DNA of 64,000 nt from Eubacteriales bacterium (GTDB lineage: Bacteria > Bacillota > Clostridia > Saccharofermentanales > DTU023): contig JAUNLW010000004.1 in assembly GCA_030532065.1 (NCBI GenBank), positions 1 to 64,000 on the forward strand. Direction: 5' to 3'. This document shows, in pieces, positions 1-64,000 of this stretch (positions within the stretch are counted from its first letter, which is position 1; every line of letters begins with the position of its first letter). The notes under the pieces are model-generated. The model did no database searches. It was given only the letters and a program-made list of their open reading frames with translations, and was not told the DNA's origin. The position numbers and the translations under genes were made by a program.

Positions 1-199
1 CTTCTCCTCAAGGCTTTGCGGGCGACCGCATACCTTTATACTGTCAAAGACGGGAACATACACTAGTCAAAATGTTTAGTAAAGTATCAACTTGCAATCT
101 CTACTTATTGCACAAGTTAGGTCTATATACTTTATTACTTTTGTTCAATTAATCTAGAAACTGCCTATCCTTAACGTGGCAAGCGTTACTGGAACTTGC
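1..199. other. Non-coding left edge, probable leader of a gene outside the window
   Basis: No coding frame is seen here. On the minus strand the last bases before the left edge contain GAGGAG (bases 3-8), a ribosome-binding-site-like sequence. This suggests that a minus-strand gene downstream of mfd starts just outside the window. A five-base-pair hairpin with a GCGA loop lies at 17-30, without a T-run. The rest is AT-rich and featureless. Confidence 0.4.
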
Positions 200-3100
200 C
201 TAGAGCCAAAGGCTAGCAAGCAGTTCCGCCACGTGGTCCGGTCGGCTCGCACCGTCGACCACTTTCAGATAAGGATTATAACCCGCATTGAAATAAATCC
301 GACCCGCCATTTGCTCATTTTGGAATAATTTTAAGATGGCTTCACTGTGTTTACTTTCTGGCGCGATCTTTAAGATCAGGTCCTGACCCTCACGGCTGAT
401 TTTCTCGATACCGGCCTGGGCAGCTTCCGCTTTGGTAAAGGCGATGTCAACCAGGTTTAATACCGGTCTGGGTGGTTCGCCATAGCGATCGCGCAATTCA
501 TCAATTACGTCAAAGCGGCTTTCCCGGTCATGGATCTCCAAGATGTGTTTGTAGATATCAATACGCTGGCCTTCTTCGTCTATATAGCTTTCTGGGATCA
601 TGGCATCGATTTCCAGATCCACCATACTTTGAGGAGCAGGAGCTTGCGGTGGTATACCCTGAACTTCCTGGATGCTTTCTGCCAGGAGTCTGCAATAGAG
701 GTCATAACCTACTTCTCCCATGTGGCCAGACTGCTCACCTCCCAGGAAGTTGCCGGCACCGCGCACTTCCAGATCTCGCATGGCAATATTAAGACCGGAA
801 CCCAGCTCGGTAAAATCACGGATGGCTGCTAGACGCTTTTGCGCGTCTTCCTTCAGCACCTGGTCCTTAGGATAAGTTATATAGGCATAGGCTTGACGTT
901 CAGAACGCCCTACCCGGCCACGCAGCTGGTAGAGCTGCGACAGACCCATACGATCAGCGCGCTCTACGATCAAGGTATTGACACGTGGCATATCAATGCC
1001 GGACTCGACAATAGTGGTGCAAAGCAGGATATCAAACTCGCCTTGATGGAAATCGCGAATGGTCTCTTCCATCTGTCTTTCGGATAAGCGTCCATGAGCG
1101 ATGCGGATCTTAGCGCCAGGCAAACGTTCTTCCAGCTCTTTCTGCTTACCGGGTAGCTTGCGGATATCGTTGTAGAGATAGAAAATCTGACCTTGGCGGG
1201 AAATCTCTCGCAAAATGGCTTCATCAATGATCTCCGGCTCGTATTCCATAACATAGGTCTGGACTGCCCGGCGATCTTCTGGCCCCTCGGTTAAAAGAGA
1301 TATATCGCGTATGCCACTAACTGCCATATGCAGAGTGCGCGGTATGGGGGTCGCGGAAAGAGTCAATACATCAACCAGAGGATAACGTTCCTTGATGGTT
1401 TCCTTGTGGTCCACGCCAAAGCGCTGCTCTTCGTCAACTACCAGGAGGCCTAAGTCGTGGAACTTTACTTGCTTGCCCAGGACACTATGGGTGCCGATAA
1501 CCACATCCACCTGGCCATTAGCCAGTCCTTTAATGGTTTCCGCCCTCTCCTTGTCAGAAACATAGCGGCTAAGTAAGCGCACCCGTAGGGCATGGTTGTC
1601 GCCTAATCGCTGGAGGAAAGACTCGTAGTGCTGTTGTGCGAGCACGGTGGTGGGGACCAACATAGCCACTTGCTTGCTGTCCATGACTGCCTTAAACATG
1701 GCGCGGAAGGCTACTTCGGTCTTGCCAAAGCCAACATCGCCGCAGAGCAGGCGGTCCATGATCTTATCCGACTCCATGTCACTTTTGATCTCTGTCACCG
1801 CTTGCAGCTGATCTGCGGTTTCTACATAGGGGAAACTCTCCTCAAATTCCTGCTGCCAGACTGTGTCCGGTGAGAAAGCAAATCCCTTGGTCTGACTACG
1901 CTTCTGGTAGATGGCTACCAGGTCCACGGCCAGCTTTTTGACGGATTCACGCACCCTGGCTTTTTTGCGTTCCCATTCATTAGATCCTAATTTGCTGAGA
2001 CGAGGGCTGGCGCCATCACCACCGATGTAACGCTGGACCTCATCTAATTGATCAACCGGGATATAAAGCTTGTCCTCACCAGCATATTGGATGTACAGAT
2101 ATTCGCGCTCAGCCTGGCCGGTCTTGAGTTTTGTCAAGCCCAGATAGCGGCCGATACCATGGATATCATGCACCACCAGATCTCCCGGTTTAAGGTCGCT
2201 GAAGAAATCAATCTTCTGTCCATCCCGTCTTTTACGGCGTTTAGCGCGTTTTACCCGGCCTAGCAGGTTTTGCGAACCCAAAATATGCAGACCAGCTGCC
2301 GGCCAACTGAGACCCTGGTTGAGCTCAGCCAAGCTGATCGGTAAAGTGATGGATTCCTCCAACAGCACATCTCGCAGGCGCTTTTGCTGGTGTTCGTCCG
2401 GGACAATCAATTTTACGGTCTGCCCCGATTTTTGCCATTGCTTAAGATCTAAGCAAAGCTGAGGGAAACGTCCCTGGTAGTTATCTACCTCTAAAGTTCT
2501 AAGAACGAACTTCTCTCCGCCAGGTAAGCCGTTACCAGAAGAAGCCAAATTGGAAAGGGCCAGATGTTGACCGGGATAACGGTGTATCGCGCGGAAGATA
2601 GTTGCCGGGTTAGTTCCGTATTCTGCCTGGGCTGGTAAAAGCCTGTGCTTTTCCAATAAATTCTTGACTTCCTGTACCTGCTCCGCGTATGCCGCGTCTA
2701 AACGCTCGCGCAAGAGCTTGGGTTCTTCCAGGATCAGAATCGCCTCAGAAGCCGCAGCATAATCCAAAATAGAAGCCGGCTCCGGATTGAGCAGAAAACT
2801 CCAGCGGGCAATACCGGCAAAATCTAAACCTTCCGATAAAGCTTCGCGATCTTGCGCCAGCCAGTCTTCCAGCTGCCTGATCTCTTTGCCGCTCACTGAA
2901 TTACGCCTCAGTTCCGCGACCGCTTCATGTTGGTAACGCTCCATCTGCTCAGCCAGAGTCAGGCGATCTTCCGCATTGAGCACAAATTCCTGCAACGGAG
3001 CCAGGCTCAGATGTTCCAGGTCTTCTAGGCTTCGCTGATTGCCCAAATCAAAGAGACGGAGAGCCTCCAACTGTGTATCAAAAAAGTAAAGACGAACACC

Positions 3101-3739
3101 TACAGATTCGGTTGCCAGATCAAAGCGGCTGCCTGGAAGGCCCAGGTCGATAATCTCACCTCTGACACTATATTGGCCCTGGGCGTCTACCAGGCCCACT
3201 CTGATATAACCTAGCTTTTCCAGGCGTTCACTCAGTTCAGAGAATTCATAGTCTTGTCCAACTTTCAACTCAAAGACCTGATCACGGAAATGGCTCAAAG
3301 CTGGCAGACTGTCCAGAAGCGCGTCAGCTGTAACAACCAATATTTGCTCTGTGCCCAGGAGTAAGCCGGAGAGCAGATTAAGGCGGGCAATCTCCTCGCC
3401 TCTACTCTTGGTTCCCTTCGCCAGGAGTTCAGAAGCCTTGCGCGTCATAAGCGACGGTTGCAGGCCACTAAGAGCTTTGAGATCTTGCAGGAGCTGACGA
3501 GCGCGGAGTATGTCAGGTACTAAAAAGACTAAAGGAGATTGACCTTGCTGAGCGCTTTGGTTAGCTCCAAGCTCCAGCTCATTTTCTCGAAGCAGAAGTG
3601 GGACCAGGGCTTTAGCGGTATCAGACAAGCCAAAAACATTGGCCGGATTTTGTGGACCGTTTTGGATCAGGGTCGCTCCCAGACGCGAGAATTCCGCATC
3701 TTTTTTTGTCAGTTTTAAAAGCTCCTTTAGATCAAACAA
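200..3739 (-). CDS. mfd: Transcription-repair coupling factor Mfd
   Basis: Mfd is an ATP-dependent DNA translocase that removes RNA polymerase stalled at lesions and recruits the UvrA system. At 1179 residues the length is normal. The N-terminal third is UvrB-like. Near residue 516 the motif GDLVVHDIHGIGRYLG marks the start of the RNA-polymerase-interacting domain. The translocase follows, with Walker A GDVGFGKTE near residue 666, DEEQRFG as motif II, SATPIPRTL, and QLRGRVGRS as motif VI. The TRCF C-terminal domain ends the protein. The start is TTG, with GGAGG seven bases upstream. It is the last gene of the murA/pth run, and an extended -10 element about 60 bases upstream suggests its own promoter. 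Confidence 0.97.
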   Translation of the reverse strand: MFDLKELLKLTKKDAEFSRLGATLIQNGPQNPANVFGLSDTAKALVPLLLRENELELGANQSAQQGQSPLVFLVPDILRARQLLQDLKALSGLQPSLMTRKASELLAKGTKSRGEEIARLNLLSGLLLGTEQILVVTADALLDSLPALSHFRDQVFELKVGQDYEFSELSERLEKLGYIRVGLVDAQGQYSVRGEIIDLGLPGSRFDLATESVGVRLYFFDTQLEALRLFDLGNQRSLEDLEHLSLAPLQEFVLNAEDRLTLAEQMERYQHEAVAELRRNSVSGKEIRQLEDWLAQDREALSEGLDFAGIARWSFLLNPEPASILDYAAASEAILILEEPKLLRERLDAAYAEQVQEVKNLLEKHRLLPAQAEYGTNPATIFRAIHRYPGQHLALSNLASSGNGLPGGEKFVLRTLEVDNYQGRFPQLCLDLKQWQKSGQTVKLIVPDEHQQKRLRDVLLEESITLPISLAELNQGLSWPAAGLHILGSQNLLGRVKRAKRRKRRDGQKIDFFSDLKPGDLVVHDIHGIGRYLGLTKLKTGQAEREYLYIQYAGEDKLYIPVDQLDEVQRYIGGDGASPRLSKLGSNEWERKKARVRESVKKLAVDLVAIYQKRSQTKGFAFSPDTVWQQEFEESFPYVETADQLQAVTEIKSDMESDKIMDRLLCGDVGFGKTEVAFRAMFKAVMDSKQVAMLVPTTVLAQQHYESFLQRLGDNHALRVRLLSRYVSDKERAETIKGLANGQVDVVIGTHSVLGKQVKFHDLGLLVVDEEQRFGVDHKETIKERYPLVDVLTLSATPIPRTLHMAVSGIRDISLLTEGPEDRRAVQTYVMEYEPEIIDEAILREISRQGQIFYLYNDIRKLPGKQKELEERLPGAKIRIAHGRLSERQMEETIRDFHQGEFDILLCTTIVESGIDMPRVNTLIVERADRMGLSQLYQLRGRVGRSERQAYAYITYPKDQVLKEDAQKRLAAIRDFTELGSGLNIAMRDLEVRGAGNFLGGEQSGHMGEVGYDLYCRLLAESIQEVQGIPPQAPAPQSMVDLEIDAMIPESYIDEEGQRIDIYKHILEIHDRESRFDVIDELRDRYGEPPRPVLNLVDIAFTKAEAAQAGIEKISREGQDLILKIAPESKHSEAILKLFQNEQMAGRIYFNAGYNPYLKVVDGASRPDHVAELLASLWL

Positions 3740-3798
3740 AGTCCTGCCTCCTTAGCACGCGAACAAGCCGGCTTCGACAAAATGCGGGCCGGGCTACT

Positions 3799-3807
3799 AT
3801 TGTAACA
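3799..3807 (-). promoter_or_regulatory. Extended -10 promoter element upstream of mfd
   Basis: The minus strand reads TGTTACAAT, a TGn-extended -10 box. It lies in the 105-base gap between pth and mfd. No good -35 box is seen 17 bases upstream. The same nonamer form occurs upstream of nifJ and of the GT2 gene in this window, which supports the call. Confidence 0.4.
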
Positions 3808-3844
3808 AAAAGTTTTCTGCCGTTAGAGCTAAGCTCAGCTTAGG

Positions 3845-4495
3845 CTATTGATCGTGATGAATGTGACCATTCATCTGATTCATCGCCTGATCAATACCCT
3901 GGCTGATAATCAACTCTACGGTATCGGCAGCCGCACGGATACTCTCCAGCGCTGGCCCACGTTTATCATCAGAAATCTTGCTCAAGACAAAATTAATCAC
4001 TTCGATTTTAGGAGGTTTGGGACCGTAGCCTATGCGAATGCGAGGAAATTCGTCGTTTCCTAGCTGGTAGATGATTGATTTCATACCGTTATGGGTACCG
4101 GCTCCCCCCTTCTTGCGTATACGCAAGTCGCCCAAGGCTAGCTCGAAGTCATCATAGATCACGATCAATTTCTCAGGGGACAACTTGTAGAAAGCCAGCG
4201 CTTCGCGCACGCTTTCGCCGGAGTTATTCATATAGGTCTGTGGCTTAAGTATCAGCTGCCTTTTGCCACCGATCTGAGTATCAGCTAAGAGTCCCTTGAA
4301 GCGAATACGGTCACAGCGGAAGTTATGGCGGGCTTCCAATTCTTCCAGGCACAAAAAGCCCAGATTATGCCAGGTGGTAGCGTATTCAGGACCGGGATTA
4401 CCAAGTCCCACGATGAGGTAATCAATGCTGCGAGTGTCTAAGTTTTGGTCCTGATTTTTAGCAATTTTCTGGAAGAGTTCTTCAAGTCTCGTCAT
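3845..4495 (-). CDS. pth: Peptidyl-tRNA hydrolase
   Basis: Pth cleaves peptidyl-tRNA released by premature termination, recycling tRNA. The core motif YLIVGLGNPGPEY carries the substrate-binding Asn. WHNLGF carries the catalytic His, and VIYDDFELALG carries the Asp that orients it. KGGAGTHNGMKSI and FPRIRIGYG are also family signatures. About 25 residues precede the usual start of the family, an unusual N-terminal extension. I chose ATG 4495, with GAGGTGA eight bases upstream. A GTG at 4507 is also in frame but overlaps that binding site. It lies between the metallo-hydrolase gene and mfd, all in one direction. Confidence 0.95.
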   Translation of the reverse strand: MTRLEELFQKIAKNQDQNLDTRSIDYLIVGLGNPGPEYATTWHNLGFLCLEELEARHNFRCDRIRFKGLLADTQIGGKRQLILKPQTYMNNSGESVREALAFYKLSPEKLIVIYDDFELALGDLRIRKKGGAGTHNGMKSIIYQLGNDEFPRIRIGYGPKPPKIEVINFVLSKISDDKRGPALESIRAAADTVELIISQGIDQAMNQMNGHIHHDQ

Positions 4496-4516
4496 CTCGG
4501 ACTTCACCTCAAATTT

Positions 4517-5323
4517 TTAGAGACTGATAGCGGCACTGGCTTGATAACGATTAGCCACTGCCAGGCTGTAGTCTTTGCCCACTTCCGCCCCCAGTTCGCT
4601 TAAGCTGTCTTCCACCACCAGGCGGGCCAGGGCAGGATAATTGTTTTCTTGGCTAAGATGGGCGAGCACAAATTGCTCAGTCCCAGCTTGTAAAAGTCTA
4701 CCACACAATTCCGCTCCAGCAAGGTTGGAAAGATGTCCTCGCTCCGACTTGATCCGCTGCTTGAGCGGATAGGGATAAGGTCCGGAGTCTAAAAGACCTG
4801 GCTCGTAGTTTGCCTCAATAAAAGCTAAGTCACTGCCTTTTAAGGCTTTCAATATCTCAGCGCCCACTATGCCAGTATCCGTACAGAAAGATACTTTGGT
4901 CTGCTCGCTGGTCAGGCTATAGCCCACTGGTTGAGCTGCGTCATGGGAAACAGGGAAAGCCTGCACCCACAGATCTCCTATAGCAAAAGCCTGGTCAGAC
5001 TCAATGATATGGATCAGAGCCTCATCCACTTTGCCCATTTTGGCAGCGGCCGCCTGATAGGTGCCCGCGGTCATATAGACTGGTAAATGGTAGCGACGCA
5101 TAATCACGCCGAGGCCTTGGATGTGGTCAGAATGCTCATGGGTCACCAGGATTCCCTTTAGCTGAGAGATCTGGTCTTCCGCGACGCCACCTTCAGCCAA
5201 AGCACGGGCAAACTGCTTGCCGTTCACACCGCAGTCCAAAACTAAACCGGTAGAACGATAAGCTATATAATAAAGATTGCCACTGGAACCCGAGCGTAAG
5301 GCTCTAACCTGAAAATCTAACAC
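4517..5323 (-). CDS. walJ: MBL-fold metallo-hydrolase, WalJ/YycJ-like
   Basis: A 268-residue metallo-beta-lactamase-fold hydrolase. The metal-binding motif THEHSDHIQGLG (HxHxDH) lies near residue 61. Further ligand positions are seen in FPVSHDAA and SFCTDTG, and the C-terminal LAHLSQENN is characteristic of the YycJ/WalJ branch. In Bacillus the equivalent gene sits in the walRKHIJ operon and influences cell-wall metabolism and DNA repair; its exact substrate is not settled. Here it follows walR, walK and murA, while walH and walI are absent, which supports the assignment. The start is GTG, seven bases after the murA stop, with no clear ribosome binding site, so coupling to murA translation is likely. 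Confidence 0.88.
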   Translation of the reverse strand: MLDFQVRALRSGSSGNLYYIAYRSTGLVLDCGVNGKQFARALAEGGVAEDQISQLKGILVTHEHSDHIQGLGVIMRRYHLPVYMTAGTYQAAAAKMGKVDEALIHIIESDQAFAIGDLWVQAFPVSHDAAQPVGYSLTSEQTKVSFCTDTGIVGAEILKALKGSDLAFIEANYEPGLLDSGPYPYPLKQRIKSERGHLSNLAGAELCGRLLQAGTEQFVLAHLSQENNYPALARLVVEDSLSELGAEVGKDYSLAVANRYQASAAISL

Positions 5324-5330
5324 TTGCTAA

Positions 5331-6620
5331 TTACCAAGCCGGTCGTACGGCTTCCGGTCCTTCTACGCTGATATCCGCGCCCAGACTTCTCATCTTCCGG
5401 ACGAAATTCTCATAACCTCTTTGGATGGGATATACATTCTGCACTTTGGTCTCGCCTTTAGCAATCAAGCCAGCCATGACCATGGCAGCACCGGCGCGGA
5501 GGTCGCGAGCCTCCACCGGGGCACCCATAAGAGGGTTACCTCCCTGGACTACCGCCAATTTACCTGAGCAGATTATATTAGCGCCCATGCGGCGCAGATT
5601 GTCGATATATTGGAAACGGTTTTCGTAGATTGATTCGATCATACGGCCAGTACCCTCGGCTCCGCAGAGCAGTACCACCGCTTGTGGTTGCAAGTCAGTT
5701 GGAAAACCCGGGTAAGGCAGCGTCTTAAAGCTGGTAGCCTTCAGCTTAGCGCCAGGCTCCATATAGCAACGAATCGTATCGCCGCCTTCCTCCACTGTAA
5801 CCCCCATTTCTCTGAGTTTGGCTGACAAAGGCTCCAAGTGCGTGGGAATTACATTCTCTACCGTAATATCGCCACCGGTCAGAGGTGCCATCATCATATA
5901 GGTTCCGGTCTCAATCTGGTCCGGAATAATTGCGTAAGTCATATCCGCGGCCAAGTGCGGGCTGCCTTCAATACGTATCACATCCGTACCGGCACCACGG
6001 ATGTTGGCTCCGGCCGAGTTGAGGAAGTTGGCTACGTCTACGATATGCGGCTCACGCGCGGCATTATCGATCACGGTCATGCCCTTAGCGTGCACAGCGG
6101 CCAACATGATATTGATCGTCGCGCCTACACTTACCTGGTCCAGGAAAATACTGGCGCCTTTGAGTTCTTTGGCCTCTAAAGACACCACGCCATTTTCTTC
6201 CATGGTAAAAGTAGCGCCCAGGCTTTCAAAGCCTTTAATATGCAAATCAATGGGGCGAGAGCCCAAGTCACAGCCGCCGGGCAGGTACATTCTTACCTTG
6301 CCAAAACGTCCCAAAAACGCGCCTAAAAGATAGTAAGAGCCACGCAGTTTGCGCACACTCTCTAACAGCGCTTCACTGGAAGTCACGGTGCGAGGATCAA
6401 TACGTACCGCGTCCTCGCCCACCATTTCTACCTCCGCGCCCAAGTCGCGGAAAATATCCAGGAGGAGACTAATATCTATAACTTGTGGAATATTCTCAAT
6501 CACGCTGGGGCCGTCAACAGCCATGGCGGCCGCTAAGACACCAAGGGCGGCGTTCTTAGAGCCGCTGATATTGACTCTTCCCGAAAGCTTATTCCCGCCC
6601 TTAACCAAATAAGAGGTCAT
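5331..6620 (-). CDS. murA: UDP-N-acetylglucosamine 1-carboxyvinyltransferase MurA
   Basis: MurA transfers enolpyruvate from PEP to UDP-GlcNAc, the first committed step of peptidoglycan synthesis. The protein has 429 residues, the normal length. The N-terminal GGNKLSGRVNISGSKNAAL contains the catalytic-site Lys-Asn pair. The active-site Cys is present in LPGGCDLGSRPIDLHI, so fosfomycin sensitivity would be expected of the enzyme. The C-terminal RAGAAMVMAGLIAKGET is typical. It lies between the sensor kinase WalK and the WalJ-like hydrolase, placing cell-wall synthesis inside a cell-wall regulatory operon. The start ATG has AAGGGACC upstream. Confidence 0.97.
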   Translation of the reverse strand: MTSYLVKGGNKLSGRVNISGSKNAALGVLAAAMAVDGPSVIENIPQVIDISLLLDIFRDLGAEVEMVGEDAVRIDPRTVTSSEALLESVRKLRGSYYLLGAFLGRFGKVRMYLPGGCDLGSRPIDLHIKGFESLGATFTMEENGVVSLEAKELKGASIFLDQVSVGATINIMLAAVHAKGMTVIDNAAREPHIVDVANFLNSAGANIRGAGTDVIRIEGSPHLAADMTYAIIPDQIETGTYMMMAPLTGGDITVENVIPTHLEPLSAKLREMGVTVEEGGDTIRCYMEPGAKLKATSFKTLPYPGFPTDLQPQAVVLLCGAEGTGRMIESIYENRFQYIDNLRRMGANIICSGKLAVVQGGNPLMGAPVEARDLRAGAAMVMAGLIAKGETKVQNVYPIQRGYENFVRKMRSLGADISVEGPEAVRPAW

Positions 6621-6633
6621 AGTAGGTCCCTTC

Positions 6634-7965
6634 TTAAACTTTATTGATAGCGGACAACAGCCGCTCGTAGTCTTGTTGCTCTAAACTTTTCCATTTTGCC
6701 ATAATGCCAAAGCTCTGAGCAAGTTCTATCAAATCGCTCTCCGCCGCTTTGCCTACGTAAGACAGATCTGTCGACTCATGGCAGAGCTGGTAGAGACATT
6801 GGCGCAGGGTCTTCTGTTCTGAGGGAAACATGATCGTAAACTCACTACCTCTGGTGAGAGCAGAAGTCACACTGATCGTTCCTTCATTGAGTTCTACCAG
6901 TTCCTTGACGATAGCAAGGCCCAGGCCACGGCCGCCGGACTGACGGGCGCGTGAATCATCCACCCTGTAAAAGCGCTCGAATATGTGTTCCAAGTGCTGG
7001 CTGTCAATGCCGATTCCGTCATCTTTTACCTTTATATAAGCTTCTTCCCGCACCGAACCTATATAAACAGTTACCTGGCCTGGTTCGTTGGAGTACTTGA
7101 TCGCGTTGGTAATCAAATTAGTCAGTATCCGCTCCAACTGAGTTCGGTCGCAATAGATGCGCGGTACCTGGCTAACAGCAAAGGCTTCCAGGATAATGCC
7201 CTGTTCATGGGCCTGTATCTGCATGCGCTCAACCAGGCTCTTGACCACTGTCGCGGGATCAAGGGGCTCAATATGCGAACGGCTGCCAATGGTCCGCTCA
7301 TCCAAGTTGGATAAGAGGCTGAGGTCGTTAATCAGCTGCTCCATATGCTCGGACTCTTCATAGATCTTGGTTACGTCTTTAGTAATCTGCGAGCGTTGTT
7401 TCTCCTGAATACCCCAGTCAATCAAAGATTCTGAATAAGTCTTAATAGTGGTAAGTGGCGTACGCAGCTCGTGTGATACATTGGAAACATATTGGTTACG
7501 CTGGGTCTCTTCCTTAAACTGACGCGTAGCATCACGCGCCAAAACTACCCGGCCGGTCTTATCACCCTTGCCCACCAGCTGCACGCTAATATAGGTCATG
7601 TGATCATCTAACTGCAAAACCGCCGAGACAAAATCTTTGCCCAGCGCCAATTGCGCAGCCATACCGTTTAGATTGCCGTAGTGATCCAGGAAATCACGGA
7701 AGCTGGTTGGAATTACAGGCAGCAAATCTGCTGCCGCCGGATTCTTGCTGGACAAGTCACCTGCGGCGTTGTAATAGAGAATACCGATATCAATGGTAGC
7801 CAAAATATGCTCTGATTCGGACTGGCTCTTCTCGCCCGCCCGTAATAAAGCATTATATTCACGCTTGAGGCGCTTTTTTTCGCGCTTCAGCTCGACAGAA
7901 AAAAACAGATAAGCTAGGGCCAAACTCACCACGAAGGTGATGGCCACGGTCAAAAGGACATCCAT
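6634..7965 (-). CDS. walK: Sensor histidine kinase, WalK/VicK-like
   Basis: A 443-residue membrane histidine kinase. One N-terminal membrane segment (about residues 3-23) is followed at once by a PAS-type domain, then the phosphoacceptor helix with SHELRTPLTT (His near residue 167). The ATPase domain has NLITNAIKYSN (N box), VKDDGIGID (G1) and GGRGLGLAI (G2). There is no extracellular sensor loop, the form seen in streptococcal VicK rather than Bacillus WalK. About 50 residues after G2 form an extra C-terminal segment of unknown role. It starts three bases beyond the WalR stop with AAAGGAC upstream, so the pair is co-translated. It should phosphorylate WalR in control of wall turnover. Confidence 0.9.
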   Translation of the reverse strand: MDVLLTVAITFVVSLALAYLFFSVELKREKKRLKREYNALLRAGEKSQSESEHILATIDIGILYYNAAGDLSSKNPAAADLLPVIPTSFRDFLDHYGNLNGMAAQLALGKDFVSAVLQLDDHMTYISVQLVGKGDKTGRVVLARDATRQFKEETQRNQYVSNVSHELRTPLTTIKTYSESLIDWGIQEKQRSQITKDVTKIYEESEHMEQLINDLSLLSNLDERTIGSRSHIEPLDPATVVKSLVERMQIQAHEQGIILEAFAVSQVPRIYCDRTQLERILTNLITNAIKYSNEPGQVTVYIGSVREEAYIKVKDDGIGIDSQHLEHIFERFYRVDDSRARQSGGRGLGLAIVKELVELNEGTISVTSALTRGSEFTIMFPSEQKTLRQCLYQLCHESTDLSYVGKAAESDLIELAQSFGIMAKWKSLEQQDYERLLSAINKV

Positions 7966-7970
7966 GTCCT

Positions 7971-8678
7971 TTAGGCCTCGGCACAGTCTCGATTGAAGTA
8001 GTAGCCCACTCCTCTCTTGGTCAGAATGTAGCGGTAATTACTCTGATCCGGTTCGAGTTTTTCCCGGGTACGACGTACAGTTACGTCAACGGTGCGTACA
8101 TCACCGAAATACTCATAACCCCATACCTTCTCCAGCAGGGCTTCTCTTGAGAAGACCTGGCCAGGATAAGAAGCCAGGAAACGGAGCAGCTCATATTCTC
8201 TAAGCGTCAGATTGATAATCTGACCACCTAAGCTGACCTCATAGGCCGCCTGGTCAATGACCAGATCACCATAAACCAAGGTGTCACCCTGATTAGCCGT
8301 ATCGTTATCAGAAAGATTTATGCGTCTGAGTTGCGCTTTTACCCGCGCGATCAACTCACGCATACTAAAAGGCTTAGTAATATAATCGTCTGCGCCAAGC
8401 TCCAGGCCGACAATCTTATCAACCTCTTCTGACTTAGCGGTAAGCATAATAATCGGTACACTGGTCTTGTGCCTTAAACGACGGCATACTTCAAAACCAT
8501 CCATGAGGGGGAGCATACAGTCTAAGATAATCAGATCGGGCGCTTCTTCAATGCCCATTCGCAAGGCCGCCTCGCCATCATAGGCTTCTATGGTGGTGTA
8601 ACCTTCACGTTCCAGATTTTCTTTTAGTATTTCTACGATGTTAGCTTCATCGTCTACGACTAAAATTTTCGCGCTCAA
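7971..8678 (-). CDS. walR: Response regulator, OmpR/PhoB family (WalR-like)
   Basis: A two-domain response regulator of 235 residues. The receiver begins AKILVVDDEANIVEIL with the acidic pair, has the phosphoacceptor Asp in LIILDCMLPLMDG and the conserved Lys in YITKPFSMREL. The winged-helix output domain ends with RTVDVTVRRTREKLE and RGVGYYF, typical of WalR/PhoB DNA-binding domains. I chose TTG 8678 because GGAGG lies seven bases upstream; an in-frame ATG at 8702 has no ribosome binding site. It is first in the run walR-walK-murA-walJ-pth-mfd. A weak TGTTAAACT element (minus strand, 8715-8723) may be its -10 region. Confidence 0.92.
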   Translation of the reverse strand: MSAKILVVDDEANIVEILKENLEREGYTTIEAYDGEAALRMGIEEAPDLIILDCMLPLMDGFEVCRRLRHKTSVPIIMLTAKSEEVDKIVGLELGADDYITKPFSMRELIARVKAQLRRINLSDNDTANQGDTLVYGDLVIDQAAYEVSLGGQIINLTLREYELLRFLASYPGQVFSREALLEKVWGYEYFGDVRTVDVTVRRTREKLEPDQSNYRYILTKRGVGYYFNRDCAEA

Positions 8679-8807
8679 TGGCCTGCCTCCTCTACTTATC
8701 ATAAGCTATGTTTAAGTTTAACATAATTGTAAATCTGCTGCATTAGTTTGGTTAAGATGCTCCGGATGACACAACGAACAAGGGTGTTTGAGGAACCATG
8801 GCCGTAC

Positions 8808-8836
8808 TTGAACCTGACCGCCTCACTCGCTATAAT
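8808..8836 (+). promoter_or_regulatory. Promoter of tRNA-Arg
   Basis: TTGAAC at 8808-8813 and a perfect TATAAT at 8831-8836 are separated by 17 bases. The tRNA begins 17 bases after the -10 box. This is a strong housekeeping-type promoter in the right place. Confidence 0.85.
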
Positions 8837-8853
8837 GGGCAGTACATTTTTAT

Positions 8854-8928
8854 GCTCCAGTGGCCTAATGGATAAGGCAGCAGTTTCCGGAGCTGCTGAT
8901 GCGGGTTCGATTCCTGCCTGGGGCGCCA
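8854..8928 (+). tRNA. tRNA-Arg, anticodon CCG
   Basis: The 75-base cloverleaf folds completely. The acceptor stem is GCTCCAG with CTGGGGC. The D stem is GCCT with AGGC. The anticodon stem is GCAGT with GCTGC around loop TTCCGGA. The T arm is GCGGG-TTCGATT-CCTGC. The discriminator is G, and CCA is encoded. Anticodon CCG reads the arginine codon CGG. It is a single-gene unit with its own promoter and terminator. Confidence 0.97.
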
Positions 8929-8929
8929 G

Positions 8930-8957
8930 GGCTTGCTTTAGACGGCAGGCCTTTTTT
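8930..8957 (+). terminator. Intrinsic terminator after tRNA-Arg
   Basis: A seven-base-pair stem GGCTTGC/GCAGGCC with one G-U pair is followed at once by six T residues. It starts two bases after the tRNA 3' end. Confidence 0.88.
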
Positions 8958-8969
8958 ATTGAGTTTTTA

Positions 8970-9692
8970 CTAGCGACGAGCCAGCAAAATACGAATAGTA
9001 ATAACGATTATAATCAGAGCGACACAAATGCCGATGCCAATGTAATAGGGTGTGCGATCAACTACATAGCCTTCCTGGCGCAGCTGCTCCTCGATATAAC
9101 GCTCTTGAAGCTCCTCATCACTCAAAGACTCACCGGGCTGAGTATCAACCAAAGGCTTATCCTGCTTGAGTTGTACGGTCTGCGTAGGGGCCTGAGGCAG
9201 TTGAACTTCGCCTACTTCCGGTGCCTGGTTGGCGAGGATAGCGCCATCATCGGGCACTCCACCCACGGGATAATATTCGATAGTATAAGAATCTTCCAAG
9301 CTGCCTAAGATACGATAGTCATAACCATCCAGCTCAATATTCCTGAACTGGACCATCTTCGTGCCCATAGGCACAGCAAATTTCGCTTCCCAGCCATTGT
9401 CAGCATAGATATAAACGTCAGTCGCCATGAAAGCAATGCCATCCGGCAGAGCGGTAACAGAAATATTGGCGGGAATCGCCGCTTCGTCCACATTTTCCCA
9501 AGATACATGAAGAGGAATTTCCATTACTTCGGCAGCAGGCGGCAGCTGGTGCCGTGCCTCGAGCTCTTGCGCTTGCAGTTCTCTTGACGGCTTCCAAATC
9601 GCAGTTAGCCCGCTGCAAGCCGCGAAGCAGATTACAGCAAGCACCACAACAGCAAGACATTTGCTGAGGCAGCGTTTTATAAATGTGGGCAT
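8970..9692 (-). CDS. Uncharacterised membrane-anchored protein
   Basis: A 240-residue protein I do not recognise. The N-terminus is a signal-like segment (about residues 9-30, CLAVVVLAVICFAAC) that ends in Cys; the -3 residue is Phe, so a lipobox is only weakly supported. A central region of about 100 residues follows, predicted extracellular, then a Gln/Glu/Pro-rich linker. A C-terminal membrane helix (about 215-236) ends in RILLARR, a positive-inside anchor. This topology suits a surface-exposed protein tethered at its C-terminus. It is transcribed alone, divergently from the rnf operon, and its 3' end faces the tRNA terminator. A good promoter lies upstream. Confidence 0.75.
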   Translation of the reverse strand: MPTFIKRCLSKCLAVVVLAVICFAACSGLTAIWKPSRELQAQELEARHQLPPAAEVMEIPLHVSWENVDEAAIPANISVTALPDGIAFMATDVYIYADNGWEAKFAVPMGTKMVQFRNIELDGYDYRILGSLEDSYTIEYYPVGGVPDDGAILANQAPEVGEVQLPQAPTQTVQLKQDKPLVDTQPGESLSDEELQERYIEEQLRQEGYVVDRTPYYIGIGICVALIIIVITIRILLARR

Positions 9693-9737
9693 CCTATACC
9701 TCCGGATGACTAAAAGTGCATCTTTAATATCTGGCTA

Positions 9738-9766
9738 ATTATAACTACCTCTCGCCATTTAGTCCA
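9738..9766 (-). promoter_or_regulatory. Promoter of the membrane protein gene
   Basis: On the minus strand TGGACT (9761-9766) and a perfect TATAAT (9738-9743) are separated by 17 bases, about 45 bases upstream of the start codon. Confidence 0.65.
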
Positions 9767-9891
9767 GTGTTGACCTAAGCGCCGACCTGGCCGGCTTTAT
9801 CGCTTCGGTTCTCGCGGTAGCCAAATTAGCGGAAAAGCTTACGTAAATTTACCAAAATCAACTATTACCGGCGAGCCAGGTTTACAAAATA

Positions 9892-9900
9892 TGTTAAAAT
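9892..9900 (+). promoter_or_regulatory. Extended -10 element of the rnf operon
   Basis: TGTTAAAAT, a TGn-extended -10 box, lies 36 bases before the rnfC start codon and before the GGGAGAGGAG ribosome binding site. No strong -35 is visible at 17 bases. It is the only good -10 candidate ahead of the six-gene operon. Confidence 0.5.
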
Positions 9901-9935
9901 TATTGAGTATATTTTGAGGGAGAGGAGATTTTCAT

Positions 9936-11300
9936 ATGTCTATTTTCCAACGGCGTAATCAGGGTGTGCACCCTAACTACGCCAAACATACGAGTGGCTC
10001 AGAACTCAAGCCTCTCAATCGGATAGACCATGTTAGCATCCCTGTCAGCATGCAAATTGGACCACCTCCGAAAGCCATAGTCGCCAAGGGCGACCACGTC
10101 CAGGTTGGTCAGGTCATAGCTGAAGGTGACGCTTATATGTCAGTTCCGGTTCACGCCAGTGTTTCCGGCGAAGTTCTTGAGATCACCAGCGAAGTCCAGA
10201 GTAACGGTCGCGCTTGCCAGGTGATCAAGATAAAAAATGACAAGCGCTTTACTCCCTACGAGCAACTTGCTCCGCCCCGGGTAGAATCTAAAGAGGACTT
10301 CATCAAGGCGGTTCGCGCTGCCGGACTAGTAGGTTTGGGCGGCGCAGGTTTTCCTACACATATAAAACTCAGCCCTCCGTCTGATAAACCTATTGACTAT
10401 CTTCTAGTCAACGGCATGGAGTGCGAGCCTTATATTACCTCAGATGATTGGCTGATCCGCCACAAGGCGGCCGAGATCATGCAAGGTATTGAGGCCGTCC
10501 TCAAATGGTGTGAGATTCCCCAAGCCATTATCGGCATGGAAGATAATACACCTGAGGCCTTGATAGCCATGGAAGAAGCCTTGAAGAACAGTTCCTGTAA
10601 AGACAAGGTCAAGGTAAAAGCTCTCTCCTCCGTATATCCCCGTGGCGCGGAAAAGGTTCTGATCCGTAACTTCACCGGACGAGAAGTACCTTCCGGCGGT
10701 CTGCCTCACGACGTAGGTTGTCTGGTGCAGAACGTTGGTACTCTGCGTCAGATTGCTGAGTATCTTAATACCGGTATGCCTTTAGTTACCAGGATCATTA
10801 CCATGGCCGGACCAGCGCTCAACCGTCCCGGCATCTATGAAGTTCCCATTGGCGCTCCCATCAAAGACCTGATTGATCTGGGTGGAGGCTTGTCAAAAGT
10901 CGCGGCCAAGGTAATCATGGGTGGCCCCATGATGGGTGTGGCTGTAACCAGCCTTAACTCACCTATTCTGAAGATGAACAACGCCATCCTGGTCTTCGAC
11001 AACGAGTCTTGCGACTTAGGTGAAGAATTACCCTGCATTGGCTGCGGTCGTTGTGTGCGCGACTGCCCTATGCATCTGATTCCCACCGAGCTGGACCGTT
11101 TATCTCGTAAGTTTGACGCTGAGAATCTAATCCTCTACGGCATTGATGATTGTATGGAGTGTGGCGCCTGTAGTTATATCTGCCCTTCTAAGCGCTACCT
11201 CGTACAACATATCCGGATCGGCAAGCAGACCGTTCGTTCCTACCGGGCCGACCAGGCCGCTTTAGCCGCGGCCAACAGCAAAAAGGAGGACAAAGCCTAA
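9936..11300 (+). CDS. rnfC: Rnf complex subunit C (NADH-binding, Fe-S)
   Basis: RnfC is the peripheral subunit of the ferredoxin:NAD+ oxidoreductase that carries the NAD(H) and flavin site. The glycine-rich GLVGLGGAGFPTHIKL near residue 130 is the nucleotide/flavin-binding region. The C-terminal part has two ferredoxin-like motifs, CIGCGRCVRDCP and CMECGACSYICP, for two 4Fe-4S clusters. The length of 454 residues is normal. It is first of the operon rnfCDGEAB, the clostridial order. Its stop codon overlaps the rnfD start (TAATG), which implies translational coupling. Confidence 0.96.
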   Translation: MSIFQRRNQGVHPNYAKHTSGSELKPLNRIDHVSIPVSMQIGPPPKAIVAKGDHVQVGQVIAEGDAYMSVPVHASVSGEVLEITSEVQSNGRACQVIKIKNDKRFTPYEQLAPPRVESKEDFIKAVRAAGLVGLGGAGFPTHIKLSPPSDKPIDYLLVNGMECEPYITSDDWLIRHKAAEIMQGIEAVLKWCEIPQAIIGMEDNTPEALIAMEEALKNSSCKDKVKVKALSSVYPRGAEKVLIRNFTGREVPSGGLPHDVGCLVQNVGTLRQIAEYLNTGMPLVTRIITMAGPALNRPGIYEVPIGAPIKDLIDLGGGLSKVAAKVIMGGPMMGVAVTSLNSPILKMNNAILVFDNESCDLGEELPCIGCGRCVRDCPMHLIPTELDRLSRKFDAENLILYGIDDCMECGACSYICPSKRYLVQHIRIGKQTVRSYRADQAALAAANSKKEDKA

Positions 11301-12343
11301 TGCTAAAAGTTTCCGCTTCCCCCCATGTCCGGCATAAAGACAGTACGGCCGGTATTATGCGGGATGTATGTATCGCTTTAGTACCGGCTATTGTCGCCGC
11401 TGCCATTCTTTTTGGCACCTCCGCCATTGGCGTAATCACGGTCACGGTAGCCTCTTGCATTCTTTTCGAATATCTTAGCCGCCGCCTCATGAAGCAAGAA
11501 CAGACCATCGGCGACTGGAGTGCCGTGGTCACAGGTATTCTTCTGGCCTTCAACCTGCCTCCCACCATTCCGCTTTGGATCTGCGTAGTAGGTGCTTTCT
11601 TGGCCATCGTGGTCATCAAGCAATGGTTCGGCGGCCTGGGCCAAAACTTCCTCAACCCCGCCCTGGGCGCTAGAGTTATTCTCAGCATCTCTTTCCCTGC
11701 TGAGATGACCCACTTTGTCATGAGGCCTATCAACAGCCGCAGCGCTGATCTGATCAGCCGCGCTACGCCCTTGCGTTTTGCCGGTATGAACCCCGACGTG
11801 CTCTCTGCTCCTACCGCTACTGCCGATGGTGCCTTTGAGCCTTACAATTACCTGGATATGTTCATGGGCTTAAAGCCCGGTACGATTGGTGAAGTCTGCA
11901 TCCTCGCCTTGCTGATCGGCGTGATCTATCTCTTAGCCCGCCGCGTGATTGATCTGTATACACCACTGGCCTTTATCGCTTCTGCTCTGGTTTTTGTAGG
12001 CCTAAACGGCCAGGATCTGCTTTATCACCTTTTAAGTGGTGGCTTGATCCTGGGTGCTTTCTACATGGCTAACGACTATACCACCAGCCCCATGCGCCCC
12101 AGTGGACAGATCATTTACGGTATCGGCTGCGGCTTGCTCACCGGTCTATTCCGCGTCTTCGGAGCTGCCAGCGAAGGGGTTTCCTTTGCTATCTTACTAA
12201 TGAATATTCTCACACCTCACATCGACCACTTAACTGTTTATCGTCCTTATAAGCGTAAACAGATGGCCAAGATCAAAGCAGCGGAAGCCGCCGCGGCAGC
12301 TAAAGCCGAAGCTCCGGCCAAATCCGACGCTAAAGCTAAATAA
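11300..12343 (+). CDS. rnfD: Rnf complex subunit D (membrane flavoprotein)
   Basis: RnfD is an integral membrane subunit with covalently bound FMN. The sequence has about ten hydrophobic helices, and LISRATPLRF near residue 155 matches the family's flavin-attachment site, with Thr as the expected acceptor. GLGQNFLNPALGAR and NDYTTSPMRPSGQIIYG are family signatures. The last 30 residues form an Ala/Lys-rich cytoplasmic tail. The 347-residue length is normal. It overlaps rnfC by one base and precedes rnfG by 13 bases with AAGGAGG. Confidence 0.95.
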   Translation: MLKVSASPHVRHKDSTAGIMRDVCIALVPAIVAAAILFGTSAIGVITVTVASCILFEYLSRRLMKQEQTIGDWSAVVTGILLAFNLPPTIPLWICVVGAFLAIVVIKQWFGGLGQNFLNPALGARVILSISFPAEMTHFVMRPINSRSADLISRATPLRFAGMNPDVLSAPTATADGAFEPYNYLDMFMGLKPGTIGEVCILALLIGVIYLLARRVIDLYTPLAFIASALVFVGLNGQDLLYHLLSGGLILGAFYMANDYTTSPMRPSGQIIYGIGCGLLTGLFRVFGAASEGVSFAILLMNILTPHIDHLTVYRPYKRKQMAKIKAAEAAAAAKAEAPAKSDAKAK

Positions 12344-12356
12344 GGAGGAAGTAGCA

Positions 12357-12962
12357 ATGAAAGCCAAAATCGATTCTAAATTACTGCCTCTCTTGGTCTT
12401 GGCGCTTGTAGTACTGATCAGTACCGCACTGCTGGCGATTACTAACGAGATCACGATGCCAGCCAGAGAAGCTCAGGCTCAGCAAAGGATTTTAGCCTCT
12501 AAGCAGAAGATTTTCCCTGAGGCCGTAGATTTTAAAGCAATGACTATCGCCGATGACTACGCGGATAAAATCCTGTCACTGGAAGAAGCTTTTGGCGCCG
12601 ATAACCAGAGTATCGGCTATCTGATCTATACCGAGTCTTCAGGCTACGGTGGCCAGGTTGGTTCCTACTTTGGGCTTTCTCATAAGGGTGAGATCGTAGG
12701 TATTGATATGCCGTCCAACTCTGAGACGCCTGGTCTGGGCCAACGCGTGCGTGAAGAAGCTTTCTACAGTCAAGCTCTGGGCTACACAGCTGATTACCGC
12801 TTTGCCCTGGGTTCTAACAAGCCTAAATTGGAAGAGGGGCAGCAGGCAGCCAATATTGACGCTGTCTCCAGCGCCACCGTTTCCTCTACGGCCTTTACCA
12901 ATAATCTGAACACCTGCCTCGACTTCTATCAGGCCGAGCTGCAAGACGCAGGAAAGGAGTAA
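12357..12962 (+). CDS. rnfG: Rnf complex subunit G (FMN-binding)
   Basis: RnfG is anchored by one N-terminal helix (about residues 8-28) and exposes an FMN-binding domain on the outer side of the membrane. The motif DAVSSATVSSTAF near residue 170 corresponds to the S/T-x-A-T flavinylation site, where Thr carries FMN by a phosphoester bond. Other family features are GYGGQVGSYFGLS and ETPGLGQRV. The 201-residue length is normal. It lies between rnfD and rnfE, spaced by 13 and 6 bases. Confidence 0.95.
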   Translation: MKAKIDSKLLPLLVLALVVLISTALLAITNEITMPAREAQAQQRILASKQKIFPEAVDFKAMTIADDYADKILSLEEAFGADNQSIGYLIYTESSGYGGQVGSYFGLSHKGEIVGIDMPSNSETPGLGQRVREEAFYSQALGYTADYRFALGSNKPKLEEGQQAANIDAVSSATVSSTAFTNNLNTCLDFYQAELQDAGKE

Positions 12963-12968
12963 AAGCAA

Positions 12969-13892
12969 ATGGAAGCCAATACTAAAGAACGCGTTCCCGC
13001 TAAACGTTACTGGGATGAGTTCACTAAGGGCATTCTGAAACAGAACCCCCTGCTTGTCCTTATTTTGGGCACCTGCCCTTCTCTGGCTGTAACTACCAGC
13101 CTCATCAATGGCTTAGGCATGGGACTGGCTGCTACTTTTGTCTTAGTTTGCTCCAACGTCGTTATTTCTGCCTTGAGAAAGGTCATTCCCGATAAGGTGC
13201 GTATACCTTGTTTCATTACCGTCATCGCCTCTTTCGTAACCATTCTTCGCTTCATCCTGGAAGCTTATCTGCCCAGCCTCAATGATGCCTTGGGTATCTT
13301 TATCCCCTTGATCACTGTTAACTGCATCATTCTGGGCCGCGCCGAAGCCTTTGCCAGTAAGAACACCATCGGCCTTTCCGCTTTAGACGGACTGGGCATG
13401 GGACTGGGCTTCACTCTGGCCCTGGTAGTTATCGGTGGTCTCCGCGAGATCTTAGGTAACGGTTCTATTGCCGGTTACAGCCTGCCCTTCATTGGTGGAG
13501 ACAATGTACTCCAGCCCATGTTGATGTTTGTCATGCCTCCGGGCGGTTTTATCATCTTCGGTATGGTTATTGCCCTGGCTCTGGCCTTAAGCCGCAAATT
13601 CTACGCTAAGCATCCGGATGAGGCTGTGGAAGCCCGCGTCACTATCGGAGCTTCTTGCGATGATTGCGGCATGTCTTCTTATTGCGCGGCCATGGAGAAC
13701 GTGACCAGCGCCACTGTGGAAAAGCCCGTGTCAGGTAAAGAAAGCAAAGATGCTGCTCAAGTAGCAGACGCTGGTACTACAAGCAAACCCGCAGAACCCA
13801 AAGCAGATGAAGTGGAGGCCAAACAGGCCAGTGCCGCTGAGCCTGCGGAAGCCGCGGAACCGGCAGAGCCTGTAGAGAACAAGGAGGTGTAG
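12969..13892 (+). CDS. rnfE: Rnf complex subunit E with extended C-terminal tail
   Basis: RnfE is one of the two related membrane subunits that form the core of the pump. Six hydrophobic helices span about residues 20-205, with GLGMGLGFTLALVVIGGLRE typical of the family. At 307 residues it is roughly 90 longer than most homologues I know. After the last helix comes CDDCGMSSYCAAM, three closely spaced cysteines (near residues 223-232), and then a tail of about 65 residues rich in Ala, Glu, Pro and Lys. The tail may bind a partner or metal; its role is unknown. The stop overlaps the ribosome binding region of rnfA. Confidence 0.93.
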   Translation: MEANTKERVPAKRYWDEFTKGILKQNPLLVLILGTCPSLAVTTSLINGLGMGLAATFVLVCSNVVISALRKVIPDKVRIPCFITVIASFVTILRFILEAYLPSLNDALGIFIPLITVNCIILGRAEAFASKNTIGLSALDGLGMGLGFTLALVVIGGLREILGNGSIAGYSLPFIGGDNVLQPMLMFVMPPGGFIIFGMVIALALALSRKFYAKHPDEAVEARVTIGASCDDCGMSSYCAAMENVTSATVEKPVSGKESKDAAQVADAGTTSKPAEPKADEVEAKQASAAEPAEAAEPAEPVENKEV

Positions 13893-13893
13893 T

Positions 13894-14484
13894 ATGCAAA
13901 ACTTAGCGATGATCCTGTTTAGCGTAATTCTCGTAGACAACCTGGTCCTGTCGCAGTTCCTGGGCATCTGCTCTTTTATCGGACTGACCAAGAACCTGAA
14001 GAGCTCCATGGGCATGAGCCTGGCGGTCACCTTCGTAATGGTGGTATCGGCCGCTATTACCTGGCCGATTTATTTCTACATTCTCGCGCCTCTGGGCCTG
14101 CAATATTTAGACAACCTGGTCTTTATCCTGGTTATCGCCTCAACGGTACAGATCATTGAGGCAATCATCCACAAGACCGCTCCGGCTCTCTACGACTCCA
14201 TGGGTATTTTCTTGCCCTTGATCACGACCAACTGCGCCATCCTCGGCATCATGTTCGTCAACATTGAGAGCTCCTATAACTTTGTCGAAGCTTTAGTCAA
14301 TGGCCTCGGTGCCGGTCTGGGCTATATGCTGGCTATGTTCCTCTTCACCGGCGTTCGCCAGAAGATCGAAGATGCCAACCCGCCCAAATTTCTGCAAGGC
14401 TTACCCATCACCCTGATTGCCGCCGGACTGGTTTCCATGTCCTTCTTCGGCTTCAAGGGTCTGATTGAGAACTTGTTTGGTTAA
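13894..14484 (+). CDS. rnfA: Rnf complex subunit A
   Basis: RnfA is the second core membrane subunit, homologous to RnfE in inverted topology. Its 196 residues form six helices, beginning with ILVDNLVLSQFLGICSFIG and including LPLITTNCAILG, both family signatures. The conserved Cys residues in these two motifs are those that bind a 2Fe-2S cluster between RnfA and RnfE in related Rnf/Nqr structures. It starts one base after the rnfE stop, with AAGGAGGTG inside the end of rnfE. Confidence 0.95.
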   Translation: MQNLAMILFSVILVDNLVLSQFLGICSFIGLTKNLKSSMGMSLAVTFVMVVSAAITWPIYFYILAPLGLQYLDNLVFILVIASTVQIIEAIIHKTAPALYDSMGIFLPLITTNCAILGIMFVNIESSYNFVEALVNGLGAGLGYMLAMFLFTGVRQKIEDANPPKFLQGLPITLIAAGLVSMSFFGFKGLIENLFG

Positions 14485-14497
14485 GGAGGATAATGTA

Positions 14498-15337
14498 ATG
14501 TCAGTCTTTAACCTTTTAACTTTGCCTTTGCAACTGGCTGTAATGGACGTTGTTGTGGCTATTCTCATCGTTACCGGTATTGCCATCGTCATGGGCGCGC
14601 TTATCTTGATCGTCTTCCACTTCTTCTCCGTGCAGGGAGATACACGTGAGGAAGAGATCGTTGAGCTCCTGCCTGGCGTTAACTGCGGCGGCTGTGGTTA
14701 TTCCGGCTGCCAAGCCTACGCCGCGGCTCTAGCTAGCGAGAAAGACACCGACCTCAGTCGTTGTACGGCCGGTGGTCAGGAAACAGCCAACTCTTTGGCT
14801 CATTACTTTGGCCACGCGGCTGCTAAGTTCGTACCGAAGATGGCTATCGTACATTGCCAGGGTTCACAAGATCAGGTACGGGTAAAATACCAGTACACAG
14901 GTTCCATGGATTGCCGTACAGCCACCGAACTTTTCGGCGGCCCCGGTTCTTGCGCTTATGGCTGCCTGGGCTACGGTGACTGCTACCGAGCCTGTAAATA
15001 CGATGCCATTACGATTGACAATGGTCTGGCTCATATCCATCCGGAAAAATGTATCGCCTGCGGGGCCTGCGTTAAGGCTTGCCCGCGTCATCTGATCCAA
15101 ATTGAGCCAAAGTACTCTGACCTTTACACTGTCAGATGTATGAACCCGGAACCAGGCGCCAGTGTACGTCAGTCCTGTAATATTGGCTGCATCGGTTGCG
15201 GACTTTGCGTCAAGAACTGCCCTTCAGAAGCCATCCATATGGAAGAGAAGCGAGCAGTCATTGATGTAGACAAGTGCACGCATTGCAACCGCTGCTATGA
15301 GGTCTGTCCCACCAAAGCCATTGTCAAAGGCTTGTAA
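14498..15337 (+). CDS. rnfB: Rnf complex subunit B (ferredoxin-oxidising Fe-S)
   Basis: RnfB accepts electrons from reduced ferredoxin. One N-terminal helix (about residues 10-35) anchors it. The 4Fe-4S domain motif LPGVNCGGCGYSGCQAYA follows near residue 55. The C-terminal half has several CxxCxxC ferredoxin motifs, including CIACGACVKACP, CIGCGLCVKNCP and CTHCNRCYEVCP. I chose ATG 14498 because AAGGAGG lies eight bases upstream; an earlier in-frame TTG at 14465 lies within rnfA. The 279-residue length is normal. It is the last gene of the rnf operon, and no terminator separates it from rpmB. Confidence 0.96.
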   Translation: MSVFNLLTLPLQLAVMDVVVAILIVTGIAIVMGALILIVFHFFSVQGDTREEEIVELLPGVNCGGCGYSGCQAYAAALASEKDTDLSRCTAGGQETANSLAHYFGHAAAKFVPKMAIVHCQGSQDQVRVKYQYTGSMDCRTATELFGGPGSCAYGCLGYGDCYRACKYDAITIDNGLAHIHPEKCIACGACVKACPRHLIQIEPKYSDLYTVRCMNPEPGASVRQSCNIGCIGCGLCVKNCPSEAIHMEEKRAVIDVDKCTHCNRCYEVCPTKAIVKGL

Positions 15338-15343
15338 TTAGCC

Positions 15344-15372
15344 TTGCACATCAACAGCCGCTGTGTTAGAAT
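15344..15372 (+). promoter_or_regulatory. Promoter of rpmB
   Basis: TTGCAC (15344-15349) and TAGAAT (15367-15372) are separated by 17 bases, and the -10 box is preceded by TGT, giving an extended -10. It lies just after the rnfB stop and 96 bases before rpmB. Confidence 0.7.
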
Positions 15373-15467
15373 TTCTAAGCTATGCAGCAATGGAACGCTC
15401 AATTGGCATTATGAGTACCTGTGTACAGGTGCCCCACTATAGATAAGCAAGCTAGGAGGTGTTGGTC

Positions 15468-15665
15468 ATGCCTAAATGTGAGATTTGCAATAAATCCATT
15501 AACTACGGACGGAAAATTTCTATTACCCGTTCTCAAGTAGCACGTAGAGCAAAAAGCAAACAAAAAGCTAACGTAAAGCGCGTCCGTGTCATAAAAGACG
15601 GTACGCCTCAGAGAATGTATATCTGCACACGCTGCCTCCGAGCTGGCGCTGCGCATAATCTCTAG
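15468..15665 (+). CDS. rpmB: 50S ribosomal protein L28
   Basis: L28 is a small protein of the large ribosomal subunit. The 65-residue sequence begins MPKCEICNKS and has a second pair CTRCLRAG, so it is the zinc-binding (C+) form with two CxxC pairs. NYGRKISITRSQVARR and the basic centre are typical. ATG 15468 has AGGAGGT upstream; a GTG at 15459 overlaps that site and is unlikely. The gene has its own promoter and a strong terminator, so it is independent of the rnf operon. Standalone rpmB is common. Confidence 0.96.
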   Translation: MPKCEICNKSINYGRKISITRSQVARRAKSKQKANVKRVRVIKDGTPQRMYICTRCLRAGAAHNL

Positions 15666-15705
15666 AGCTAAATTAGCTTTTAGTTTTTACCTTTCTTACT
15701 CTCAT

Positions 15706-15740
15706 AAAAAACCTCCGATCAGCTTGGTCGGAGGTTTTTT
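15706..15740. terminator. Bidirectional intrinsic terminator
   Basis: AAAAAACCTCCGA pairs with TCGGAGGTTTTTT around a nine-base loop, with A-run and T-run on both flanks. It ends rpmB on the plus strand and the 15773-16921 gene on the minus strand. Confidence 0.92.
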
Positions 15741-15772
15741 ATTATGCTCAGTTTATCTAAAGAACTACTCGG

Positions 15773-16921
15773 TTATTGTCCTGCTTCCGGAAAATAACGT
15801 CGTACTGTAACCAGGCGCGATAAGAGATCACTTTCCCGATTGAGGTCACGCAGGTTCAGACTCGAATCATTGACGAGGCAGGTCAGAGCCTGACCCTCTT
15901 CCAGGATAATAGCAGCCCGATCTATCTTGCGCTTATCCTGCCCATCATGGAAAAAGAGTATATCGCCGGTCTGGAGCAGATTGACTCTAATCTGACCAGT
16001 TGTGGGATCTTTGACGGTGGTAACCGCCTGGCCGGCCTCTGCCTGACGCTGCAGGTCACGCGGCACGTCCAGGCCATTGATCTTAGCAGAGATAAAGATC
16101 ACGCCCGCCATATCCGCGCCTTCTTTGGCCAGGCCACCTGGTACGTAAGGGCTGCGGTAGAAGTTCATCGCTGAACTGGCGAAAAGGCCCGCGGCGCGTT
16201 CAGGTACCGGTATGGCTTCTGTTGGCTCAAAAACCCGTACACCATTATTACTGATCCAACCGACTTGTCCCTGAGGTAGACGCAAACAGATTACCTGCTC
16301 TGAGCGATAGTCATAATAGAGCGTACTGCCCATGGGGGCTCTAAATAACAGATAACCGTTTCTGGTATGGCTCATAACCCTGGTTGAAGGGCCAAAAACC
16401 ACCGCTTTCCCCAAGGCTTCGTTTGGGTCAACAGCTGCCAAATCGGTAGATAAGTAGCTTAACTCACACCAGGCCTGGTAACTGTCTTCTGCCAGCTCTA
16501 TTTTTACCCAGCCAGTTGGTCCTTCCTCAATCACTGTGGCTACTTCGCCATAGAGAGCGGTACTGGTACGCAAGGCTTGGCGTTGTGGCTCAGCATAAAG
16601 CGGACAAGGTCCTCCTTTGATAACCACCTGGCCTGACAGAGCTACCGCTTCCAGTTCTGCTTGTTCTTCCACATCGGCATCGGTTGCTTCCGGGATTTCA
16701 GCAGGCCCTCTAAACAGCCTGGGTATGATAAATAAGATCAACAAAAGGCAAACCAAACTGGCCAAAAGCGGTGTCAGCCAGGGAGGTCTCTCACCTTTAT
16801 TGTGGATATAGATCTGCTTGTTAAAGAACTTATCCTTATCCCTGTCCTGGCTCAGCACCTGTGGATTTCCAGAAGATTTAGAGTCTAGCCTCGCCTTATC
16901 CGCGGATTTTTTCTGACTCAA
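15773..16921 (-). CDS. Membrane-anchored SH3 protein with degenerate NlpC/P60 domain
   Basis: A 382-residue protein. A charged cytoplasmic N-terminus is followed by one membrane helix (about residues 48-68). Two SH3b-like segments follow, near residues 95-155 and 170-230. The C-terminal 130 residues follow the NlpC/P60 fold pattern: YRSPYVPGGLAKEGADMAG, then LDVPRDLQRQAEAGQAV and TGDILFFHDG. In active enzymes the motif is DCSG; here Cys is replaced by Met (near residue 269). The usual HVGIY motif reads RAAIIL, so the catalytic His is also absent. It is probably a wall-binding pseudo-enzyme. The start codon overlaps the end of acpS by 26 bases. Confidence 0.75.
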   Translation of the reverse strand: MSQKKSADKARLDSKSSGNPQVLSQDRDKDKFFNKQIYIHNKGERPPWLTPLLASLVCLLLILFIIPRLFRGPAEIPEATDADVEEQAELEAVALSGQVVIKGGPCPLYAEPQRQALRTSTALYGEVATVIEEGPTGWVKIELAEDSYQAWCELSYLSTDLAAVDPNEALGKAVVFGPSTRVMSHTRNGYLLFRAPMGSTLYYDYRSEQVICLRLPQGQVGWISNNGVRVFEPTEAIPVPERAAGLFASSAMNFYRSPYVPGGLAKEGADMAGVIFISAKINGLDVPRDLQRQAEAGQAVTTVKDPTTGQIRVNLLQTGDILFFHDGQDKRKIDRAAIILEEGQALTCLVNDSSLNLRDLNRESDLLSRLVTVRRYFPEAGQ

Positions 16922-17348
16922 CTTCCACCTCCTCTGGTAATTCTTCTAAGACCAACACACAAATGGCAGAGGCCAGTCCTGCCTCATGGCTGATAGAAAG
17001 GCTGGACTCTGCCATACGGCAAGGCGGTAGCTCCAGCAGGCCCTGGGCAAGGAGTCGGTCCAGTTCTCGCGTCCAGCTGTAATAAGGCGCTCCTCGCTTA
17101 CTGTATAAGATTTCCACATCCTGTAAGCCAGGACCACCCACTAAGCCCAGTCCGGTTCCCAGGGCTTTGAAAAAGGCTTCTTTTGCCGCGAAGATCCCGG
17201 CCCAGTGTTCCGGTCGTTCGTGTCGTTCGTGACGCAGAGCAAGCTCTCGCTCAGTGCAGACTCGCTCTAAGCGTCGCTCCAAGCGCTCCGAATCTAAAGC
17301 GGCAAAGCGTTCTACTGCAACCAGATCTGTTCCGCAGCGGATCAGCAT
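16896..17348 (-). CDS. acpS: Holo-[acyl-carrier-protein] synthase
   Basis: AcpS transfers 4'-phosphopantetheine from CoA to the serine of acyl carrier protein, enabling fatty acid synthesis. The motif GTDLVAVERF near residue 6 supplies the metal-binding Asp, and WAGIFAAKEAFFKALGTGLG supplies the Glu and Lys of the active site. The C-terminal LSISHEAGLASAICVL is typical. The length of 150 is slightly above the usual 120-130 because of a charged tail. It lies two bases after the helicase-loader stop and overlaps the next gene, so the three are probably one transcript. It is the housekeeping enzyme, distinct from the broken Sfp-type gene at 36.2-36.8 kb. Confidence 0.94.
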   Translation of the reverse strand: MLIRCGTDLVAVERFAALDSERLERRLERVCTERELALRHERHERPEHWAGIFAAKEAFFKALGTGLGLVGGPGLQDVEILYSKRGAPYYSWTRELDRLLAQGLLELPPCRMAESSLSISHEAGLASAICVLVLEELPEEVEVESEKIRG

Positions 17349-17350
17349 AA

Positions 17351-18439
17351 TTAGCGCCTCTGTTGCCTTAGGGTAAGACGCAGGTCTGGTCCGGCAAAGG
17401 AGAAGGCCTGGTAGTTGCCGATCAGGCGGCTGCCGATACGATCATCGTAGTTGCGGCCAAGCTCAGCTGGAGAAAGATTACCGGTAATAAGCGTAACCGC
17501 AGAATTTAACTGCTCCCGTCTGTTCATCAGGCTAACCAGGTCACTGTAGGCATTAGCGTTGAGATTTTCTGAGCCTAGATCATCCAAAACCAAGACCGGT
17601 GTCGTTTCCACATAGGCGATCCTGTCCCGCGTGATCCGGTAGTCTGTCGGGTCTGGAGAGAAAGTGCGGTCTAAGGTACGCAGATGGGCTGTCAAATCCA
17701 GATAGTCGGAGCTGGAAATAAAGGCACTGCCGTAACCCTTGGCTCTCAGCTCGTTGGCTATGGCAGCTGCCAGCCAGGTCTTGCCCGTGCCGGTCTTACC
17801 AAAAAAATAAAGTTGACGACCCCGCTCCGGGAAAGCAGCCACTACGCCTGAGGCAAAATCGCGAAACCTCGCCGCCATCTCGCGCGGACTAGCCTTGCCT
17901 AGATAGTAGTCGGGATCAGTTCGGTCGCTAAAGAGTTCCAGCTCAAAGTCCGCGAGTTTAGCCTGATGTGGCAGAGAGAAAGCAATACCTCTTTTTTGTT
18001 CTATTTCTGCCAGTAGCTCAGGCGCGCAAGAGCAAAGCTCTCCCTGGTACTCACCTGTATCATGGCAGAGTGGGCAAAAATAGAGATCATCTGATGGGAG
18101 CACTTTACCTTCAGCTGTTCTGTAGGCAGCTTCCAGCTGATCCGCTAAAGTTTGTAACTCTGCTTCTGTGATAGTCAGCATTTCTTTGTCCCTGACCGAG
18201 TCAGGAGCCTCGCGCAGTTCCTTGGGCTTGATCGAAGCCTCTTCCCCTCTCGCCTCCACTTGTCCTCGCAGCTTGTTTTGCACCAAGCTAAAACCGGCCT
18301 GACGATATTCGCGGTCAAGTTTAGCCAGTTGAGGATTTTCCTTGCGTAAATACTGACGCAGCTTTAGCCGGCGGAGACGAGTTTCTTCGCGGCGCTCTGC
18401 GTAGGCTTCTGCCAGGGGCTGGGGAATAACAAGAGTCAA
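17351..18439 (-). CDS. DnaC/DnaI-type replicative helicase loader
   Basis: A AAA+ ATPase that should load the replicative DNA helicase. The N-terminal half is helical and charged. CPLCHDTGEYQGELCSC near residues 120-137 is a zinc-binding motif as in DnaI. The ATPase has Walker A FFGKTGTGKTW near residue 210, Walker B VLVLDDLG, and the sensor LITGNLSPAEL. NYDDRIGSRLIG holds the arginine finger region. The start is TTG, five bases after GGAGG. Its upstream neighbour is a DnaD-domain protein, the usual partner in Firmicutes. Residues 65-80 contain KPKELREAPD, encoded by a 48-base element that is repeated nearly exactly inside nifJ. Confidence 0.9.
   Translation of the reverse strand: MTLVIPQPLAEAYAERREETRLRRLKLRQYLRKENPQLAKLDREYRQAGFSLVQNKLRGQVEARGEEASIKPKELREAPDSVRDKEMLTITEAELQTLADQLEAAYRTAEGKVLPSDDLYFCPLCHDTGEYQGELCSCAPELLAEIEQKRGIAFSLPHQAKLADFELELFSDRTDPDYYLGKASPREMAARFRDFASGVVAAFPERGRQLYFFGKTGTGKTWLAAAIANELRAKGYGSAFISSSDYLDLTAHLRTLDRTFSPDPTDYRITRDRIAYVETTPVLVLDDLGSENLNANAYSDLVSLMNRREQLNSAVTLITGNLSPAELGRNYDDRIGSRLIGNYQAFSFAGPDLRLTLRQQRR
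18199..18246 (-). repeat. 48-bp intragenic repeat, copy 1 (in helicase loader)
   Basis: 45 of 48 bases match the copy at 21273-21320 in nifJ, including 30 consecutive identical bases from 18199. Both copies lie on the same strand and in the same reading frame, giving KPKELREAPD here and QPKELREAPD in nifJ. The two host genes are unrelated. Confidence 0.9.
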
Positions 18440-18465
18440 AGCTGCCTCCTTACTAGGCTAAACTT

Positions 18466-19485
18466 CTAGGATTGAGTGTCTTTATCTGAATCGAGCAGGT
18501 CCATACTGCTGTCAAACTGTTCGTAAAATTCCGGATCATAATCGCGCTGGCTGAAGTTAGCCTGATTTTGCGGACGGGCTTGCCTGAGCCCTGACCGCTG
18601 AGGAGCTTTCTTTCTACGCTTGGCTTCAAGCTCTAAAACCTGGTCCGTCGTACGTACACCGGCGTCTTTCCACTGGCGCAAAATACCTTCTACGTAAGGA
18701 AAATTATGCTGACGGCTTTGGGCTGCCGCGCGGCGAAAAGCCTCATCCACTAGTTCAAAGCTCAGCTGCCAATCCAGAAACCAGCGCCGCAGAAAATCCA
18801 GTTGGTAGCTGGAAAAGTTTTGCTCCTGGCGTAGGTTTTTTTGTAACTGGCGCACACTGCGATTGAAGCCATTCTCATACTCATATAAAACCGATAAGTC
18901 GGAAAAGTTACGGATACCTTGCTCTGCCCAGCGATTGGCAATGGCAGACGCATAGCTGTCACTGTGTAGGGTCTGATAGTGCTTAAGTTCGTTAAAAAGC
19001 GCATAGACTACTTCTGGCTCAAATTTGTAGCGGTCCAGCCAGTCTTCGATCTTGTAATAAAAAGACATAGGCATTGCGCCCTGGTAGAAAGTATTACTGA
19101 TCTGAGCAATAAAAGCTTCACGCTGGCTAAGCTGATCGCTGGCTGCCTGTGACTGAGTTTCCGTAGCTTCAAAGGCAGTTTCCACCATTTCTGCCGGTTG
19201 TTCTGAGCGGATATCCAGGATTTCCAGACCGGCTTCACTAAGACTAATCAAACCTCGCCTGTTGAGTTCTGTTATGGCGTCCGCCAGTTGCTCCTGGCTC
19301 AAGGACAGACTGAGAGCTAAGCGTTCCTCATCCAGCTGCTTCTGGCTGGATTGGATCAAATAGCATAAACGCAGATAGAGTTTGAGTGAGGGACCACTGA
19401 GTACGGACAGATAATTGGTGATAAAAGCAGTGGGCAGCAGAATAAATTCCGCTTCCATCTCTTTCTCATGCCTCAGCTTGATCAC
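18466..19485 (-). CDS. DnaD-domain replication initiation protein
   Basis: A protein of 339 residues of the DnaB/DnaD (Firmicute) family, which remodels DNA at the origin and helps load the helicase. The N-terminal 90 residues fit a winged helix. Two DnaD-type helical repeats follow: one with MSFYYKIEDWLDRYKF and WAEQGIRNFSDL, the second with LDFLRRWFLDWQLSFELVDE and ILRQWKDAGVRT. The YxxxWxxxGI/V pattern is the DnaD2 signature. I chose GTG 19485, with GGAAGGGGG nine bases upstream; an in-frame GTG at 19506 has no binding site. It precedes the helicase loader by 26 bases, so both are expressed together. Confidence 0.88.
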   Translation of the reverse strand: MIKLRHEKEMEAEFILLPTAFITNYLSVLSGPSLKLYLRLCYLIQSSQKQLDEERLALSLSLSQEQLADAITELNRRGLISLSEAGLEILDIRSEQPAEMVETAFEATETQSQAASDQLSQREAFIAQISNTFYQGAMPMSFYYKIEDWLDRYKFEPEVVYALFNELKHYQTLHSDSYASAIANRWAEQGIRNFSDLSVLYEYENGFNRSVRQLQKNLRQEQNFSSYQLDFLRRWFLDWQLSFELVDEAFRRAAAQSRQHNFPYVEGILRQWKDAGVRTTDQVLELEAKRRKKAPQRSGLRQARPQNQANFSQRDYDPEFYEQFDSSMDLLDSDKDTQS

Positions 19486-19548
19486 AGATAATGTCCCCCT
19501 TCCCACGATTAAGGCGCTTACTTCTTTCGGAAATAAAAGCTCACGCTC

Positions 19549-19586
19549 AAAAAGAAAATAGCCCCACGGCTCTCGCCGCGGGGCTT
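19549..19586 (-). terminator. Intrinsic terminator after nifJ
   Basis: On the minus strand AGCCCC-G-CGGC pairs with GCCG-T-GGGGCT around a GAGA loop, with one mismatch, followed by ATTTTCTTTTT. It lies 60 bases past the nifJ stop and separates nifJ from the DnaD gene. Confidence 0.85.
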
Positions 19587-19647
19587 AATTATAGCATATG
19601 CGATTCTTCGCTAAGCAAGGTCTGAGCGCAAGCGCTCAGGCTACTCA

Positions 19648-22600
19648 CTACTTAGTCTCAGGTTCAAAGCTGGCGAGACGTACATAGGTCTCGTAACGCT
19701 CCTTGGCTGCTTCAGCGGCACGAGCGTAGATTGCTTCAATCTCTTCCGGATCGTGAGTGCCCTTCAGTGAGGTATAACGAACTTCCTTCTCTAGGAACTC
19801 GTGATAGTCACGTGTCGGGGGTTTGGAATCCAGAGTGAAGGGGTTCTTGCCTTCTTCTCTGAGAGCGGGGTTGTAGCGATAGAGGTGCCAGTAACCGGTC
19901 TCGACCGCATCCTTCTCACGGGTCTGAGAGATAGTCATGCCACCACGGATACCGTGGTTGATGCAAGGTGAGTAGGCGATGATCAGTGAAGGACCAGGCC
20001 AAGCCTCAGCCTCACGGATAGCCTTGAGAGTCTGAGCCGGGTTAGCGCCCATGGCGATTTGAGCCACGTAGACGTAACCGTAAGTCATCTGCATGACGCC
20101 CAGGTCTTTCTTACGTATAGGCTTACCGGCTGCCGCGAATTGAGCTACAGCACCTAAAGGAGTAGCCTTAGAGGCTTGTCCACCGGTGTTGGAGTAAACT
20201 TCGGTATCCAATACCAGGACGTTGATATCCTGACCGGAAGCCAGAACGTGGTCCAAGCCACCGTAGCCGATATCGTAGGCCCAACCGTCACCACCGATGA
20301 TCCAGGAAGAACGCTTGTAGAGGTAGTCCTCATATTCCAGAACCTTCTCAACCAGATCTTGGCCTTCACCCTTGTAGTTCTTGAGCGCGGTGACCAGAGC
20401 TTCAGTGAGAGCCAAGGTCTTCTCACCGTCTTCGTAACCTTCTTTCCAAGCGTCAAAAGCTTCGTTGTAGGCAGTGTCCTGAGATTTCTCTCTCAGTTCA
20501 GCCAGATAACCCGCCGCGCTTTGACGCAGTTGCAGATAGCCCATGTGCATACCCAGTCCGTGCTCGGCAGCATCTTCAAAAAGGGAGTTACACCAAGCCG
20601 GTCCCATGCCTTCCGCGCCTTGAGTGTAGGGCATGGAAGGAGCGGACGCGCCATAAATGGAGGAGCAACCGGTGGCGTTAGAAATCTGCATGCGCTTACC
20701 AAAGAGCTGAGTTACCAGTTTTACATAAGGAGTCTCACCGCAGCCAGCGCAAGCGCCGGAGAAGCAGAAGAGCGGCTCCTCAAACTGTGAACCCTTGACC
20801 GTAGCGGTGCTCATGGGGTTCTCTTTCTTGCTTACCTTCTCATTGATGTAGTTGTAGTTAGCCAGTTGATCATCGTGGTTGTCATCTAAGGGCTTCATAT
20901 CCAAAGCCTTGACCGGGCAGATATTAGCGCAGGAGCCGCAACCGGTGCAGTCCAGAGGCGAGCATTGGATAGCATACTTGTACTGATCGTAGGGCTTAGC
21001 GCCATCTTTGTAGCGCAAGGTCTCAGGTGCGTTAGCAGCCTCTTCCTCGGTCATGAGCGCGGGGCGAATGACTGCGTGAGGGCAAACCAGAGAGCACTGG
21101 TTACACTGGATGCACTTCTCAGAGTTCCAGATAGGAATATTAACGGCAATACCACGTTTCTCATATTTAGTGGTGCCTGAAGGCCAATGTCCATCTTCTC
21201 TATCTGTGAAGGTAGAAACCGGCAGCTCGTCACCGCGTTGAGCGTTCATCACATCGACAATATTGGTGATGTAGTCAGGAGCCTCGCGCAGTTCCTTGGG
21301 CTGGATCGGAGCCTCTTTCCACTCTGCGGGCACGTCAACCTGAGTGAAGCTGTCAATACCAGCGTCTACAGCGGCGTAGTTCATGTTGACGATATCTTCG
21401 CCCTTGTGGCCGTAAGACTTAACGATAGCCTGCTTCATGTATTTGACCGCGTCATCTACCGGGATAACCTTGGTGATAGCGAAGAAGGCTGCCTGCATGA
21501 TGGTGTTGATTCTGCCACCTAAGCCGATGTTCTCAGCCAGTTCTACAGCGTTGATAGTGTAGAACTTGATATTGTGCTCAGCCAGATAACGTTTTACTTC
21601 GCCAGGCAGGTGCTCTTCCAGTTCTTCACGGTTCCAGCTGGTATTGAGCAGGAAGGAACCACCCTTTTTAAGGGGGGAGAGCATGTCGTACTTATCCAGA
21701 TAGCTCTGATTATGGCAGGCAATAAAGTCAGCGCGGTCTACAGTGTAAGGCGCGCGAATGGGGTGCTTACCAAAACGCAGGTCGGAGATGGTTACACCAC
21801 CGGACTTCTTGGAGTCATAGCTGAAGTAAGCCTGGGCGTACAGATCGGTGTGGTCACCAATGATCTTGATGGAGTTTTTGTTAGCGCCGACCGTACCGTC
21901 AGAGCCAAGTCCCCAGAAACGGCAGGCGATAGTGCCTTCAGGAGCGATCTCCAAAGCAGGAGATTTTTCGAGTGACAGATGGGTCACGTCGTCGTTGATG
22001 CCGATGGTGAATCTGGTCTTGGGTTGGTCTTTGTCCAGCTCATTGAATACAGAAACGATCTGGTCGGGCGTGGTGTTCTTGGATGATAAGCCGTAACGTC
22101 CACCAATGATGGTAGGAGCGTCACCATGGCCCTTAAAAGCGTTGACCACGTCTAAGTAGAGCGGTTCGCCAGCGGCGCCGGGTTCCTTGGTTCTGTCTAA
22201 TACCGCGATTTTCTTAACAGACTTGGGGATAGCGGCCAGGAGACGGTCGTTGCAGAACGGACGATAAAGACGGACATTGATAACACCGACTTTCTCACCT
22301 TGAGCGTTCAGGTGATCAACTACTTCGGAAGCGGTCTCAAAGACAGAGCCCATGCAGATGATCAGTTTCTCAGCGTCAGCCGCGCCGTGGTAATCAAAGA
22401 TCTGGTAATCTTTACCGGTCAGCTTGTTGATCTCTGCCAGATAATGCTCAACGATTGCGGGCAGAGCATCATAGAAGCGGTTGGAAGCCTCGCGGGCCTG
22501 GAAGAAGATGTCACCATTCTCCGCGCTGCCACGAGTAATGGGGTTGGAAGGAGAAAGTGAACGTTTGCGGAACTCTTCCACTGCGTCCATATCTACTAAT

Positions 22601-23184
22601 TTAGCCAGATCATCGTAGTCCAGAAGTTGAACTTTCTGGATCTCGTGGGAAGTACGGAAACCGTCGAAGAAGTGCAAGAAAGGTACACGGCTTTCGATAG
22701 CGGATAAGTGAGCTACAGCAGCCATATCGTGTGCTTCCTGGACACTGTTGGCGGACAGGAGCGCAAAGCCGGTCTGGCGGGCAGCCATTACGTCGGAGTG
22801 GTCACCGAAAATGGACAGAGCGTGGGTAGCTACGGTACGAGCACTCACGTGAAATACGCCCGGCAAGAGCTCACCGGCGATCTTGTACATATTGGGAATC
22901 TTAAGCAGTAAACCCTGAGAAGCAGTGAAGGTGGTGGTCAGAGAACCGGTTCCCAAAGAGCCGTGTACAAAACCGGCCGCACCGGCTTCTGATTGCATCT
23001 CTACTACTTTTACAGTTTGATTGAAAATATTTTTGCGACCCTGGGTTGACCATTTATCAACCATGTCAGCCATAGGGGAAGAAGGTGTGATCGGATAGAT
23101 ACCGGCAACTTCAGTAAAAGCATATGCGGTATGGGCACATGCGGTGTTGCCGTCCATCATCATAAATTTCTTTTCTTTAGACAT
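19648..23184 (-). CDS. nifJ: Pyruvate:ferredoxin (flavodoxin) oxidoreductase
   Basis: PFOR converts pyruvate and CoA to acetyl-CoA, CO2 and reduced ferredoxin, the central reaction of clostridial fermentation. The single-chain form has 1178 residues, the normal length. The N-terminal domain has GIYPITPSSPMAD; two ferredoxin motifs, CIQCNQCSLVCPHA (near residue 690) and CTGCGSCANICPVKA (near 745), follow. The TPP domain has CAGCGETPY, GGDGWAYDIGYGGLDHV and TEVYSNTGGQ. The linker before the ferredoxin domain contains QPKELREAPD, part of a 48-base repeat shared with the helicase-loader gene. It is transcribed alone. Reduced ferredoxin would feed the Rnf complex encoded at 9.9-15.3 kb. Confidence 0.97.
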   Translation of the reverse strand: MSKEKKFMMMDGNTACAHTAYAFTEVAGIYPITPSSPMADMVDKWSTQGRKNIFNQTVKVVEMQSEAGAAGFVHGSLGTGSLTTTFTASQGLLLKIPNMYKIAGELLPGVFHVSARTVATHALSIFGDHSDVMAARQTGFALLSANSVQEAHDMAAVAHLSAIESRVPFLHFFDGFRTSHEIQKVQLLDYDDLAKLVDMDAVEEFRKRSLSPSNPITRGSAENGDIFFQAREASNRFYDALPAIVEHYLAEINKLTGKDYQIFDYHGAADAEKLIICMGSVFETASEVVDHLNAQGEKVGVINVRLYRPFCNDRLLAAIPKSVKKIAVLDRTKEPGAAGEPLYLDVVNAFKGHGDAPTIIGGRYGLSSKNTTPDQIVSVFNELDKDQPKTRFTIGINDDVTHLSLEKSPALEIAPEGTIACRFWGLGSDGTVGANKNSIKIIGDHTDLYAQAYFSYDSKKSGGVTISDLRFGKHPIRAPYTVDRADFIACHNQSYLDKYDMLSPLKKGGSFLLNTSWNREELEEHLPGEVKRYLAEHNIKFYTINAVELAENIGLGGRINTIMQAAFFAITKVIPVDDAVKYMKQAIVKSYGHKGEDIVNMNYAAVDAGIDSFTQVDVPAEWKEAPIQPKELREAPDYITNIVDVMNAQRGDELPVSTFTDREDGHWPSGTTKYEKRGIAVNIPIWNSEKCIQCNQCSLVCPHAVIRPALMTEEEAANAPETLRYKDGAKPYDQYKYAIQCSPLDCTGCGSCANICPVKALDMKPLDDNHDDQLANYNYINEKVSKKENPMSTATVKGSQFEEPLFCFSGACAGCGETPYVKLVTQLFGKRMQISNATGCSSIYGASAPSMPYTQGAEGMGPAWCNSLFEDAAEHGLGMHMGYLQLRQSAAGYLAELREKSQDTAYNEAFDAWKEGYEDGEKTLALTEALVTALKNYKGEGQDLVEKVLEYEDYLYKRSSWIIGGDGWAYDIGYGGLDHVLASGQDINVLVLDTEVYSNTGGQASKATPLGAVAQFAAAGKPIRKKDLGVMQMTYGYVYVAQIAMGANPAQTLKAIREAEAWPGPSLIIAYSPCINHGIRGGMTISQTREKDAVETGYWHLYRYNPALREEGKNPFTLDSKPPTRDYHEFLEKEVRYTSLKGTHDPEEIEAIYARAAEAAKERYETYVRLASFEPETK
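21273..21320 (-). repeat. 48-bp intragenic repeat, copy 2 (in nifJ)
   Basis: Matches 18199-18246 at 45 of 48 positions; the three differences are single substitutions at offsets 31, 37 and 46. It encodes the variable linker ahead of the PFOR ferredoxin domain, in the same frame as in the helicase loader. Confidence 0.9.
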
Positions 23185-23218
23185 TGAACTCTCCTTTACT
23201 CAAGCGTGCTTTATTAGG

Positions 23219-23235
23219 AACAGTGTGTGACTGTT
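23219..23235. promoter_or_regulatory. Inverted repeat in the nifJ leader
   Basis: AACAGT-GTGTG-ACTGTT is a perfect six-base inverted repeat with a five-base centre. It lies between the -10 element and the ribosome binding site of nifJ, a position suited to a repressor operator or a small RNA hairpin. Confidence 0.4.
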
Positions 23236-23260
23236 TCTGTTCTGTCAAAATCACCTACTG

Positions 23261-23269
23261 ATTGTAACA
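23261..23269 (-). promoter_or_regulatory. Extended -10 element of nifJ
   Basis: The minus strand reads TGTTACAAT, 77 bases upstream of the nifJ start codon. The -35 position reads TTAATG, a poor match, so the promoter probably relies on the TGn extension. Confidence 0.5.
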
Positions 23270-23337
23270 TAGATTACCTAATTCATTAATCGTTTTTGAT
23301 CAGAAACCAAACGCCAAAACCGCTGAAAATCTGGTCT

Positions 23338-25269
23338 TTAAGCCCTGGCGATTGCGGCAAATTGATCTGTGCGCAAAGAAGCTCCGCCCACCAAAGCGCC
23401 GTCTATATTGTGGCTGTGCAGGAATTCGCCAGCGTTTAGAGCATTGACTGAGCCTCCATAGAGGATGTGTGCGCGAGCCGCGATCCGGTCACCATAAGTC
23501 TGACGCAGGAAGCAACTCAGGCCACCACAGACCTCCTCCACTTCTTTGACTTGCGCCGCGCGACCACTGCCGATAGCCCAAACCGGCTCATAGGCAATGC
23601 TGATAAATTCCATCTGGTCAGCGCTAAGGCCCTTCAAAGCTTCGCGTGCCTGTCCGACTACTACTTCCAAAGCGCGTCCGGCATCGTGATCTTCCAGGCT
23701 CTCTCCTACGCAGAGGATTACTCTCAGGCCCCAGGCTCTAGCTTGTTTGATCTTCTCATTGATCAGGGAATCGCTTTCACCAGCGTACAGACGGCGCTCA
23801 GAGTGTCCCAGAATTACGCTATCCACATTCATCTCTGCCAGGAAACGCGCGGATATCTCACCGGTGTACGCTCCCGCTTCTTCTTGATGGCAGTTTTGCG
23901 CGGCAACTTTTACTTCTGTACCTTCACAGAGCGCCAAAGCCTCCGGCAAGGCAGTATAAGGTACAGCCAACATTAGCTGATGTGGATAGGGAGTATTTTG
24001 CAAGATGGCCTCGATCAAGGGTCTGGCCGCCTTAGGCGAGCCTGCGTTCATTTTCCAGTTACCACAGACCAGTTTTTGCTTCTTGCCTCCCCAGGCAAGG
24101 TTGGTAATACCAGGCAAGAGCTTGCCTTCCAGGAATTCCAGAGAAGCGCCGCCACCAGTAGAAACGTGCGTGACTTTATCGGCCAGACCAAAACTGTCAA
24201 TTGCGGAAGCGGAATCACCCCCACCAACAATAGTTACTCCCTGGCTGCTTGCCATGGCTTCGGCGATAACTTTGGTACCAGCGGCAAATTGCGGAAATTC
24301 AAAAACACCCATAGGGCCGTTCCAGACTACAGTCTTAGCGTTTTTTATCACCTGACTGTATGCCTCACGCGTTTTAGGTCCAATATCCAGCCCCATAAAG
24401 TCGGGCTGAATCTGCTCTTGCGCCTCTGATTTAGCATCCGCAGCGAATTCTTTGGCTACCACGTGGTCTTCCGGCAAATAGACCTTCACGCCTTTCTCTT
24501 CTGCCTGAGCCAGCAGTTCTTTAGCCAGATCCAACAGCTCGTCTTCTACGCGCGAAGCGCCGATCTTCTGGCCTTGCGCCTTAAGGAAAGTATAGGCCAT
24601 AGCACCACCAATGATTAGAGCATCCACTTTGCCCAGCAAATTCTTGATCACTGGAATCTTATCCGAAACTTTAGCACCGCCCAGAATGGCTACAAAAGGT
24701 CTTGCGGGATCGGCCAAAGCCTGACCCATGACCGCTATTTCTTTTGCTACCAAAAGGCCGGAAGCTGAGGGCAGGAAATTAGCCACACCCCAAGTGGAAG
24801 CGTGCGCACGGTGAGCCGTGCCAAAAGCATCGTTAACATAGAAATCAGCCAAAGCAGCCAGTTCTCGCGCAAAGGCGCGATCGTTAGCCGTTTCCGCACT
24901 TTCAAAACGCAGGTTCTCTAAGAGCAGGACTTGTCCCGGTTTGAGCTCAGCAGCCTTGGCCTTAGCATCCGGTCCTACTACATCTTTAGCTAGAACCACT
25001 TCCTGGCCCAAGAGCTCAGACAGACGCCTGGCTACTGGCTTAAGACTAAGCTTCTCTTCATAACCCTTGGGACGGCCTAAGTGGGACATGAGTATCAGGC
25101 CGGCAGAGCGCTCTAAGATAGCGTGGATCGTGGGCAGGGCCGCTCGAATCCTTTTATCATCGGTGATAGCTCCACTTGCGTCTAAGGGCACATTAAAGTC
25201 TACCCGGCAAATTACTTTCTTAGCTGTCAAATCTACGTCGTTGATACTTCTTCTGATAAAACTTTCCAT
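23338..25269 (-). CDS. pgk/tpiA: Fused phosphoglycerate kinase-triosephosphate isomerase
   Basis: One uninterrupted frame of 643 residues encodes two glycolytic enzymes. Residues 1 to about 392 are PGK, with [44 protein letters not shown] and the nucleotide loop [10 protein letters not shown]. From about residue 395, [12 protein letters not shown] starts TIM, with the catalytic His in ILGHSERR and Glu in [12 protein letters not shown], and the phosphate loop YGGSVN. The join is only a few residues. The same fusion is known from Thermotoga maritima. ATG 25269 has GAGGGAGA four bases upstream. It is transcribed alone, divergently from the GT2 gene. Confidence 0.96.
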
Positions 25270-25302
25270 ATATCTCCCTCGTTCCTGGCCTGGGCCGCCT
25301 TG

Positions 25303-25311
25303 TGTTACAAT
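25303..25311 (+). promoter_or_regulatory. Extended -10 element of the GT2 gene
   Basis: TGTTACAAT on the plus strand, 62 bases before the chosen start. No -35 consensus is seen. It lies in the divergent intergenic region shared with the PGK-TIM gene. Confidence 0.45.
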
Positions 25312-25314
25312 CGC

Positions 25315-25320
25315 ATTATA
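25315..25320 (-). promoter_or_regulatory. -10 box of the PGK-TIM gene
   Basis: The minus strand reads a perfect TATAAT, 45 bases upstream of the PGK-TIM start codon. The -35 region is poor. It overlaps the divergent GT2 promoter region. Confidence 0.4.
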
Positions 25321-25373
25321 GTACAAGTCTACCTCTTGCACAGACGAGCTTGGGAGGTATGGAGGTTATTCGC

Positions 25374-26339
25374 ATGAGAAGCATCACGATACTGCTACCT
25401 TCCTATAACGAGGCTGAGCAGTTACCTAAGACCATCGCCAGAATCCCCAAGCACATCCCCTGCCACTACGACTATAGATTGTTATTTGTTGATGACGGCT
25501 CTACGGACGACTCCTGGAAGGTCCTGACCCACGCCGCAGCCAAAGATCCGCATATCCAGGCCATCCGTTTTTCCCGAAATTTCGGGAAGGAAGCCGCTAT
25601 CGTAGCCGGTCTTTTGGAAGCGGAAGGTGACGCCGTGATCGTGATGGACTGTGACCTACAGCATCCGCCTCGCTATATTCCAGAACTTCTTAGCTATTGG
25701 GAAAAAGGTTATCAAGTAGTGGAAGCGGTCAAGGAAGCACGTCAGAGCGAGGGTCGCTTCAAGCGTTGGGCTGCCAAAACTTATTATAATATTTTTCGCG
25801 AATTGACTGGTTTGGACTTGAGCAACGCTTCCGACTTCAAGCTCTTGGACCGCCAAGTCGTGGAGATCTGGCGGCAGATGCCAGAACGCGCCAATTTTTT
25901 CCGTGCCCAGTCCGCCTGGGTTGGTTTTAAGCACAAGTCCTTTAACTTTCAGGTAGACGAAAGGACCACAGGTGAGAGCCGCTGGTCCACCACCAAACTT
26001 ACCCGTCTGGCAGTTGACTCTATTACCGGTTTTTCGGCTAAACCTCTACTCTGGATCTCCGGTTTAGGGGCTATTTTCATGGTGTTCTTCTTAGTAATGG
26101 CTATTATCAGCCTAGTACAAAAATTTTCCGGTACCGCCGCAGACGGTTTTACCACGGTGATACTACTGCAGCTGCTGATTGGCGGCTCTACCCTCTTCTC
26201 CCTCGGTCTGCTGGGAATCTATCTGGAAAGGATTTTTGCCGAAGTGAAGGGACGGCCGCGTTATATCGTGTCCGACCGCCTCGGCGATGGAATAAAACAT
26301 GACTCAACTCAAAGGCTCGACTCTCGCGAGACAGATTAG
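25374..26339 (+). CDS. Family 2 glycosyltransferase, polyprenyl-phosphate type
   Basis: A membrane glycosyltransferase of 321 residues. The catalytic domain has ITILLPSYNEAEQLP, the nucleotide-binding DDGSTDDSW and the DxD-type MDCDLQHPP; QSAWVGFKH and RTTGESRWS are family features. Two C-terminal helices (about 220-245 and 258-290) end in YLERIFAEVKGRPRYIV, typical of GtrB/DPM1-like enzymes. Such enzymes move a sugar from a nucleotide to undecaprenyl phosphate for wall or teichoic-acid decoration; the sugar cannot be told. I chose ATG 25374, eight bases after GGAGG. Its end overlaps the next gene by 41 bases. Confidence 0.88.
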   Translation: MRSITILLPSYNEAEQLPKTIARIPKHIPCHYDYRLLFVDDGSTDDSWKVLTHAAAKDPHIQAIRFSRNFGKEAAIVAGLLEAEGDAVIVMDCDLQHPPRYIPELLSYWEKGYQVVEAVKEARQSEGRFKRWAAKTYYNIFRELTGLDLSNASDFKLLDRQVVEIWRQMPERANFFRAQSAWVGFKHKSFNFQVDERTTGESRWSTTKLTRLAVDSITGFSAKPLLWISGLGAIFMVFFLVMAIISLVQKFSGTAADGFTTVILLQLLIGGSTLFSLGLLGIYLERIFAEVKGRPRYIVSDRLGDGIKHDSTQRLDSRETD

Positions 26340-27174
26340 CCAGTGGACCTATAACGGCGGTGTAGACCTGCATCTGCACAGTAATTGTTCTGATGGCAGC
26401 GCCAGTCCGGAAGCAACAACCCGCATGGCGGTCGAGAGCGAACTTGAAGCCTTCGCGCTCACTGACCACGACAGCCTGGCCGGTCTGGAACGCGTCTACA
26501 GCACTTTGAGTATCTTTCCCGAAGAAGCACAGCCTGTATTTGTACCCGGTATTGAAGCCTCACTGGACTTTCATGGTTCCTGCCACACTCTGGCCTACTT
26601 TCCTGATCTGGAAACAGCCAATAATTTAATACCTTTTATCGATAAGGTCTGCCTTGGTCGTCGCGAACGCAACCTCAAGGTCATGGTCAAGCTCCAGGAA
26701 TTGGGTTTTAAGCTCAGACTTGAAGACGCGGAAGCTTTCGCTCAGGAACCCGAGAACACCGGCCGAGTGCATATAGCTCAGGCAATGTTAGCCAAAGGCT
26801 ATGTTGATTCTCTGGAAGAAGCGCTGCACCGTTATTTATTGCGAGGCGGCGCGGCTTATGTAGACAGAGAACGTATTCCGCTCGTTGAGGGTGTAGACGC
26901 TGTACACAAGGCGGGAGGCGTGGCTTTTATGGCCCATCCCCAGGAATATCCCTGGTCCGCTAACGAAGAAGGTCTAAGGCAAGGGCTTTTAGAAGCCAAA
27001 GCTACGGGTCTTGATGGTGTGGAGTGCTTCCATAGCGAAGCCACGCCTGCTGAGCAGCAGCTAATTTATTTGGTCACGCGCGAGCTGGGGCTGGAATTCT
27101 CTGCCGGCAGCGACTGGCATGGCACAAATACTAAGCGCCCGCATTATACGGGCGCCAGTAAGTTTGTAGGGTAA
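26299..27174 (+). CDS. PHP-domain metal-dependent phosphoesterase
   Basis: A 291-residue PHP-domain protein. The metal-binding motifs are DLHLHSNCSDG near residue 25, LTDHDSLAG, and the C-terminal MAHPQEY and GSDWHG. This arrangement matches the YciV/RNase AM-like family of phosphoesterases, which act on nucleotides or short oligonucleotides, but the substrate here is inferred only from family. The frame overlaps the GT2 gene by 41 bases, so the two genes are transcribed together and probably coupled in translation. It has no obvious terminator. Confidence 0.85.
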   Translation: MTQLKGSTLARQISQWTYNGGVDLHLHSNCSDGSASPEATTRMAVESELEAFALTDHDSLAGLERVYSTLSIFPEEAQPVFVPGIEASLDFHGSCHTLAYFPDLETANNLIPFIDKVCLGRRERNLKVMVKLQELGFKLRLEDAEAFAQEPENTGRVHIAQAMLAKGYVDSLEEALHRYLLRGGAAYVDRERIPLVEGVDAVHKAGGVAFMAHPQEYPWSANEEGLRQGLLEAKATGLDGVECFHSEATPAEQQLIYLVTRELGLEFSAGSDWHGTNTKRPHYTGASKFVG

Positions 27175-27227
27175 GCGTAGTTTAGCTTCGCTTATTGTTT
27201 GTTTTCTAAACTAATTCTCTGCTAAAT

Positions 27228-28826
27228 CTAAGGTTCTTGCGGAGGGGCGGTGGGCGCGTAAATGGGTCCATCCAGCTCGTCGGCCTCTGAAGTAGTAGTA
27301 TTATCCGGCTCTTTATGCTTGCTCACCTTGGTTACACCACGAAAGCCCGGATAAGTGTGATCGTACATGAGCTCTGACTTCAGTACTTCGCCAGCCGCTG
27401 AATAATACCGGCGATAAACTTTAACATGGGTCGCCGGCCTGGGCTCAACTTTGACCTCGGTCTCTCCCGGAGCGATGTTGGGATCTTCTTCTTCCAGCGG
27501 TTTCTCTTCTACTGGAGTTTCGCCGATCAATTCCACGTAAAGATCAATGGTGTTTCCGTCAGGCTGTTTGGGTCCATAGAAAGAGAAGCTGAGCGTAGAA
27601 CCGTCGAAATAGGACATGATGGCGTAAGGATATTCACTAGTATTGGTAAAGACAAAGTCCGACCAGTCTGAAACCATGCAGTCCGTACCCAGCGGCGTAT
27701 AGGAAACCGGTTGCGAGTGGAAGTTGTGCACGTCTATGCTCATACCTGCGCGTACGGCAGCGATATACAAGGTTGTAGAAGGTTGGCAAAGACCGCCGCC
27801 CATGCCCACGTCATCGTTACCGTATTCATCTTGGACACCTGCTTCTACAAAGCCATTTTCGGCCGTAATAGCTCCGATAGTTTCTTTATAGGAGAAGCTC
27901 TCACCCGGTTGGACAATCGTGCCCAGGATTCTCTCCGCAGCCACATTGATATTGTGGTTACGGCCTTCCGAATAATAAAGAATAGGCGTCGAGGCTGAGG
28001 CTACCAGGCCAAGGCGCGGTTTGAGTTCTTCGGCTGTGCGTCCGGGAGCGGTGAAGTTTACCGGCAAGGTCAGCTCGGTTTTAAAGTCACGGTCTTCCAA
28101 GCGTTTAAGGATCTCCTCTCTGGCTTTTGCCTGATCCATTTCCCGGCCGGCCTGCTCGTCTTCAAAAACAAATTCCGCCGTTTCAAAGTCAAAGTCAATT
28201 GCTTTGGCATCGCGACCTTCCTGGTCAACCTTGTTCACCAAAGCGGTAAAAGCATCGTTGAATGAAGCTTCGTCCACACGATAATGCTCATTCAGAGACA
28301 GGCGGCGACCCAACAACCTGGAACTTTCCGTTTTGGCTTCTTGCAGGATCGCGCCCAGATCCAGGCGCAGGCCCAGTTGGTAAGGTGTCAGCTCGACATA
28401 GCCGTCATCGCCCTCCGCCAGTTCTTCTTCTGGATGGGCGTAGATCAGCTTGAGCTTTCCCAGATGGCGCATCTGCTCTTCTTCCTGCTCGCTCAGGATC
28501 ATGCGGGCTTCTTCATAAGGAAGAGTGCCTAAATCCAGATTGCGGTAATGCATACCAGACGCAATCTGCCCCTCAGGGGTTTCAGTCAACTCATCATCCG
28601 AGCAGTAGATATTAGTCAAGCAACGCTCGGCTTTTTGCAGCTGGTTATAACGTTGGTAGCTGTATACGCCGAATCCCGAGGCCAGAGCCAGGATCAGTAA
28701 CAGCACCGCTAGGGTTATACGGCTTTGTCTCACGCTTTTATCTCCCGCTTTTCTCTTATTCTTCGCCTGCCGGGACTTGTTGGTCGCGCTGGTAGACGGT
28801 GATTTGCTGACATTTTTTCTTGCCAT
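27228..28826 (-). CDS. VanW-family cell-wall-associated protein
   Basis: A 532-residue membrane-anchored protein. A basic cytoplasmic N-terminus precedes one helix (about residues 38-58). A peptidoglycan-binding-type domain spans about 110-260. The VanW domain follows, with QPGESFSYKETIGAITAENGF and MGGGLCQPSTTLYIAAV as its hallmark motifs. The C-terminus is an acidic/proline linker, a G5-like short strand region and a Thr/Pro-rich end. VanW proteins are wall-associated, and their reaction is unknown. ATG 28826 overlaps the TAA of the NlpC/P60 gene (TAATG), so the two are coupled; an upstream in-frame start at 28868 would overlap that gene further. Confidence 0.88.
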   Translation of the reverse strand: MARKNVSKSPSTSATNKSRQAKNKRKAGDKSVRQSRITLAVLLLILALASGFGVYSYQRYNQLQKAERCLTNIYCSDDELTETPEGQIASGMHYRNLDLGTLPYEEARMILSEQEEEQMRHLGKLKLIYAHPEEELAEGDDGYVELTPYQLGLRLDLGAILQEAKTESSRLLGRRLSLNEHYRVDEASFNDAFTALVNKVDQEGRDAKAIDFDFETAEFVFEDEQAGREMDQAKAREEILKRLEDRDFKTELTLPVNFTAPGRTAEELKPRLGLVASASTPILYYSEGRNHNINVAAERILGTIVQPGESFSYKETIGAITAENGFVEAGVQDEYGNDDVGMGGGLCQPSTTLYIAAVRAGMSIDVHNFHSQPVSYTPLGTDCMVSDWSDFVFTNTSEYPYAIMSYFDGSTLSFSFYGPKQPDGNTIDLYVELIGETPVEEKPLEEEDPNIAPGETEVKVEPRPATHVKVYRRYYSAAGEVLKSELMYDHTYPGFRGVTKVSKHKEPDNTTTSEADELDGPIYAPTAPPQEP

Positions 28827-30568
28827 TAATAGAAGATCCTTCTTATACCGGCAATACGTGCCGCCCAATAATCCATGTTCAGGCTGTCGATAACAACACC
28901 TGTACTCTCGGTTCCGGCATGGACCATTTGACCACCGCCGATATAGATACCCACGTGATAAACGTTAGTGCCTTCGCCAAAGAAAACTAGATCACCCGGG
29001 ACCATGGCACTGTAGTCCTTGTAGCCGAAGCTGATGGGGATACCGTCATAGATCTGATCGTAGGTAGAGCGGCCGATGGAAACACCCATTTGACTGTAGA
29101 TGTACTGGGCAAAACCAGAACAGTCAAAGGTGTTAGGGCCAGCCGTACCGTACACGTAAGGATATCCCACGTACTGCAGGGCCAGGTTTGCAACCGCCGA
29201 GCCACCAGCTAAGTCCGCCGGGTTTTCTACAGTGGGGATATCGCTGGCAATATATTGGACTTCCTCGTGCTGGATCTCTCCATTCAGGTCATCACTGGAA
29301 ATAGGATCGGTGGTAAGGTTATCGCCATATACGTAGGCCACTTCGCCATCGTACCAGCTAATCTGGAACCAGCCACCACTGTAGCCGACAGCCTCACAGT
29401 AGTCACCGTAGTACATAGTGCCAATGACTTCACTGGAAGTGGACGGCTCGCGTCGGATATTAACACCGGAGAAGAGTGAGTAGAGCGTGCCATAGTAAGG
29501 CTCAAACTCATTTTCCTGGTAAACAGGCTCTTCCGGCTGATAGATTTCTTCTTCTCTGGGTACAAAGTTGTAAGACAAAAGGCTGGAATAGATGTAACCT
29601 TCCGAACCGTCAGCCAGTAACACATGTGACCAGCTGCCGTTCGTTTCCAGTTCCCATACCTGATCACCAGCATTAAGCTCGGTCGCGATCTCCGCGTCCA
29701 TAGAATCGGCCGTGCGTACATTGACCACCTCGCCGTATACCCAGGCCGTGAGGTTAGTAACTTCGAAACCGCCAGACAGATGGTTATAGGTCTGCTCCTC
29801 AGGAGTTGGCAAGGCTTCCTGGCTTTGCGGCTCTCCTATGACATCCTCGACTAGTTCTTCCTGAATTTCCGCGTCAACAGGTGCCTGTGTCGCTAAGTCT
29901 GTAAGCTCGGATGGCTGCGCTAAAGCCTCAGCAGTAGTCGCTTCAGGCTGTACTGGTGTTCCCTGATCCGCCGGCTGCTCCTGGCTTGGCGGAGTGCTCT
30001 GCTCCCCCGCTGCCGCAATCGGATGATTATCGACAGGCCGGTACTCTACTGGGGATTTCCAAACCATGGCGGATGGCTCAGCCGCAAGCTGAGTCTTTAC
30101 CTGATTGCCAGGAGGGATACCCGCGCCGGTCTTGATCAGATTGGCTACATCGGCCTTACTGATTTTAGCGGCATTACGCGGTTTAGCCGGGCTTAACTTA
30201 TCCAGGGCCTTACTCTGCTGTGGCGCATACTGCGTCGGTTGCGTAGCCCTTTGGGCCTGGCGGCTCAGACTGGCTTTTTTCATATGGACGCTATTGTCCT
30301 TAGGCATGGAAACAATCAGTAAAGCCAAAACGCCTAACAAAGCTAAGGCCACCAGTGGCAGCACCACCAAGAGTACCGAGTGAGCTTTGGAATGAGGCTT
30401 GATTCCACCCTTAAGTTGCTTAGGTACAGGGCCTGTACGGCCGTCTGCCTGCCTGGGCAACGGTCTGGTGTTTTGTCTTGCTACTTTGCCGGTATGTTGA
30501 GGCACTGAGCCTGTGTACTGAGGTACTTTTCCGGTATGTTGTTGAGTTTTATCGTTACGTTTTTTCAA
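28826..30568 (-). CDS. NlpC/P60 (C40) cell-wall endopeptidase with SH3 domains
   Basis: A 580-residue predicted peptidoglycan hydrolase. The cytoplasmic N-terminus contains short Thr-Gly repeats (QHTGKV, QYTGSV, QHTGKV). One membrane helix spans about 63-88. A long Gln/Pro/Ala-rich spacer precedes two SH3b domains (about 275-330 and 365-415). The catalytic domain has Cys in NTFDCSGFAQYIY near residue 481, PGDLVFFGEG, and His in YHVGIYIGGG near residue 537, so unlike the protein at 15.8-16.9 kb it looks active. Such enzymes cut gamma-D-Glu-diamino acid bonds. It is the first gene of a two-gene unit with the VanW protein. Confidence 0.93.
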   Translation of the reverse strand: MKKRNDKTQQHTGKVPQYTGSVPQHTGKVARQNTRPLPRQADGRTGPVPKQLKGGIKPHSKAHSVLLVVLPLVALALLGVLALLIVSMPKDNSVHMKKASLSRQAQRATQPTQYAPQQSKALDKLSPAKPRNAAKISKADVANLIKTGAGIPPGNQVKTQLAAEPSAMVWKSPVEYRPVDNHPIAAAGEQSTPPSQEQPADQGTPVQPEATTAEALAQPSELTDLATQAPVDAEIQEELVEDVIGEPQSQEALPTPEEQTYNHLSGGFEVTNLTAWVYGEVVNVRTADSMDAEIATELNAGDQVWELETNGSWSHVLLADGSEGYIYSSLLSYNFVPREEEIYQPEEPVYQENEFEPYYGTLYSLFSGVNIRREPSTSSEVIGTMYYGDYCEAVGYSGGWFQISWYDGEVAYVYGDNLTTDPISSDDLNGEIQHEEVQYIASDIPTVENPADLAGGSAVANLALQYVGYPYVYGTAGPNTFDCSGFAQYIYSQMGVSIGRSTYDQIYDGIPISFGYKDYSAMVPGDLVFFGEGTNVYHVGIYIGGGQMVHAGTESTGVVIDSLNMDYWAARIAGIRRIFY

Positions 30569-30849
30569 AACAATTTCTCCAACCTGTCAGGCTGTGCCAC
30601 AATAGACGATCTTCACTTTCGCTGTCGTCAGACACCTAGCCCAACTTTAAGTCAACCTATATTTTAGCTTCAGAAGTCGTAAGCGTCTAGTTTTTTACTT
30701 TACAAGCTTTCAAAGGTCTTGTGTTTTCGTTTACGATTTGGTTAAATACTCTGCCGTTTTAAGCTAACCATGGCTCGAAATACTCACTTGCAGGGCATCA
30801 TCAATAGGAATAGAATATGAGCCGATTGTATGCCGTTAAAGGAGTAAGT

Positions 30850-32205
30850 ATGAAGGTAGTAGTAGGAGGAGCCGGCAAACTGGGTTCCTCGTTTATCCAC
30901 GAATTATACCACGAAGGACACAAAGTAACCGTAATTGATACCATCGAAGCTACACTCGACAAAATACAAAACCAGGAAGATGTCCAAACTGTCGTAGGTA
31001 GCATCACTTCCATAGACATCCAACAGGAAGCGGAAGTGCAAAACAGCGATATCTTTATCGCCGCCACAAACTCAGATGAAGTTAACGTGACCGCCGCGAT
31101 CATTGCTAAAAAGCTGGGGGCTAAACATACCTTGGCCCGTATGCGTGATATAGAGTACTCGTCCTACACCGGCTTTGTCCGAGATAGCCTGGGAATTTCC
31201 TATCTGATGAACCCGGAGTACGACGTAGCCCGCCACCTGGCAGAGATGCTGGAATATCCGGCCGTCTATGGCCTGGAGCGCTTTCTCAGTGGCAATATCA
31301 CCATGATGGAGGGAGTGCCACGCCAGGGCAGCCACCTGATCGGCATGAATCTTCGCTCCTTCCGCCGTCACTATCCTTCTCTGATCATTACCGCGGTTGA
31401 TCGCCACAACGATGTATTTATACCTGGTGGTGATTTTATCCTGCAAGGTCAAGACCGAATTATGGTCACAGGCTTAAGCCAGGATCTGCGCGATCTTTAT
31501 GGCGAATTCGCTAATTACAGGACACGCCTGGAAGACGTACTTATCATAGGTGGTGGCCGAATTGCCCACTATCTGCTGGGTCGAATCCACCGCTCGCATT
31601 TTAAGATAACTCTCGTAGAGAGGAACGAATCACGCGCCATGACCCTGGCGGCGGAATTTCCAGAGGTCAGGGTGATCATAGGTGACGGTACTGATCTTAC
31701 CGTACTCGACGAATTACAGCTGGAAAAACTGGATATTATGTTTGCCCTGACCGGCATGGACGAGCAGAATGTCATGCTCAGTCTATACGCGGACAGCAAA
31801 GGAGTGCCTCGTACCGTCTGCAAGGTTAACCGCACTAACATGCTGCCCCTGCTCTCCAGTCTGGGTCTGCAAACCATTATTACACCTCACTCCCTGGCCG
31901 CGGTAGGCGCTATGCGTTATATCCGTTCGCGTGACTCGGCGCAGGCTTTTGCTATGGACGCGCACTACCGCCTGATGAATGACCGAGTAAATGTCCTGGA
32001 GTATAAGCTACTCAAGGAATCCAATCTGCTGGGCATACCTATTAAGGATCTAACCCTCCATCCAGAAACTCTGGTCGCCTTTATCTACCGCAAGGGCAAG
32101 ATCATCTTCCCTCAGGGTTCTGACACGTTCCACAAAGGTGACCGAATCGCACTAGTCACTAAGTCCACGCAGCATACCGATCTGGAAGAACTGATCTGGA
32201 CTTAA
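30850..32205 (+). CDS. trkA: Trk potassium uptake system regulatory subunit TrkA
   Basis: TrkA is the cytoplasmic NAD(H)/nucleotide-binding gate of the Trk potassium channel. Its 451 residues form two tandem RCK units. The first begins MKVVVGGAGKLGSSFI with the Rossmann glycine pattern and acidic VIDT strand end. The second begins near residue 233 with VLIIGGGRIAHYL. Each is followed by a TrkA-C domain, ending with KGDRIALVTK. I chose ATG 30850, which matches family N-termini and has AAAGGAG five bases upstream; an ATG at 30817 is also in frame. trkH follows after 63 bases. Confidence 0.94.
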   Translation: MKVVVGGAGKLGSSFIHELYHEGHKVTVIDTIEATLDKIQNQEDVQTVVGSITSIDIQQEAEVQNSDIFIAATNSDEVNVTAAIIAKKLGAKHTLARMRDIEYSSYTGFVRDSLGISYLMNPEYDVARHLAEMLEYPAVYGLERFLSGNITMMEGVPRQGSHLIGMNLRSFRRHYPSLIITAVDRHNDVFIPGGDFILQGQDRIMVTGLSQDLRDLYGEFANYRTRLEDVLIIGGGRIAHYLLGRIHRSHFKITLVERNESRAMTLAAEFPEVRVIIGDGTDLTVLDELQLEKLDIMFALTGMDEQNVMLSLYADSKGVPRTVCKVNRTNMLPLLSSLGLQTIITPHSLAAVGAMRYIRSRDSAQAFAMDAHYRLMNDRVNVLEYKLLKESNLLGIPIKDLTLHPETLVAFIYRKGKIIFPQGSDTFHKGDRIALVTKSTQHTDLEELIWT

Positions 32206-32268
32206 AACGAGCCGATTCTGAGGCCGATTTTTTGTGTTTAGCTTTTCACCGGAAAGGATCATCCTGAC

Positions 32269-33735
32269 ATGAACCTAAAAATGATTGCCTATTCACTGGG
32301 CAAAATTTTGCAGATCGAAGCCGCTCTCCTGGCAGTGCCGTTGTGCGTCGGCCTCATCTACCACGAAGGTCAGACCATTTATTTAGCCTATCTGGGTGCC
32401 AGTTGTCTGGCTTTTCTCATAGGTAGTCTGCTCAAGGCCAGAAAGCCCAAAGATACCAATATCTATACCAAAGACGGCCTGGTCATTGTCGCTCTGGTCT
32501 GGCTGGTCTATTCAGTAATTGGCTGTCTGCCTCTGATTATCACCGGTGAAGTTCCACAGTTTGTGGACGCTTTTTTTGAGATCATTTCCGGTTTTACTAC
32601 CACCGGAGCCAGCATTATCCCCAACGTAGAAGCTCTCAGCCAGGCCAGCCTCTTTTGGCGTTCTTTTACTCACCTGATCGGTGGTATGGGCGTAATTCTC
32701 TTTGCTTTGGCGGTCATGCCCGGTCTGGGCGCCGAAACCATTCATATTATGAAGGCCGAAGCCACCGGCCCCAACTTCGGTAAAGTAAGTCACACCATCC
32801 AGGACACAGCTCGTCGTCTCTATCTTATTTATTTGTCTATGACCGCAATCCTGACCCTGGTGCTCTTGCTCTGCGGAATGAATCTCTTCGATGCCATGAT
32901 CCATGCCTTCAGTGCCGCCGGCACCGGAGGATTCAGTAATTACAAGAACTCCGTCGGCCACTTCAACAGTCCCTTGATCGAAGTAGTGCTTGGCTTTGGT
33001 GTATTGGCTTTTGGCGTCAACTTTAATGTTTACCACTATCTTCTGCTCAGCAAGTTTCGTTCACGTCCTAAGAGCGAGGAAGTCAATTGGTATTTATCCA
33101 TAGTGGGCATTGCCACCCTATTGATCTCGCTCAATATTCTGCCTCAGGTTCTGGCCCAGGGCGGCAATTACTGGGCGTCCTTACGCCACAGTTTCTTCTA
33201 CACCACCTCTATCATGACTACCACCGGCTTTGTTACCGTGGACTACACCCTCTGGCCGGTCTTCTCGCGTACCATGCTTCTGGCAGTCATGTGCATTGGC
33301 GGCTGTGCCGGCTCAACCGCTGGTGGTCTTAAGGTATCTCGTGTAGCCATGATGACCAAATCCGCAATCCTGGGCATCCGTGGTTCCCAGGAACCGCGTC
33401 GAGCTCTGCCACTTCGCTTTGAATACAAGGCAGTTCGCCCCGAGAAGCTGCGCAAAGTCTTCCAGTTCCTGGTTATCTATATCCTATTTTTTGCTTTATG
33501 CATGTTTGTCGTTTCTTTGGACCAGGTAACTTTCGAAGAAGCTTTTGGCAGTGTCGCAGCCAGTATCAACTGCATCGGACCAGGCATGGGGCGCATGGGC
33601 CCTTTCGGCAACTACGCCATACTAACACCACTCAGCAAGTACACACTCTGCTTTGCCATGATCGCTGGCCGCCTGGAGTTCTACCCCCTGCTCATGCTGC
33701 TCGGCGCGCCCTTCTCAAAGAAAAGAGCAGTCTAA
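32269..33735 (+). CDS. trkH: Trk potassium transporter membrane subunit TrkH
   Basis: TrkH is the potassium-conducting membrane subunit. Its 488 residues contain about ten helices arranged as four pore repeats. Selectivity-filter glycines are visible in GFTTTGAS, SAAGTGGFSNY, SIMTTTGFVTVD and INCIGPGMGRMGP. GGCAGSTAGGLKVSR is the conserved intramembrane-loop region that gates the pore. It ends 15 bases before the 3' end of the minus-strand island at 33.75 kb, so it marks the left limit of ordinary chromosome there. Confidence 0.95.
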   Translation: MNLKMIAYSLGKILQIEAALLAVPLCVGLIYHEGQTIYLAYLGASCLAFLIGSLLKARKPKDTNIYTKDGLVIVALVWLVYSVIGCLPLIITGEVPQFVDAFFEIISGFTTTGASIIPNVEALSQASLFWRSFTHLIGGMGVILFALAVMPGLGAETIHIMKAEATGPNFGKVSHTIQDTARRLYLIYLSMTAILTLVLLLCGMNLFDAMIHAFSAAGTGGFSNYKNSVGHFNSPLIEVVLGFGVLAFGVNFNVYHYLLLSKFRSRPKSEEVNWYLSIVGIATLLISLNILPQVLAQGGNYWASLRHSFFYTTSIMTTTGFVTVDYTLWPVFSRTMLLAVMCIGGCAGSTAGGLKVSRVAMMTKSAILGIRGSQEPRRALPLRFEYKAVRPEKLRKVFQFLVIYILFFALCMFVVSLDQVTFEEAFGSVAASINCIGPGMGRMGPFGNYAILTPLSKYTLCFAMIAGRLEFYPLLMLLGAPFSKKRAV

Positions 33736-33750
33736 ACAACTTTATTGAGC

Positions 33751-34137
33751 TTAATAATTCAGCACTTCTCGTATCTTCTCTATGTACAACTGGTGCAGTG
33801 ATTCTATATTGCTGCTTGAATAGGTCCTGACAACAAATCTATAAACAAAATTAATTTCGTTACTGGAACTAATTACTCTCAAGTATAGCGGCACCAGATC
33901 CTGCTCACGGCTAAAGTCTTTTACCTCTATTTCAATATCCTTGTTGGTATTAAAGGCAACCTCAGATTCATAATTAAAAATTGTCCTGAAAAGGTCTCCT
34001 TTAATTAAATCATTTAGCTCCTGAAATTTCAGAACGTCTATGAAATTAGCACCTTGATGATCAAGTACAGAATGAAAATCCCTGTATGCCTCTTGAACTG
34101 CGATTGCCGGATTATCTTGGTCTAGTCGGATTTCCAA
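33751..34137 (-). pseudogene. NRPS condensation domain, C-terminal fragment
   Basis: 128 codons resemble the end of an NRPS condensation domain. HSVLDHQGANFIDVLKF fits the region before the second-lobe core, FRTIFNYES fits the strand after it, and DLVPLYLRVI with FVYRF fits the C-terminal pattern. It continues the C domain begun in the gene at 34122-36206 but in another frame, joined at FWKSD. The middle of the domain (about 120 residues, including the DFGWG region) is missing. This is therefore a deletion plus frameshift product. A TTG codon at 34137 could start it, but a functional protein is unlikely. Confidence 0.65.
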
Positions 34138-36206
34138 AATCCTGCTTGCATGGCTTCCTCAATACGGCGTTTCGCAAGAAATTCGAGATAGTCCTCTACC
34201 GGTTCCAGCTCTTGCAAACAACTCGAAGAATCTGCTGATAACAATTTTTCAAGCATAACAACAAAGCTATAGTAATCAAATAAAGCATGATGTGCATTAA
34301 TAAGCAAATATGTACTCTCAACTGTCTCGATAAAATAGAAATTAATCAAAGGGCAAGAATCAATTCTAAAATTCTTCACCAGCTTTGCGACAAAATCTCG
34401 GTTCAAAGTTTCGTCTGTTTTAATGTATTTATAATAACTTTCAAAAGGTTCATTCTTATTTTCCACGTAGATATATTTGCCCAGTCCTTGAGGCAAAAAA
34501 GAAAGTCTAAATACTTGGTGCTTGGCAATCAAATTACGTAAATTAAGCTCTAATTTGCTGCGCTCAATATTGGGCTTAATTCTTACAAGTTTAATTAAAT
34601 TATATTGAGGATAAACATCCTCAAAGCCTTCCAAACCTTGAGCATTGCGTTCTAAGTTAAGTGTCATCTCTTGGAAGGAAGGAGGCTGTACCATATGGCC
34701 ACTAATGCTAGCCCCAGCTTCTCTTTCATCAGCCAGCGTCAAACTATAGTTAGAAATAATATCTGCCAGAGGATTATTCGAAAGAAAGAGGTTAGGTGGA
34801 AGATCAATTCCAGCTTCTCTTTGTAATCTAAGGCTGATAGTAAAAGCATCCAGAGAATTCCCGCCTTGGAATAAAAAAGTCTCCTGCAGGTTAATTTTGT
34901 GAAGTAAAGTAGATTCAATAATATTCACGATTGTCTCTTCTGCTGATTGGTTGTTAGAAATTTCGGTGCATATAGGAAGCTCATAATCCGGTAATTTTGC
35001 TTCATCGAACTTACCATTAATATTATAATAGAATCTATCTACCTGCATGAAATAATTGGGGATCATGTAGATTGGCAGTTGTTTCAGAAGAAAAGAATGG
35101 AGAGCCTTAATATCAATTTCTTCCTTAGAAACCAAGTACGCAACGATGCGATCATTAACCAAATCACTAGTCACTTTGATATGCACATCATCAATGCCGG
35201 GATACTTTAAAATATTGCTTTCTATGTCCTTGGTTTCAACACGATAACCGTTAATTTTTAGCTGGTCATCTTTTCTACCTAAATATTCAATCTCTCCATC
35301 ATCTGTCAAGAAACCATAGTCTCCTGAAGCATAGAAAATACCCTCCCTGTCCGGGATCTTTACGAAAGACTCAGCAGTTAAGTCGGGTCTTCCGACATAT
35401 CCCTGTGCGATCGCTCTGCCAGCTATAAAAATTTGGCCCTCCCGCGCCGGCTTAAATTCGTCATCAAGGATAATAACTTCATATCCCTTTAAGGCCCTGC
35501 CGATTGATACGCGAGATAAGCCAAATGCATTATTATGGTCATATTTTTTGCTGGTTGCGAAAATACAGGCTTCTGTAGGTCCATACATATCAATGAGGAT
35601 TTTTTCCGGACCATATTTTTTAAAAAAGTCTTCCAACAAATTAACGCTCAAAGCTTCGCCAACAGAAAATAAAAATTTTGGTGCAAAGTCGTCAGACTCA
35701 ATACACATAAATCTTAAATAGGTTGGAGTCAGATCAATGAGATCAATTTTATTTTTTTTCAAAAATAAAGTCAGCTCCCTAGGATTCGCCTTTAGATGGT
35801 CTTTAATAAGAAACAAAGATTTACCGGCAAGTATACTGCAATAAATCATACCAATCGAAACGTCAAACGTCTTTTCCGTAGAATGGTCAAAGACAGCAAA
35901 GCCCGCATGCGAATTGCCTACAATAAGGTTAATCCTTTGCTCCGGAAAAGCTGTGTTTACAGGTATAAAATATGCTCCAATATACAATATAGCCAACTGG
36001 CAAATGATATAATCCAGAGAGCGTTGCATATAAATAATCACGCCATCATTTATGTTAACTCCTGCCTTTGTCAGGCCACAAGCGATTTGCATGATTTTTT
36101 TGTTTAGTTGACTGTAGCTATAGTTATTAACTCCATCACTGAGCGCTAATTTATCGGGATAAGCCTGAGCAATAGAGGAAATTCTTTCGTGGAACAAATT
36201 TTGCAT
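34122..36206 (-). pseudogene. NRPS gene (adenylation-carrier-condensation), internally deleted
   Basis: A 694-residue frame. Residues 1-400 are an adenylation domain with MYGPTEACIFAT (A5), YASGDYGFL and LGRKDDQLKINGYRVE (A7-A8) and NGKFD with the A10 Lys. The sequence jumps from FAVFDHSTE to KTFDVSIGMIYCSILAG near residue 111. About 90-100 residues that should hold the A3 phosphate-binding loop (SGTTGKPKG) are absent. A carrier domain follows with its attachment Ser in FQGGNSLDAF. The first lobe of a condensation domain has NAHHALFDYYS, the HHxxxD motif. The frame then stops after FWKSD. Without A3 and half of the C domain it cannot work as an NRPS module. It is AT-rich relative to its flanks. 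Confidence 0.8.
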
Positions 36207-36230
36207 TTATATACTCCCTCATTGGAGTTC

Positions 36231-36770
36231 TCAAGAAAAGTCCATGAGATTGATGAGTTGTTCCTCATCAAGCACATCAAGAACAAAATGATCATCTTGG
36301 AACTCGAAACACATACACACAAGATATTTTGCTCTGTAAAGCATGTACCATAAAGTAAAGACAGATTGTCCTTGATGTAGGGTGGCAGCTAACTTAGCAG
36401 AATGATCTACATGAATGGCCATCACTTCATGTGATAAACCAGTCCCTAACAACTTTAAGTAAGCTTCCTTGGCAGTCCAATTTTCTAGCAGAAAATGAGC
36501 TTTGTCTTCAAGTGATTGCATGGAAACATACTCCGCGTAATTATCTTCATGCAGCATGTTTTGGGCTAGTATCTCCGGGTATTTAATTTTTCGATCTAAA
36601 GCTTCAACATCAATACCCACTCTCTGATTTGAGACAGCTACAGACACCAACTTATCCGTATGACTAAGGCTGCAATAAAGATTACTTCCTTGAATGACTG
36701 GCTTGCCCAGGTCATCATATACTATTGACTTCCCGCACGATGTTATCCACCGCTTGACGTACATCATCAC
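36231..36770 (-). pseudogene. Sfp-type phosphopantetheinyl transferase, N-terminally truncated
   Basis: Sfp-type enzymes add phosphopantetheine to NRPS carrier domains. The kept part starts at DLGKPVIQG and has CSLSHTDKLVSVAVS, the metal-binding VGIDVE, and WTAKEAYLKLLGTGLS. These are the core P-pant transferase motifs. About 60 N-terminal residues are missing. The first 15 codons of the open frame overlap the acyl-ligase fragment out of frame, so the start looks like a chance ATG at a deletion junction near 36720. Activity cannot be excluded because the catalytic residues remain, but truncation makes it doubtful. It lies 24 bases upstream of the NRPS gene. Confidence 0.75.
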
Positions 36771-37340
36771 TATTTATATCGAAGCCGTCCTTCACGACAA
36801 TGCGAGCATGAATGTGAGCTCCTTCACCCAGAGATGATTTCTTAGCAAAAACTAAGCTTTCTTTAACGATTTCATAGCCATTTATGAAAGATTCCAGTTC
36901 CTCAGGTGAAACATTTTCACCATTACTAAGGATAATCAGGTTTTTTATTCTGCCTGTAATATATATGTAACCATCTGCATCAATCCTGCCCACGTCACCG
37001 GTATGGAACCAACCATCAATGAAGCTCACTTCATTCAATTCAGGAGAATTATAATATCCCTTGGTCACAATATTTCCCTTTACAAGGATTTCACCATTTA
37101 GCAAACTAACTTGGCAGTGTTTTTTGCTAGGTACTCGCCCGACACTTCCTAAGCGGCTATGTCCATAGGTATTTGTAGAAACCAGAGGAGAACACTCTGT
37201 AATGCCGTAACCAACGAACACGTGATATGGTTGGAAAATAATCCTTCGATTATCAATTCCTGTGCTAGCAGTTCCTGGCTTTGGCGAAGCTTATCCTCGA
37301 AATGGGAGGATAGAAAGATTAGTACAATCGATATAGCCAT
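36715..37340 (-). pseudogene. Acyl-CoA/acyl-ACP ligase fragment, frameshifted
   Basis: The frame from 37221 down has YGITECSPLVSTN (A5-like), GEILVKG, GWFHTGDVGRIDADGYIYITG and NLIILSNGENVSPEELE, which mark an AMP-forming fatty-acyl ligase. The preceding 13-40 residues (FEDKLRQSQELLAQELI, matching the usual run-up to A5) lie in a different frame starting at 37340, so a frameshift lies between about 37225 and 37250. The first 250 or so residues, with the ATP-binding loop, are gone. The C-terminus stops after DNIVREVNSI, before the expected catalytic Lys, where it runs into the PPTase remnant. It probably once activated a fatty acid for the pathway. Confidence 0.75.
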
Positions 37341-37359
37341 GAGCGGCGTGACTACATTG

Positions 37360-38239
37360 TTATTCCATTGCTTCCTTAAAACGCTTTATGTTCGCCAGTA
37401 AAGTCCCTAACTGCGCCCTATCCTGCATCACCTCATACATCCTAGCTAAGACTGTATGTACCAGTTGCCTGATGTACAGGCATTTTGACTCAACGACTTT
37501 CCCCTGGTTGATTTCAGCACACCAGCCGGAACACAAGCCAAAAATTTCGCAGCCAGCACAATTTTCAGGCAAATTAACTTCAATCTTTTTACTTGAGTTA
37601 AAATCCAAACTGTGTTCCCGGAAATAAGCAGGATCATCGGATAAGTAACACTTCAAAATATCTCCTTCTGTATTTATGGTTAAATTACCCATACCTGCGG
37701 AGCAAGTGTTCCTCATTTTATGCTTAGTCAAAATAGAGACAATGGTGTTTGTAATGGCAAAATCAAAAATCTGACAATTTGGATTTAAGAGATAATTAAG
37801 CATGACCTCAAGATATTCTCCACACAATTCGGCGTACTTAGCGCTTGTGCAAAAGAAACTATCCATGGCTTGAGTGAAGATAATATTGAAAACAATTGCA
37901 TTAACACCGTGTTCCAGAAATTCCTGTACAATCTCTGCCATGTCTCCCGGCTTGTATTTTTTGACCAGTAGATCTGTGATGGATAATTCAATTATTTTAC
38001 GTATACCCTCTAAGAGTAATAGGTAGGCTTTTTTATACCAAGCTTCTCACAGTGTAAATCGACAAATTCTACAACCTCTCGCATGAATTGCGGGTTACAA
38101 AGCGGCTCTCCTCCAAAAAACTGGTGTCGTTGCAGCGCTCTGTATGCCGGTATTGTTCTGAGGACTTCATGTACTTAAAACTCTCTAAATCGAAATAGAC
38201 ATTGTGCTCCTGATTGCCGGCAACAAATATCGCTTCCAT
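37360..38239 (-). pseudogene. Radical SAM/SPASM enzyme gene, broken in three frames
   Basis: Three fragments in three frames form the remains of one gene. ATG 38239 gives a typical N-terminus (MEAIFVAGNQEHNVYFDLES) but ends without the radical SAM CX3CX2C motif. From about 38123 another frame reads QFFGGEPLCNPQFMREVVEF, the GGE motif that binds SAM. From about 38025 a third frame runs to 37360. It includes CSAGMGNLTINTEGDILKC and CAGCEIFGLCSGWC, the SPASM cysteines for auxiliary Fe-S clusters. The central TNG/SlDG region is also missing. Such enzymes modify peptides or proteins, as in RiPP or sulfatase maturation. The start is three bases after the ABC ATPase stop. Confidence 0.75.
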
Positions 38240-38241
38240 AA

Positions 38242-38898
38242 TTACTCTTCTCCTAAGCTTTGCTGAATTTGACCATCAGTTAAAATCAACGTTCTGTCGA
38301 AATAATGCGCTAACCTGGTATCATGTGTAACTACAAAAATTAACAGATCATTACTCAGCTTCTTAAGCATATCCATCACACAAATCGCACTTTTTAAGTC
38401 CAGAGACGCTGTAGGCTCATCCGCAAGAATCAGCTTGGCATCACTATTTATTAAAGCTCTGGCAATGGCTGCTCTTTGTTGTTGGCCGCCTGATAGCGCA
38501 TAAGGCTTTTTGAGAGCATACTCTCGTATACCGAGTTCCTCCATCAGCGCAAGCGCTGTGTCTTTCTGTTCGTAAGAGTTCAAGCTGGTCAGAACATTGT
38601 CCAAAATAGTTAAGTAGGGGATTAGAAAAGGTTTTTGGAAGATAAGAGCAAACTCTTTTTTTCTCATTTTGAGTATGTCATCATCTCGCAAGATTTGATA
38701 ATTATATTTGTTAAAAACAACGCTGCCTGACCAATATTGCCTCTTAAAACCCGCAATAGTATAAAGCAACGTACTCTTACCAGATCCTGAAGGTCCTGTA
38801 ATACCAATCATCCCATTATCTGGAAATTCCAGATTTACATCGTAGAGAATTCTCGCTCCGTTCTCATATCTGAAATTTAGATTCTCCAATCTCAACAT
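38242..38898 (-). CDS. ABC transporter ATP-binding protein, MacB/LolD type
   Basis: A 218-residue ATPase that looks intact. Walker A is GPSGSGKST near residue 37. The Q-loop lies in LIFQKPFLIPYLTILDNV, the signature is LSGGQQQR, Walker B is LILADEPTASLD, and the switch His is in VVTHD. It belongs to the MacB/LolD/FtsE branch that works with FtsX-like permeases. It begins two bases after the permease stop, so the two form a transporter. In this island it would be expected to export the pathway product or supply self-protection. It is the best preserved gene here together with the permease. Confidence 0.9.
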   Translation of the reverse strand: MLRLENLNFRYENGARILYDVNLEFPDNGMIGITGPSGSGKSTLLYTIAGFKRQYWSGSVVFNKYNYQILRDDDILKMRKKEFALIFQKPFLIPYLTILDNVLTSLNSYEQKDTALALMEELGIREYALKKPYALSGGQQQRAAIARALINSDAKLILADEPTASLDLKSAICVMDMLKKLSNDLLIFVVTHDTRLAHYFDRTLILTDGQIQQSLGEE

Positions 38899-38900
38899 CT

Positions 38901-39962
38901 CTACATGCCACCTTCTACTACATCGATAGGATCTATTTTCTTTATATAGGATTGAATCGGGATCGCAGAAAAGACTAAGACCATGAGGATCATTAGTAGT
39001 ACTTCTTTTAAGTAAGATAGTTTAAACACATCCAAAGGTTGACCCATTGGCATAAACACAGTCAGATTTAGAATTTCAAGTATGATGATCGATAATCCGC
39101 TTCCGATGAGAAGACTTATTATTAGAGTATAGATAATCTCAAAAATCGACCTTCTGGCTACCCAGTTTTTACTGTAGCCTATAGCCATCAATATGCCGAA
39201 TTCTGCAGACCTTTGGATGTAAAACAGGTAGAGCAAGAAGGAAATAGAAATTGTAGTGACCAGAACTATCACAATCAGCAGCACAGCCATGATAGCAACC
39301 AAAATATAGCCGTAATCGTCTATGTCAGAAAGCTCCGACTCATAACTATAAAGTAAATCTGCTGCATCATCCTGCGTCGCATTTTCCCTGCTAACCAGCT
39401 TTCCACGCTCGACTGTGCCTTTGACAGATTCCAGGCCTTCAATTGACCCTATGCTCAGAAGACCATCTGCATCAATCAAGCCAACAATCAAAAATTCTCC
39501 ATTCAGAGAATCGTTTTTTCCTAAATCAGATCCTATAACACTACCTACGGTCCAACCTTGATTAATCGCGATATTTTTATGTACCACAATCTCATTGCTT
39601 CCCGCTTTGGGGTAATTGCCCTTTAGTAAATCAACCTGATTAAGCTCTATGATCTGCTCCATGCCGGCTGAACTGGTAAAGAAAGCATAGGAAGAAATAC
39701 GACCCGTAGTACCGGTCATATAAATTTTTTCGACTACTATGTCCTCAGCATCCCGATTATCGGCATTTGCTTTCTCTATAGAAAATTCCTTAAAGGGTAA
39801 AGCCCAGGTTCGTACCACATTTGCTTCAATAGACTGGATGATCCCTTTACTGAGAAATAATAAAACTACTCCCAATATCGCAATCGCCGTAACTAATATT
39901 GTCTTTTTCTTATTACTGAAAACATACTTTTGTATTGACAGTGGTCTCTGCATGCTAGCCAT
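38901..39962 (-). CDS. ABC transporter permease, FtsX/MacB-like
   Basis: A 353-residue permease. An N-terminal helix (about residues 20-42, after KYVFSNKKK) precedes an extracellular domain of about 180 residues. Three helices then lie in the C-terminal third, with EFGILMAIGYSKNWVARRSI between the first two, the usual FtsX cytoplasmic coupling element. The end, KIDPIDVVEGG, is a standard MacB-family C-terminus. No frameshift or deletion is evident. ATG 39962 was chosen; GGGG lies nine bases upstream, a weak binding site. The stop codon of the ACP-like remnant falls within its first codons, so coupled translation is likely to have been the original arrangement. Confidence 0.85.
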   Translation of the reverse strand: MASMQRPLSIQKYVFSNKKKTILVTAIAILGVVLLFLSKGIIQSIEANVVRTWALPFKEFSIEKANADNRDAEDIVVEKIYMTGTTGRISSYAFFTSSAGMEQIIELNQVDLLKGNYPKAGSNEIVVHKNIAINQGWTVGSVIGSDLGKNDSLNGEFLIVGLIDADGLLSIGSIEGLESVKGTVERGKLVSRENATQDDAADLLYSYESELSDIDDYGYILVAIMAVLLIVIVLVTTISISFLLYLFYIQRSAEFGILMAIGYSKNWVARRSIFEIIYTLIISLLIGSGLSIIILEILNLTVFMPMGQPLDVFKLSYLKEVLLMILMVLVFSAIPIQSYIKKIDPIDVVEGGM

Positions 39963-40137
39963 GTTGTACCCCACATAATTTACCTAGTGTTTCTTGCTTA
40001 GCCTTAGAGAATTGGTCAATTAACGAGAACAGCTTGCTTAAGTCTAAATCTTGTAAAGGCACATTATCTGCCAAGAAATCCACTTTTCGTCTGATCTGCA
40101 CAAGCGGTAAACAATCCTTATCCAGCCTTTCTACCTT
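39955..40137 (-). pseudogene. Remnant resembling the second half of an acyl carrier protein
   Basis: A 60-codon open frame with no start codon of its own; the frame is blocked by TGA just upstream. KDCLPLVQIRRKVDF is spaced like the DSLxLVEL motif of carrier proteins, with the attachment Ser replaced by Cys. VPLQDLDLSKLFSLIDQF follows like helices III-IV of an ACP. In another frame ATG CTA AAC just upstream (from 40160 on the minus strand) reads MLNKVDVKG, which could be the original start before a one-base shift. It is first in the island, as expected for a stand-alone ACP. The identification rests on pattern only. The rest of 39963-40357 holds a terminator and no other gene. Confidence 0.4.
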
Positions 40138-40248
40138 TCACATCAACCTTGTTTAGCATATATTTTCTCTGCATGCTCAAGTTAGCCTTAAACTGTAAAA
40201 TCCTTTTAAGTAAGGTAAAATATTGGAAATATCTGTAATTTATATAAA

Positions 40249-40286
40249 TAAAAAAGCTGCCTCTTCAGAAGTCTGACAAAGCAGCT
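40249..40286 (-). terminator. Intrinsic terminator of the V-ATPase operon
   Basis: On the minus strand AGCTGC pairs with GCAGCT, enclosing an inner TCAGA/TCTGA hairpin, and is followed by TTTTTTATTTAT. It lies 70 bases past the ntpD stop and marks the right limit of the AT-rich island. Confidence 0.85.
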
Positions 40287-40357
40287 GGTATATGAATAAT
40301 TTTAGCTTTAAGTCTATTGCTGCGGCAATTCTGCCACTTATCAGCATTATAAAAGGT

Positions 40358-41020
40358 TTAGATAGCGCCCTCTTCGTTGATCAGTTCTTTGACCTTCATC
40401 AGGCGAGTAAGAGTCGCGCGCTCATCTTCGTCCAGCTTCATACGGATATATTTTATGGTCTCTTCCAGGTCAGGGATCGTGCGATATTCCAGAGCATTTA
40501 CCCTACGCCTGGTCGACTCGATATCTTCCGCTAAAAGCTGACAGGTTTTCTCTACCTCCGCCAGTTCCAAAAGCTTATCCATAATGTCGTTTAGGCGCTC
40601 AATGGCCTCATCCAGGTCAGCCGAGGTCTGCGCGTAACCATAAGATTCTACCTGCTGACTCTCCGCTTCCGGGAAGTCCGGATGCGGACGACGCTCGTAA
40701 CGAATTTTTGGTACGGGCACACTCATCATATTGACTTCCGTCACTTCCGCCAGCATCTGGAACTTAGAAAAGGACACCGCCTCTTCCAATCGTTCCGGGC
40801 TCATAACAGCAGCTGCCAGCATGAAGTCCTTAAAGCTTTCGGCCAGAGCGGCTTCTACTTCGCGGCGCAGCTCCAGATTATGACGCACAGCTTCAATAAA
40901 GCGGCGCATCAATTCATCCTGCTTATCCTTGAGCAACTTGTGACCTCTGGTTGAAGTCTTAAGTCGCGCCGTCAGGTTTTGGAGCACCATGCGGGTAGGA
41001 CTGACGTTAAGCCTGGCCAT
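40358..41020 (-). CDS. ntpD: V-type ATP synthase subunit D
   Basis: Subunit D is the coiled-coil central shaft that turns inside the A3B3 head. The 220-residue protein starts MARLNVSPTRMVLQNLTARL, and the N-terminal helix with HKLLKDKQDELMRRF is the shaft signature. The C-terminal RRVNALEYRTIPDLEETIKY completes the antiparallel coiled coil. The length is normal. It is last in the nine-gene operon ordered as Enterococcus ntpFIKECGABD and begins one base after the ntpB stop. Confidence 0.95.
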   Translation of the reverse strand: MARLNVSPTRMVLQNLTARLKTSTRGHKLLKDKQDELMRRFIEAVRHNLELRREVEAALAESFKDFMLAAAVMSPERLEEAVSFSKFQMLAEVTEVNMMSVPVPKIRYERRPHPDFPEAESQQVESYGYAQTSADLDEAIERLNDIMDKLLELAEVEKTCQLLAEDIESTRRRVNALEYRTIPDLEETIKYIRMKLDEDERATLTRLMKVKELINEEGAI

Positions 41021-42406
41021 TTACTCCACCTCTTTTTCCCGGAACATAAATTCGTCAACCAGTTCATCACGGATACGGTTCAGCTCATTACGAGGCAGGA
41101 TCTTCAGCAGTTCCCAGCCCAGGTCCAGAGTTTCGATGATACCACGATCAGTATGAAAGCCCTGGTCTACATAACGCAGGTCAAACTGGCGGCTAAACTC
41201 AGCGAAAGCCTTATCGGCGTCACTCAGAGCATTCTCACCCAGGATAGTAGCAAGCTCGGCTGCGTCACGGCCTCTGGCCACACCGGCGTAGAGCTGGTTC
41301 ATGGTCGGGGCATGATCCTTACGGGTCTTACCCTCACCAATACCCTTATCTTTAAGGCGAGACAGTGAAGGTAACACGTTGATTGGAGGCGCGATGCCAC
41401 GGTTATCCATCTCACGTGACAGAATGATCTGTCCCTCAGTGATATAACCGGTCAAGTCAGGAATGGGGTGAGTGATATCGTCTTCCGGCATGGTCAAAAT
41501 GGGGATCTGAGTAATAGAACCCTTGTGACCCTTGAGTCGGCCGGCGCGCTCGTAGAGCTGAGATAAGTCAGTATACAGGTAACCAGGGTAGCCACGACGA
41601 CCCGGAACTTCCTTACGGGCAGCGGAGACCTCACGCAAAGCGTCAGCGTAGTTAGTCATGTCGGTCATTATGACCAGCACGTGCATGTCTTTCTCAAATG
41701 CCAGATATTCGGCTGCCGTCAGCGCCATACGCGGTGTAGAAATACGCTCAATGGAGGGGTCATTTGCCAGGTTAATAAACATGACCGCGCGATCCAGAGC
41801 GCCGGATTCACGGAAGTCCTGCATAAAGAACTCCGCTTCCTCAAAGGTAATACCCATGGCTGCGAATACTACCGCGAAGCGTTCCTGTGAGCCCAAAACC
41901 TTGGCTTGACGGGCAATCTGCGCTGCCAGTTGGTTATGGGGCAGGCCGGAACCGGAGAAAATCGGCAGTTTTTGTCCTCTTACCAGAGTGTTAAGTCCGT
42001 CAATAGCGGAAATACCGGTTTGAATAAATTCTGCTGGGTAGTCACGCGAATAAGGGTTGATTGGCAAGCCGTTGATGTCACGGTGCTCCTCAGCGATGAT
42101 CCTCGGACCGTCATCGATAGGTCGACCCATACCGTCAAAGATACGGCCGATCATATTCTCAGAGACACCCAGTTCCTGAGGTCTACCGGTGAAGCGCACC
42201 GTTGCGTTATGCATACCGATACCGGGGGTACCTTCAAAGATTTGGACCAAGGCGAAATCCTCGCCGACTTCCAAAACTTTACCATGCCGTAACTCACCGT
42301 TCTTCAGGCGAATATCTACCAGCTCCTCATACTTGACCCCTTCTACATCTGTGACCAGGATCAGGGGGCCGGCAATTTCGCGAATGGTTTGATACTCTTT
42401 GATCAT
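41021..42406 (-). CDS. ntpB: V-type ATP synthase subunit B
   Basis: Subunit B is the non-catalytic regulatory subunit of the A3B3 hexamer. Its 461 residues include [40 protein letters not shown] (the degenerate P-loop of B subunits), [19 protein letters not shown] and [20 protein letters not shown]. These are diagnostic of the V/A type rather than F type. The length is normal. It starts one base after the ntpA stop. Confidence 0.97.
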
Positions 42407-42407
42407 T

Positions 42408-44156
42408 TTATGCCTCCCTCTGGGCGATCAAATCGCCAAGCTCTTCGTCGATCTTATCGGTCAAAGCCTCTAGCTGGGCCAATTGCTCTTCTTCTACGTA
42501 ACGCATTCTGGCAATGGCGTTGTTTACATCCAATGCCGCGATTTCGCGTAGATATACTCCTTTGTTAAGAGCCTTAAGCGCTTCATCATAGAGGTGGAGG
42601 ATGACCGCCAGCATAACATTTTGTTTCGTAGCTGAGCAGTATGTATCGACTTCGTCGAAGGCGTTCTGCTGGAGGAAGTCTTCACGCAATGACTTGGCAG
42701 TAAAGAGCTTCAGCTGGTCAGGCTCGGACAGTGAATCTTGACCAACCAGGCGGACAATCTCCTGCAGCTGTTCTTCGTCCTGCAGGATACTCATGGCCTT
42801 CTTGCGCTTTTGTGAGAAGCCAGGGAACTCATTATCCATATAGCGGTCGATCTTATCTTGATAGAGCGAATAAGAAGATAACCAGTTAATGGCCGGGAAG
42901 TGACGGGCATGCGAAAGGGTGTAGTCCAGACTCCAGAAGACTTTTACGATACGCAAAGTAGACTGGGTAACCGGTTCGGAGAGGTCACCACCAGGAGGCG
43001 AGACCGCGCCGATAATACTTAATGCGCCCTGACGGTCATCTGAGCCCAGGCATTTGACCAGGCCAGCACGTTCGTAGAAGTCCGCGACGCGAGAAGACAG
43101 ATACGCGGGATAACCTTCATCACCGGGCATCTCTTCCAAGCGGCCGCTCATCTCACGCATGGCTTCTGCCCAACGGGAGGTCGAGTCAGCCATCAGAGCT
43201 ACCGAGTAACCCATGTCGCGATAGTACTCAGCGATGGTAACGCCGGTGTATACAGAAGCTTCACGAGCTGCAACCGGCATATTAGAGGTGTTGGCAATCA
43301 AAACGACCTTGCTCATCAGGGGTTTGCCGGTTACTGGATCTTCGATCTCCGGGAACTCCATGAGTACGTCCGTCATCTCGTTACCGCGCTCACCGCAACC
43401 GATATAGACAATAACATCTGCGTCTGCCCACTTAGCTAGCTGGTGCTGGACAACTGTCTTGCCGGAACCGAAGGGGCCGGGGATAGCTGCCGTGCCACCT
43501 TTTGTTACCGGGAAAAAGCTATCGATTACGCGTTGACCGGTGACCAGAGGAGTTACAGGATCGATCTTACGGTCATAAGGTCTGGCACGACGTACCGGCC
43601 ATTCCTGCATCATAGCGACGGGCTTGCCGCCAACTACTGCGATAGGCTCCGTAACGGTGAAAGCTCCTTTTTCGATCTTCTCCAGTTTGCCGGAAACATC
43701 AGGTGGAACCATAATCTTGTGCACGATGATATCCGTTTCCTGGACTGTGCCCAAAATATCGCCGCCTACCAGCTCCTGGCCAACCTGAGCTATCGGTTGA
43801 AACTCCCATTTTTTCTCCTGATCCAGAGCCGGCGCCATAACGCCCTTGTCGATGAAGGCACCGGACAGGTCAGCTAATTTTTCCAGCGGTCTCTGGATGC
43901 CATCGTAGAACTGGCCCAGAAGGCCCGGTCCTAACTGCACCGAGAGGGGGCGGTTTAGGCTGGTAACTTCCTCACCAGGACCAATGCCTGTTGTTTCCTC
44001 ATAAACCTGGATGGAAGCTCTGTCACCACGCATCTCAATGACTTCGCCGATCAGTCCCTTTTCAGAAACTGACGCTACGTCATAAACTTTAGCGTCACCC
44101 ATGTTTATCGCTTCAACCAAAGGTCCTGAAACCTTTGTGATTATGCCCTTTTTCAA
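42408..44156 (-). CDS. ntpA: V-type ATP synthase subunit A (catalytic)
   Basis: Subunit A is the catalytic ATPase subunit. The 582-residue protein has the V/A-type insertion (about 110-200). The P-loop is [10 protein letters not shown] near residue 234, and the catalytic Glu follows in [40 protein letters not shown] is read in two overlapping family motifs. The length is normal. It precedes ntpB and follows subunit F after 33 bases. Together with the membrane subunits it either makes ATP from an ion gradient or uses ATP to build one. Confidence 0.97.
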
Positions 44157-44189
44157 TGCAGACCTCGCTTTCTTATCTCAAGCAATTAA

Positions 44190-44516
44190 TTATTCTTCAA
44201 AAATGTTGCTGCCAACAGCCTTTTCTACTCGTTCAAATACCGCGGCTTCACCGAGCCCCAGGCTACCCTGGCTGTCCGGAATAGGAATTATAGCCGGTGT
44301 CAACTTCTGTTTATATCGGTTAACCGTCTCCGGTACTTGCTGGGCCATACGCTCACTCAAGTAGATCACGGCACAATCAGTCGCCAGTCGGTCTATGGCC
44401 TTACGAATCTCATCCGGACTCTCCGGCGTACAAACCTCAAGGCCCAAAGCTCTGAAACCCAGGACAGACTCGCGGTCGCCTACTACAGCAATTTTATGCC
44501 ATGTTTTTCGCGCCAT
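44190..44516 (-). CDS. ntpG: V-type ATP synthase subunit F
   Basis: A small 108-residue subunit that binds the central shaft and modulates ATPase activity. AVVGDRESVLGFRALGLEV is the family N-terminus, and VIYLSERMAQQVPETVNRYK and PAIIPIPDSQGSLG are its signatures. The gene name follows Enterococcus, where this subunit is NtpG. It lies between subunits C and A as expected. Confidence 0.93.
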   Translation of the reverse strand: MARKTWHKIAVVGDRESVLGFRALGLEVCTPESPDEIRKAIDRLATDCAVIYLSERMAQQVPETVNRYKQKLTPAIIPIPDSQGSLGLGEAAVFERVEKAVGSNIFEE

Positions 44517-44529
44517 CGCTATTTCCTCC

Positions 44530-45540
44530 TTATGGCTTGATTCTTAAATGCTCGCGCCGTTCTTCAGCCGACATACCGTTTCTCAATGCCATCATCAGCG
44601 TACGGAGATTTTGGATCTCTAAGCTGCGCTGGAGATAGTAGGCGAACAATACTTCTGGGCCGTAGGTAAACTTGGCAGCCTCTTCGGCTTTGACCAGACT
44701 TTGCTCATCGCGTGCTTTCTCCATGACCGCCGGCCGATTTTCCTCCAGAGCTTTTTGCCAGGCTTTACTGATCGCGTCAGTAGCTCCCAGCTCTTCCAGC
44801 CGGCGTCCTGTAGGCAGATCAGGCGACATATAGATATCCTCCAAGGCCTTTCGATCAATCCGTCCACCTTCCAACATGGCGAAAGTATACCAATCCGGGT
44901 GTTTCTTCACTCGACGCATACGTAAGAGGATGATCAGGTTGATAAAATCTACCTGTTCGCGCAGCCAGTCCAGAATCAGTGAGGAACCGAGCTTTTCGGC
45001 AACAGCCTGCTTATCGCGGTAAAGTCCTCGATCAATGATCAGCTCAAGGCGTTCCGGGTCATGATGTTTCTCATAATCCCTCGACACCTCTAGCAGGGTC
45101 AGCTCTTCTGGTGTCTCTGCCCTATTTAGTTCCGGCCTTTCAAGCAGGTTTTGCAGCCAAGTTAGATTAGCGATATCCAGAGGCACTAAAAGATAAGCCA
45201 GGTCCAGGTCCAGGAGGACCATTTTGACTAGTGCTTTCAGGTCGTGGTAAAGGTCATCCAGATACATCAGGCGCAAGAGCGGTGAGCCGGGAACCAATTC
45301 GCCGAGCTCCAGGCGTAAGCGCTCAGCCTCGCGGGATAAACTGTCCTCATAGCTGAGGTCACCACTGTCCAGGCGATTACCGTAAGCTGATTCGCGCAAA
45401 AGCTTAAGGGCTTCCTCATAGCTTTCGGCCCGCATAAACTGAGCGGTTTCTTCTCTTGAGAGTAGACGCTTGTCATACATTCTCACACGTGAGGAGGCAA
45501 AGATATAATCTTCCGGCTTTGTGCAGGTCTTAAGGGTCAC
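44530..45540 (-). CDS. ntpC: V-type ATP synthase subunit C
   Basis: Subunit C (d in other naming) links the central shaft to the membrane ring. The 336-residue, mostly helical protein has EDYIFASSRVRMYDKRLLS at the start, LMYLDDLYHDLKALVKMVLL, and DFINLIILLRMRRVKKHPDW, all characteristic. The C-terminal FAYYLQRSLEIQNLRTLMMA matches the family. The length is normal. The gene begins seven bases after the ntpE stop. Confidence 0.93.
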   Translation of the reverse strand: MTLKTCTKPEDYIFASSRVRMYDKRLLSREETAQFMRAESYEEALKLLRESAYGNRLDSGDLSYEDSLSREAERLRLELGELVPGSPLLRLMYLDDLYHDLKALVKMVLLDLDLAYLLVPLDIANLTWLQNLLERPELNRAETPEELTLLEVSRDYEKHHDPERLELIIDRGLYRDKQAVAEKLGSSLILDWLREQVDFINLIILLRMRRVKKHPDWYTFAMLEGGRIDRKALEDIYMSPDLPTGRRLEELGATDAISKAWQKALEENRPAVMEKARDEQSLVKAEEAAKFTYGPEVLFAYYLQRSLEIQNLRTLMMALRNGMSAEERREHLRIKP

Positions 45541-45547
45541 GCCTAAC

Positions 45548-46099
45548 TCACCTTCCTACCGCCAGCTCGCGGAGAATAAGTTGCTCCCAGTCATCGCGGC
45601 CATTGTCCAATATCTCCAGGAAATCGAATTTACGTGTCACGCCTTCACGGCGGAGAGCAAAGCCTACTTTAAGACTATCATCATAGGCTCGCGGCAAAGA
45701 GCAGTTGAGCTCCAATTCACGTCCGGCAGGCAAAACTAAAACCTCTCCTTCCTGGAAGGAGCAAGCATCCAGTTTTTCCTGGATCAGTTGAGCCAGGTCC
45801 GTATCTGAGAAGGCCAATAATTTTTCTTTAGCCCGCTCCAACACACGATCAATCAAGTCCTGTTGGGCTTTCAAGACCATATCTCTGGCTCGTAAATTAG
45901 CCGCTGCAGCGATTTGCTCAGATAAGCTGGCCGCCTTGTTGTTGGCGTACAGCTTTTGCCTTTCTATGGCCGCAGCTTCTTCCTGGCGAACACCGTTCAG
46001 ATAGTCCTGACTTTCGCCTTGTGCCTGATCGAGGATAGCCTGTGCCTCTGCTTGAGCCTCGGCTAATATAGCATCCTTAATATTATCTAATTTAGACAT
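45548..46099 (-). CDS. ntpE: V-type ATP synthase subunit E
   Basis: Subunit E forms, with subunit H, the peripheral stalk. The 183-residue protein starts with an Ala/Glu/Gln-rich coiled coil (AILAEAQAEAQAILDQAQGE) and ends with a small folded domain that holds FDFLEILDNGRDDWEQLILR. This pattern is usual for the family, which is weakly conserved in sequence. Position between K and C in the operon supports the call strongly. Confidence 0.9.
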   Translation of the reverse strand: MSKLDNIKDAILAEAQAEAQAILDQAQGESQDYLNGVRQEEAAAIERQKLYANNKAASLSEQIAAAANLRARDMVLKAQQDLIDRVLERAKEKLLAFSDTDLAQLIQEKLDACSFQEGEVLVLPAGRELELNCSLPRAYDDSLKVGFALRREGVTRKFDFLEILDNGRDDWEQLILRELAVGR

Positions 46100-46141
46100 T
46101 TCTTCCTCGATTCTCTAAAGGTATATACCAACTTACTAAAT

Positions 46142-46606
46142 CTAAATCTTGCCTAAGAGCATGATGGAGGAGACCAGAGCCAAGATAGCGTATGTCTCAA
46201 CCATAACGGCCAGGATGATACCTTTGGTGGACTGGCTCTCGTTCTTGATCAAGAGGTTGATGTCAGCCAGGCTGACCTTAGCCTGAGATACCGCGGAGAA
46301 GTAACCGACAAAAGCGATCGGCAGGCAAGCCATCAGTACGGCAAGACCAATACCCAGTTCTACACCAAGGTTTAGCTTACCCATGGCCATGATGCAGATA
46401 ATGAAGCCGTAAAGGCCCTGCGTACCAGGTAAGAGCTCAAAGATCAAAGCTTTAGCGAATTTCTGCGGTTCGTCAATCAGTACGCCGGCTGCAGCTTCAC
46501 CGACCATACCAACGCCTTTAGCGGAGCCGATGCCGGGCAAGATGGCTGCCAGCGCGGCACCTAAGAGGCCTAAAATAAAGCCGCCGTTTTCTAAGAAAAA
46601 GTTCAT
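46142..46606 (-). CDS. ntpK: V-type ATP synthase subunit K (Na+-type rotor ring)
   Basis: The 154-residue proteolipid has four membrane helices made by a duplicated hairpin and forms the rotor ring. Ion-binding residues known in Enterococcus hirae NtpK are all found in matching motifs: Leu, Thr and Gln in LLPGTQGLYGF, Gln in VSQAKV, and the key Glu in MVETYAILAL. This favours Na+ as coupling ion. IGSAKGVGMVGEAAAG is the other signature. I chose ATG 46606, five bases after GGAGG; an upstream in-frame start at 46687 would add a basic, non-family segment. Confidence 0.95.
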   Translation of the reverse strand: MNFFLENGGFILGLLGAALAAILPGIGSAKGVGMVGEAAAGVLIDEPQKFAKALIFELLPGTQGLYGFIICIMAMGKLNLGVELGIGLAVLMACLPIAFVGYFSAVSQAKVSLADINLLIKNESQSTKGIILAVMVETYAILALVSSIMLLGKI

Positions 46607-46702
46607 GCTATCCTCCAAAAATTTTCTGTTTCTGTTTTTATTGCTCAAAGTCCTGCCCCGCTGAGTTAATAACCAGCCCGGCAGCACTTAGAAAGCCCAA
46701 GT

Positions 46703-48682
46703 TTATTTAATATCAACGTACTCGCTCTCTGCGCGGAAGCGGCGGAAAGGTTTGCCACCACCTTCATAGAACTTGCCGAAGAATTCAACATAGATCAGAC
46801 GCAAGGTGTGGACATAAGCCGATAGGCAGGAGAGGAACAGGTTGAAGGGGTGGAAGATCAGGAGTACCACCAGGGCACCCACTTTACCGATAATGCTGGT
46901 GCCTAGCATTGAGGCGATCAGGTTTACGGCGTAGCCGATAAAGCCACCGGCCATGGCCAGAGCCGCCAGTCGGGCGTAAGAGACAATATCGCCTATCCAG
47001 GAGGTCACGCCATATACGTTATAGGCGCCCCAGCCCAGCCTCGCGCCCCAGGACTTTTCGTCACGGGCAGAGAAGACCAGTACCAGTATCAGACCAAGGA
47101 CCAGCATGATCTTGGCTGCCAGTTGAGCGCCGCTGCCTAGGCCCCAGTTCTGACCGAAGATCATCAGGATCGCGCCTATGACCACGGCATACCAGGATAA
47201 GACATCAGCCACCAGACCCAAAGTGTCCTTGTCGCGGATCTTCATGTAGCCCAACACGGCGAGGCCAAAGAAAAGCATGACTACACCGAAGCCCATTGAG
47301 AAAGTCAAGGCGGTGTCTGTATCGCGCGTGGGGCTCAAAATGCCGATAAAGGGCAGGAATTGCGGTATATCTACCGCGAAGAAACTGCCAAAGATCAGGC
47401 CCACCAAAATCGATGGCACACTTAAGATCTGAAAAAAGCGCAGCGTCTTGCGGGTAGATTGTTTCATTTTAAAAATGGATAAAGCCAAAGTGGTGAGAAT
47501 AAACAAGACCAGGCCATAGCCAGCGTCACCCAGCATAAAGGCAAAGCAGGCCGCGTACCAGGGCATCACGACTCCCGAGGGATCCAGCTCGTCGTAACGC
47601 GGGGTAGCAAAGGTTGTAACCACATTCTCAAATGGCTCAACCAACTTGTTGTTCTCTAACAGGATCGGTACTTCCTCTACCTGCTTATCGTCACGCTCTA
47701 CAATCTCACAATCCAGGCTGTAGGGCAGTTTGAGGCTGCGATCCACAGTCGAGCGCAGCTCTTCCAGCTGCTCGGCAGGCACATAAAGTTCCAGTAGGAA
47801 TACGTGATTACTACGGATAAACTGCTCACGCGCTTCCAGGCGTACTTCTTCGTTGCGCAACCATTCGGCAAGCAGCTTAAGCTCCGCCAGATGGTTGGCA
47901 GACTGTTGCTGCAGTTCTTTCTCTATCTCAGTCCGCGCGACACGCAGGTCCGCTATCTGCTTATCATAATCTGACAAAATCGCCGGCACGGTCAGGTCCG
48001 GACGGATGGCGCGAGAAGAAAAGGCCGCTCTCTGCAGAGCCTCCCCTACTGCCTCCGCGTCTTGCTCGGTGTAAAGTACCAGAAAGTAAACAGATTTCTC
48101 ATCCTGTGACAGTCCCAGGAAATAGGTATGATCTAAAGCTGCCAGGGCATGGCGCAGATCTATCTCTGCTTTTTTGGGAATAAGGCCCACCACGTAACGT
48201 GTCCTTTGCAGCTTATCCAGCTCCGAAAGGGACACATCTAAATTTTGGAAGGGCAACAGCTGTTGCTTTTGATCGCGCAGCCTGGCCTCATCTTCCTTGC
48301 TCTGAGCCTGGTCACGTAATAACTGGCGAATCTGCTCCGCCTGGGCCATAAGCTCGTCTTCTCTAGCCTTCACTTGGCTTTCGGCATCCTGGAAGCTCAT
48401 TTCCGGTAGAGCGGAGTTAAGGCCGGCCAAAAAGCCCGGTTTAGCTTCCAAGGCATCCAGGCCTTTAATGGCAGTTTCTACCAGAGCCAGCTTATCACGC
48501 AGGGCAGCCAAGTCCTCACTGGCCTCATCGGGCACAAAAACCTCTTCGTATTTCTCGCCCACGAAATTGTAGTTAAGGTCGGCAAAATGCACCAAACTCA
48601 AAGCCTGCAGATCACGCAATAACTGATCGCGCTCCGAGGCAAAGGCTGTCAATTGTGCCCTCGCCATCTTAACGATTGCCAT
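46703..48682 (-). CDS. ntpI: V-type ATP synthase subunit I
   Basis: Subunit I (a) is the stator that carries the ion half-channels. The N-terminal 340 residues form the cytoplasmic coiled-coil arm with long Glu/Gln/Leu helices. The C-terminal half has about seven to eight helices, starting with VVMPWYAACFAFMLGDAGYG, the family signature. SYARLAALAMAGGFIGYAVN holds the conserved stator Arg that faces the rotor ring. HPFNLFLSCLSAYVHTLRL and YVEFFGKFYEGGGKPFRRF close the protein. The length of 659 is normal. It overlaps the subunit H gene by 14 bases. Confidence 0.96.
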   Translation of the reverse strand: MAIVKMARAQLTAFASERDQLLRDLQALSLVHFADLNYNFVGEKYEEVFVPDEASEDLAALRDKLALVETAIKGLDALEAKPGFLAGLNSALPEMSFQDAESQVKAREDELMAQAEQIRQLLRDQAQSKEDEARLRDQKQQLLPFQNLDVSLSELDKLQRTRYVVGLIPKKAEIDLRHALAALDHTYFLGLSQDEKSVYFLVLYTEQDAEAVGEALQRAAFSSRAIRPDLTVPAILSDYDKQIADLRVARTEIEKELQQQSANHLAELKLLAEWLRNEEVRLEAREQFIRSNHVFLLELYVPAEQLEELRSTVDRSLKLPYSLDCEIVERDDKQVEEVPILLENNKLVEPFENVVTTFATPRYDELDPSGVVMPWYAACFAFMLGDAGYGLVLFILTTLALSIFKMKQSTRKTLRFFQILSVPSILVGLIFGSFFAVDIPQFLPFIGILSPTRDTDTALTFSMGFGVVMLFFGLAVLGYMKIRDKDTLGLVADVLSWYAVVIGAILMIFGQNWGLGSGAQLAAKIMLVLGLILVLVFSARDEKSWGARLGWGAYNVYGVTSWIGDIVSYARLAALAMAGGFIGYAVNLIASMLGTSIIGKVGALVVLLIFHPFNLFLSCLSAYVHTLRLIYVEFFGKFYEGGGKPFRRFRAESEYVDIK

Positions 48683-48992
48683 ACTTAGTCACCTGCTCTA
48701 TAACCAAATCAGCTGCTTTGTCAATAGCAGCCGCCTCAATATCTCGATAGGCCCTGGTCTGACGCTCGGCCTTATCCAGGATGGGTTGGGCTTTAGCTTC
48801 GGCTTTTTCTTTAGCCTTGTCTAAAGTCGCGCTAATCTCACGGCTGGCGGTATCCCACATTTCTTCGCTCAACTTACGAGCGGCCGCTTCCAACTGGCGT
48901 GAACTTTGCCTGGCTTCAGCCTTAGCCTGATCCACTAAAGCGGACGCGTTCTTCTCCGCCGTGAAGATAGCTTCAATCGCTTCTCTTGCCAT
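48669..48992 (-). CDS. ntpF: V-type ATP synthase subunit H (peripheral stalk)
   Basis: A 107-residue, almost entirely helical Ala/Lys/Glu-rich protein (EKNASALVDQAKAEARQSSR and similar). It fits the H/G-type peripheral-stalk partner of subunit E. Sequence conservation in this family is low, so position decides: it is first in the operon, directly ahead of subunit I, exactly like Enterococcus ntpF. GAGGAGGG lies just upstream, and a good promoter is 40 bases before the start. Confidence 0.85.
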   Translation of the reverse strand: MAREAIEAIFTAEKNASALVDQAKAEARQSSRQLEAAARKLSEEMWDTASREISATLDKAKEKAEAKAQPILDKAERQTRAYRDIEAAAIDKAADLVIEQVTKYGNR

Positions 48993-49030
48993 TTGAACCC
49001 TCCTCCACCAATTTTTGTTATACCTTAGTC

Positions 49031-49058
49031 ATTTTAACACAAATAGTTAAGCCAGCAA
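49031..49058 (-). promoter_or_regulatory. Promoter of the V-ATPase operon
   Basis: On the minus strand TTGCTG (49053-49058) and TAAAAT (49031-49036) are separated by 16 bases. TGT precedes the -10 box (TGTTAAAAT, 49031-49039), so this is an extended -10 promoter. The first start codon is about 40 bases downstream. Confidence 0.65.
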
Positions 49059-49081
49059 ATTAGCTATTCTGTAACTAATAT

Positions 49082-50488
49082 CTAATTTTTATCTGCTAAG
49101 ACAGCTTTATCATCATCTACCTGAGGCTCTGTCAATTTCGCGACCAGTTGCGGTCGCCACTTGCCAAAAGCCAGGAAACAGCCGGATAAGATAGCGCCGA
49201 AGAACCAGCCGATACCATAAGAATAGAAAATAAATTCTTTACCTTTAACGCTGGCCAGAATGTAGGCGCTGGGAACCCTGATGAAGATCATGGACACCAG
49301 CGAAGTAAACATAGGCATAAAGGCCTGTCCAGCACCTCTGAGCACTGCGTTAAACATGAAAAGCAGCGCCAGGAGTGGATAGAAGGGCAAGACCGTATGC
49401 AGGTAGAAAAGTCCGCTCTCAATCATGCCCGGATCATCGCCGAAGATGCGAATCAAAAAGGCGGAAGCCGGATAAGTCATAGCTACCAAGGCCACACAGG
49501 CGATCAAAGTGATGACCAGGCCATCCTTAAAACCCTTACGCAACCGTGGCAGCTGGCGAGCACCCACATTTTGGCTGGTGTATGTAGTCATGGTATTAGA
49601 CAGGGACTGGACCGGTAAAAAAACAAAGGTATCGACCTTGTTGGCAGAATTGAAGCCGGCCATAAACTGATGACCAAAGCTGTTGACCAGGCTGATCATG
49701 GCCATAGAGCCTAAAGAGAAAAGCGCGTTCTGCATGGCCATGGGCAGGCCCTGGCGCAGGGCTTCTTTAAGTATCTCCCGGTCCATATCCAGGCGCAATA
49801 AATTTATGCGCACGTATTCATGACGGTTGAGCGCAATTAGGCCCAGGATCCAGGCCAGAGACTGCGCAACTACCGTAGCCAGGGCGGCTCCCATCACGCC
49901 CATGGAAAAGATCACAACAAAGAGAAAGTCCAGGCTAATATTAACAATCGTGGAGAAGATAAGGAGTTTCAGAGAAGTAACACTGTCGCCCAATCCCTGG
50001 AAAAAACCCATATTGGTGTTGTAGCCTATCGTGGCAAAGAGGCCGAGGAAAATCACCTGCAGATACTGTGTTGCCATAGTCAAAGTACCATCGTCCGGCA
50101 CATTGAGCATACGAAGTATGGGATTAGTCAAGAACACGCTGGCAATAGTCATGGGGATAATCAGATAAAAACTAAAACGGTAGACTGAGCTGATAATGAG
50201 GTTAACACGCTCCCTGTCTCTGGCACCCACCGCGGTACCCACCATGATGGTAGAGGCCATACCCAAGCCCACAAAGGAGGAGAAAACGATAACCATGACC
50301 GGGAAACCGGCGCCGACGGCAGCCAGGGCCTTAGTGCCCAGGTAGTTACCTACGATGGCACTGTCCACGGTGTTATAGAGTTGTTGGAAAAGGTTACTAA
50401 AGAGCAGCGGTATAGCGAATTGGATAATCTTTAAAGAAGGCTTACCCGCTGTCATATCGACCACGCTGCGTGTCATCTGCTTACTCAT
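49082..50488 (-). CDS. MATE-family efflux transporter
   Basis: A 468-residue transporter with twelve predicted helices in two six-helix bundles. IIQFAIPLLFSNLFQQLYNT and SAIVGNYLGTKALAAVGAG at the start, and the second-half counterpart LRQGLPMAMQNALFSLG, are typical of the DinF/NorM-related branch in Firmicutes. These pumps export cationic drugs or metabolites in exchange for Na+ or H+; the substrate is unknown. The gene ends 24 bases before the V-ATPase promoter and points towards that operon, with no terminator seen between them. Confidence 0.93.
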   Translation of the reverse strand: MSKQMTRSVVDMTAGKPSLKIIQFAIPLLFSNLFQQLYNTVDSAIVGNYLGTKALAAVGAGFPVMVIVFSSFVGLGMASTIMVGTAVGARDRERVNLIISSVYRFSFYLIIPMTIASVFLTNPILRMLNVPDDGTLTMATQYLQVIFLGLFATIGYNTNMGFFQGLGDSVTSLKLLIFSTIVNISLDFLFVVIFSMGVMGAALATVVAQSLAWILGLIALNRHEYVRINLLRLDMDREILKEALRQGLPMAMQNALFSLGSMAMISLVNSFGHQFMAGFNSANKVDTFVFLPVQSLSNTMTTYTSQNVGARQLPRLRKGFKDGLVITLIACVALVAMTYPASAFLIRIFGDDPGMIESGLFYLHTVLPFYPLLALLFMFNAVLRGAGQAFMPMFTSLVSMIFIRVPSAYILASVKGKEFIFYSYGIGWFFGAILSGCFLAFGKWRPQLVAKLTEPQVDDDKAVLADKN

Positions 50489-50599
50489 AATATCTACCTC
50501 ACGTTCAGCCGAGCTTTTTTCAATATTTTCTCATTCGGTTTATCATAGCATTGCCGGAGAATCTTCGGCTAGACTAAGTTAGCAGGAAGGAGAGAGCCT

Positions 50600-50839
50600 A
50601 TGAGTCAATCTGTAAAAGAAATCGACCTTCACGGTATGAACAGCTACCAGGCCCAAATAGCCATTGAGGCTGCCTTGCGACGTTCCTGGGGGCTGTATAA
50701 AATTCGTTTGATCCACGGCTACCATCAAGGCACCCGCCTACGCGACTTTATCGCTATGGAGTATCAAGACGACCCTCGTCTCACCAGACTTGAGCAAGTT
50801 ACACCAGGCATTACCGAACTGCATTTGAGGGAACTTTAA
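50600..50839 (+). CDS. Small Smr-domain protein
   Basis: A 79-residue protein made up of a single Smr domain. EIDLHGMNSYQAQIAIEAAL holds the DLHG motif, and IRLIHGYHQGTRLRDF corresponds to the second Smr motif (HGxGxGxLR), with Tyr-His in place of the usual Lys-Gly type residues. Smr domains nick or bind nucleic acids and occur at the end of MutS2; standalone small forms are of unknown role. The ATG follows GGAAGGAGAG. It is divergent from the MATE gene. Confidence 0.82.
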   Translation: MSQSVKEIDLHGMNSYQAQIAIEAALRRSWGLYKIRLIHGYHQGTRLRDFIAMEYQDDPRLTRLEQVTPGITELHLREL

Positions 50840-51030
50840 CGAAAAGTAAGCTAGCAAGTGCAAGATTTACTAATCGTTTATAGCTATCAATTAAAAACAG
50901 CTCTAAAGCGCCAAACTATGTCTTATAGCATTTCCCCAAAAAATAATTTCTGTTTTAACGATCGGTAAAATGTATTAATACCGCTTTTTATAGTATGATA
51001 CAAGCACCAGCCTGGATGAGGAGGGTGCTT

Positions 51031-51975
51031 GTGATCAGCATAACCATCAAACAGTTAGAGGTTTTCGTCGCTATCGTGGAAGCCGGCAGCTTTACCAGAG
51101 CCGCCAATCGTCTGTACATGGCGCAGTCCACCATTTCCGGCCATATCCAGTCTTTAGAGAAAGAACTGGGTGTGACTCTTTTTCGCCGTGATTCTAAGCG
51201 AAATATTCAACTTACTGAGATCGGTCGCCGTATCTACGACAACGCGGTAGTAATCATTGATAACTGCCATGCCTTGGCAGATGAGATTTTGATTGATAAA
51301 CGTAACGAACTGATCATTGGCGCTTCTACGGTCCCCGCCGCCTGCATTCTGCCCTTTTTGATCTCCGGCTTCAGCCACTACTATCCTGAAGCGCGCTTTA
51401 CCGTCAGGCGAGGGGACAGCGGAGAAATGCACCAGCTTCTCGCCGAACATGAGATTCATCTGGCTTTTGTCGGTTCTAATGTCAAGCATCACAGCTTCCA
51501 ATACGACAAAGTAGCTAATGATGCCATGGTTCTGATTACACCGGCGCGAGAACCCTATCTCAGTTACAAAAAACAAGGCGTTTATGGTCGCGAGTTTCTT
51601 ACCCATCCCCTGCTCTTCCGTGAGGCAGGTTCCGGAAGTCAAAAAGTAATCGATGATTATTTGACCAAGATCGGTATTGAGAAGAACGAGCTGAATGTAG
51701 TAGGCCGCTTTGAGAATTCACAGTCCATTATCAATATGGTTGGCAAGGGCGTAGGTCTGGCCATGATCTCTCAGATGCTGGTGGAGAACACCCGGCCGGT
51801 AGATGATATTCTGGTCTTCCCGCTAGAAAAAGATATCCATGAGGTCAGCCGTTCCTACCACATGCTAAGCAATAAGAAATTTGACTATCCTGACCTGCAC
51901 AAGGCCTTTATCTCCTATGTAAGAAGGACCTGCAAGTACCGTCTGGAGCAGGACAAAGAAAAATTTAATCTCTAG
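51031..51975 (+). CDS. LysR-family transcriptional regulator
   Basis: A 314-residue LysR regulator. The helix-turn-helix lies in IKQLEVFVAIVEAGSFTRAA and NRLYMAQSTISGHIQSLEKE near residues 5-45. The effector-binding domain follows, with IIGASTVPAACILP at its start and FREAGSGSQKVID, a motif of the CysL/CbL group. GTG 51031 is chosen because AGGAGGG lies five bases upstream; an earlier in-frame start at 50995 has none. No target gene can be named. The next gene downstream in the same direction is a PHP phosphatase. The 190 bases upstream hold no gene. Confidence 0.92.
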   Translation: MISITIKQLEVFVAIVEAGSFTRAANRLYMAQSTISGHIQSLEKELGVTLFRRDSKRNIQLTEIGRRIYDNAVVIIDNCHALADEILIDKRNELIIGASTVPAACILPFLISGFSHYYPEARFTVRRGDSGEMHQLLAEHEIHLAFVGSNVKHHSFQYDKVANDAMVLITPAREPYLSYKKQGVYGREFLTHPLLFREAGSGSQKVIDDYLTKIGIEKNELNVVGRFENSQSIINMVGKGVGLAMISQMLVENTRPVDDILVFPLEKDIHEVSRSYHMLSNKKFDYPDLHKAFISYVRRTCKYRLEQDKEKFNL

Positions 51976-52069
51976 CTAATAATCTTTACGCTATTGTCTA
52001 CTATACTTGGAGTGTGGTTTGTCCAAGCTAACGAACCTTAGAAGCAGGCCAAAAGGAGGCCATCCACTT

Positions 52070-52933
52070 ATGTATATCGATTTACACAACCATGTCCAGT
52101 CCTGGTCACCGGACGCTAAGCAAACTTGGGCAGAATTCTCTCAAGGCATGCAGCGAGCCGGACTTTTGGGTTTTGGTCTATCTGACCACTACGACATTGG
52201 TTCTTACACCAAAACCGGCCGCGAATGGGTCTTTGACACCGAAGAATATATGCGTACTTTCGGACCCGAACGGCGTTCTCTGGCTGAGGCTCGCGCCAAG
52301 ACAGAAGCTGCAGGCGCAATTCACAAGCCCGCCTTTTTTCTGGGCATGGAGCTGGGCTATTTGCCAGATCAGGTTGATCGTCTCAGCCAGCTCATGGCGC
52401 AGGATTTTGACTATTTTATTTTGTCCGCGCACAAGCTTAAGGGCATGGACCCATACGACGAGACCGAAAGAGTGTATGGACAGGGGCTCCCTCCTATCTA
52501 CAGTATCTATTTGCAAACTTTACTGGAAGCCGCGAAACGCCTACCCCGGCCTTCAATTCTCGCGCACTTTGACTATATTTCCCGCTACGCGCCTCAGGAA
52601 CGCTCCAAGATGCGCTATAAAGGCCTGGAAGGTGAATTCGACAGTATCTTTCGCTACTTGATTGAGCAAGGCATTGCCCTGGAGCTTAATACCGGCACCA
52701 TCGGTGCCCTGATAGATAAGGGCTACAGCCTGGAAGAAGCTCTGCCCGACCGGGCAATTTGGGAGCGCTACTTTGATCTGGGCGGTGAGCTGGTTACAGT
52801 GACTACCGATTCTCATAAAACAGAACACCATATGCGCTTTGTACCGGCCGCTTTAAAATATCTGGCAGAGCTGGGTCTGGAGCATTTGACTTATTTTGAG
52901 CACTGCCAGCCTCAAACCTACCGTTTCAATTAA
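52070..52933 (+). CDS. PHP-domain phosphatase, HisJ/histidinol-phosphatase type
   Basis: A 287-residue PHP-superfamily phosphatase. Metal-site motifs are YIDLHNHVQSWSPDA at the start, GLSDHYDIG, the Glu in GMELGYLP, DYFILSAHK, and the C-terminal LAHFDYISRY and TTDSHKTEH. This order is that of the HisJ type, which dephosphorylates histidinol phosphate. No other his gene is in the window, so another phosphate ester is possible. ATG 52070 follows AAAAGGAGG by ten bases; a longer frame upstream has no support. Confidence 0.85.
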   Translation: MYIDLHNHVQSWSPDAKQTWAEFSQGMQRAGLLGFGLSDHYDIGSYTKTGREWVFDTEEYMRTFGPERRSLAEARAKTEAAGAIHKPAFFLGMELGYLPDQVDRLSQLMAQDFDYFILSAHKLKGMDPYDETERVYGQGLPPIYSIYLQTLLEAAKRLPRPSILAHFDYISRYAPQERSKMRYKGLEGEFDSIFRYLIEQGIALELNTGTIGALIDKGYSLEEALPDRAIWERYFDLGGELVTVTTDSHKTEHHMRFVPAALKYLAELGLEHLTYFEHCQPQTYRFN

Positions 52934-52940
52934 AGCAAGC

Positions 52941-52958
52941 AAAAAGCCCTTGCGGGCT
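52941..52958 (-). terminator. Intrinsic terminator after the Lrp-family gene
   Basis: On the minus strand AGCCC-GCAA-GGGCT is followed by TTTTTG. It lies between the convergent PHP and Lrp genes. Confidence 0.65.
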
Positions 52959-52976
52959 CAGGTTAGGTAAAACCAT

Positions 52977-53001
52977 AAGCTAAGCCCCAAGGGCTTAGCT
53001 T
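52977..53001. terminator. Long hairpin at the 3' end of the Lrp-family gene
   Basis: AAGCTAAGCCC and GGGCTTAGCTT form a perfect eleven-base-pair stem with a three-base loop. It touches the Lrp stop codon. There is no clear T-run, so it may stabilise the mRNA end or assist the nearby terminator at 52941-52958. Confidence 0.55.
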
Positions 53002-53492
53002 TAATCTTCGTTGTCGCTATCAGAGTTAGCTTCCAGATTTTGATGGAAGGTCAGTTTTTCAGTCTGCAAAATGAGATTGGTGTTAGTAGCATCGATACCT
53101 TCACAGGCCAGAAGTCGGTCATGAAGAGTCGTTAAGTCTATGGTTTGCTTGGCTCTAACATGCAGTAGCAGGCAGTAAGGTCCGGTTACTCGTTGGCAGG
53201 ATAGGATTAGATATTTATCATCCTGCATCTGCATGATCTCGTCAATCTTCTTATTAAAATCCTTGACGCTGGTAGACAGCCCAATCAAGGCATCTACCGT
53301 GTAACCCAGCATTTCCCAGTTAAGTTCCGCCGAATAAGAACGAATATAACCGCTGTCATAAAGCTTATGCACCCGCTTATGAATACTGGGTCTAGTCATA
53401 TCCAATTCATTAGCGATAGCGGCATGTGTCATGCGTCCATTATCGTGGAGGAGTCGCAAGATTTCCTTATCGATGTCGTCCAGGTTGTACAT
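53001..53492 (-). CDS. Lrp/AsnC-family transcriptional regulator
   Basis: A 163-residue feast/famine regulator. The N-terminal helix-turn-helix is in LDDIDKEILRLLHDNGRMTH and ANELDMTRPSIHKRVHKLYD. The C-terminal RAM domain (about 65-145) has YTVDALIGLSTSV and VTGPYCLLLHVRA, the latter in the effector-contact region. The extra 15 residues at the end are acidic and polar. Such proteins sense amino acids and often regulate neighbouring genes, but the target is not evident. ATG has AAAGGG upstream. Confidence 0.9.
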   Translation of the reverse strand: MYNLDDIDKEILRLLHDNGRMTHAAIANELDMTRPSIHKRVHKLYDSGYIRSYSAELNWEMLGYTVDALIGLSTSVKDFNKKIDEIMQMQDDKYLILSCQRVTGPYCLLLHVRAKQTIDLTTLHDRLLACEGIDATNTNLILQTEKLTFHQNLEANSDSDNED

Positions 53493-53668
53493 GGTGTAGC
53501 CCTTTCTAGCTGCTTGACCTCACCGGAGATCTTTTCACAACTTATGGATCATTTAGGTCACAGTGTGAGTAGTTCCCGCACTTTAAGCAAATTATAGAAC
53601 ATTTGAACAGAAAATGGTGACTTTTGTAAGCAAGCAGCAGAAAATCATGCGCACATGATAAAAAAAGA

Positions 53669-54571
53669 CTAGATTTGCGCTAATAAAGTGTTCTTGAGAA
53701 TGCCTTCACGAATGCCTTTATCGCTGATCCTGATCTCCTGGCAACCGGTATAGCGCAGGATCTCCTGCAAAATCAAAAGACCAGGCGTGATGGTATGCAC
53801 GCGCTCTGGCGCAACCTGTAGCAAAGTGCGGATGGCTTTGGGTTTAGTATTGAGAATAGAAGCGCAGAGTTTTTGCGCCTGTTTGCTGCTGAACTGTGTG
53901 TTGAGCGGCAGGCCGAAAAGCTCCTGTGAAAGGTTACCCGCGGCGCGCATACTACCGCCCAGGCCGTAGAGGGTAGTGGCATTTTTCAACTGGGGAATCT
54001 TCGCTTTTTGCAGCTGTTTTCTAACATAGTTTCCCATCTTAAGCGCTGCCTGATGTCCTGGGAAGATCTCTGCGCAATATTGCTTATAAAGAGAAAGTGA
54101 GCCAAAGCTCAAAGAGGTAGCGTAAATAATACCGCGATCCTGGATGACGGTAATTTCGGTAGAACCACCGCCGATATCTACGATATAGCCGTCCTTAACA
54201 TCGTAATCTTCGCTAAGACCCAGAAAACCGTAGTGGGCTTCGTCCGGTCCGGAGATGAGGCAAATCTCTCTACCAACGCGAGACTCAACATAGTCTAACA
54301 CTTCCGCGCTGTTCTCTGTATTACGCAGTGAAGCCGTGGCAAAGATTACCATCTGACCGAGATTTAAGGCACCGCATATCGCTATAAACGACTGCAGGAC
54401 GCGTACCAGTTTATCCGCGCCTTTCTGGGTCATACGGCCGTCTTCCACATAAGTAGCGAGGCCAGCTACGACCTTCTTAGAAAGCACAGAACGCACCGCG
54501 CCCTCGTCATCAACTAAATAAATGTTCATGCGGATGGTGTTAGCACCCACGTCTATTACGGTATACTTCAT
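53669..54571 (-). CDS. Ppx/GppA-family phosphatase
   Basis: A 300-residue protein with the actin-like fold of exopolyphosphatase and pppGpp phosphatase. Phosphate-binding motifs are VIDVGANTIRMNIY at the start and YIVDIGGGSTEITVI near residue 138. The catalytic Glu region is present (ISGPDEAHYGFLG). It is the short form without the C-terminal HD-like domain of E. coli Ppx. It could split polyphosphate or pppGpp; sequence alone does not decide. It is followed upstream by an Rrf2 regulator gene 50 bases away in the same direction. Confidence 0.88.
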   Translation of the reverse strand: MKYTVIDVGANTIRMNIYLVDDEGAVRSVLSKKVVAGLATYVEDGRMTQKGADKLVRVLQSFIAICGALNLGQMVIFATASLRNTENSAEVLDYVESRVGREICLISGPDEAHYGFLGLSEDYDVKDGYIVDIGGGSTEITVIQDRGIIYATSLSFGSLSLYKQYCAEIFPGHQAALKMGNYVRKQLQKAKIPQLKNATTLYGLGGSMRAAGNLSQELFGLPLNTQFSSKQAQKLCASILNTKPKAIRTLLQVAPERVHTITPGLLILQEILRYTGCQEIRISDKGIREGILKNTLLAQI

Positions 54572-54620
54572 CTTTTGAGCCTCCCGGAATCTATGTCACC
54601 TTCCGGAGTATAACTCAAAA

Positions 54621-55049
54621 TCAGACTGCATAAGTATCTTCAAACAGTAAATCCGCCAGTGTAAGTTCACTCAAAGATTGAAGAACTGTATCCTGCAACG
54701 CGTGCAAATGATGGTGGACATGGCAATAATCCCCTCCACGCTGCTCTCTCCACTCACATATCGCGCCATTACGCAGGCAGTCGTTGAGTACAAATTCTTC
54801 GCCCATCGCTTCAAAAACATCTAAAACTGTGGCTTTGTTGTAGTCACATGCCACCTGGATACCGCCCTGCGCGCCACGTGTCACCTCAATCAGGTTAGCT
54901 TCTCGTAATTTGATTACGATTTTATAAGCAAAAGGTAAAGGGATCATACAGGATTCCGCAATATCAGCGGTCAGATGTTTCTTCCCGTCTCCCAAAGCAC
55001 GCAATATTCGAAAGGCATAGTCCGTCTCTCGCGTTATGACAACTCCCAT
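54621..55049 (-). CDS. Rrf2-family transcriptional regulator
   Basis: A 142-residue Rrf2-type regulator. The winged helix spans ITRETDYAFRILRALGDGKK to LREANLIEVTRGAQGGIQVA. Three cysteines follow, in DCLRNGAICEW and GDYCHVHHHLH, in the region where IscR and NsrR bind a 2Fe-2S or 4Fe-4S cluster; spacing is C-x6-C-x11-C, not identical to either. It may therefore sense iron, NO or redox state. ATG 55049 has GAGGGAAA upstream; upstream in-frame codons have none. A palindrome 280 bases away at 55323-55338 is a possible but unproven target. Confidence 0.87.
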   Translation of the reverse strand: MGVVITRETDYAFRILRALGDGKKHLTADIAESCMIPLPFAYKIVIKLREANLIEVTRGAQGGIQVACDYNKATVLDVFEAMGEEFVLNDCLRNGAICEWREQRGGDYCHVHHHLHALQDTVLQSLSELTLADLLFEDTYAV

Positions 55050-55386
55050 GGCAAATTTTCCCTCATTTCTGCTATTTATAAAACGTCGACACAATACCGA
55101 TCTTGTATCGCATTATTCAGCGTTTTCAATCTTACAGCCCAAACCTCCTTAAGGTCAACTATATTTACTAGAAATTAAGTTCCATCAATTCTTTCCAGCT
55201 TCTTAGCCGGTAACAGTAACCTCTTTTGCACACACCTGCGTAAATTTTATACCATTCGGGTCAAATTAGCAAAACAGAATATTACAGCAACTTTGCCGTG
55301 TATTTTCATTATCTTCCCCACTCTTGACTTGAGTCAAGCGGGCCTTTTTAATGATTTTGACTACATCTGAGTAAGGAAGTTGTGCC
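55050..55386. other. Divergent intergenic region
   Basis: This 337-base gap between the Rrf2 gene and the low-complexity membrane protein gene contains no gene that I can support. Its right end holds a promoter with an inverted repeat, listed separately. The remainder is AT-rich and without visible hairpins or repeats. Confidence 0.5.
55323..55352 (+). promoter_or_regulatory. Promoter with overlapping inverted repeat
   Basis: TTGACT (55324-55329) and TTTAAT (55347-55352) are separated by 17 bases. The -35 box is half of the perfect inverted repeat CTTGACT-TG-AGTCAAG (55323-55338). This arrangement is typical of a repressor operator placed on the -35 region of the gene at 55387. Confidence 0.6.
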
Positions 55387-56865
55387 ATGACTGAAATAGA
55401 TAAAAACAATAAGCCTCAAAAAAAAGACGGGCTAAAGCTGCCTGATGAGTTCTACCAGGATCTGGGGCTGGAGCCTCAGGGCCTACCCGACCTCAGCGAA
55501 GCCTGGAGCGATATCGAAGCGCGCGGAGCGGCTCGGGAAGATTTAGAAGATCTGGCTTATCTGTCAGGCACAGCAGCGCCGGTTTCTGAAGATACGCAAG
55601 ATCCAGATGCGGCAGCCGATCAGGAAACTGCCTCCAACACGGACAGAATGTCGTCTCAAACTGATGATCTGCCTGGAGCAACTGATCTGGAGCCGTCAAC
55701 GGCAAAAAGACAGGAAGGCCCAGAAAACTCGGAGACTCCAGTCAAGCCGTCGAAGCCTCATAATCCAAAGTCTCAAGTTCAGCCCACTCCGCCTCATAAG
55801 CCGGAAAAGTATACCAAAGAAGCGAGCAAAGCACCTAGTCTACGCGATAAATTCCGAGCCTTGCGCAAATATTTCATCATTTCTGTTGTGCTTAATCTGG
55901 TTCTGATCGCCGCTTTGGTGCTCTTGGGTGTCTTCTACTACAAAGAGATCAATAGCGGCAAGCGCCTGGAACCCAAGGAAGAGCAAACCACGGTCACCTC
56001 CATTGACCTGGATAAAACGGCCGCGACCGGTGAAGCAGATAGCAAGCAGGACGCGGAAACCGAAAGGACCAACTCTTCTGAGGAGGCCAAGGATAGTACA
56101 GCCGATAAAGCCAAGACAGAAAAGACAGAGGACACAGATAAAGCCAAAAAGGACAGCAGCGGCGCCGCAGCCAAAGCAAGCGAAAGCAAGAGCAAAAAGC
56201 CCGCTACTACCAAAGCCAAAGCAACCACTGAGGCTAAGACTACCAGTGCAAAAGAAACTACGACTGCTGAAACTAGTACCACTAAAGCAACTACCGAAGC
56301 AGAAACCAGCGCTAAGCCGGTAGTGACCACAACCGTAAAAGTCACAGAAGAAAGTAAGAGAGGCAGCCAGGAGACCTCTGTCAGGGAGACCTCTGTCAAG
56401 GAAACCAAGGCCAGGGAAACCTCTGCCAGGGAAAGCAAAGCCCCCGCGGAGACCAGCAGCAAAGCGGCAAAAGCTACTGAAGCTGAAAGTCCCCTGGACA
56501 AGGCTTTGGCCAAGGCCAAAAAGCTCAGCCAGGAAGAGCTAAAAGATAAGGCTCTCAATCTCAACTACTACGAGATGTCCGCCGACCCTGATCAACACGT
56601 GAATGATCTGGTGGTTGCCGGCGGTAAAATCCTCAATATTTACGATGACGGTTTCTTGATCGTAGAAGATTACCTGCCTGGCGGTCTCACCTACTACTAC
56701 TGCCCCTGGTTTATTCGCTTCGACAAGGCTAAAGACCTGGGACTTTCCGTCGGCGAGGTAGTAAACTTCTACGGTATTTATACCGAGATGGGCACTTACC
56801 GGGAAGACAGTGCCGAGCAGGCACTGATCTTGGAAGGTGTGGACTATGTATCCGTAGGCTGGTAA
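55387..56865 (+). CDS. Single-pass membrane protein with Thr/Ala/Lys/Glu-rich spacer
   Basis: A 492-residue protein that I do not recognise. Residues 1-155 are polar, acidic and predicted cytoplasmic. One membrane helix spans about 162-184 (FIISVVLNLVLIAALVLLGV). Residues 190-375 are a low-complexity spacer of Lys, Ala, Glu, Ser and Thr, with short repeated units such as ETSVRETSVKET. The last 115 residues fold differently: LNYYEMSADPDQHVNDLVV starts a compact region with DDGFLIVEDYLPGG and VGEVVNFYGIYTEMGTY, which resembles a small beta-barrel, possibly OB-like. It probably displays that domain across the wall. Confidence 0.75.
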   Translation: MTEIDKNNKPQKKDGLKLPDEFYQDLGLEPQGLPDLSEAWSDIEARGAAREDLEDLAYLSGTAAPVSEDTQDPDAAADQETASNTDRMSSQTDDLPGATDLEPSTAKRQEGPENSETPVKPSKPHNPKSQVQPTPPHKPEKYTKEASKAPSLRDKFRALRKYFIISVVLNLVLIAALVLLGVFYYKEINSGKRLEPKEEQTTVTSIDLDKTAATGEADSKQDAETERTNSSEEAKDSTADKAKTEKTEDTDKAKKDSSGAAAKASESKSKKPATTKAKATTEAKTTSAKETTTAETSTTKATTEAETSAKPVVTTTVKVTEESKRGSQETSVRETSVKETKARETSARESKAPAETSSKAAKATEAESPLDKALAKAKKLSQEELKDKALNLNYYEMSADPDQHVNDLVVAGGKILNIYDDGFLIVEDYLPGGLTYYYCPWFIRFDKAKDLGLSVGEVVNFYGIYTEMGTYREDSAEQALILEGVDYVSVGW

Positions 56866-56870
56866 TCCTC

Positions 56871-57605
56871 TTAGTCAGCTTTTTCTACAAAGAAAACTGC
56901 TTCCATGGTGGGAGGATCCATAGGACGGTCATTGGCACCGGTCTTACTCTCAGCAATACGGTCTACAGCATCCAGGCCGTAAACTACCTGGCCGAAGGCA
57001 GCGTAAGCTCCATCTAAGTGGGGCGCGTCCGCGTGCATGAGGAAGAACTGGGAAGATGCGGAATCCATATCCATACTACGGGCCATGGAAATCACTCCGC
57101 GCTTATGGAGCAGATTGTTCTCAACACCGTTTTGCGCGAACTCACCTTTGATAGTCTCTTTAGAGCCACCCATACCAGTTCCGGTTGGGTCACCACCCTG
57201 GACCATAAAGCCCGGGATAATGCGGTGGAAGATGATACCGTCATAAAAACCTTCGGACACCAGCTTCTGGAAATTGGCCACAGTAGCAGGGGCGGTAGAA
57301 GGATCCAGCTCAACTACGATGTTGTCACCGTTTGCCATGTGGATATTTACGAAATTAGTAATCTCTTCAGTACGTTGATAGCCCTCTGCGGGGTTAATCG
57401 CTTGATTTGCCATAGTTTCTCCTGTTTCTGTGTTTAAAATTTCTTCTGGATTAGTCTTTGTTTCTATACCCTGACTTTCCTCTGCTGGCGTAGTGGAATC
57501 CACGATTTTGGGTTTCGGCTGGCAGGCGGAGAGGGTTAAAGCCAAGCCGAGAGCGAGGCCGAGGGTAAAGACCACGGCCAAGACATTCTTGAGATTTTGG
57601 GCCAT
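56871..57605 (-). CDS. Cyclophilin-type peptidyl-prolyl isomerase lipoprotein
   Basis: A 244-residue exported foldase. The signal sequence ends in the lipobox LSAC near residue 28, so the protein should be lipid-anchored outside the membrane. After a polar linker of about 50 residues the cyclophilin domain begins. FHRIIPGFMVQGGDPTGTGM holds the catalytic Arg and the Phe/Gln of the active site; SQFFLMHADAPHLDGAYAAF is the second half of the site. It would help secreted proteins fold. Glyoxalase gene end lies 20 bases upstream in the same direction, so both may share a transcript. Confidence 0.93.
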   Translation of the reverse strand: MAQNLKNVLAVVFTLGLALGLALTLSACQPKPKIVDSTTPAEESQGIETKTNPEEILNTETGETMANQAINPAEGYQRTEEITNFVNIHMANGDNIVVELDPSTAPATVANFQKLVSEGFYDGIIFHRIIPGFMVQGGDPTGTGMGGSKETIKGEFAQNGVENNLLHKRGVISMARSMDMDSASSQFFLMHADAPHLDGAYAAFGQVVYGLDAVDRIAESKTGANDRPMDPPTMEAVFFVEKAD

Positions 57606-57624
57606 ACTTTATCTCTTAGCGTCC

Positions 57625-57996
57625 TTATTTGCGTTCCGGCAAAATTTCCAGCCAATAGCCATCCGGGTCGGTAATAAAATAGATGCCCATCTTAGGGTTC
57701 TCAAATACTATACAATCCATGGCCTTGTGCTTGGCATGCGCTGCCTCGAAGTCATCTGTAGAAAAAGCCAGATGAAACTCGTTATCTCCCAGATTATATG
57801 GGCGATCCCAATCGCGCAGCCAGGTAAGCTCCAGCTGGAAGTCCGAGGCCTCATTAGCCAGATATACGATGATAAAAGATCCGTCCTCCGGCACGTTACG
57901 CCGAACTTCGCGCAGGCCCAGAGCTTCCTCATAGAAGGCCAACGAGCGGTCCAGATCGCGCACATTGAGGTTCTCATGGATCATTTTGAATTGCAT
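57625..57996 (-). CDS. gloA: Lactoylglutathione lyase-like (glyoxalase I family) protein
   Basis: A 123-residue vicinal-oxygen-chelate protein. MIHENLNVRDLDRSLAFYEE at the start and GIYFITDPDGYWLEILPER at the end are the two glyoxalase I halves with metal ligands His and Glu. Middle ligands are in NEFHLAFSTDDF. Gram-positive homologues may act on thiols other than glutathione. I chose ATG 57996, seven bases after GGAGGT; a longer in-frame start at 58053 lacks a binding site. Confidence 0.88.
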   Translation of the reverse strand: MQFKMIHENLNVRDLDRSLAFYEEALGLREVRRNVPEDGSFIIVYLANEASDFQLELTWLRDWDRPYNLGDNEFHLAFSTDDFEAAHAKHKAMDCIVFENPKMGIYFITDPDGYWLEILPERK

Positions 57997-58007
57997 CAAA
58001 TTTACCT

Positions 58008-58037
58008 CCAAAAAGATAGTTAGCCCGGGCTTCGGGC
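58008..58037 (-). terminator. Probable terminator after the thiolase gene
   Basis: On the minus strand GCCCG-AAGCC-CGGGC is followed, after six bases, by ATCTTTTT. It lies 67 bases past the thiolase stop and just ahead of the glyoxalase gene. The gap before the T-run weakens the call. Confidence 0.45.
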
Positions 58038-58103
58038 AGGACCTAGCTCCCAACCGAGTCCCAGGCTATTAGATGTTAGTCTAAAATTCTATGTGAAAAG
58101 CGC

Positions 58104-59282
58104 TTATCTTTCAACAACCATGGCGATGCCTTGCCCGCCGCCGATGCAGAGTGTAGCCAGTCCCTTGTGGGAATCACGCTTCAGCATCTCATGCAATAAG
58201 GTAACCAGGATACGTGCGCCACTGGCGCCAATGGGATGGCCTAAAGCAATCGCGCCACCATTTACATTACATATGTCGGTGGAATAACCCAGCTCTTGGA
58301 AGCAGGCGCAGGATTGAGCAGCGAAGGCTTCATTAGCTTCAACCAGGTCCATGTCATCCATGCTCATACCGGCTTTGGCCAGAGCTTTTCTGCTGGCAGG
58401 GATCGGGCCAGTACCCATGATCGCGGGATCAACACCGGCGGTCGCCCAGGAAACAATGCTTACGATCGGTTTGAGCCCCAGCTCTTTGGCTTTAGCTTCG
58501 CTCATAACCAAGAAAGCCGCGGCACCGTCGTTGATACCGGAAGCATTACCGGCAGTTACGACACCGCCCTCTTTGAAGGCCGGGCGCAGTTTAGCCAGAG
58601 ATTCCATAGTCACGCCTTCTCTGGGGTGCTCATCCGTATCAACTACGATCGGATCGCCTTTACGTTGGGGAACTGTGATCGGAACGATCTCATCTTTGAA
58701 GCGGCCAGATTTGATTGCCGCGTTAGCACGCTGTTGGCTCATGACGGAGATCTCATCCAGGTCTTCACGGGTGAAGCCGTATTTTTCCGCGATATTCTCA
58801 GCTGTAATACCCATGTGATAGTGGTTAAAAGCATCTATGAGGCCATCATTCAGCATGCTGTCTACCATCTCCACATCGCCCATGCGAGCGCCCCAGCGAG
58901 CTTGTCTCAGCAGGTAGGGAGCCTGACTCATATTCTCGCTACCACCAGCAATTACGATTTCGTTATCACCCACCATAATGGACTGAGCAGCCAGTGCCAC
59001 GGTCTTCAGCCCAGAGCCACAGACCTTATTGACAGTGAAGGCACTTACTTCCTGCGGCAGTCCGGCGCCCAAGGCGATCTGACGAGCCACGTTCTGGCCC
59101 AGGCCAGATTGCAGGACATTGCCCATGATTACCTCGTCAACTTGATCGGCTTTGACGCCGGTCTCTTCTAAAATATTCTTGACCACAGCGATTCCCAGGT
59201 CAACTGCGGGAACGTTCTTAAACACACCACCAAAAGAACCAACAGGGGTACGCTTGGCTGCTACGATTACAACTTTGTCCAT
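58104..59282 (-). CDS. thlA: Acetyl-CoA acetyltransferase (thiolase)
   Basis: Condenses two acetyl-CoA to acetoacetyl-CoA, or the reverse. The 392-residue length is normal. The nucleophilic Cys is in [17 protein letters not shown] near residue 88. [31 protein letters not shown] (catalytic His) and [13 protein letters not shown] (second Cys) are all intact. In Clostridia this enzyme opens butyrate or related pathways, but no other gene of such a route is in the window. It is transcribed alone or with a weak terminator downstream. Confidence 0.95.
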
Positions 59283-59428
59283 TTGATCTCTTCTCCTTTA
59301 CTGCAAAAGAACTGAGGCGAAAATTAAGGTCTGGCAGCAATAAAATAATTCTGTATTCACACTAGCCATTGGGTTCATTATGGGCGGCGAGTTTAGCGCC
59401 CGATGGTTCATATGTTACTTCAGAAAAC

Positions 59429-59461
59429 AAAAAGCGGGGCTAGCCTGGCAGGCCTCCCCGC
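59429..59461 (-). terminator. Intrinsic terminator of aspA
   Basis: On the minus strand GCGGGG pairs with CCCCGC and an inner GGCCT/AGGCT stem extends it, followed by TTTTTG. It starts 24 bases past the aspA stop. Confidence 0.88.
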
Positions 59462-59484
59462 AAATTGGATAAATTGAGTCGAAT

Positions 59485-60879
59485 TTAGCGCTCGTTAAGT
59501 GGATGCGTCAATTTTTCCGCATCTAAAATACGGTCTAAGTCCTCAGAGCTGAGGTCAGTTTCTGCAAGAGCGACTTCTCTTACGCTCTTGCCGGTAGCCA
59601 TGGCTTTCTTGGCAATGTTAGAAGATTGCTCATAACCAATCTCGGGTACCAAAGCGGTAACCAGGGCCAGGCTGCCTTCCAGCAGCTGCTTGGCGCGATC
59701 GCGGTTGGCGGTAATACCTTCCACGCAATTGATTCTCAAGGTGTAAGCTGCCTGTCCTAAGGTAGAGATGGACTCGAAAAGCTTAAAGAAGAGAACCGGT
59801 TCGGTGTGGTTGAGCTGGTATTGGCCGGCTTCCGCGCACATGGTAATGGTGGTGTCGTTACCGATGACACTATAGGCTACCTGATTAACAACTTCGGGAA
59901 TGACCGGATTTACCTTGCCCGGCATGATGGAAGAACCGTTCTGACGCGGAGGCAGGTTGATGAGATGATAGCCAGCACGCGGTCCAGAAGAGAGAAGGCG
60001 CAGGTCATTACAGATCTTAGACATGGCGACAGCCATGGCCTTGAAGCTGGAAGAAACAATAACAAAACCATCCAGATTCTGGGTACCGTCAAAGAGATCG
60101 TGCGCAGTTTCCATGGGATAAGAGGTAACTTCTACCAGAGCTTCATTGATATGGTCCATGTAAGCCTTACTGGCGTTGATACCACTGCCAATAGCGGTGC
60201 CACCCATGTTATTGATGTACATATATTTTTCGCAGGCTTCAATGTGCGCGATCTCACGCTCGATAGCCTCCGCGAAAGCGTTGAAAGTTTGACTCATACG
60301 CATGGGTACAGCGTCCTGGAGCTGAGTATAGCCGACAATTACCACATCATCGAGTTCTTCAGCCTTCTCGCGCAGAGCGGCAGCCAGATCCTTAAACTTG
60401 GGCAGAGCCTCACGAATCAGGCGGATAGCAGTGAGTTTACCAGCAGTCGGGAAAACATCGTTGGTCGATTGCGCCATATTGACATGATCATTGGGGTGTA
60501 CAGGGTCATAAGAGCCAAGCTCGCCGCCCAAAATCTCCGTTGCCCGGTTGGCGATAACTTCGTTAGCGTTCATGTTGGCAGAAGTTCCCGCGCCACCCTG
60601 GATAGGATCACAGATAAAGGCGTCATGGAATTTACCAGCCAGGATCTCGTCGCAGGCTTGGACAATTGCGTCAGCTCGCTTGTCGTCTAGAGCGCCGGCT
60701 CGTTTATTGGCCAGAGCGGCCGCTTTCTTGACTTGGGCTAAGCTGTCGATCATTTCCGGTCTCAGTTTCTGGCCGGTTATGGGGAAGTTATGCTCTGCCC
60801 GCTTGGATTGGACGCCGTAGTAAGCCTTGGGCTCGATCTCCAACTCACCGATAATGTCATGTTCAATACGTTTTGTCAT
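59485..60879 (-). CDS. aspA: Aspartate ammonia-lyase
   Basis: Aspartase converts L-aspartate to fumarate and ammonia. The 464-residue protein belongs to the fumarase/aspartase superfamily. YYGVQSKRAEHNFPITGQ at the start is closer to aspartase than to fumarase C. NDVFPTAGKLTAIRL, GGTAIGSGINA and the signature SSIMPGKVNPVIPEVVNQ, with the catalytic loop Ser, are all present. I chose ATG 60879 with AAAGGAG six bases upstream; the earlier in-frame GTG at 60897 overlaps that site's 5' side. It is transcribed alone. Confidence 0.93.
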   Translation of the reverse strand: MTKRIEHDIIGELEIEPKAYYGVQSKRAEHNFPITGQKLRPEMIDSLAQVKKAAALANKRAGALDDKRADAIVQACDEILAGKFHDAFICDPIQGGAGTSANMNANEVIANRATEILGGELGSYDPVHPNDHVNMAQSTNDVFPTAGKLTAIRLIREALPKFKDLAAALREKAEELDDVVIVGYTQLQDAVPMRMSQTFNAFAEAIEREIAHIEACEKYMYINNMGGTAIGSGINASKAYMDHINEALVEVTSYPMETAHDLFDGTQNLDGFVIVSSSFKAMAVAMSKICNDLRLLSSGPRAGYHLINLPPRQNGSSIMPGKVNPVIPEVVNQVAYSVIGNDTTITMCAEAGQYQLNHTEPVLFFKLFESISTLGQAAYTLRINCVEGITANRDRAKQLLEGSLALVTALVPEIGYEQSSNIAKKAMATGKSVREVALAETDLSSEDLDRILDAEKLTHPLNER

Positions 60880-61012
60880 TTGGGACTCCTTTTCCACGCA
60901 ATCAGCAACACTCGAGAGGGCGCCCCCTCCGGTGTTGAACCATCATTCTGTGCTGCCGGCAATTTAAAACCGGCTTCACAATTATATGCAAAGGCGCGGG
61001 GTGGGGCAAATC

Positions 61013-61975
61013 CTAGTAGCCAGCAGCAAGATCTACAAGATTGCGCATAGGTTTTCCCTGGCGGAAACGCTCTAAATTATCCAGGAAAATTCCCATGGCG
61101 CGTTCAAAATAGTGCGGCGTCGGACCAGCATTATGCGGTGTGATGAGCACATTCTCCATCTGCCAAAGCGGGGATTCCTCCGGCAGCGGCTCAAGCTCAA
61201 AGACATCCAGATAAGCGCCACGGATCAATCCTTGCTCTAAGGCGACAATCAGTTCCGCCTCTTTTACCGTATCTCCCCGGCCCACGTTGATGAATACCGC
61301 CGAGGGGCGCATAACCTGAAACTGTTCCAGGCCAAACAAGCCTTGTGTATCGGGCGTGGAGGGCAGGATTGAGACCACATAGTCTGACAGGGCCAGCTGC
61401 TCACCTAAATCGTCTAAAGTATAAACGGCGTCAAAATGCTCCGGCACTTCTCCGCCGTGATGACGGCGAATACCCACCACATCCATGTCGAAGGCCTTAG
61501 CTCGTCGCGCCAGAACTTGTCCGATTGAGCCTGCTCCCACAATGAGCAGGCGTTTGCCCCAAAGCTCATCTCCGGTAATAGACTGGTCAAAAATTTTCTT
61601 TTCCTGATTGGCCCTGGCCGTTAACAGATTACGCGAAAACATGATCATGGCACCCAGAACCTGCTCGGATATGCTCGGTCCGTGTACACCACTGGTATTG
61701 GTGAGCTGGACTTTCATTTCACGAATAGTATCTAAAGGATAATTATTCACACCCGCTGAGTAGGAGAAGATCCAGCGCAGATTTGGCAACTGGCGTAGCT
61801 CATCGGGGTCAAGCTTGGCGGAATTAAACAAGATCTCCACTTCCTCCGGCCGATCCGCCAATATAGCTTCTAGGCCCTGGTAAACTTGCCAATCTTCATC
61901 TTTAAGATAATGAGCAAAGCCTGCGTTAGCCTGGTCCAGAGTCAAAAAACGGTCATTAGAATTTACTGCGATCAT
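61013..61975 (-). CDS. D-2-hydroxyacid dehydrogenase (NAD-dependent)
   Basis: A 320-residue enzyme of the SerA/LdhA superfamily. The Rossmann motif is LIVGAGSIGQVLARRAKAFD near residue 145. The catalytic Arg is in FINVGRGDTV, the Glu in DVFELEPLPEESPLW and the His in LITPHNAGPTPHY. The group reduces 2-oxo acids to D-2-hydroxy acids; the substrate is not clear. It resembles the GhrA-like branch more than phosphoglycerate dehydrogenase because it lacks an ACT domain. ATG follows AAAAGGAGGT. Confidence 0.9.
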   Translation of the reverse strand: MIAVNSNDRFLTLDQANAGFAHYLKDEDWQVYQGLEAILADRPEEVEILFNSAKLDPDELRQLPNLRWIFSYSAGVNNYPLDTIREMKVQLTNTSGVHGPSISEQVLGAMIMFSRNLLTARANQEKKIFDQSITGDELWGKRLLIVGAGSIGQVLARRAKAFDMDVVGIRRHHGGEVPEHFDAVYTLDDLGEQLALSDYVVSILPSTPDTQGLFGLEQFQVMRPSAVFINVGRGDTVKEAELIVALEQGLIRGAYLDVFELEPLPEESPLWQMENVLITPHNAGPTPHYFERAMGIFLDNLERFRQGKPMRNLVDLAAGY

Positions 61976-62037
61976 GGCGCTGTACCTCCTTTTATCTGCC
62001 GGTTCAAAACGGCTTTCAAATTATTATATAGAAGCCA

Positions 62038-62066
62038 AAGCGCCCCGCCTATGGGACGGAGCGCTT
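62038..62066 (-). terminator. Hairpin after the serpin gene
   Basis: On the minus strand AAGCGC-T-CCGTC pairs with GGCGG-G-GCGCTT (one G-U pair) around a CCATA loop. It lies about 30 bases past the serpin stop. The T-run is imperfect (TTGGCTTCT), so efficiency is uncertain. Confidence 0.55.
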
Positions 62067-62097
62067 GGTGTCTAACGTTAATTTTCCGAGAAGGAGA

Positions 62098-63546
62098 TTA
62101 AGGCATATCAACGACCAGACCTTGCAGCAGAGAAATGTTCTGGTCTTCGATGGAATAGATAAAGGGATGATCCACCACGACGATTTTCTGAGGGTTGGGA
62201 ACAGGCATGGCCATGCACTTGGTCTCTATTACGGTTACTACGGCAGCTTCCGTGCCTTCCTCGTTGACTCTCAGCTCCACCCGTTGGAAAGCATTGCCGA
62301 CTTCCAGCGGTAGATCATCCTGGGTAAAGAAACCGAGTTTTCCGTTTTGCAGCAATTCATCCAAGCCCAAGGCTCCTGCGACTTCGCCTAAGTCAAACTG
62401 GCTGCTCAATTCCCATTTGGGAAGGCTCAGGACTACTTCATGCATGGACCAGTCTTCGCTGGCCTTAGCCTCAGCATAGAAATCCCAGTATTCTTTTTCA
62501 CTTACCTCTTGCTTAGGCATTAGGATCAGCATAGCAGCTCCACCTTGGTACGGTTTCTTGATCGCTACATAATCCTCTGTTTCCAGGTAGGGCATATCTT
62601 CAGGCTGTCCCTGCATCATGGGAACTTCCTTCTCACCGGACTGGCCATAGAAAGTTTCATCTGTGGTATTGTCCGGGTCAAATGCGACCGACCAGGCAGC
62701 ACGGAAATAAATGGAGTTGATCAGGATATTCAGAATATCATCCTTGACTTTTTCTTTGATCTCGTCATCGCTATACAGGGGATCAATCAAGCCTTTAGTG
62801 TAATAGCTGATCAGCGCGTTAAGTTCCTTGTAGGTCTCTTCGTCGTGCAGATCAGCCTGGAGCGCGGCCATACCGTTGGCTTTCAGGGCTTCCAAATATT
62901 CCGGAGCAAACTCGATCGACTGGTTGCCCAGCGCAAAGGTATTAGACTCCCAGACTTTGGTATCCCCCTCTGCTTCATAAGCGTATCTGACAGCCAAGGT
63001 GTTCAGGATGCGAATTACCTCTGCTATTTCTTCTTCGCTGAGGCCGGCAGGATTGAGTTTCTCGTCCAAAGTCGCCTGTGCTTCAGGAGAAAGGCCGGGG
63101 CGGAAAGCCATTAAAGCAAGGTACAGTGAAAGAGGCGAAAATCCACTCAGGTCATCCAACTCTTCTTCCATGATTTTGCCCAAAGCGGCAACATTTTCCG
63201 AGAATTTATCTGTCAGCTCAAACCAGTTGTCAGGCAGCTCTTCAGTCTCATTTGGCTTTTCCAGAACCCAATTCAAAGCTTTCAATTCAGGCATCTTTAC
63301 TTCTTCAGCCTCATCTTTATTCTGGCCTTCCGCTTCAGTTTCTTCGTTATTATTTTCGTCTAAATCTGCTTCGGCGTTATTCTGATCTTTGGATTCAGCT
63401 TCATTATTTTGCTTATCTGACTCGGCTTCTGTCTCTTTATTGGCAGGCATACAATAACGAGCGTCAGCCGCCACAAAACCTGTGCTTAGTGGCACCATAG
63501 CCAACAAAACAAAAAGGCTGATAAAAAATTTCATTGTCTTTTTCAT
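62098..63546 (-). CDS. Secreted serpin (serine/cysteine protease inhibitor)
   Basis: A 482-residue exported serpin. A signal peptide (about residues 1-28, cut after FVAADA) is followed by a 60-residue Glu/Asp/Asn-rich spacer. The serpin fold starts near residue 105. NILINSIYFRAAWSVAFD is the shutter signature, and DHPFIYSIEDQ closes the fold. The reactive-loop hinge is NEEGTEAAVVTV near residue 425. Counting as in alpha-1-antitrypsin (P17 = first Glu) places P1 at Met in ETKCMAMP. An intact hinge with small residues implies an inhibitory serpin. AGGAGGT lies seven bases ahead of the start. Bacterial serpins are uncommon and often protect gut anaerobes from host or microbial proteases. Confidence 0.93.
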   Translation of the reverse strand: MKKTMKFFISLFVLLAMVPLSTGFVAADARYCMPANKETEAESDKQNNEAESKDQNNAEADLDENNNEETEAEGQNKDEAEEVKMPELKALNWVLEKPNETEELPDNWFELTDKFSENVAALGKIMEEELDDLSGFSPLSLYLALMAFRPGLSPEAQATLDEKLNPAGLSEEEIAEVIRILNTLAVRYAYEAEGDTKVWESNTFALGNQSIEFAPEYLEALKANGMAALQADLHDEETYKELNALISYYTKGLIDPLYSDDEIKEKVKDDILNILINSIYFRAAWSVAFDPDNTTDETFYGQSGEKEVPMMQGQPEDMPYLETEDYVAIKKPYQGGAAMLILMPKQEVSEKEYWDFYAEAKASEDWSMHEVVLSLPKWELSSQFDLGEVAGALGLDELLQNGKLGFFTQDDLPLEVGNAFQRVELRVNEEGTEAAVVTVIETKCMAMPVPNPQKIVVVDHPFIYSIEDQNISLLQGLVVDMP

Positions 63547-63582
63547 AACTAAGACCTCCTGATTCTTATTTTTCTATTTAAT

Positions 63583-63618
63583 TTACGCGTCTTACGCGTC
63601 TTATGCGTCTTACGCGTC
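63583..63618. repeat. Four tandem 9-mers upstream of the serpin gene
   Basis: TTACGCGTC is repeated four times head to tail; the third unit has one change (TTATGCGTC). Each perfect unit contains the palindrome ACGCGT. The array lies 37-72 bases upstream of the serpin start codon, in the leader or promoter. Confidence 0.9.
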
Positions 63619-63834
63619 CCGACCAGCAAACAATCAAGCTCTGCTTGGCGGGTCAAGCACCTTTTCGAGGCGCTCTTAGCTAGAACACAACTTAGCTCGG
63701 GCAAATGTAACAGCTACCCGGAAAATATTTCTTCTCCGCCTTTCGTAGTTTCTGGAACTTTTATTTACAATTTAACAAATTGACCAACAATTCTACAAAC
63801 TTTGCCTCTATCGCATCGAATTCTCTATTTAGTC

Positions 63835-63862
63835 TTGACAAGATTCCTTCTTGCTTTATCAT
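63835..63862 (+). promoter_or_regulatory. Promoter of the secreted-protein gene at the right edge
   Basis: A perfect TTGACA (63835-63840) and TATCAT (63857-63862) are separated by 16 bases, 61 bases before the ATG at 63923. Confidence 0.7.
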
Positions 63863-63922
63863 TAATAACGATTACTTTTAGCGAATATGTATACGCTAAA
63901 CTCACAGGACAGGAGAGGAACT

Positions 63923-64000
63923 ATGAGAAAAACCTTCGCGACCATTTTAGCCCTATTAATGTTGCTATCGCCCTTATTATTATCTCAACCTGCCGCTGCC
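63923..64000 (+). CDS. Secreted protein, N-terminal signal peptide only (cut by window edge)
   Basis: The 26 visible codons read MRKTFATILALLMLLSPLLL followed by SQPAAA, a classical signal peptide with a likely cut after AAA. GGAGAGG lies five bases upstream and a good promoter is present. The mature protein is outside the window, so its function cannot be told. It is divergent from the serpin gene. Confidence 0.8.
   Translation, partial: MRKTFATILALLMLLSPLLLSQPAAA

Follow-up and report, generated by a model that had tools for sequence, protein, structure and literature searches.

An AT-rich island of ~6.5 kb, located at 33.7-40.3 kb of the window (the whole stretch of 64,000 nucleotides analysed here) between trkH and the V-ATPase operon, is well supported as the decaying remains of an imported acyl-NRPS-type cluster that included an exporter. 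The cluster was probably inserted at this site from a donor of lower GC content, and a number of internal deletions then inactivated it. In the best reading of the data, both the acquisition and the inactivation were recent. The features of the island, with the evidence for each, are as follows.

33751..34137, minus strand: C-terminal piece of a condensation domain, frame-shifted from the rest (weak match to the C domain of L137)
34122..36206, minus strand: NRPS with a gapped A domain, a PCP and the N-terminal part of a C domain (Pfam/NCBIfam: AMP-binding, PP-binding, Condensation)
36231..36734, minus strand: Sfp-type phosphopantetheinyl transferase (PPTase), N-terminal ~40 residues gone (Pfam/NCBIfam over 36231-36770, and alignment)
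36715..37221, minus strand: middle part of an acyl/AMP ligase (Pfam/NCBIfam and alignment)
37360..38019, minus strand: radical SAM enzyme, C-terminal half including the SPASM domain (NCBIfam over 37360-37941, and alignment)
38013..38126, minus strand: second piece of this radical SAM gene, with FFGGEPL, in another frame (E 8e-5 to residues 133-159 of L052)
38105..38239, minus strand: candidate for the N-terminal piece of this enzyme, in a third frame, without CxxxCxxC (position and start codon only)
38242..38898, minus strand: complete ABC exporter ATPase (Pfam/NCBIfam and alignment)
38901..39974, minus strand: open frame of an FtsX-type exporter permease, probable start 39953 (Pfam and alignment)
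39975..40137, minus strand: proposed ACP remnant, not supported (vague alignment only)

Both strand and composition agree with the initial annotation, which had seen an AT-rich row of minus-strand genes between trkH and the V-ATPase operon. Every recognisable island gene lies on the minus strand, and the GC content of the island is ~39% (0.37-0.41 by stretch) versus ~0.51 in the flanks, the mean of the sampled part of the genome being 0.48. Codon composition is shifted as well, with a GC3 of 0.35-0.42 in the retained island pieces other than the PPTase and 0.55-0.62 in the neighbouring genes, and the AT-rich composition extends to about 40240. The island is flanked by the 3' ends of convergent genes, trkH with its stop codon at 33735 and the V-ATPase subunit D gene with its stop codon at 40358. 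The congener G002 also has trkA-trkH and the V-ATPase D gene as convergent neighbours, 171 bp apart, and the gap between them is empty. In G001, unrelated genes come after the V-ATPase operon. The foreign composition, the empty site in G002 and the absence of an orthologous permease from 188 genomes of the order together indicate that the island was acquired. No integrase or transposase was found in the island, its edges have only one 9-mer in common, which is no meaningful flanking repeat, and promoter and terminator scans of the island stayed at the level of shuffled sequence. Elsewhere in the window, at 55387-56865, a very strong AT skew (0.3-0.4) is caused by a gene whose 492-aa product has a single hydrophobic stretch and an extended linker rich in Lys, Glu, Thr and Ala.

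The genes next to trkH had been read as an A-PCP-C NRPS. The domains themselves were identified with Pfam and NCBIfam, whereas A-PCP-C as a whole enzyme is not established. Compared with intact relatives, the A domain is missing ~80 residues after its residue 109, and this gap, which is in frame and lies near 35880, takes out the A3 P-loop region. The PCP keeps GGNSL, and the front part of the C domain keeps HHALFD as its HHxxxD motif, in a domain that is split. The C-domain tail at 33751..34137, which is in another frame, gave no Pfam match; its residues 44-123 align weakly (E 0.004) to residues 366-447 of the 465-residue stand-alone C domain of L137, so that roughly 150 residues of the C domain are gone. 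Only weaker NRPS-like matches, none of this size or score, were found elsewhere in the same genome.

As the NRPS frame stops 15 bp from the trkH stop codon, the enzyme may originally have been longer than A-PCP-C. It might once have been multimodular, of the A-PCP-C-A-PCP-R kind, and truncated at the left edge, in which case the product would have been of the dipeptide type and not a single acylated amino acid. Such an origin is consistent with the best NCBIfam score of the NRPS, which is to AusA (278.9 bits, below the cut-off of 2,500), and with a dimodular NRPS carrying a terminal reductase in the same family. However, the frame terminates about where a C domain ends, and we regard the multimodular origin as possible but doubtful.

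Upstream of the NRPS in the order of transcription, the PPTase had been predicted correctly according to Pfam and NCBIfam, though its N-terminus is missing: the piece begins only at about residue 41 of an intact relative of 195 residues. No second Sfp-type PPTase was matched elsewhere in the genome. The ligase piece corresponds to residues 365-513 of a 571-residue intact relative and retains neither the P-loop part nor the C-terminal end. It had been called a fatty-acyl ligase. An acyl/AMP ligase it is, but its closest solved structures are acyl-CoA synthetases with various substrates, and the label "fatty-acyl" is therefore a guess. An AMP-forming ligase thus lies beside an NRPS, both as remnants, whereas no free-standing ACP, another mark of an acyl-primed NRPS cluster, was found in the island. 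The ACP of the initial annotation was not borne out, since the proposed remnant had no Pfam match even at E 10 and could be aligned only vaguely.

The radical SAM/SPASM gene is broken, as had been claimed. Its recognised pieces are in different frames and align to residues 133-159 and to the part from residue 235 onward in a relative of 472 aa; the SPASM cysteines and the GGEP motif are present, and the CxxxCxxC cluster motif is absent from every frame of 37360-38241. The piece at 38105..38239 showed no significant match to relatives.

Losses relative to intact relatives were thus seen in the A domain, the C domain, the PPTase, the ligase and the radical SAM enzyme, which confirms the breakage noted earlier. 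At least eight segments are missing, all of them sizeable and all confined to the AT-rich island. Across the 1,414 codons retained, there is not a single stop, and none of the pieces is interrupted by a small frameshift. Under neutrality, the absence of stop codons puts an upper limit of about 1.5% on the substitutions per site accumulated after inactivation, so the inactivation would be recent and would have involved eight or more sizeable deletions. Provided that the assembly is correct, large deletions silenced a foreign biosynthetic cluster before stop codons had arisen.

A damage spectrum of large deletions only, without stop codons, is unusual for ordinary decay, and for this reason an assembly fault comes into question. 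The cluster in the cell would then be intact, and an AT-rich stretch with low coverage or strain variation would have lost segments during assembly, with the gaps closed afterwards. Besides the number and kind of the losses, their restriction to the AT-rich island speaks for such a fault. However, the contig is 72 kb long, the flanks are clean, and other AT-rich stretches of the same assembly carry complete long genes. The last point speaks against a general problem with AT-rich DNA, although it does not settle this locus. We consider an assembly fault unlikely and keep to inactivation by deletion in the genome itself. Two AT-rich stretches on contig C11 of the same genome (G000) were noted in their own right. 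At about 35-37 kb (L169:14918-16745), a type III restriction-modification region lies in a 17-kb AT-rich stretch, and its methylase gene is in two frames, split beside a run of seven A, possibly by phase variation or a sequencing fault. At about 460-463 kb (L191:152-3277), an AT-rich stretch holds glycine/sarcosine/betaine reductase genes, and the split in one of their frames is compatible with a selenocysteine encoded by TGA.

The exporter is not as intact as first described. The ATPase is whole and carries Walker A, the LSGGQ signature and Walker B. The permease, in contrast, is without two segments common to nine full-length relatives, one of ~18-20 aa near 39720 and one of ~10-12 aa near 39300. 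Both gaps are in frame, and at 24-29% identity to these relatives they could reflect sequence divergence rather than loss. By its ATPase motifs and FtsX-type permease domain, the pair belongs to the FtsX/MacB type of ABC exporters, with two gaps in the permease. The closest permease/ATPase pairs, in Anaerocolumna, Herbinix, Clostridium and others (L141-L147, L149, L154), have the same permease-then-ATPase order and are 24-29% (permease) and 40-46% (ATPase) identical along their length. Unlike the island pair, most of them have a histidine kinase and response regulator close by, and neither NRPS nor other biosynthetic genes are in their neighbourhood. Alternatively, one import could combine an NRPS cluster that is dead with an adjoining, separate exporter that is still in use. 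This would fit the complete ATPase, the in-frame permease gaps and the stand-alone character of these relatives, but it is improbable given that the permease is without segments that nine relatives keep and that no regulator pair adjoins the exporter.

We infer from adjacency, common strand and shared composition that all island genes once served one pathway. In the ancestor of the decaying cluster, the ligase would charge a carrier with an acyl group, the PPTase would arm the carrier domains, the A-PCP part would load an amino acid, and the C domain would form the bond. The radical SAM enzyme would modify the product and the ABC pair would export it. The ancestral product was probably a small exported acylated amino-acid-based molecule. 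In the present assembly, most of the enzymes are without their catalytic parts and the pathway is dead. It is also conceivable, if rather unlikely, that the island is what is left of one member of an undescribed family, with intact members elsewhere, whose exported acyl-aminoacyl natural products are made by an NRPS and tailored by a radical SAM/SPASM enzyme.

The interest of the island lies in a possible intact relative, which was not found among the genomes searched. About 990 whole genomes were searched with one gene or another, and none carried the same gene set. Since single proteins could be scanned only as six exact 8-mers, alignments of natural relatives served as queries. A scan of 84,980 species with the permease alignment, whose patterns would overlook many true orthologues, gave 27 loci, none with the ligase-NRPS-SPASM set. 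Likewise, no locus with the set was found by the permease in 399 genomes of the phylum, by the SPASM piece in 391 genomes of the class and two further families, by the NRPS and ligase in 59 relatives, by the PPTase in 188 genomes, or on plasmids or viral contigs; an alignment of the SPASM piece allowing conservative substitutions also had no match on viral contigs. The loci of the closest permeases had no NRPS, ligase or SPASM neighbours. A ligase match in Prevotella oral taxon 299 (L113) was rejected as a related cluster, its neighbours being unrelated. A literature search returned no description of the combination. Thus, the intact locus with the same gene order that the initial annotation hoped for did not turn up in these genomes. 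Its interpretation holds for a decaying acyl-NRPS-type cluster with an exporter; its specific product, a small acylated, radical-modified aminoacyl compound, remains unproven, as the same set was not found elsewhere.

Known systems resemble the island in parts. AusA, the aureusimine synthetase (A-PCP-C-A-PCP-R), begins with A-PCP-C like the island NRPS, whose score falls below the AusA cut-off, and its second module and reductase are absent from the island. Ligase relatives in the same order are about 42-52% identical, and some are in intact clusters. Three of these (L134-L136), from the same family as the window, have an intact acyl ligase and multidomain NRPS, an ACP in two of the three, and in some an adjoining PPTase. 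Their ligases are 42-48% identical to that of the island and their NRPS A and C domains ~25-29%. The L136 NRPS comprises C, A and PCP domains, two of each, and ends in a reductase, whereas no second module was seen in the island. In L134 (G034) and L136 (G017), a 7TM histidine kinase and an HD-domain response regulator lie between the NRPS and the ligase/ACP. Unlike the island, L134-L136 have no radical SAM gene and no FtsX/ATPase pair of the island's kind. In L137, from the same order, the ligase is 44-50% identical to that of the island, and an ACP, a PPTase, an ABC exporter and a C domain are also present; unlike the island, its contig has no A domain or radical SAM gene, and the locus includes a 1,235-aa permease and an ATP-grasp gene. 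The L137 locus itself (L137:6572-16291, G043 contig C52) holds an intact ligase, ACP, PPTase, ABC ATPase and the 1,235-aa permease, together with a divergent stand-alone C domain and an ATP-grasp protein of the sugar-transfer type. No recognised radical SAM gene was found in any of the L134-L137 clusters. The island is thus of the broad acyl-NRPS type that these bacteria carry, and its radical SAM enzyme is the element without a counterpart. It would be unusual for a small acyl-NRPS cluster to combine a radical SAM/SPASM enzyme with an exporter of its own.

What the first reader, a model, noticed from the sequence alone, without database searches (positions are those of the whole stretch)
62098..63546. 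Secreted bacterial serpin with alpha-1-antitrypsin-like loop spacing
The hinge EEGTEAAVVTV and total loop length place Met at P1 and Ala at P1', a choice that in alpha-1-antitrypsin gives elastase inhibition. The domain is held away from its signal peptide by a long acidic spacer. Serpins are sporadic in bacteria, so a host-facing or competitor-facing role is possible.
Basis: partly seen in the sequence, partly recalled or inferred. Interest (0 to 1): 0.55.

Follow-up and report, generated by a model that had tools for sequence, protein, structure and literature searches.

The report
Secreted clostridial serpin, divergent loop
The gene encodes a secreted bacterial protease inhibitor of the well-known serpin family; it is a somewhat unusual member of a group that most of its examined bacterial relatives carry, and its exact target cannot be read from the loop sequence.

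Summary
The gene at 62098-63546 (-) encodes a real serpin (Pfam E 1.7e-48) with a signal peptide, an acidic spacer and the quoted hinge. Counting from the hinge glycine gives Met445 as P1 and Ala446 as P1'. The loop is five residues longer than alpha-1-antitrypsin's after the predicted bond, a length usual among its relatives. Serpins are not sporadic here: 32 of 38 genomes of the family, 159 of 188 of the order and 169 of 393 sampled from the class have a match. Met at P1 occurs only here among 102 related loops, and elastase cut gut-bacterial siropins at other bonds, so an elastase target is a guess. In 21 close pairs of relatives the loop diverges fast while the hinge is frozen (pN/pS 0.57 against 0.03), as expected of inhibitors with shifting targets. 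This copy has Val at P10, Gln for the shutter His and Leu for Asn49, which weakens the inhibitory call. Structure prediction failed. New member of a known kind; modest interest.

The parts
62098..63546 (-). serpin gene, 482 aa (stop codon included)
63460..63546 (-). signal peptide, residues 1-29, AxA motif at 27-29, no lipobox
   Evidence: read by eye; no signal-peptide predictor was available
63226..63459 (-). acidic low-complexity spacer, residues 30-107 (25 D/E, 8 K/R); holds Cys32
62110..63141 (-). serpin domain, residues 136-479
   Evidence: Pfam PF00079, E 1.7e-48; PDB sequence hits with E down to 1.3e-27
62233..62262 (-). hinge P17-P8, EEGTEAAVVT, residues 429-438; Val at P10 is found in no other of 102 loops
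62200..62223 (-). variable loop P4-P4', residues 442-449 (T-K-C-M | A-M-P-V); P1 Met445, P1' Ala446 by count, P2 Cys444
63555..63560 (-). Shine-Dalgarno-like AGGAGG
   Evidence: sequence
63583..63618 (.). four 9-base direct repeats (TTACGCGTC) upstream of the serpin start; the two-unit pattern matches nowhere else in the genome
   Evidence: function unknown

Best explanation
The gene makes an exported serpin that most likely works as a suicide inhibitor of extracellular serine proteases (subtilisin-, elastase- or HtrA-type) that reach the cell surface. The signal peptide sends it out, and the acidic spacer is a flexible leader. A protease cuts the exposed loop near Met445-Ala446, the loop inserts into the central sheet, and the protease is trapped. 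Serpin homology and the hinge are shown by sequence; export is read from the signal peptide by eye. Inhibition, the cut bond and the target are inferred. Because the loop changes fast among relatives while the hinge stays fixed, the target is likely to differ between species and may be proteases of neighbouring microbes or of a host.
For: Serpin domain E 1.7e-48. Signal peptide and no lipobox (by eye). Gly at P15 in 102 of 102 loops, Thr at P8 in 100, Ala at P12 in 95; the window protein has all three. Across 21 independent close pairs from the order, pN/pS is 0.03 in the hinge, 0.18 in the body and 0.57 in the loop P5-P5': the insertion strand is kept and the bait changes. At 60-70% body identity (65 pairs) the P4-P4' window is the fourth least conserved of 322 windows (0.28 identity against a median of 0.65). 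P1 changes at least 34 times on the tree of 102. The breach Trp (102 of 102 rows) and the Asn186-like residue (91 of 102 rows) are kept here. Characterised clostridial and gut serpins inhibit subtilisins (PinA; PMC8201313 section 11) or neutrophil elastase and proteinase 3 (siropins; PMC5127057).
Against: The pN/pS pairs do not include the window protein; its nearest relative is only 53% identical. Within the hinge it has Val at P10 (Ile in the same-genus relative), where the other 100 of 102 have Ala, Ser or Gly. The shutter His is Gln (39 of 102 rows), Asn49 is Leu (90 of 102 rows have Asn) and Thr72 is Ala (83 have Thr) (position names by recalled alpha-1-antitrypsin numbering). Its Pfam score is among the lowest of the near-full-length serpins in the family. 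Loop pN/pS below 1 can also be relaxed constraint and not diversifying selection. The structure prediction failed. Siropins bound elastase without a visible complex on gels, so even known cases are not all textbook.
Confidence: 0.66

Rival explanations
1. A substrate-like or latency-prone serpin that no longer inhibits: the bulky P10 Val and the changed shutter residues slow loop insertion, so proteases cut it and leave.
For: Val at P10 here and Ile in the same-genus relative against Ala, Ser or Gly in the other 100 of 102 loops; Gln for the shutter His, Leu for Asn49 and Ala for Thr72; long shared branch of the two proteins (1.56 changes per column). Recalled, not from a call: P10 Ala-to-Thr in human C1 inhibitor impairs inhibition.
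Against: P15, P14, P12, P11 and P8 are standard; P10 Val is uncharged; Val at P9 is common (25 of 102); Gln at the shutter His is common too (39 of 102), so it is not by itself a sign of lost function.
Confidence: 0.2
2. One reading: a host-facing elastase inhibitor that uses Met-Ala as the bait, like alpha-1-antitrypsin.
For: P1 Met by count, aligned with the antitrypsin-loop Met without a gap; siropins and tengpin inhibit neutrophil elastase.
Against: Met at P1 in no other of 102 loops; 5 more residues after the predicted bond; elastase cut siropins at P3-P2 or P6-P5; no call gives a host or habitat.
Confidence: 0.12
3. Guard against the cell's own exported proteases, for example its Trypsin_2 (HtrA-like) protein.
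For: One Trypsin_2 match and no subtilase match in the genome. Clostridial PinA is thought to guard cellulosomes from own and foreign proteases (PMC8201313 section 11).
Against: Only two protease families were searched, in a draft genome; no protease gene was recognised beside the serpin (by eye); a conserved own target would predict a conserved loop, whereas the loop varies.
Confidence: 0.1

Closest known systems
Siropins 1 and 2 of Eubacterium siraeum (PMC5127057; sections 5 and 7 and find passages seen)
   Same: Gut-bacterial serpins, one predicted extracellular; conserved hinge; the loop diverges more than the whole (48% loop identity against 60% overall, section 5).
   Different: No direct sequence comparison was made here; siropins have measured inhibition of neutrophil elastase and proteinase 3; the window protein has none measured.
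Same-genus relative L034/L072, MAG 'Clostridiales bacterium isolate SUG1750'
   Same: 53% identical, signal peptide, acidic leader, same loop length (30 from P15 Gly to Pro-Phe).
   Different: P3-P1 is E-G-T instead of K-C-M; Ile-Ala at P10-P9; different gene neighbours.
Conserpin with the alpha-1-antitrypsin loop (PDB 6ee5)
   Same: Serpin domain, hinge EEGTEAA, Met at P1 in the alignment.
   Different: Window protein has five more residues after P3'; P1' is Ala, not Ser; P10-P9 Val-Val, not Ala-Ala.
Miropin of Tannerella forsythia (PMC8201313 section 11 read; the original paper is not held)
   Same: Bacterial serpin whose cut bond cannot be told from counting alone.
   Different: Miropin has measured broad targets; the window protein has none measured; sequences not compared here except as PDB chain 5ncs, E 0.0013 over the loop end.

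Membership tests
Serpin superfamily (PF00079) | Serpin domain by profile | tested here: met
   E 1.7e-48, 166 bits, cut-off 27, profile 25-368 of 370
Serpin superfamily (PF00079) | Serpin fold | tested here: inconclusive
   AlphaFold2 with 2 sequences gave pLDDT 39.8; sequence matches to 188 distinct PDB sequences at E <= 0.001 make the fold very likely
Inhibitory serpins | Hinge motif P17-P9 ExGTEAAAA (as stated in PMC8233489, passage) | tested here: inconclusive
   E-E-G-T-E-A-A-V-V: seven of nine positions fit; P10 and P9 are Val; P10 Val is in no other of 102 loops, P9 Val in 25
Inhibitory serpins | Breach and shutter residues | tested here: inconclusive
   Trp285, Asn277, Ser137, Ser140 kept; Asn49-like is Leu133, His334-like is Gln421, Thr72-like is Ala156 (numbering recalled)
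Inhibitory serpins | Covalent complex with a protease, stressed-to-relaxed change | not testable with these tools
   needs purified protein
Alpha-1-antitrypsin-like elastase inhibitors | Loop length as in alpha-1-antitrypsin | tested here: not met
   5-residue excess after P3' in the alignment to conserpin-AATRCL
Alpha-1-antitrypsin-like elastase inhibitors | P1 Met | tested here: met
   by count and by the conserpin-AATRCL alignment; the real cut bond is unknown
Bacterial serpin group T of PMC8233489 (siropins, miropin, tengpin) | Position in the superfamily tree | not tested
   no reference sequences of groups S-U were put in the tree

The most novel reading that the evidence does not exclude
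The loop thiol is functional. Past the signal peptide the protein has just two cysteines, one in the flexible leader (Cys32) and one at P2 in the bait loop (Cys444), so a disulphide could tie the loop down and make the inhibitor redox-switched. More widely, 27 of 102 serpins of this order carry a Cys in P5-P4', at six different positions, with at least 20 state changes on the tree, and Cys is about nine times as frequent there as in the body. That could mean that loop cysteines are repeatedly selected in exported serpins of these clostridia.
Probability: 0.07. Interest if true: 0.55.

Novelty: new member of a known kind. Interest (0 to 1): 0.27.

Why it matters
The single protein adds one more bacterial serpin. 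The context adds more: in this clostridial order serpins are close to a standard part (159 of 188 genomes), at times in tandem copies, with a frozen hinge and a fast-changing bait loop. This makes the order a natural test set for what bacterial serpins are for, which PMC8233489 calls enigmatic (section 12).

Tried and rejected
The genome-contig scan with the single protein found no relative; a 15-row alignment was too diverged for patterns; the two-row alignment gave one locus, the same-genus relative. Gene neighbourhood: the serpin stands alone between a D-2-hydroxyacid-dehydrogenase-like gene downstream and, on the other strand, a peptide-binding-protein-like gene (names by my reading, no profile run); the neighbours differ in L034, so no operon partner was found. 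The terminator- and promoter-like sites are at chance level. The first loop parse put some rows out of register and was redone. In one search, 102 of 106 non-redundant serpins of 250 aa or more were used; the 4 dropped end before a full loop. Sequences with long masked runs were left out earlier and their number was not printed. Outside the window's family the 40 regions were picked by me from the matches listed, mostly the best-scoring, so the sample leans to high-scoring serpins. A likeness of the loop to human SERPINB1 (recalled to use Cys at P1) was not tested; the only trace is a leukocyte elastase inhibitor chain listed at E 0.0018, with no alignment seen.

Full report
What is there. The ORF at 62098-63546 on the minus strand encodes 482 aa, starts with ATG behind an AGGAGG site, and matches Pfam Serpin over residues 136-479 with E 1.7e-48. 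It is the one serpin match in the 1.6-Mb, 27-contig, 92.87% complete draft genome. The first 29 residues read as a signal peptide with an AxA motif and no lipobox (by eye); residues 30-107 are a low-complexity acidic spacer with 25 D/E and 8 K/R. The chain holds two cysteines, Cys32 and Cys444.

The loop. Gly431 is P15 of the hinge. Counting gives V436 at P10, V437 at P9, C444 at P2, M445 at P1 and A446 at P1'. The alignment to conserpin with the alpha-1-antitrypsin loop sets M445 opposite that loop's Met without a gap and then shows five extra residues after P3'. Alignments to other solved serpins place gaps elsewhere in the loop. In 102 loops of the order the distance from P15 Gly to the Pro-Phe motif runs from 27 to 32, with 30 the commonest (34 of 102), and the window protein has 30. 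So the loop has the length of its relatives, not that of alpha-1-antitrypsin.

How the loop behaves in relatives. Of 102 loops, P1 by the same count is Thr in 38, Ala in 24, Gly in 10 and Ser in 8, and Met only here. P1' is Ala in 38 and Ser in 31. P15 is Gly in all, P8 Thr in 100. In 21 independent close pairs (body identity 75% or more) pN/pS is 0.03 in the hinge (P15-P8), 0.18 in the body and 0.57 in P5-P5'. The 44 overlapping pairs give 0.03, 0.18 and 0.51. The window protein is in none of these pairs. At 60-70% body identity (65 pairs) the P4-P4' window has 0.28 identity against a median window of 0.65, fourth lowest of 322; at 70-80% (25 pairs) fourth lowest of 323; at 80-95% (30 pairs) sixth of 323; at 50-60% (100 pairs) 33rd of 323, so the contrast fades with distance. 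P1 changes at least 34 times and P10 at least 6 times on the tree built without hinge and loop. This is what inhibitory serpins with changing targets should show, but relaxed constraint on the bait would show part of it too.

How standard this copy is. It clusters only with the same-genus relative L034, on a long branch whose deeper place is unsure; the tree tool itself warns of a long-branch join there. It has Val at P10 (Ile in L034; Ala, Ser or Gly in the other 100), Gln at the shutter His (39 of 102 rows), Leu at the Asn49 position (Asn in 90) and Ala at the Thr72 position (Thr in 83). Many serpins of the family carry a lipobox-like Cys after the signal segment (by eye; in the alignment of 102 rows, 58 have Cys at the column of Ser21); the window protein and L034 do not.

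How common serpins are. Matches at E <= 0.001: 32 of 38 genomes of the family, 159 of 188 of the order, and 169 of 393 genomes drawn evenly from the class with at least 90% completeness asked for (165 over the curated cut-off). Several genomes show two to six matches (fragments included), some side by side. The passages I read describe bacterial serpins as sparsely distributed (PMC8233489 section 12; PMC8201313 section 11); for this order they are the rule.

Mechanism. The best reading is an exported suicide inhibitor of extracellular serine proteases; probability about two in three. The target is not known. The draft genome has one Trypsin_2 match and no subtilase match (only these two families were searched), so a foreign protease is at least as likely as an own one. 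The cut bond should not be read off by counting: siropins were cut by elastase and proteinase 3 at P3-P2 and P6-P5 (PMC5127057 section 7), and miropin uses several bonds (PMC8201313 section 11).

Side results. (a) 27 of 102 serpins have a Cys within P5-P4'; 28 of 918 loop residues against 102 of 30,221 body residues are Cys (odds ratio 9.3; Fisher p about 1e-16, which ignores kinship), with at least 20 state changes on the tree. Against a special role of the loop: the stretch after the loop is also richer in Cys than the body (34 of 3,605), and one column there (that of Val458) has Cys in 22 rows. Of the 27, 24 have a further Cys in the body, against 42 of the 75 without a loop Cys; the window protein is one of the 3 that have none in the body, its only partner being Cys32 in the leader. 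The same-genus relative L034 has no Cys in the loop. (b) In the window's family, 7 of 135 serpin frames of 300 aa or more examined (frames from overlapping loci and fragments included) lie directly behind an ECF-sigma-like gene on the same strand, in three genera; in six of them the frames overlap by a few bases, in the seventh (L047, partly masked) there is a gap of about 120 bases. Five of the sigma genes were scanned with Pfam and hit Sigma70 region 2 with E 1.5e-8 or better; an eighth query, a reading frame in L066, hit nothing, and it is another frame of the stretch where L014 has its sigma-like frame. By eye the six overlapping cases carry a short N-terminal segment and a membrane-spanning stretch, so they may be sigma-linked membrane serpins. 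No anti-sigma profile hit was found in the two such serpins scanned with Pfam or the two scanned with NCBIfam. The listings of two paper searches showed nothing on such a pairing. (c) Of 20 long serpin frames picked from other families of the class, 19 begin with what look like S-layer-homology repeats by eye. None of these features is in the window.

Verdict. Observation partly confirmed, interpretation partly supported, new member of a known kind.

Noticed in passing
L062:4680-6846, L063:2261-4340, L064:3251-5285, L067:183-2220, L051:5099-7353, L014:503-2634, L047:2051-3781: In relatives of the window's family, an ECF-sigma-like gene runs into a serpin gene (7 of 135 serpin frames); six of the serpins have by eye a short N-terminal segment and a membrane-spanning stretch. 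A sigma factor paired with a serpin as its possible sensor; nothing on this in the listings of two paper searches.
   Followed up: partly
order-wide serpin set, loops P5-P4': Cysteine is about nine times as frequent in the bait loop as in the serpin body and appears at six loop positions, with at least 20 state changes on the tree.
   Followed up: partly
L114-L132 (other families of the class): Long serpin frames of about 560-680 aa begin with what look like S-layer-homology repeats, i.e. possibly cell-wall-anchored serpins (by eye, no profile run).
   Followed up: no
window 63583-63618: Four 9-base direct repeats TTACGCGTC between the serpin start and the divergent neighbour; the two-unit pattern matches nowhere else in the genome.
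   Followed up: partly
L053, L054, L055, L056, L057, L058: Neighbouring serpin genes in one genome, several with different bait loops.
   Followed up: partly
L052:12248-13665: A gene pair that reads like an IS3-type transposase near the end of the contig (by eye).
   Followed up: no
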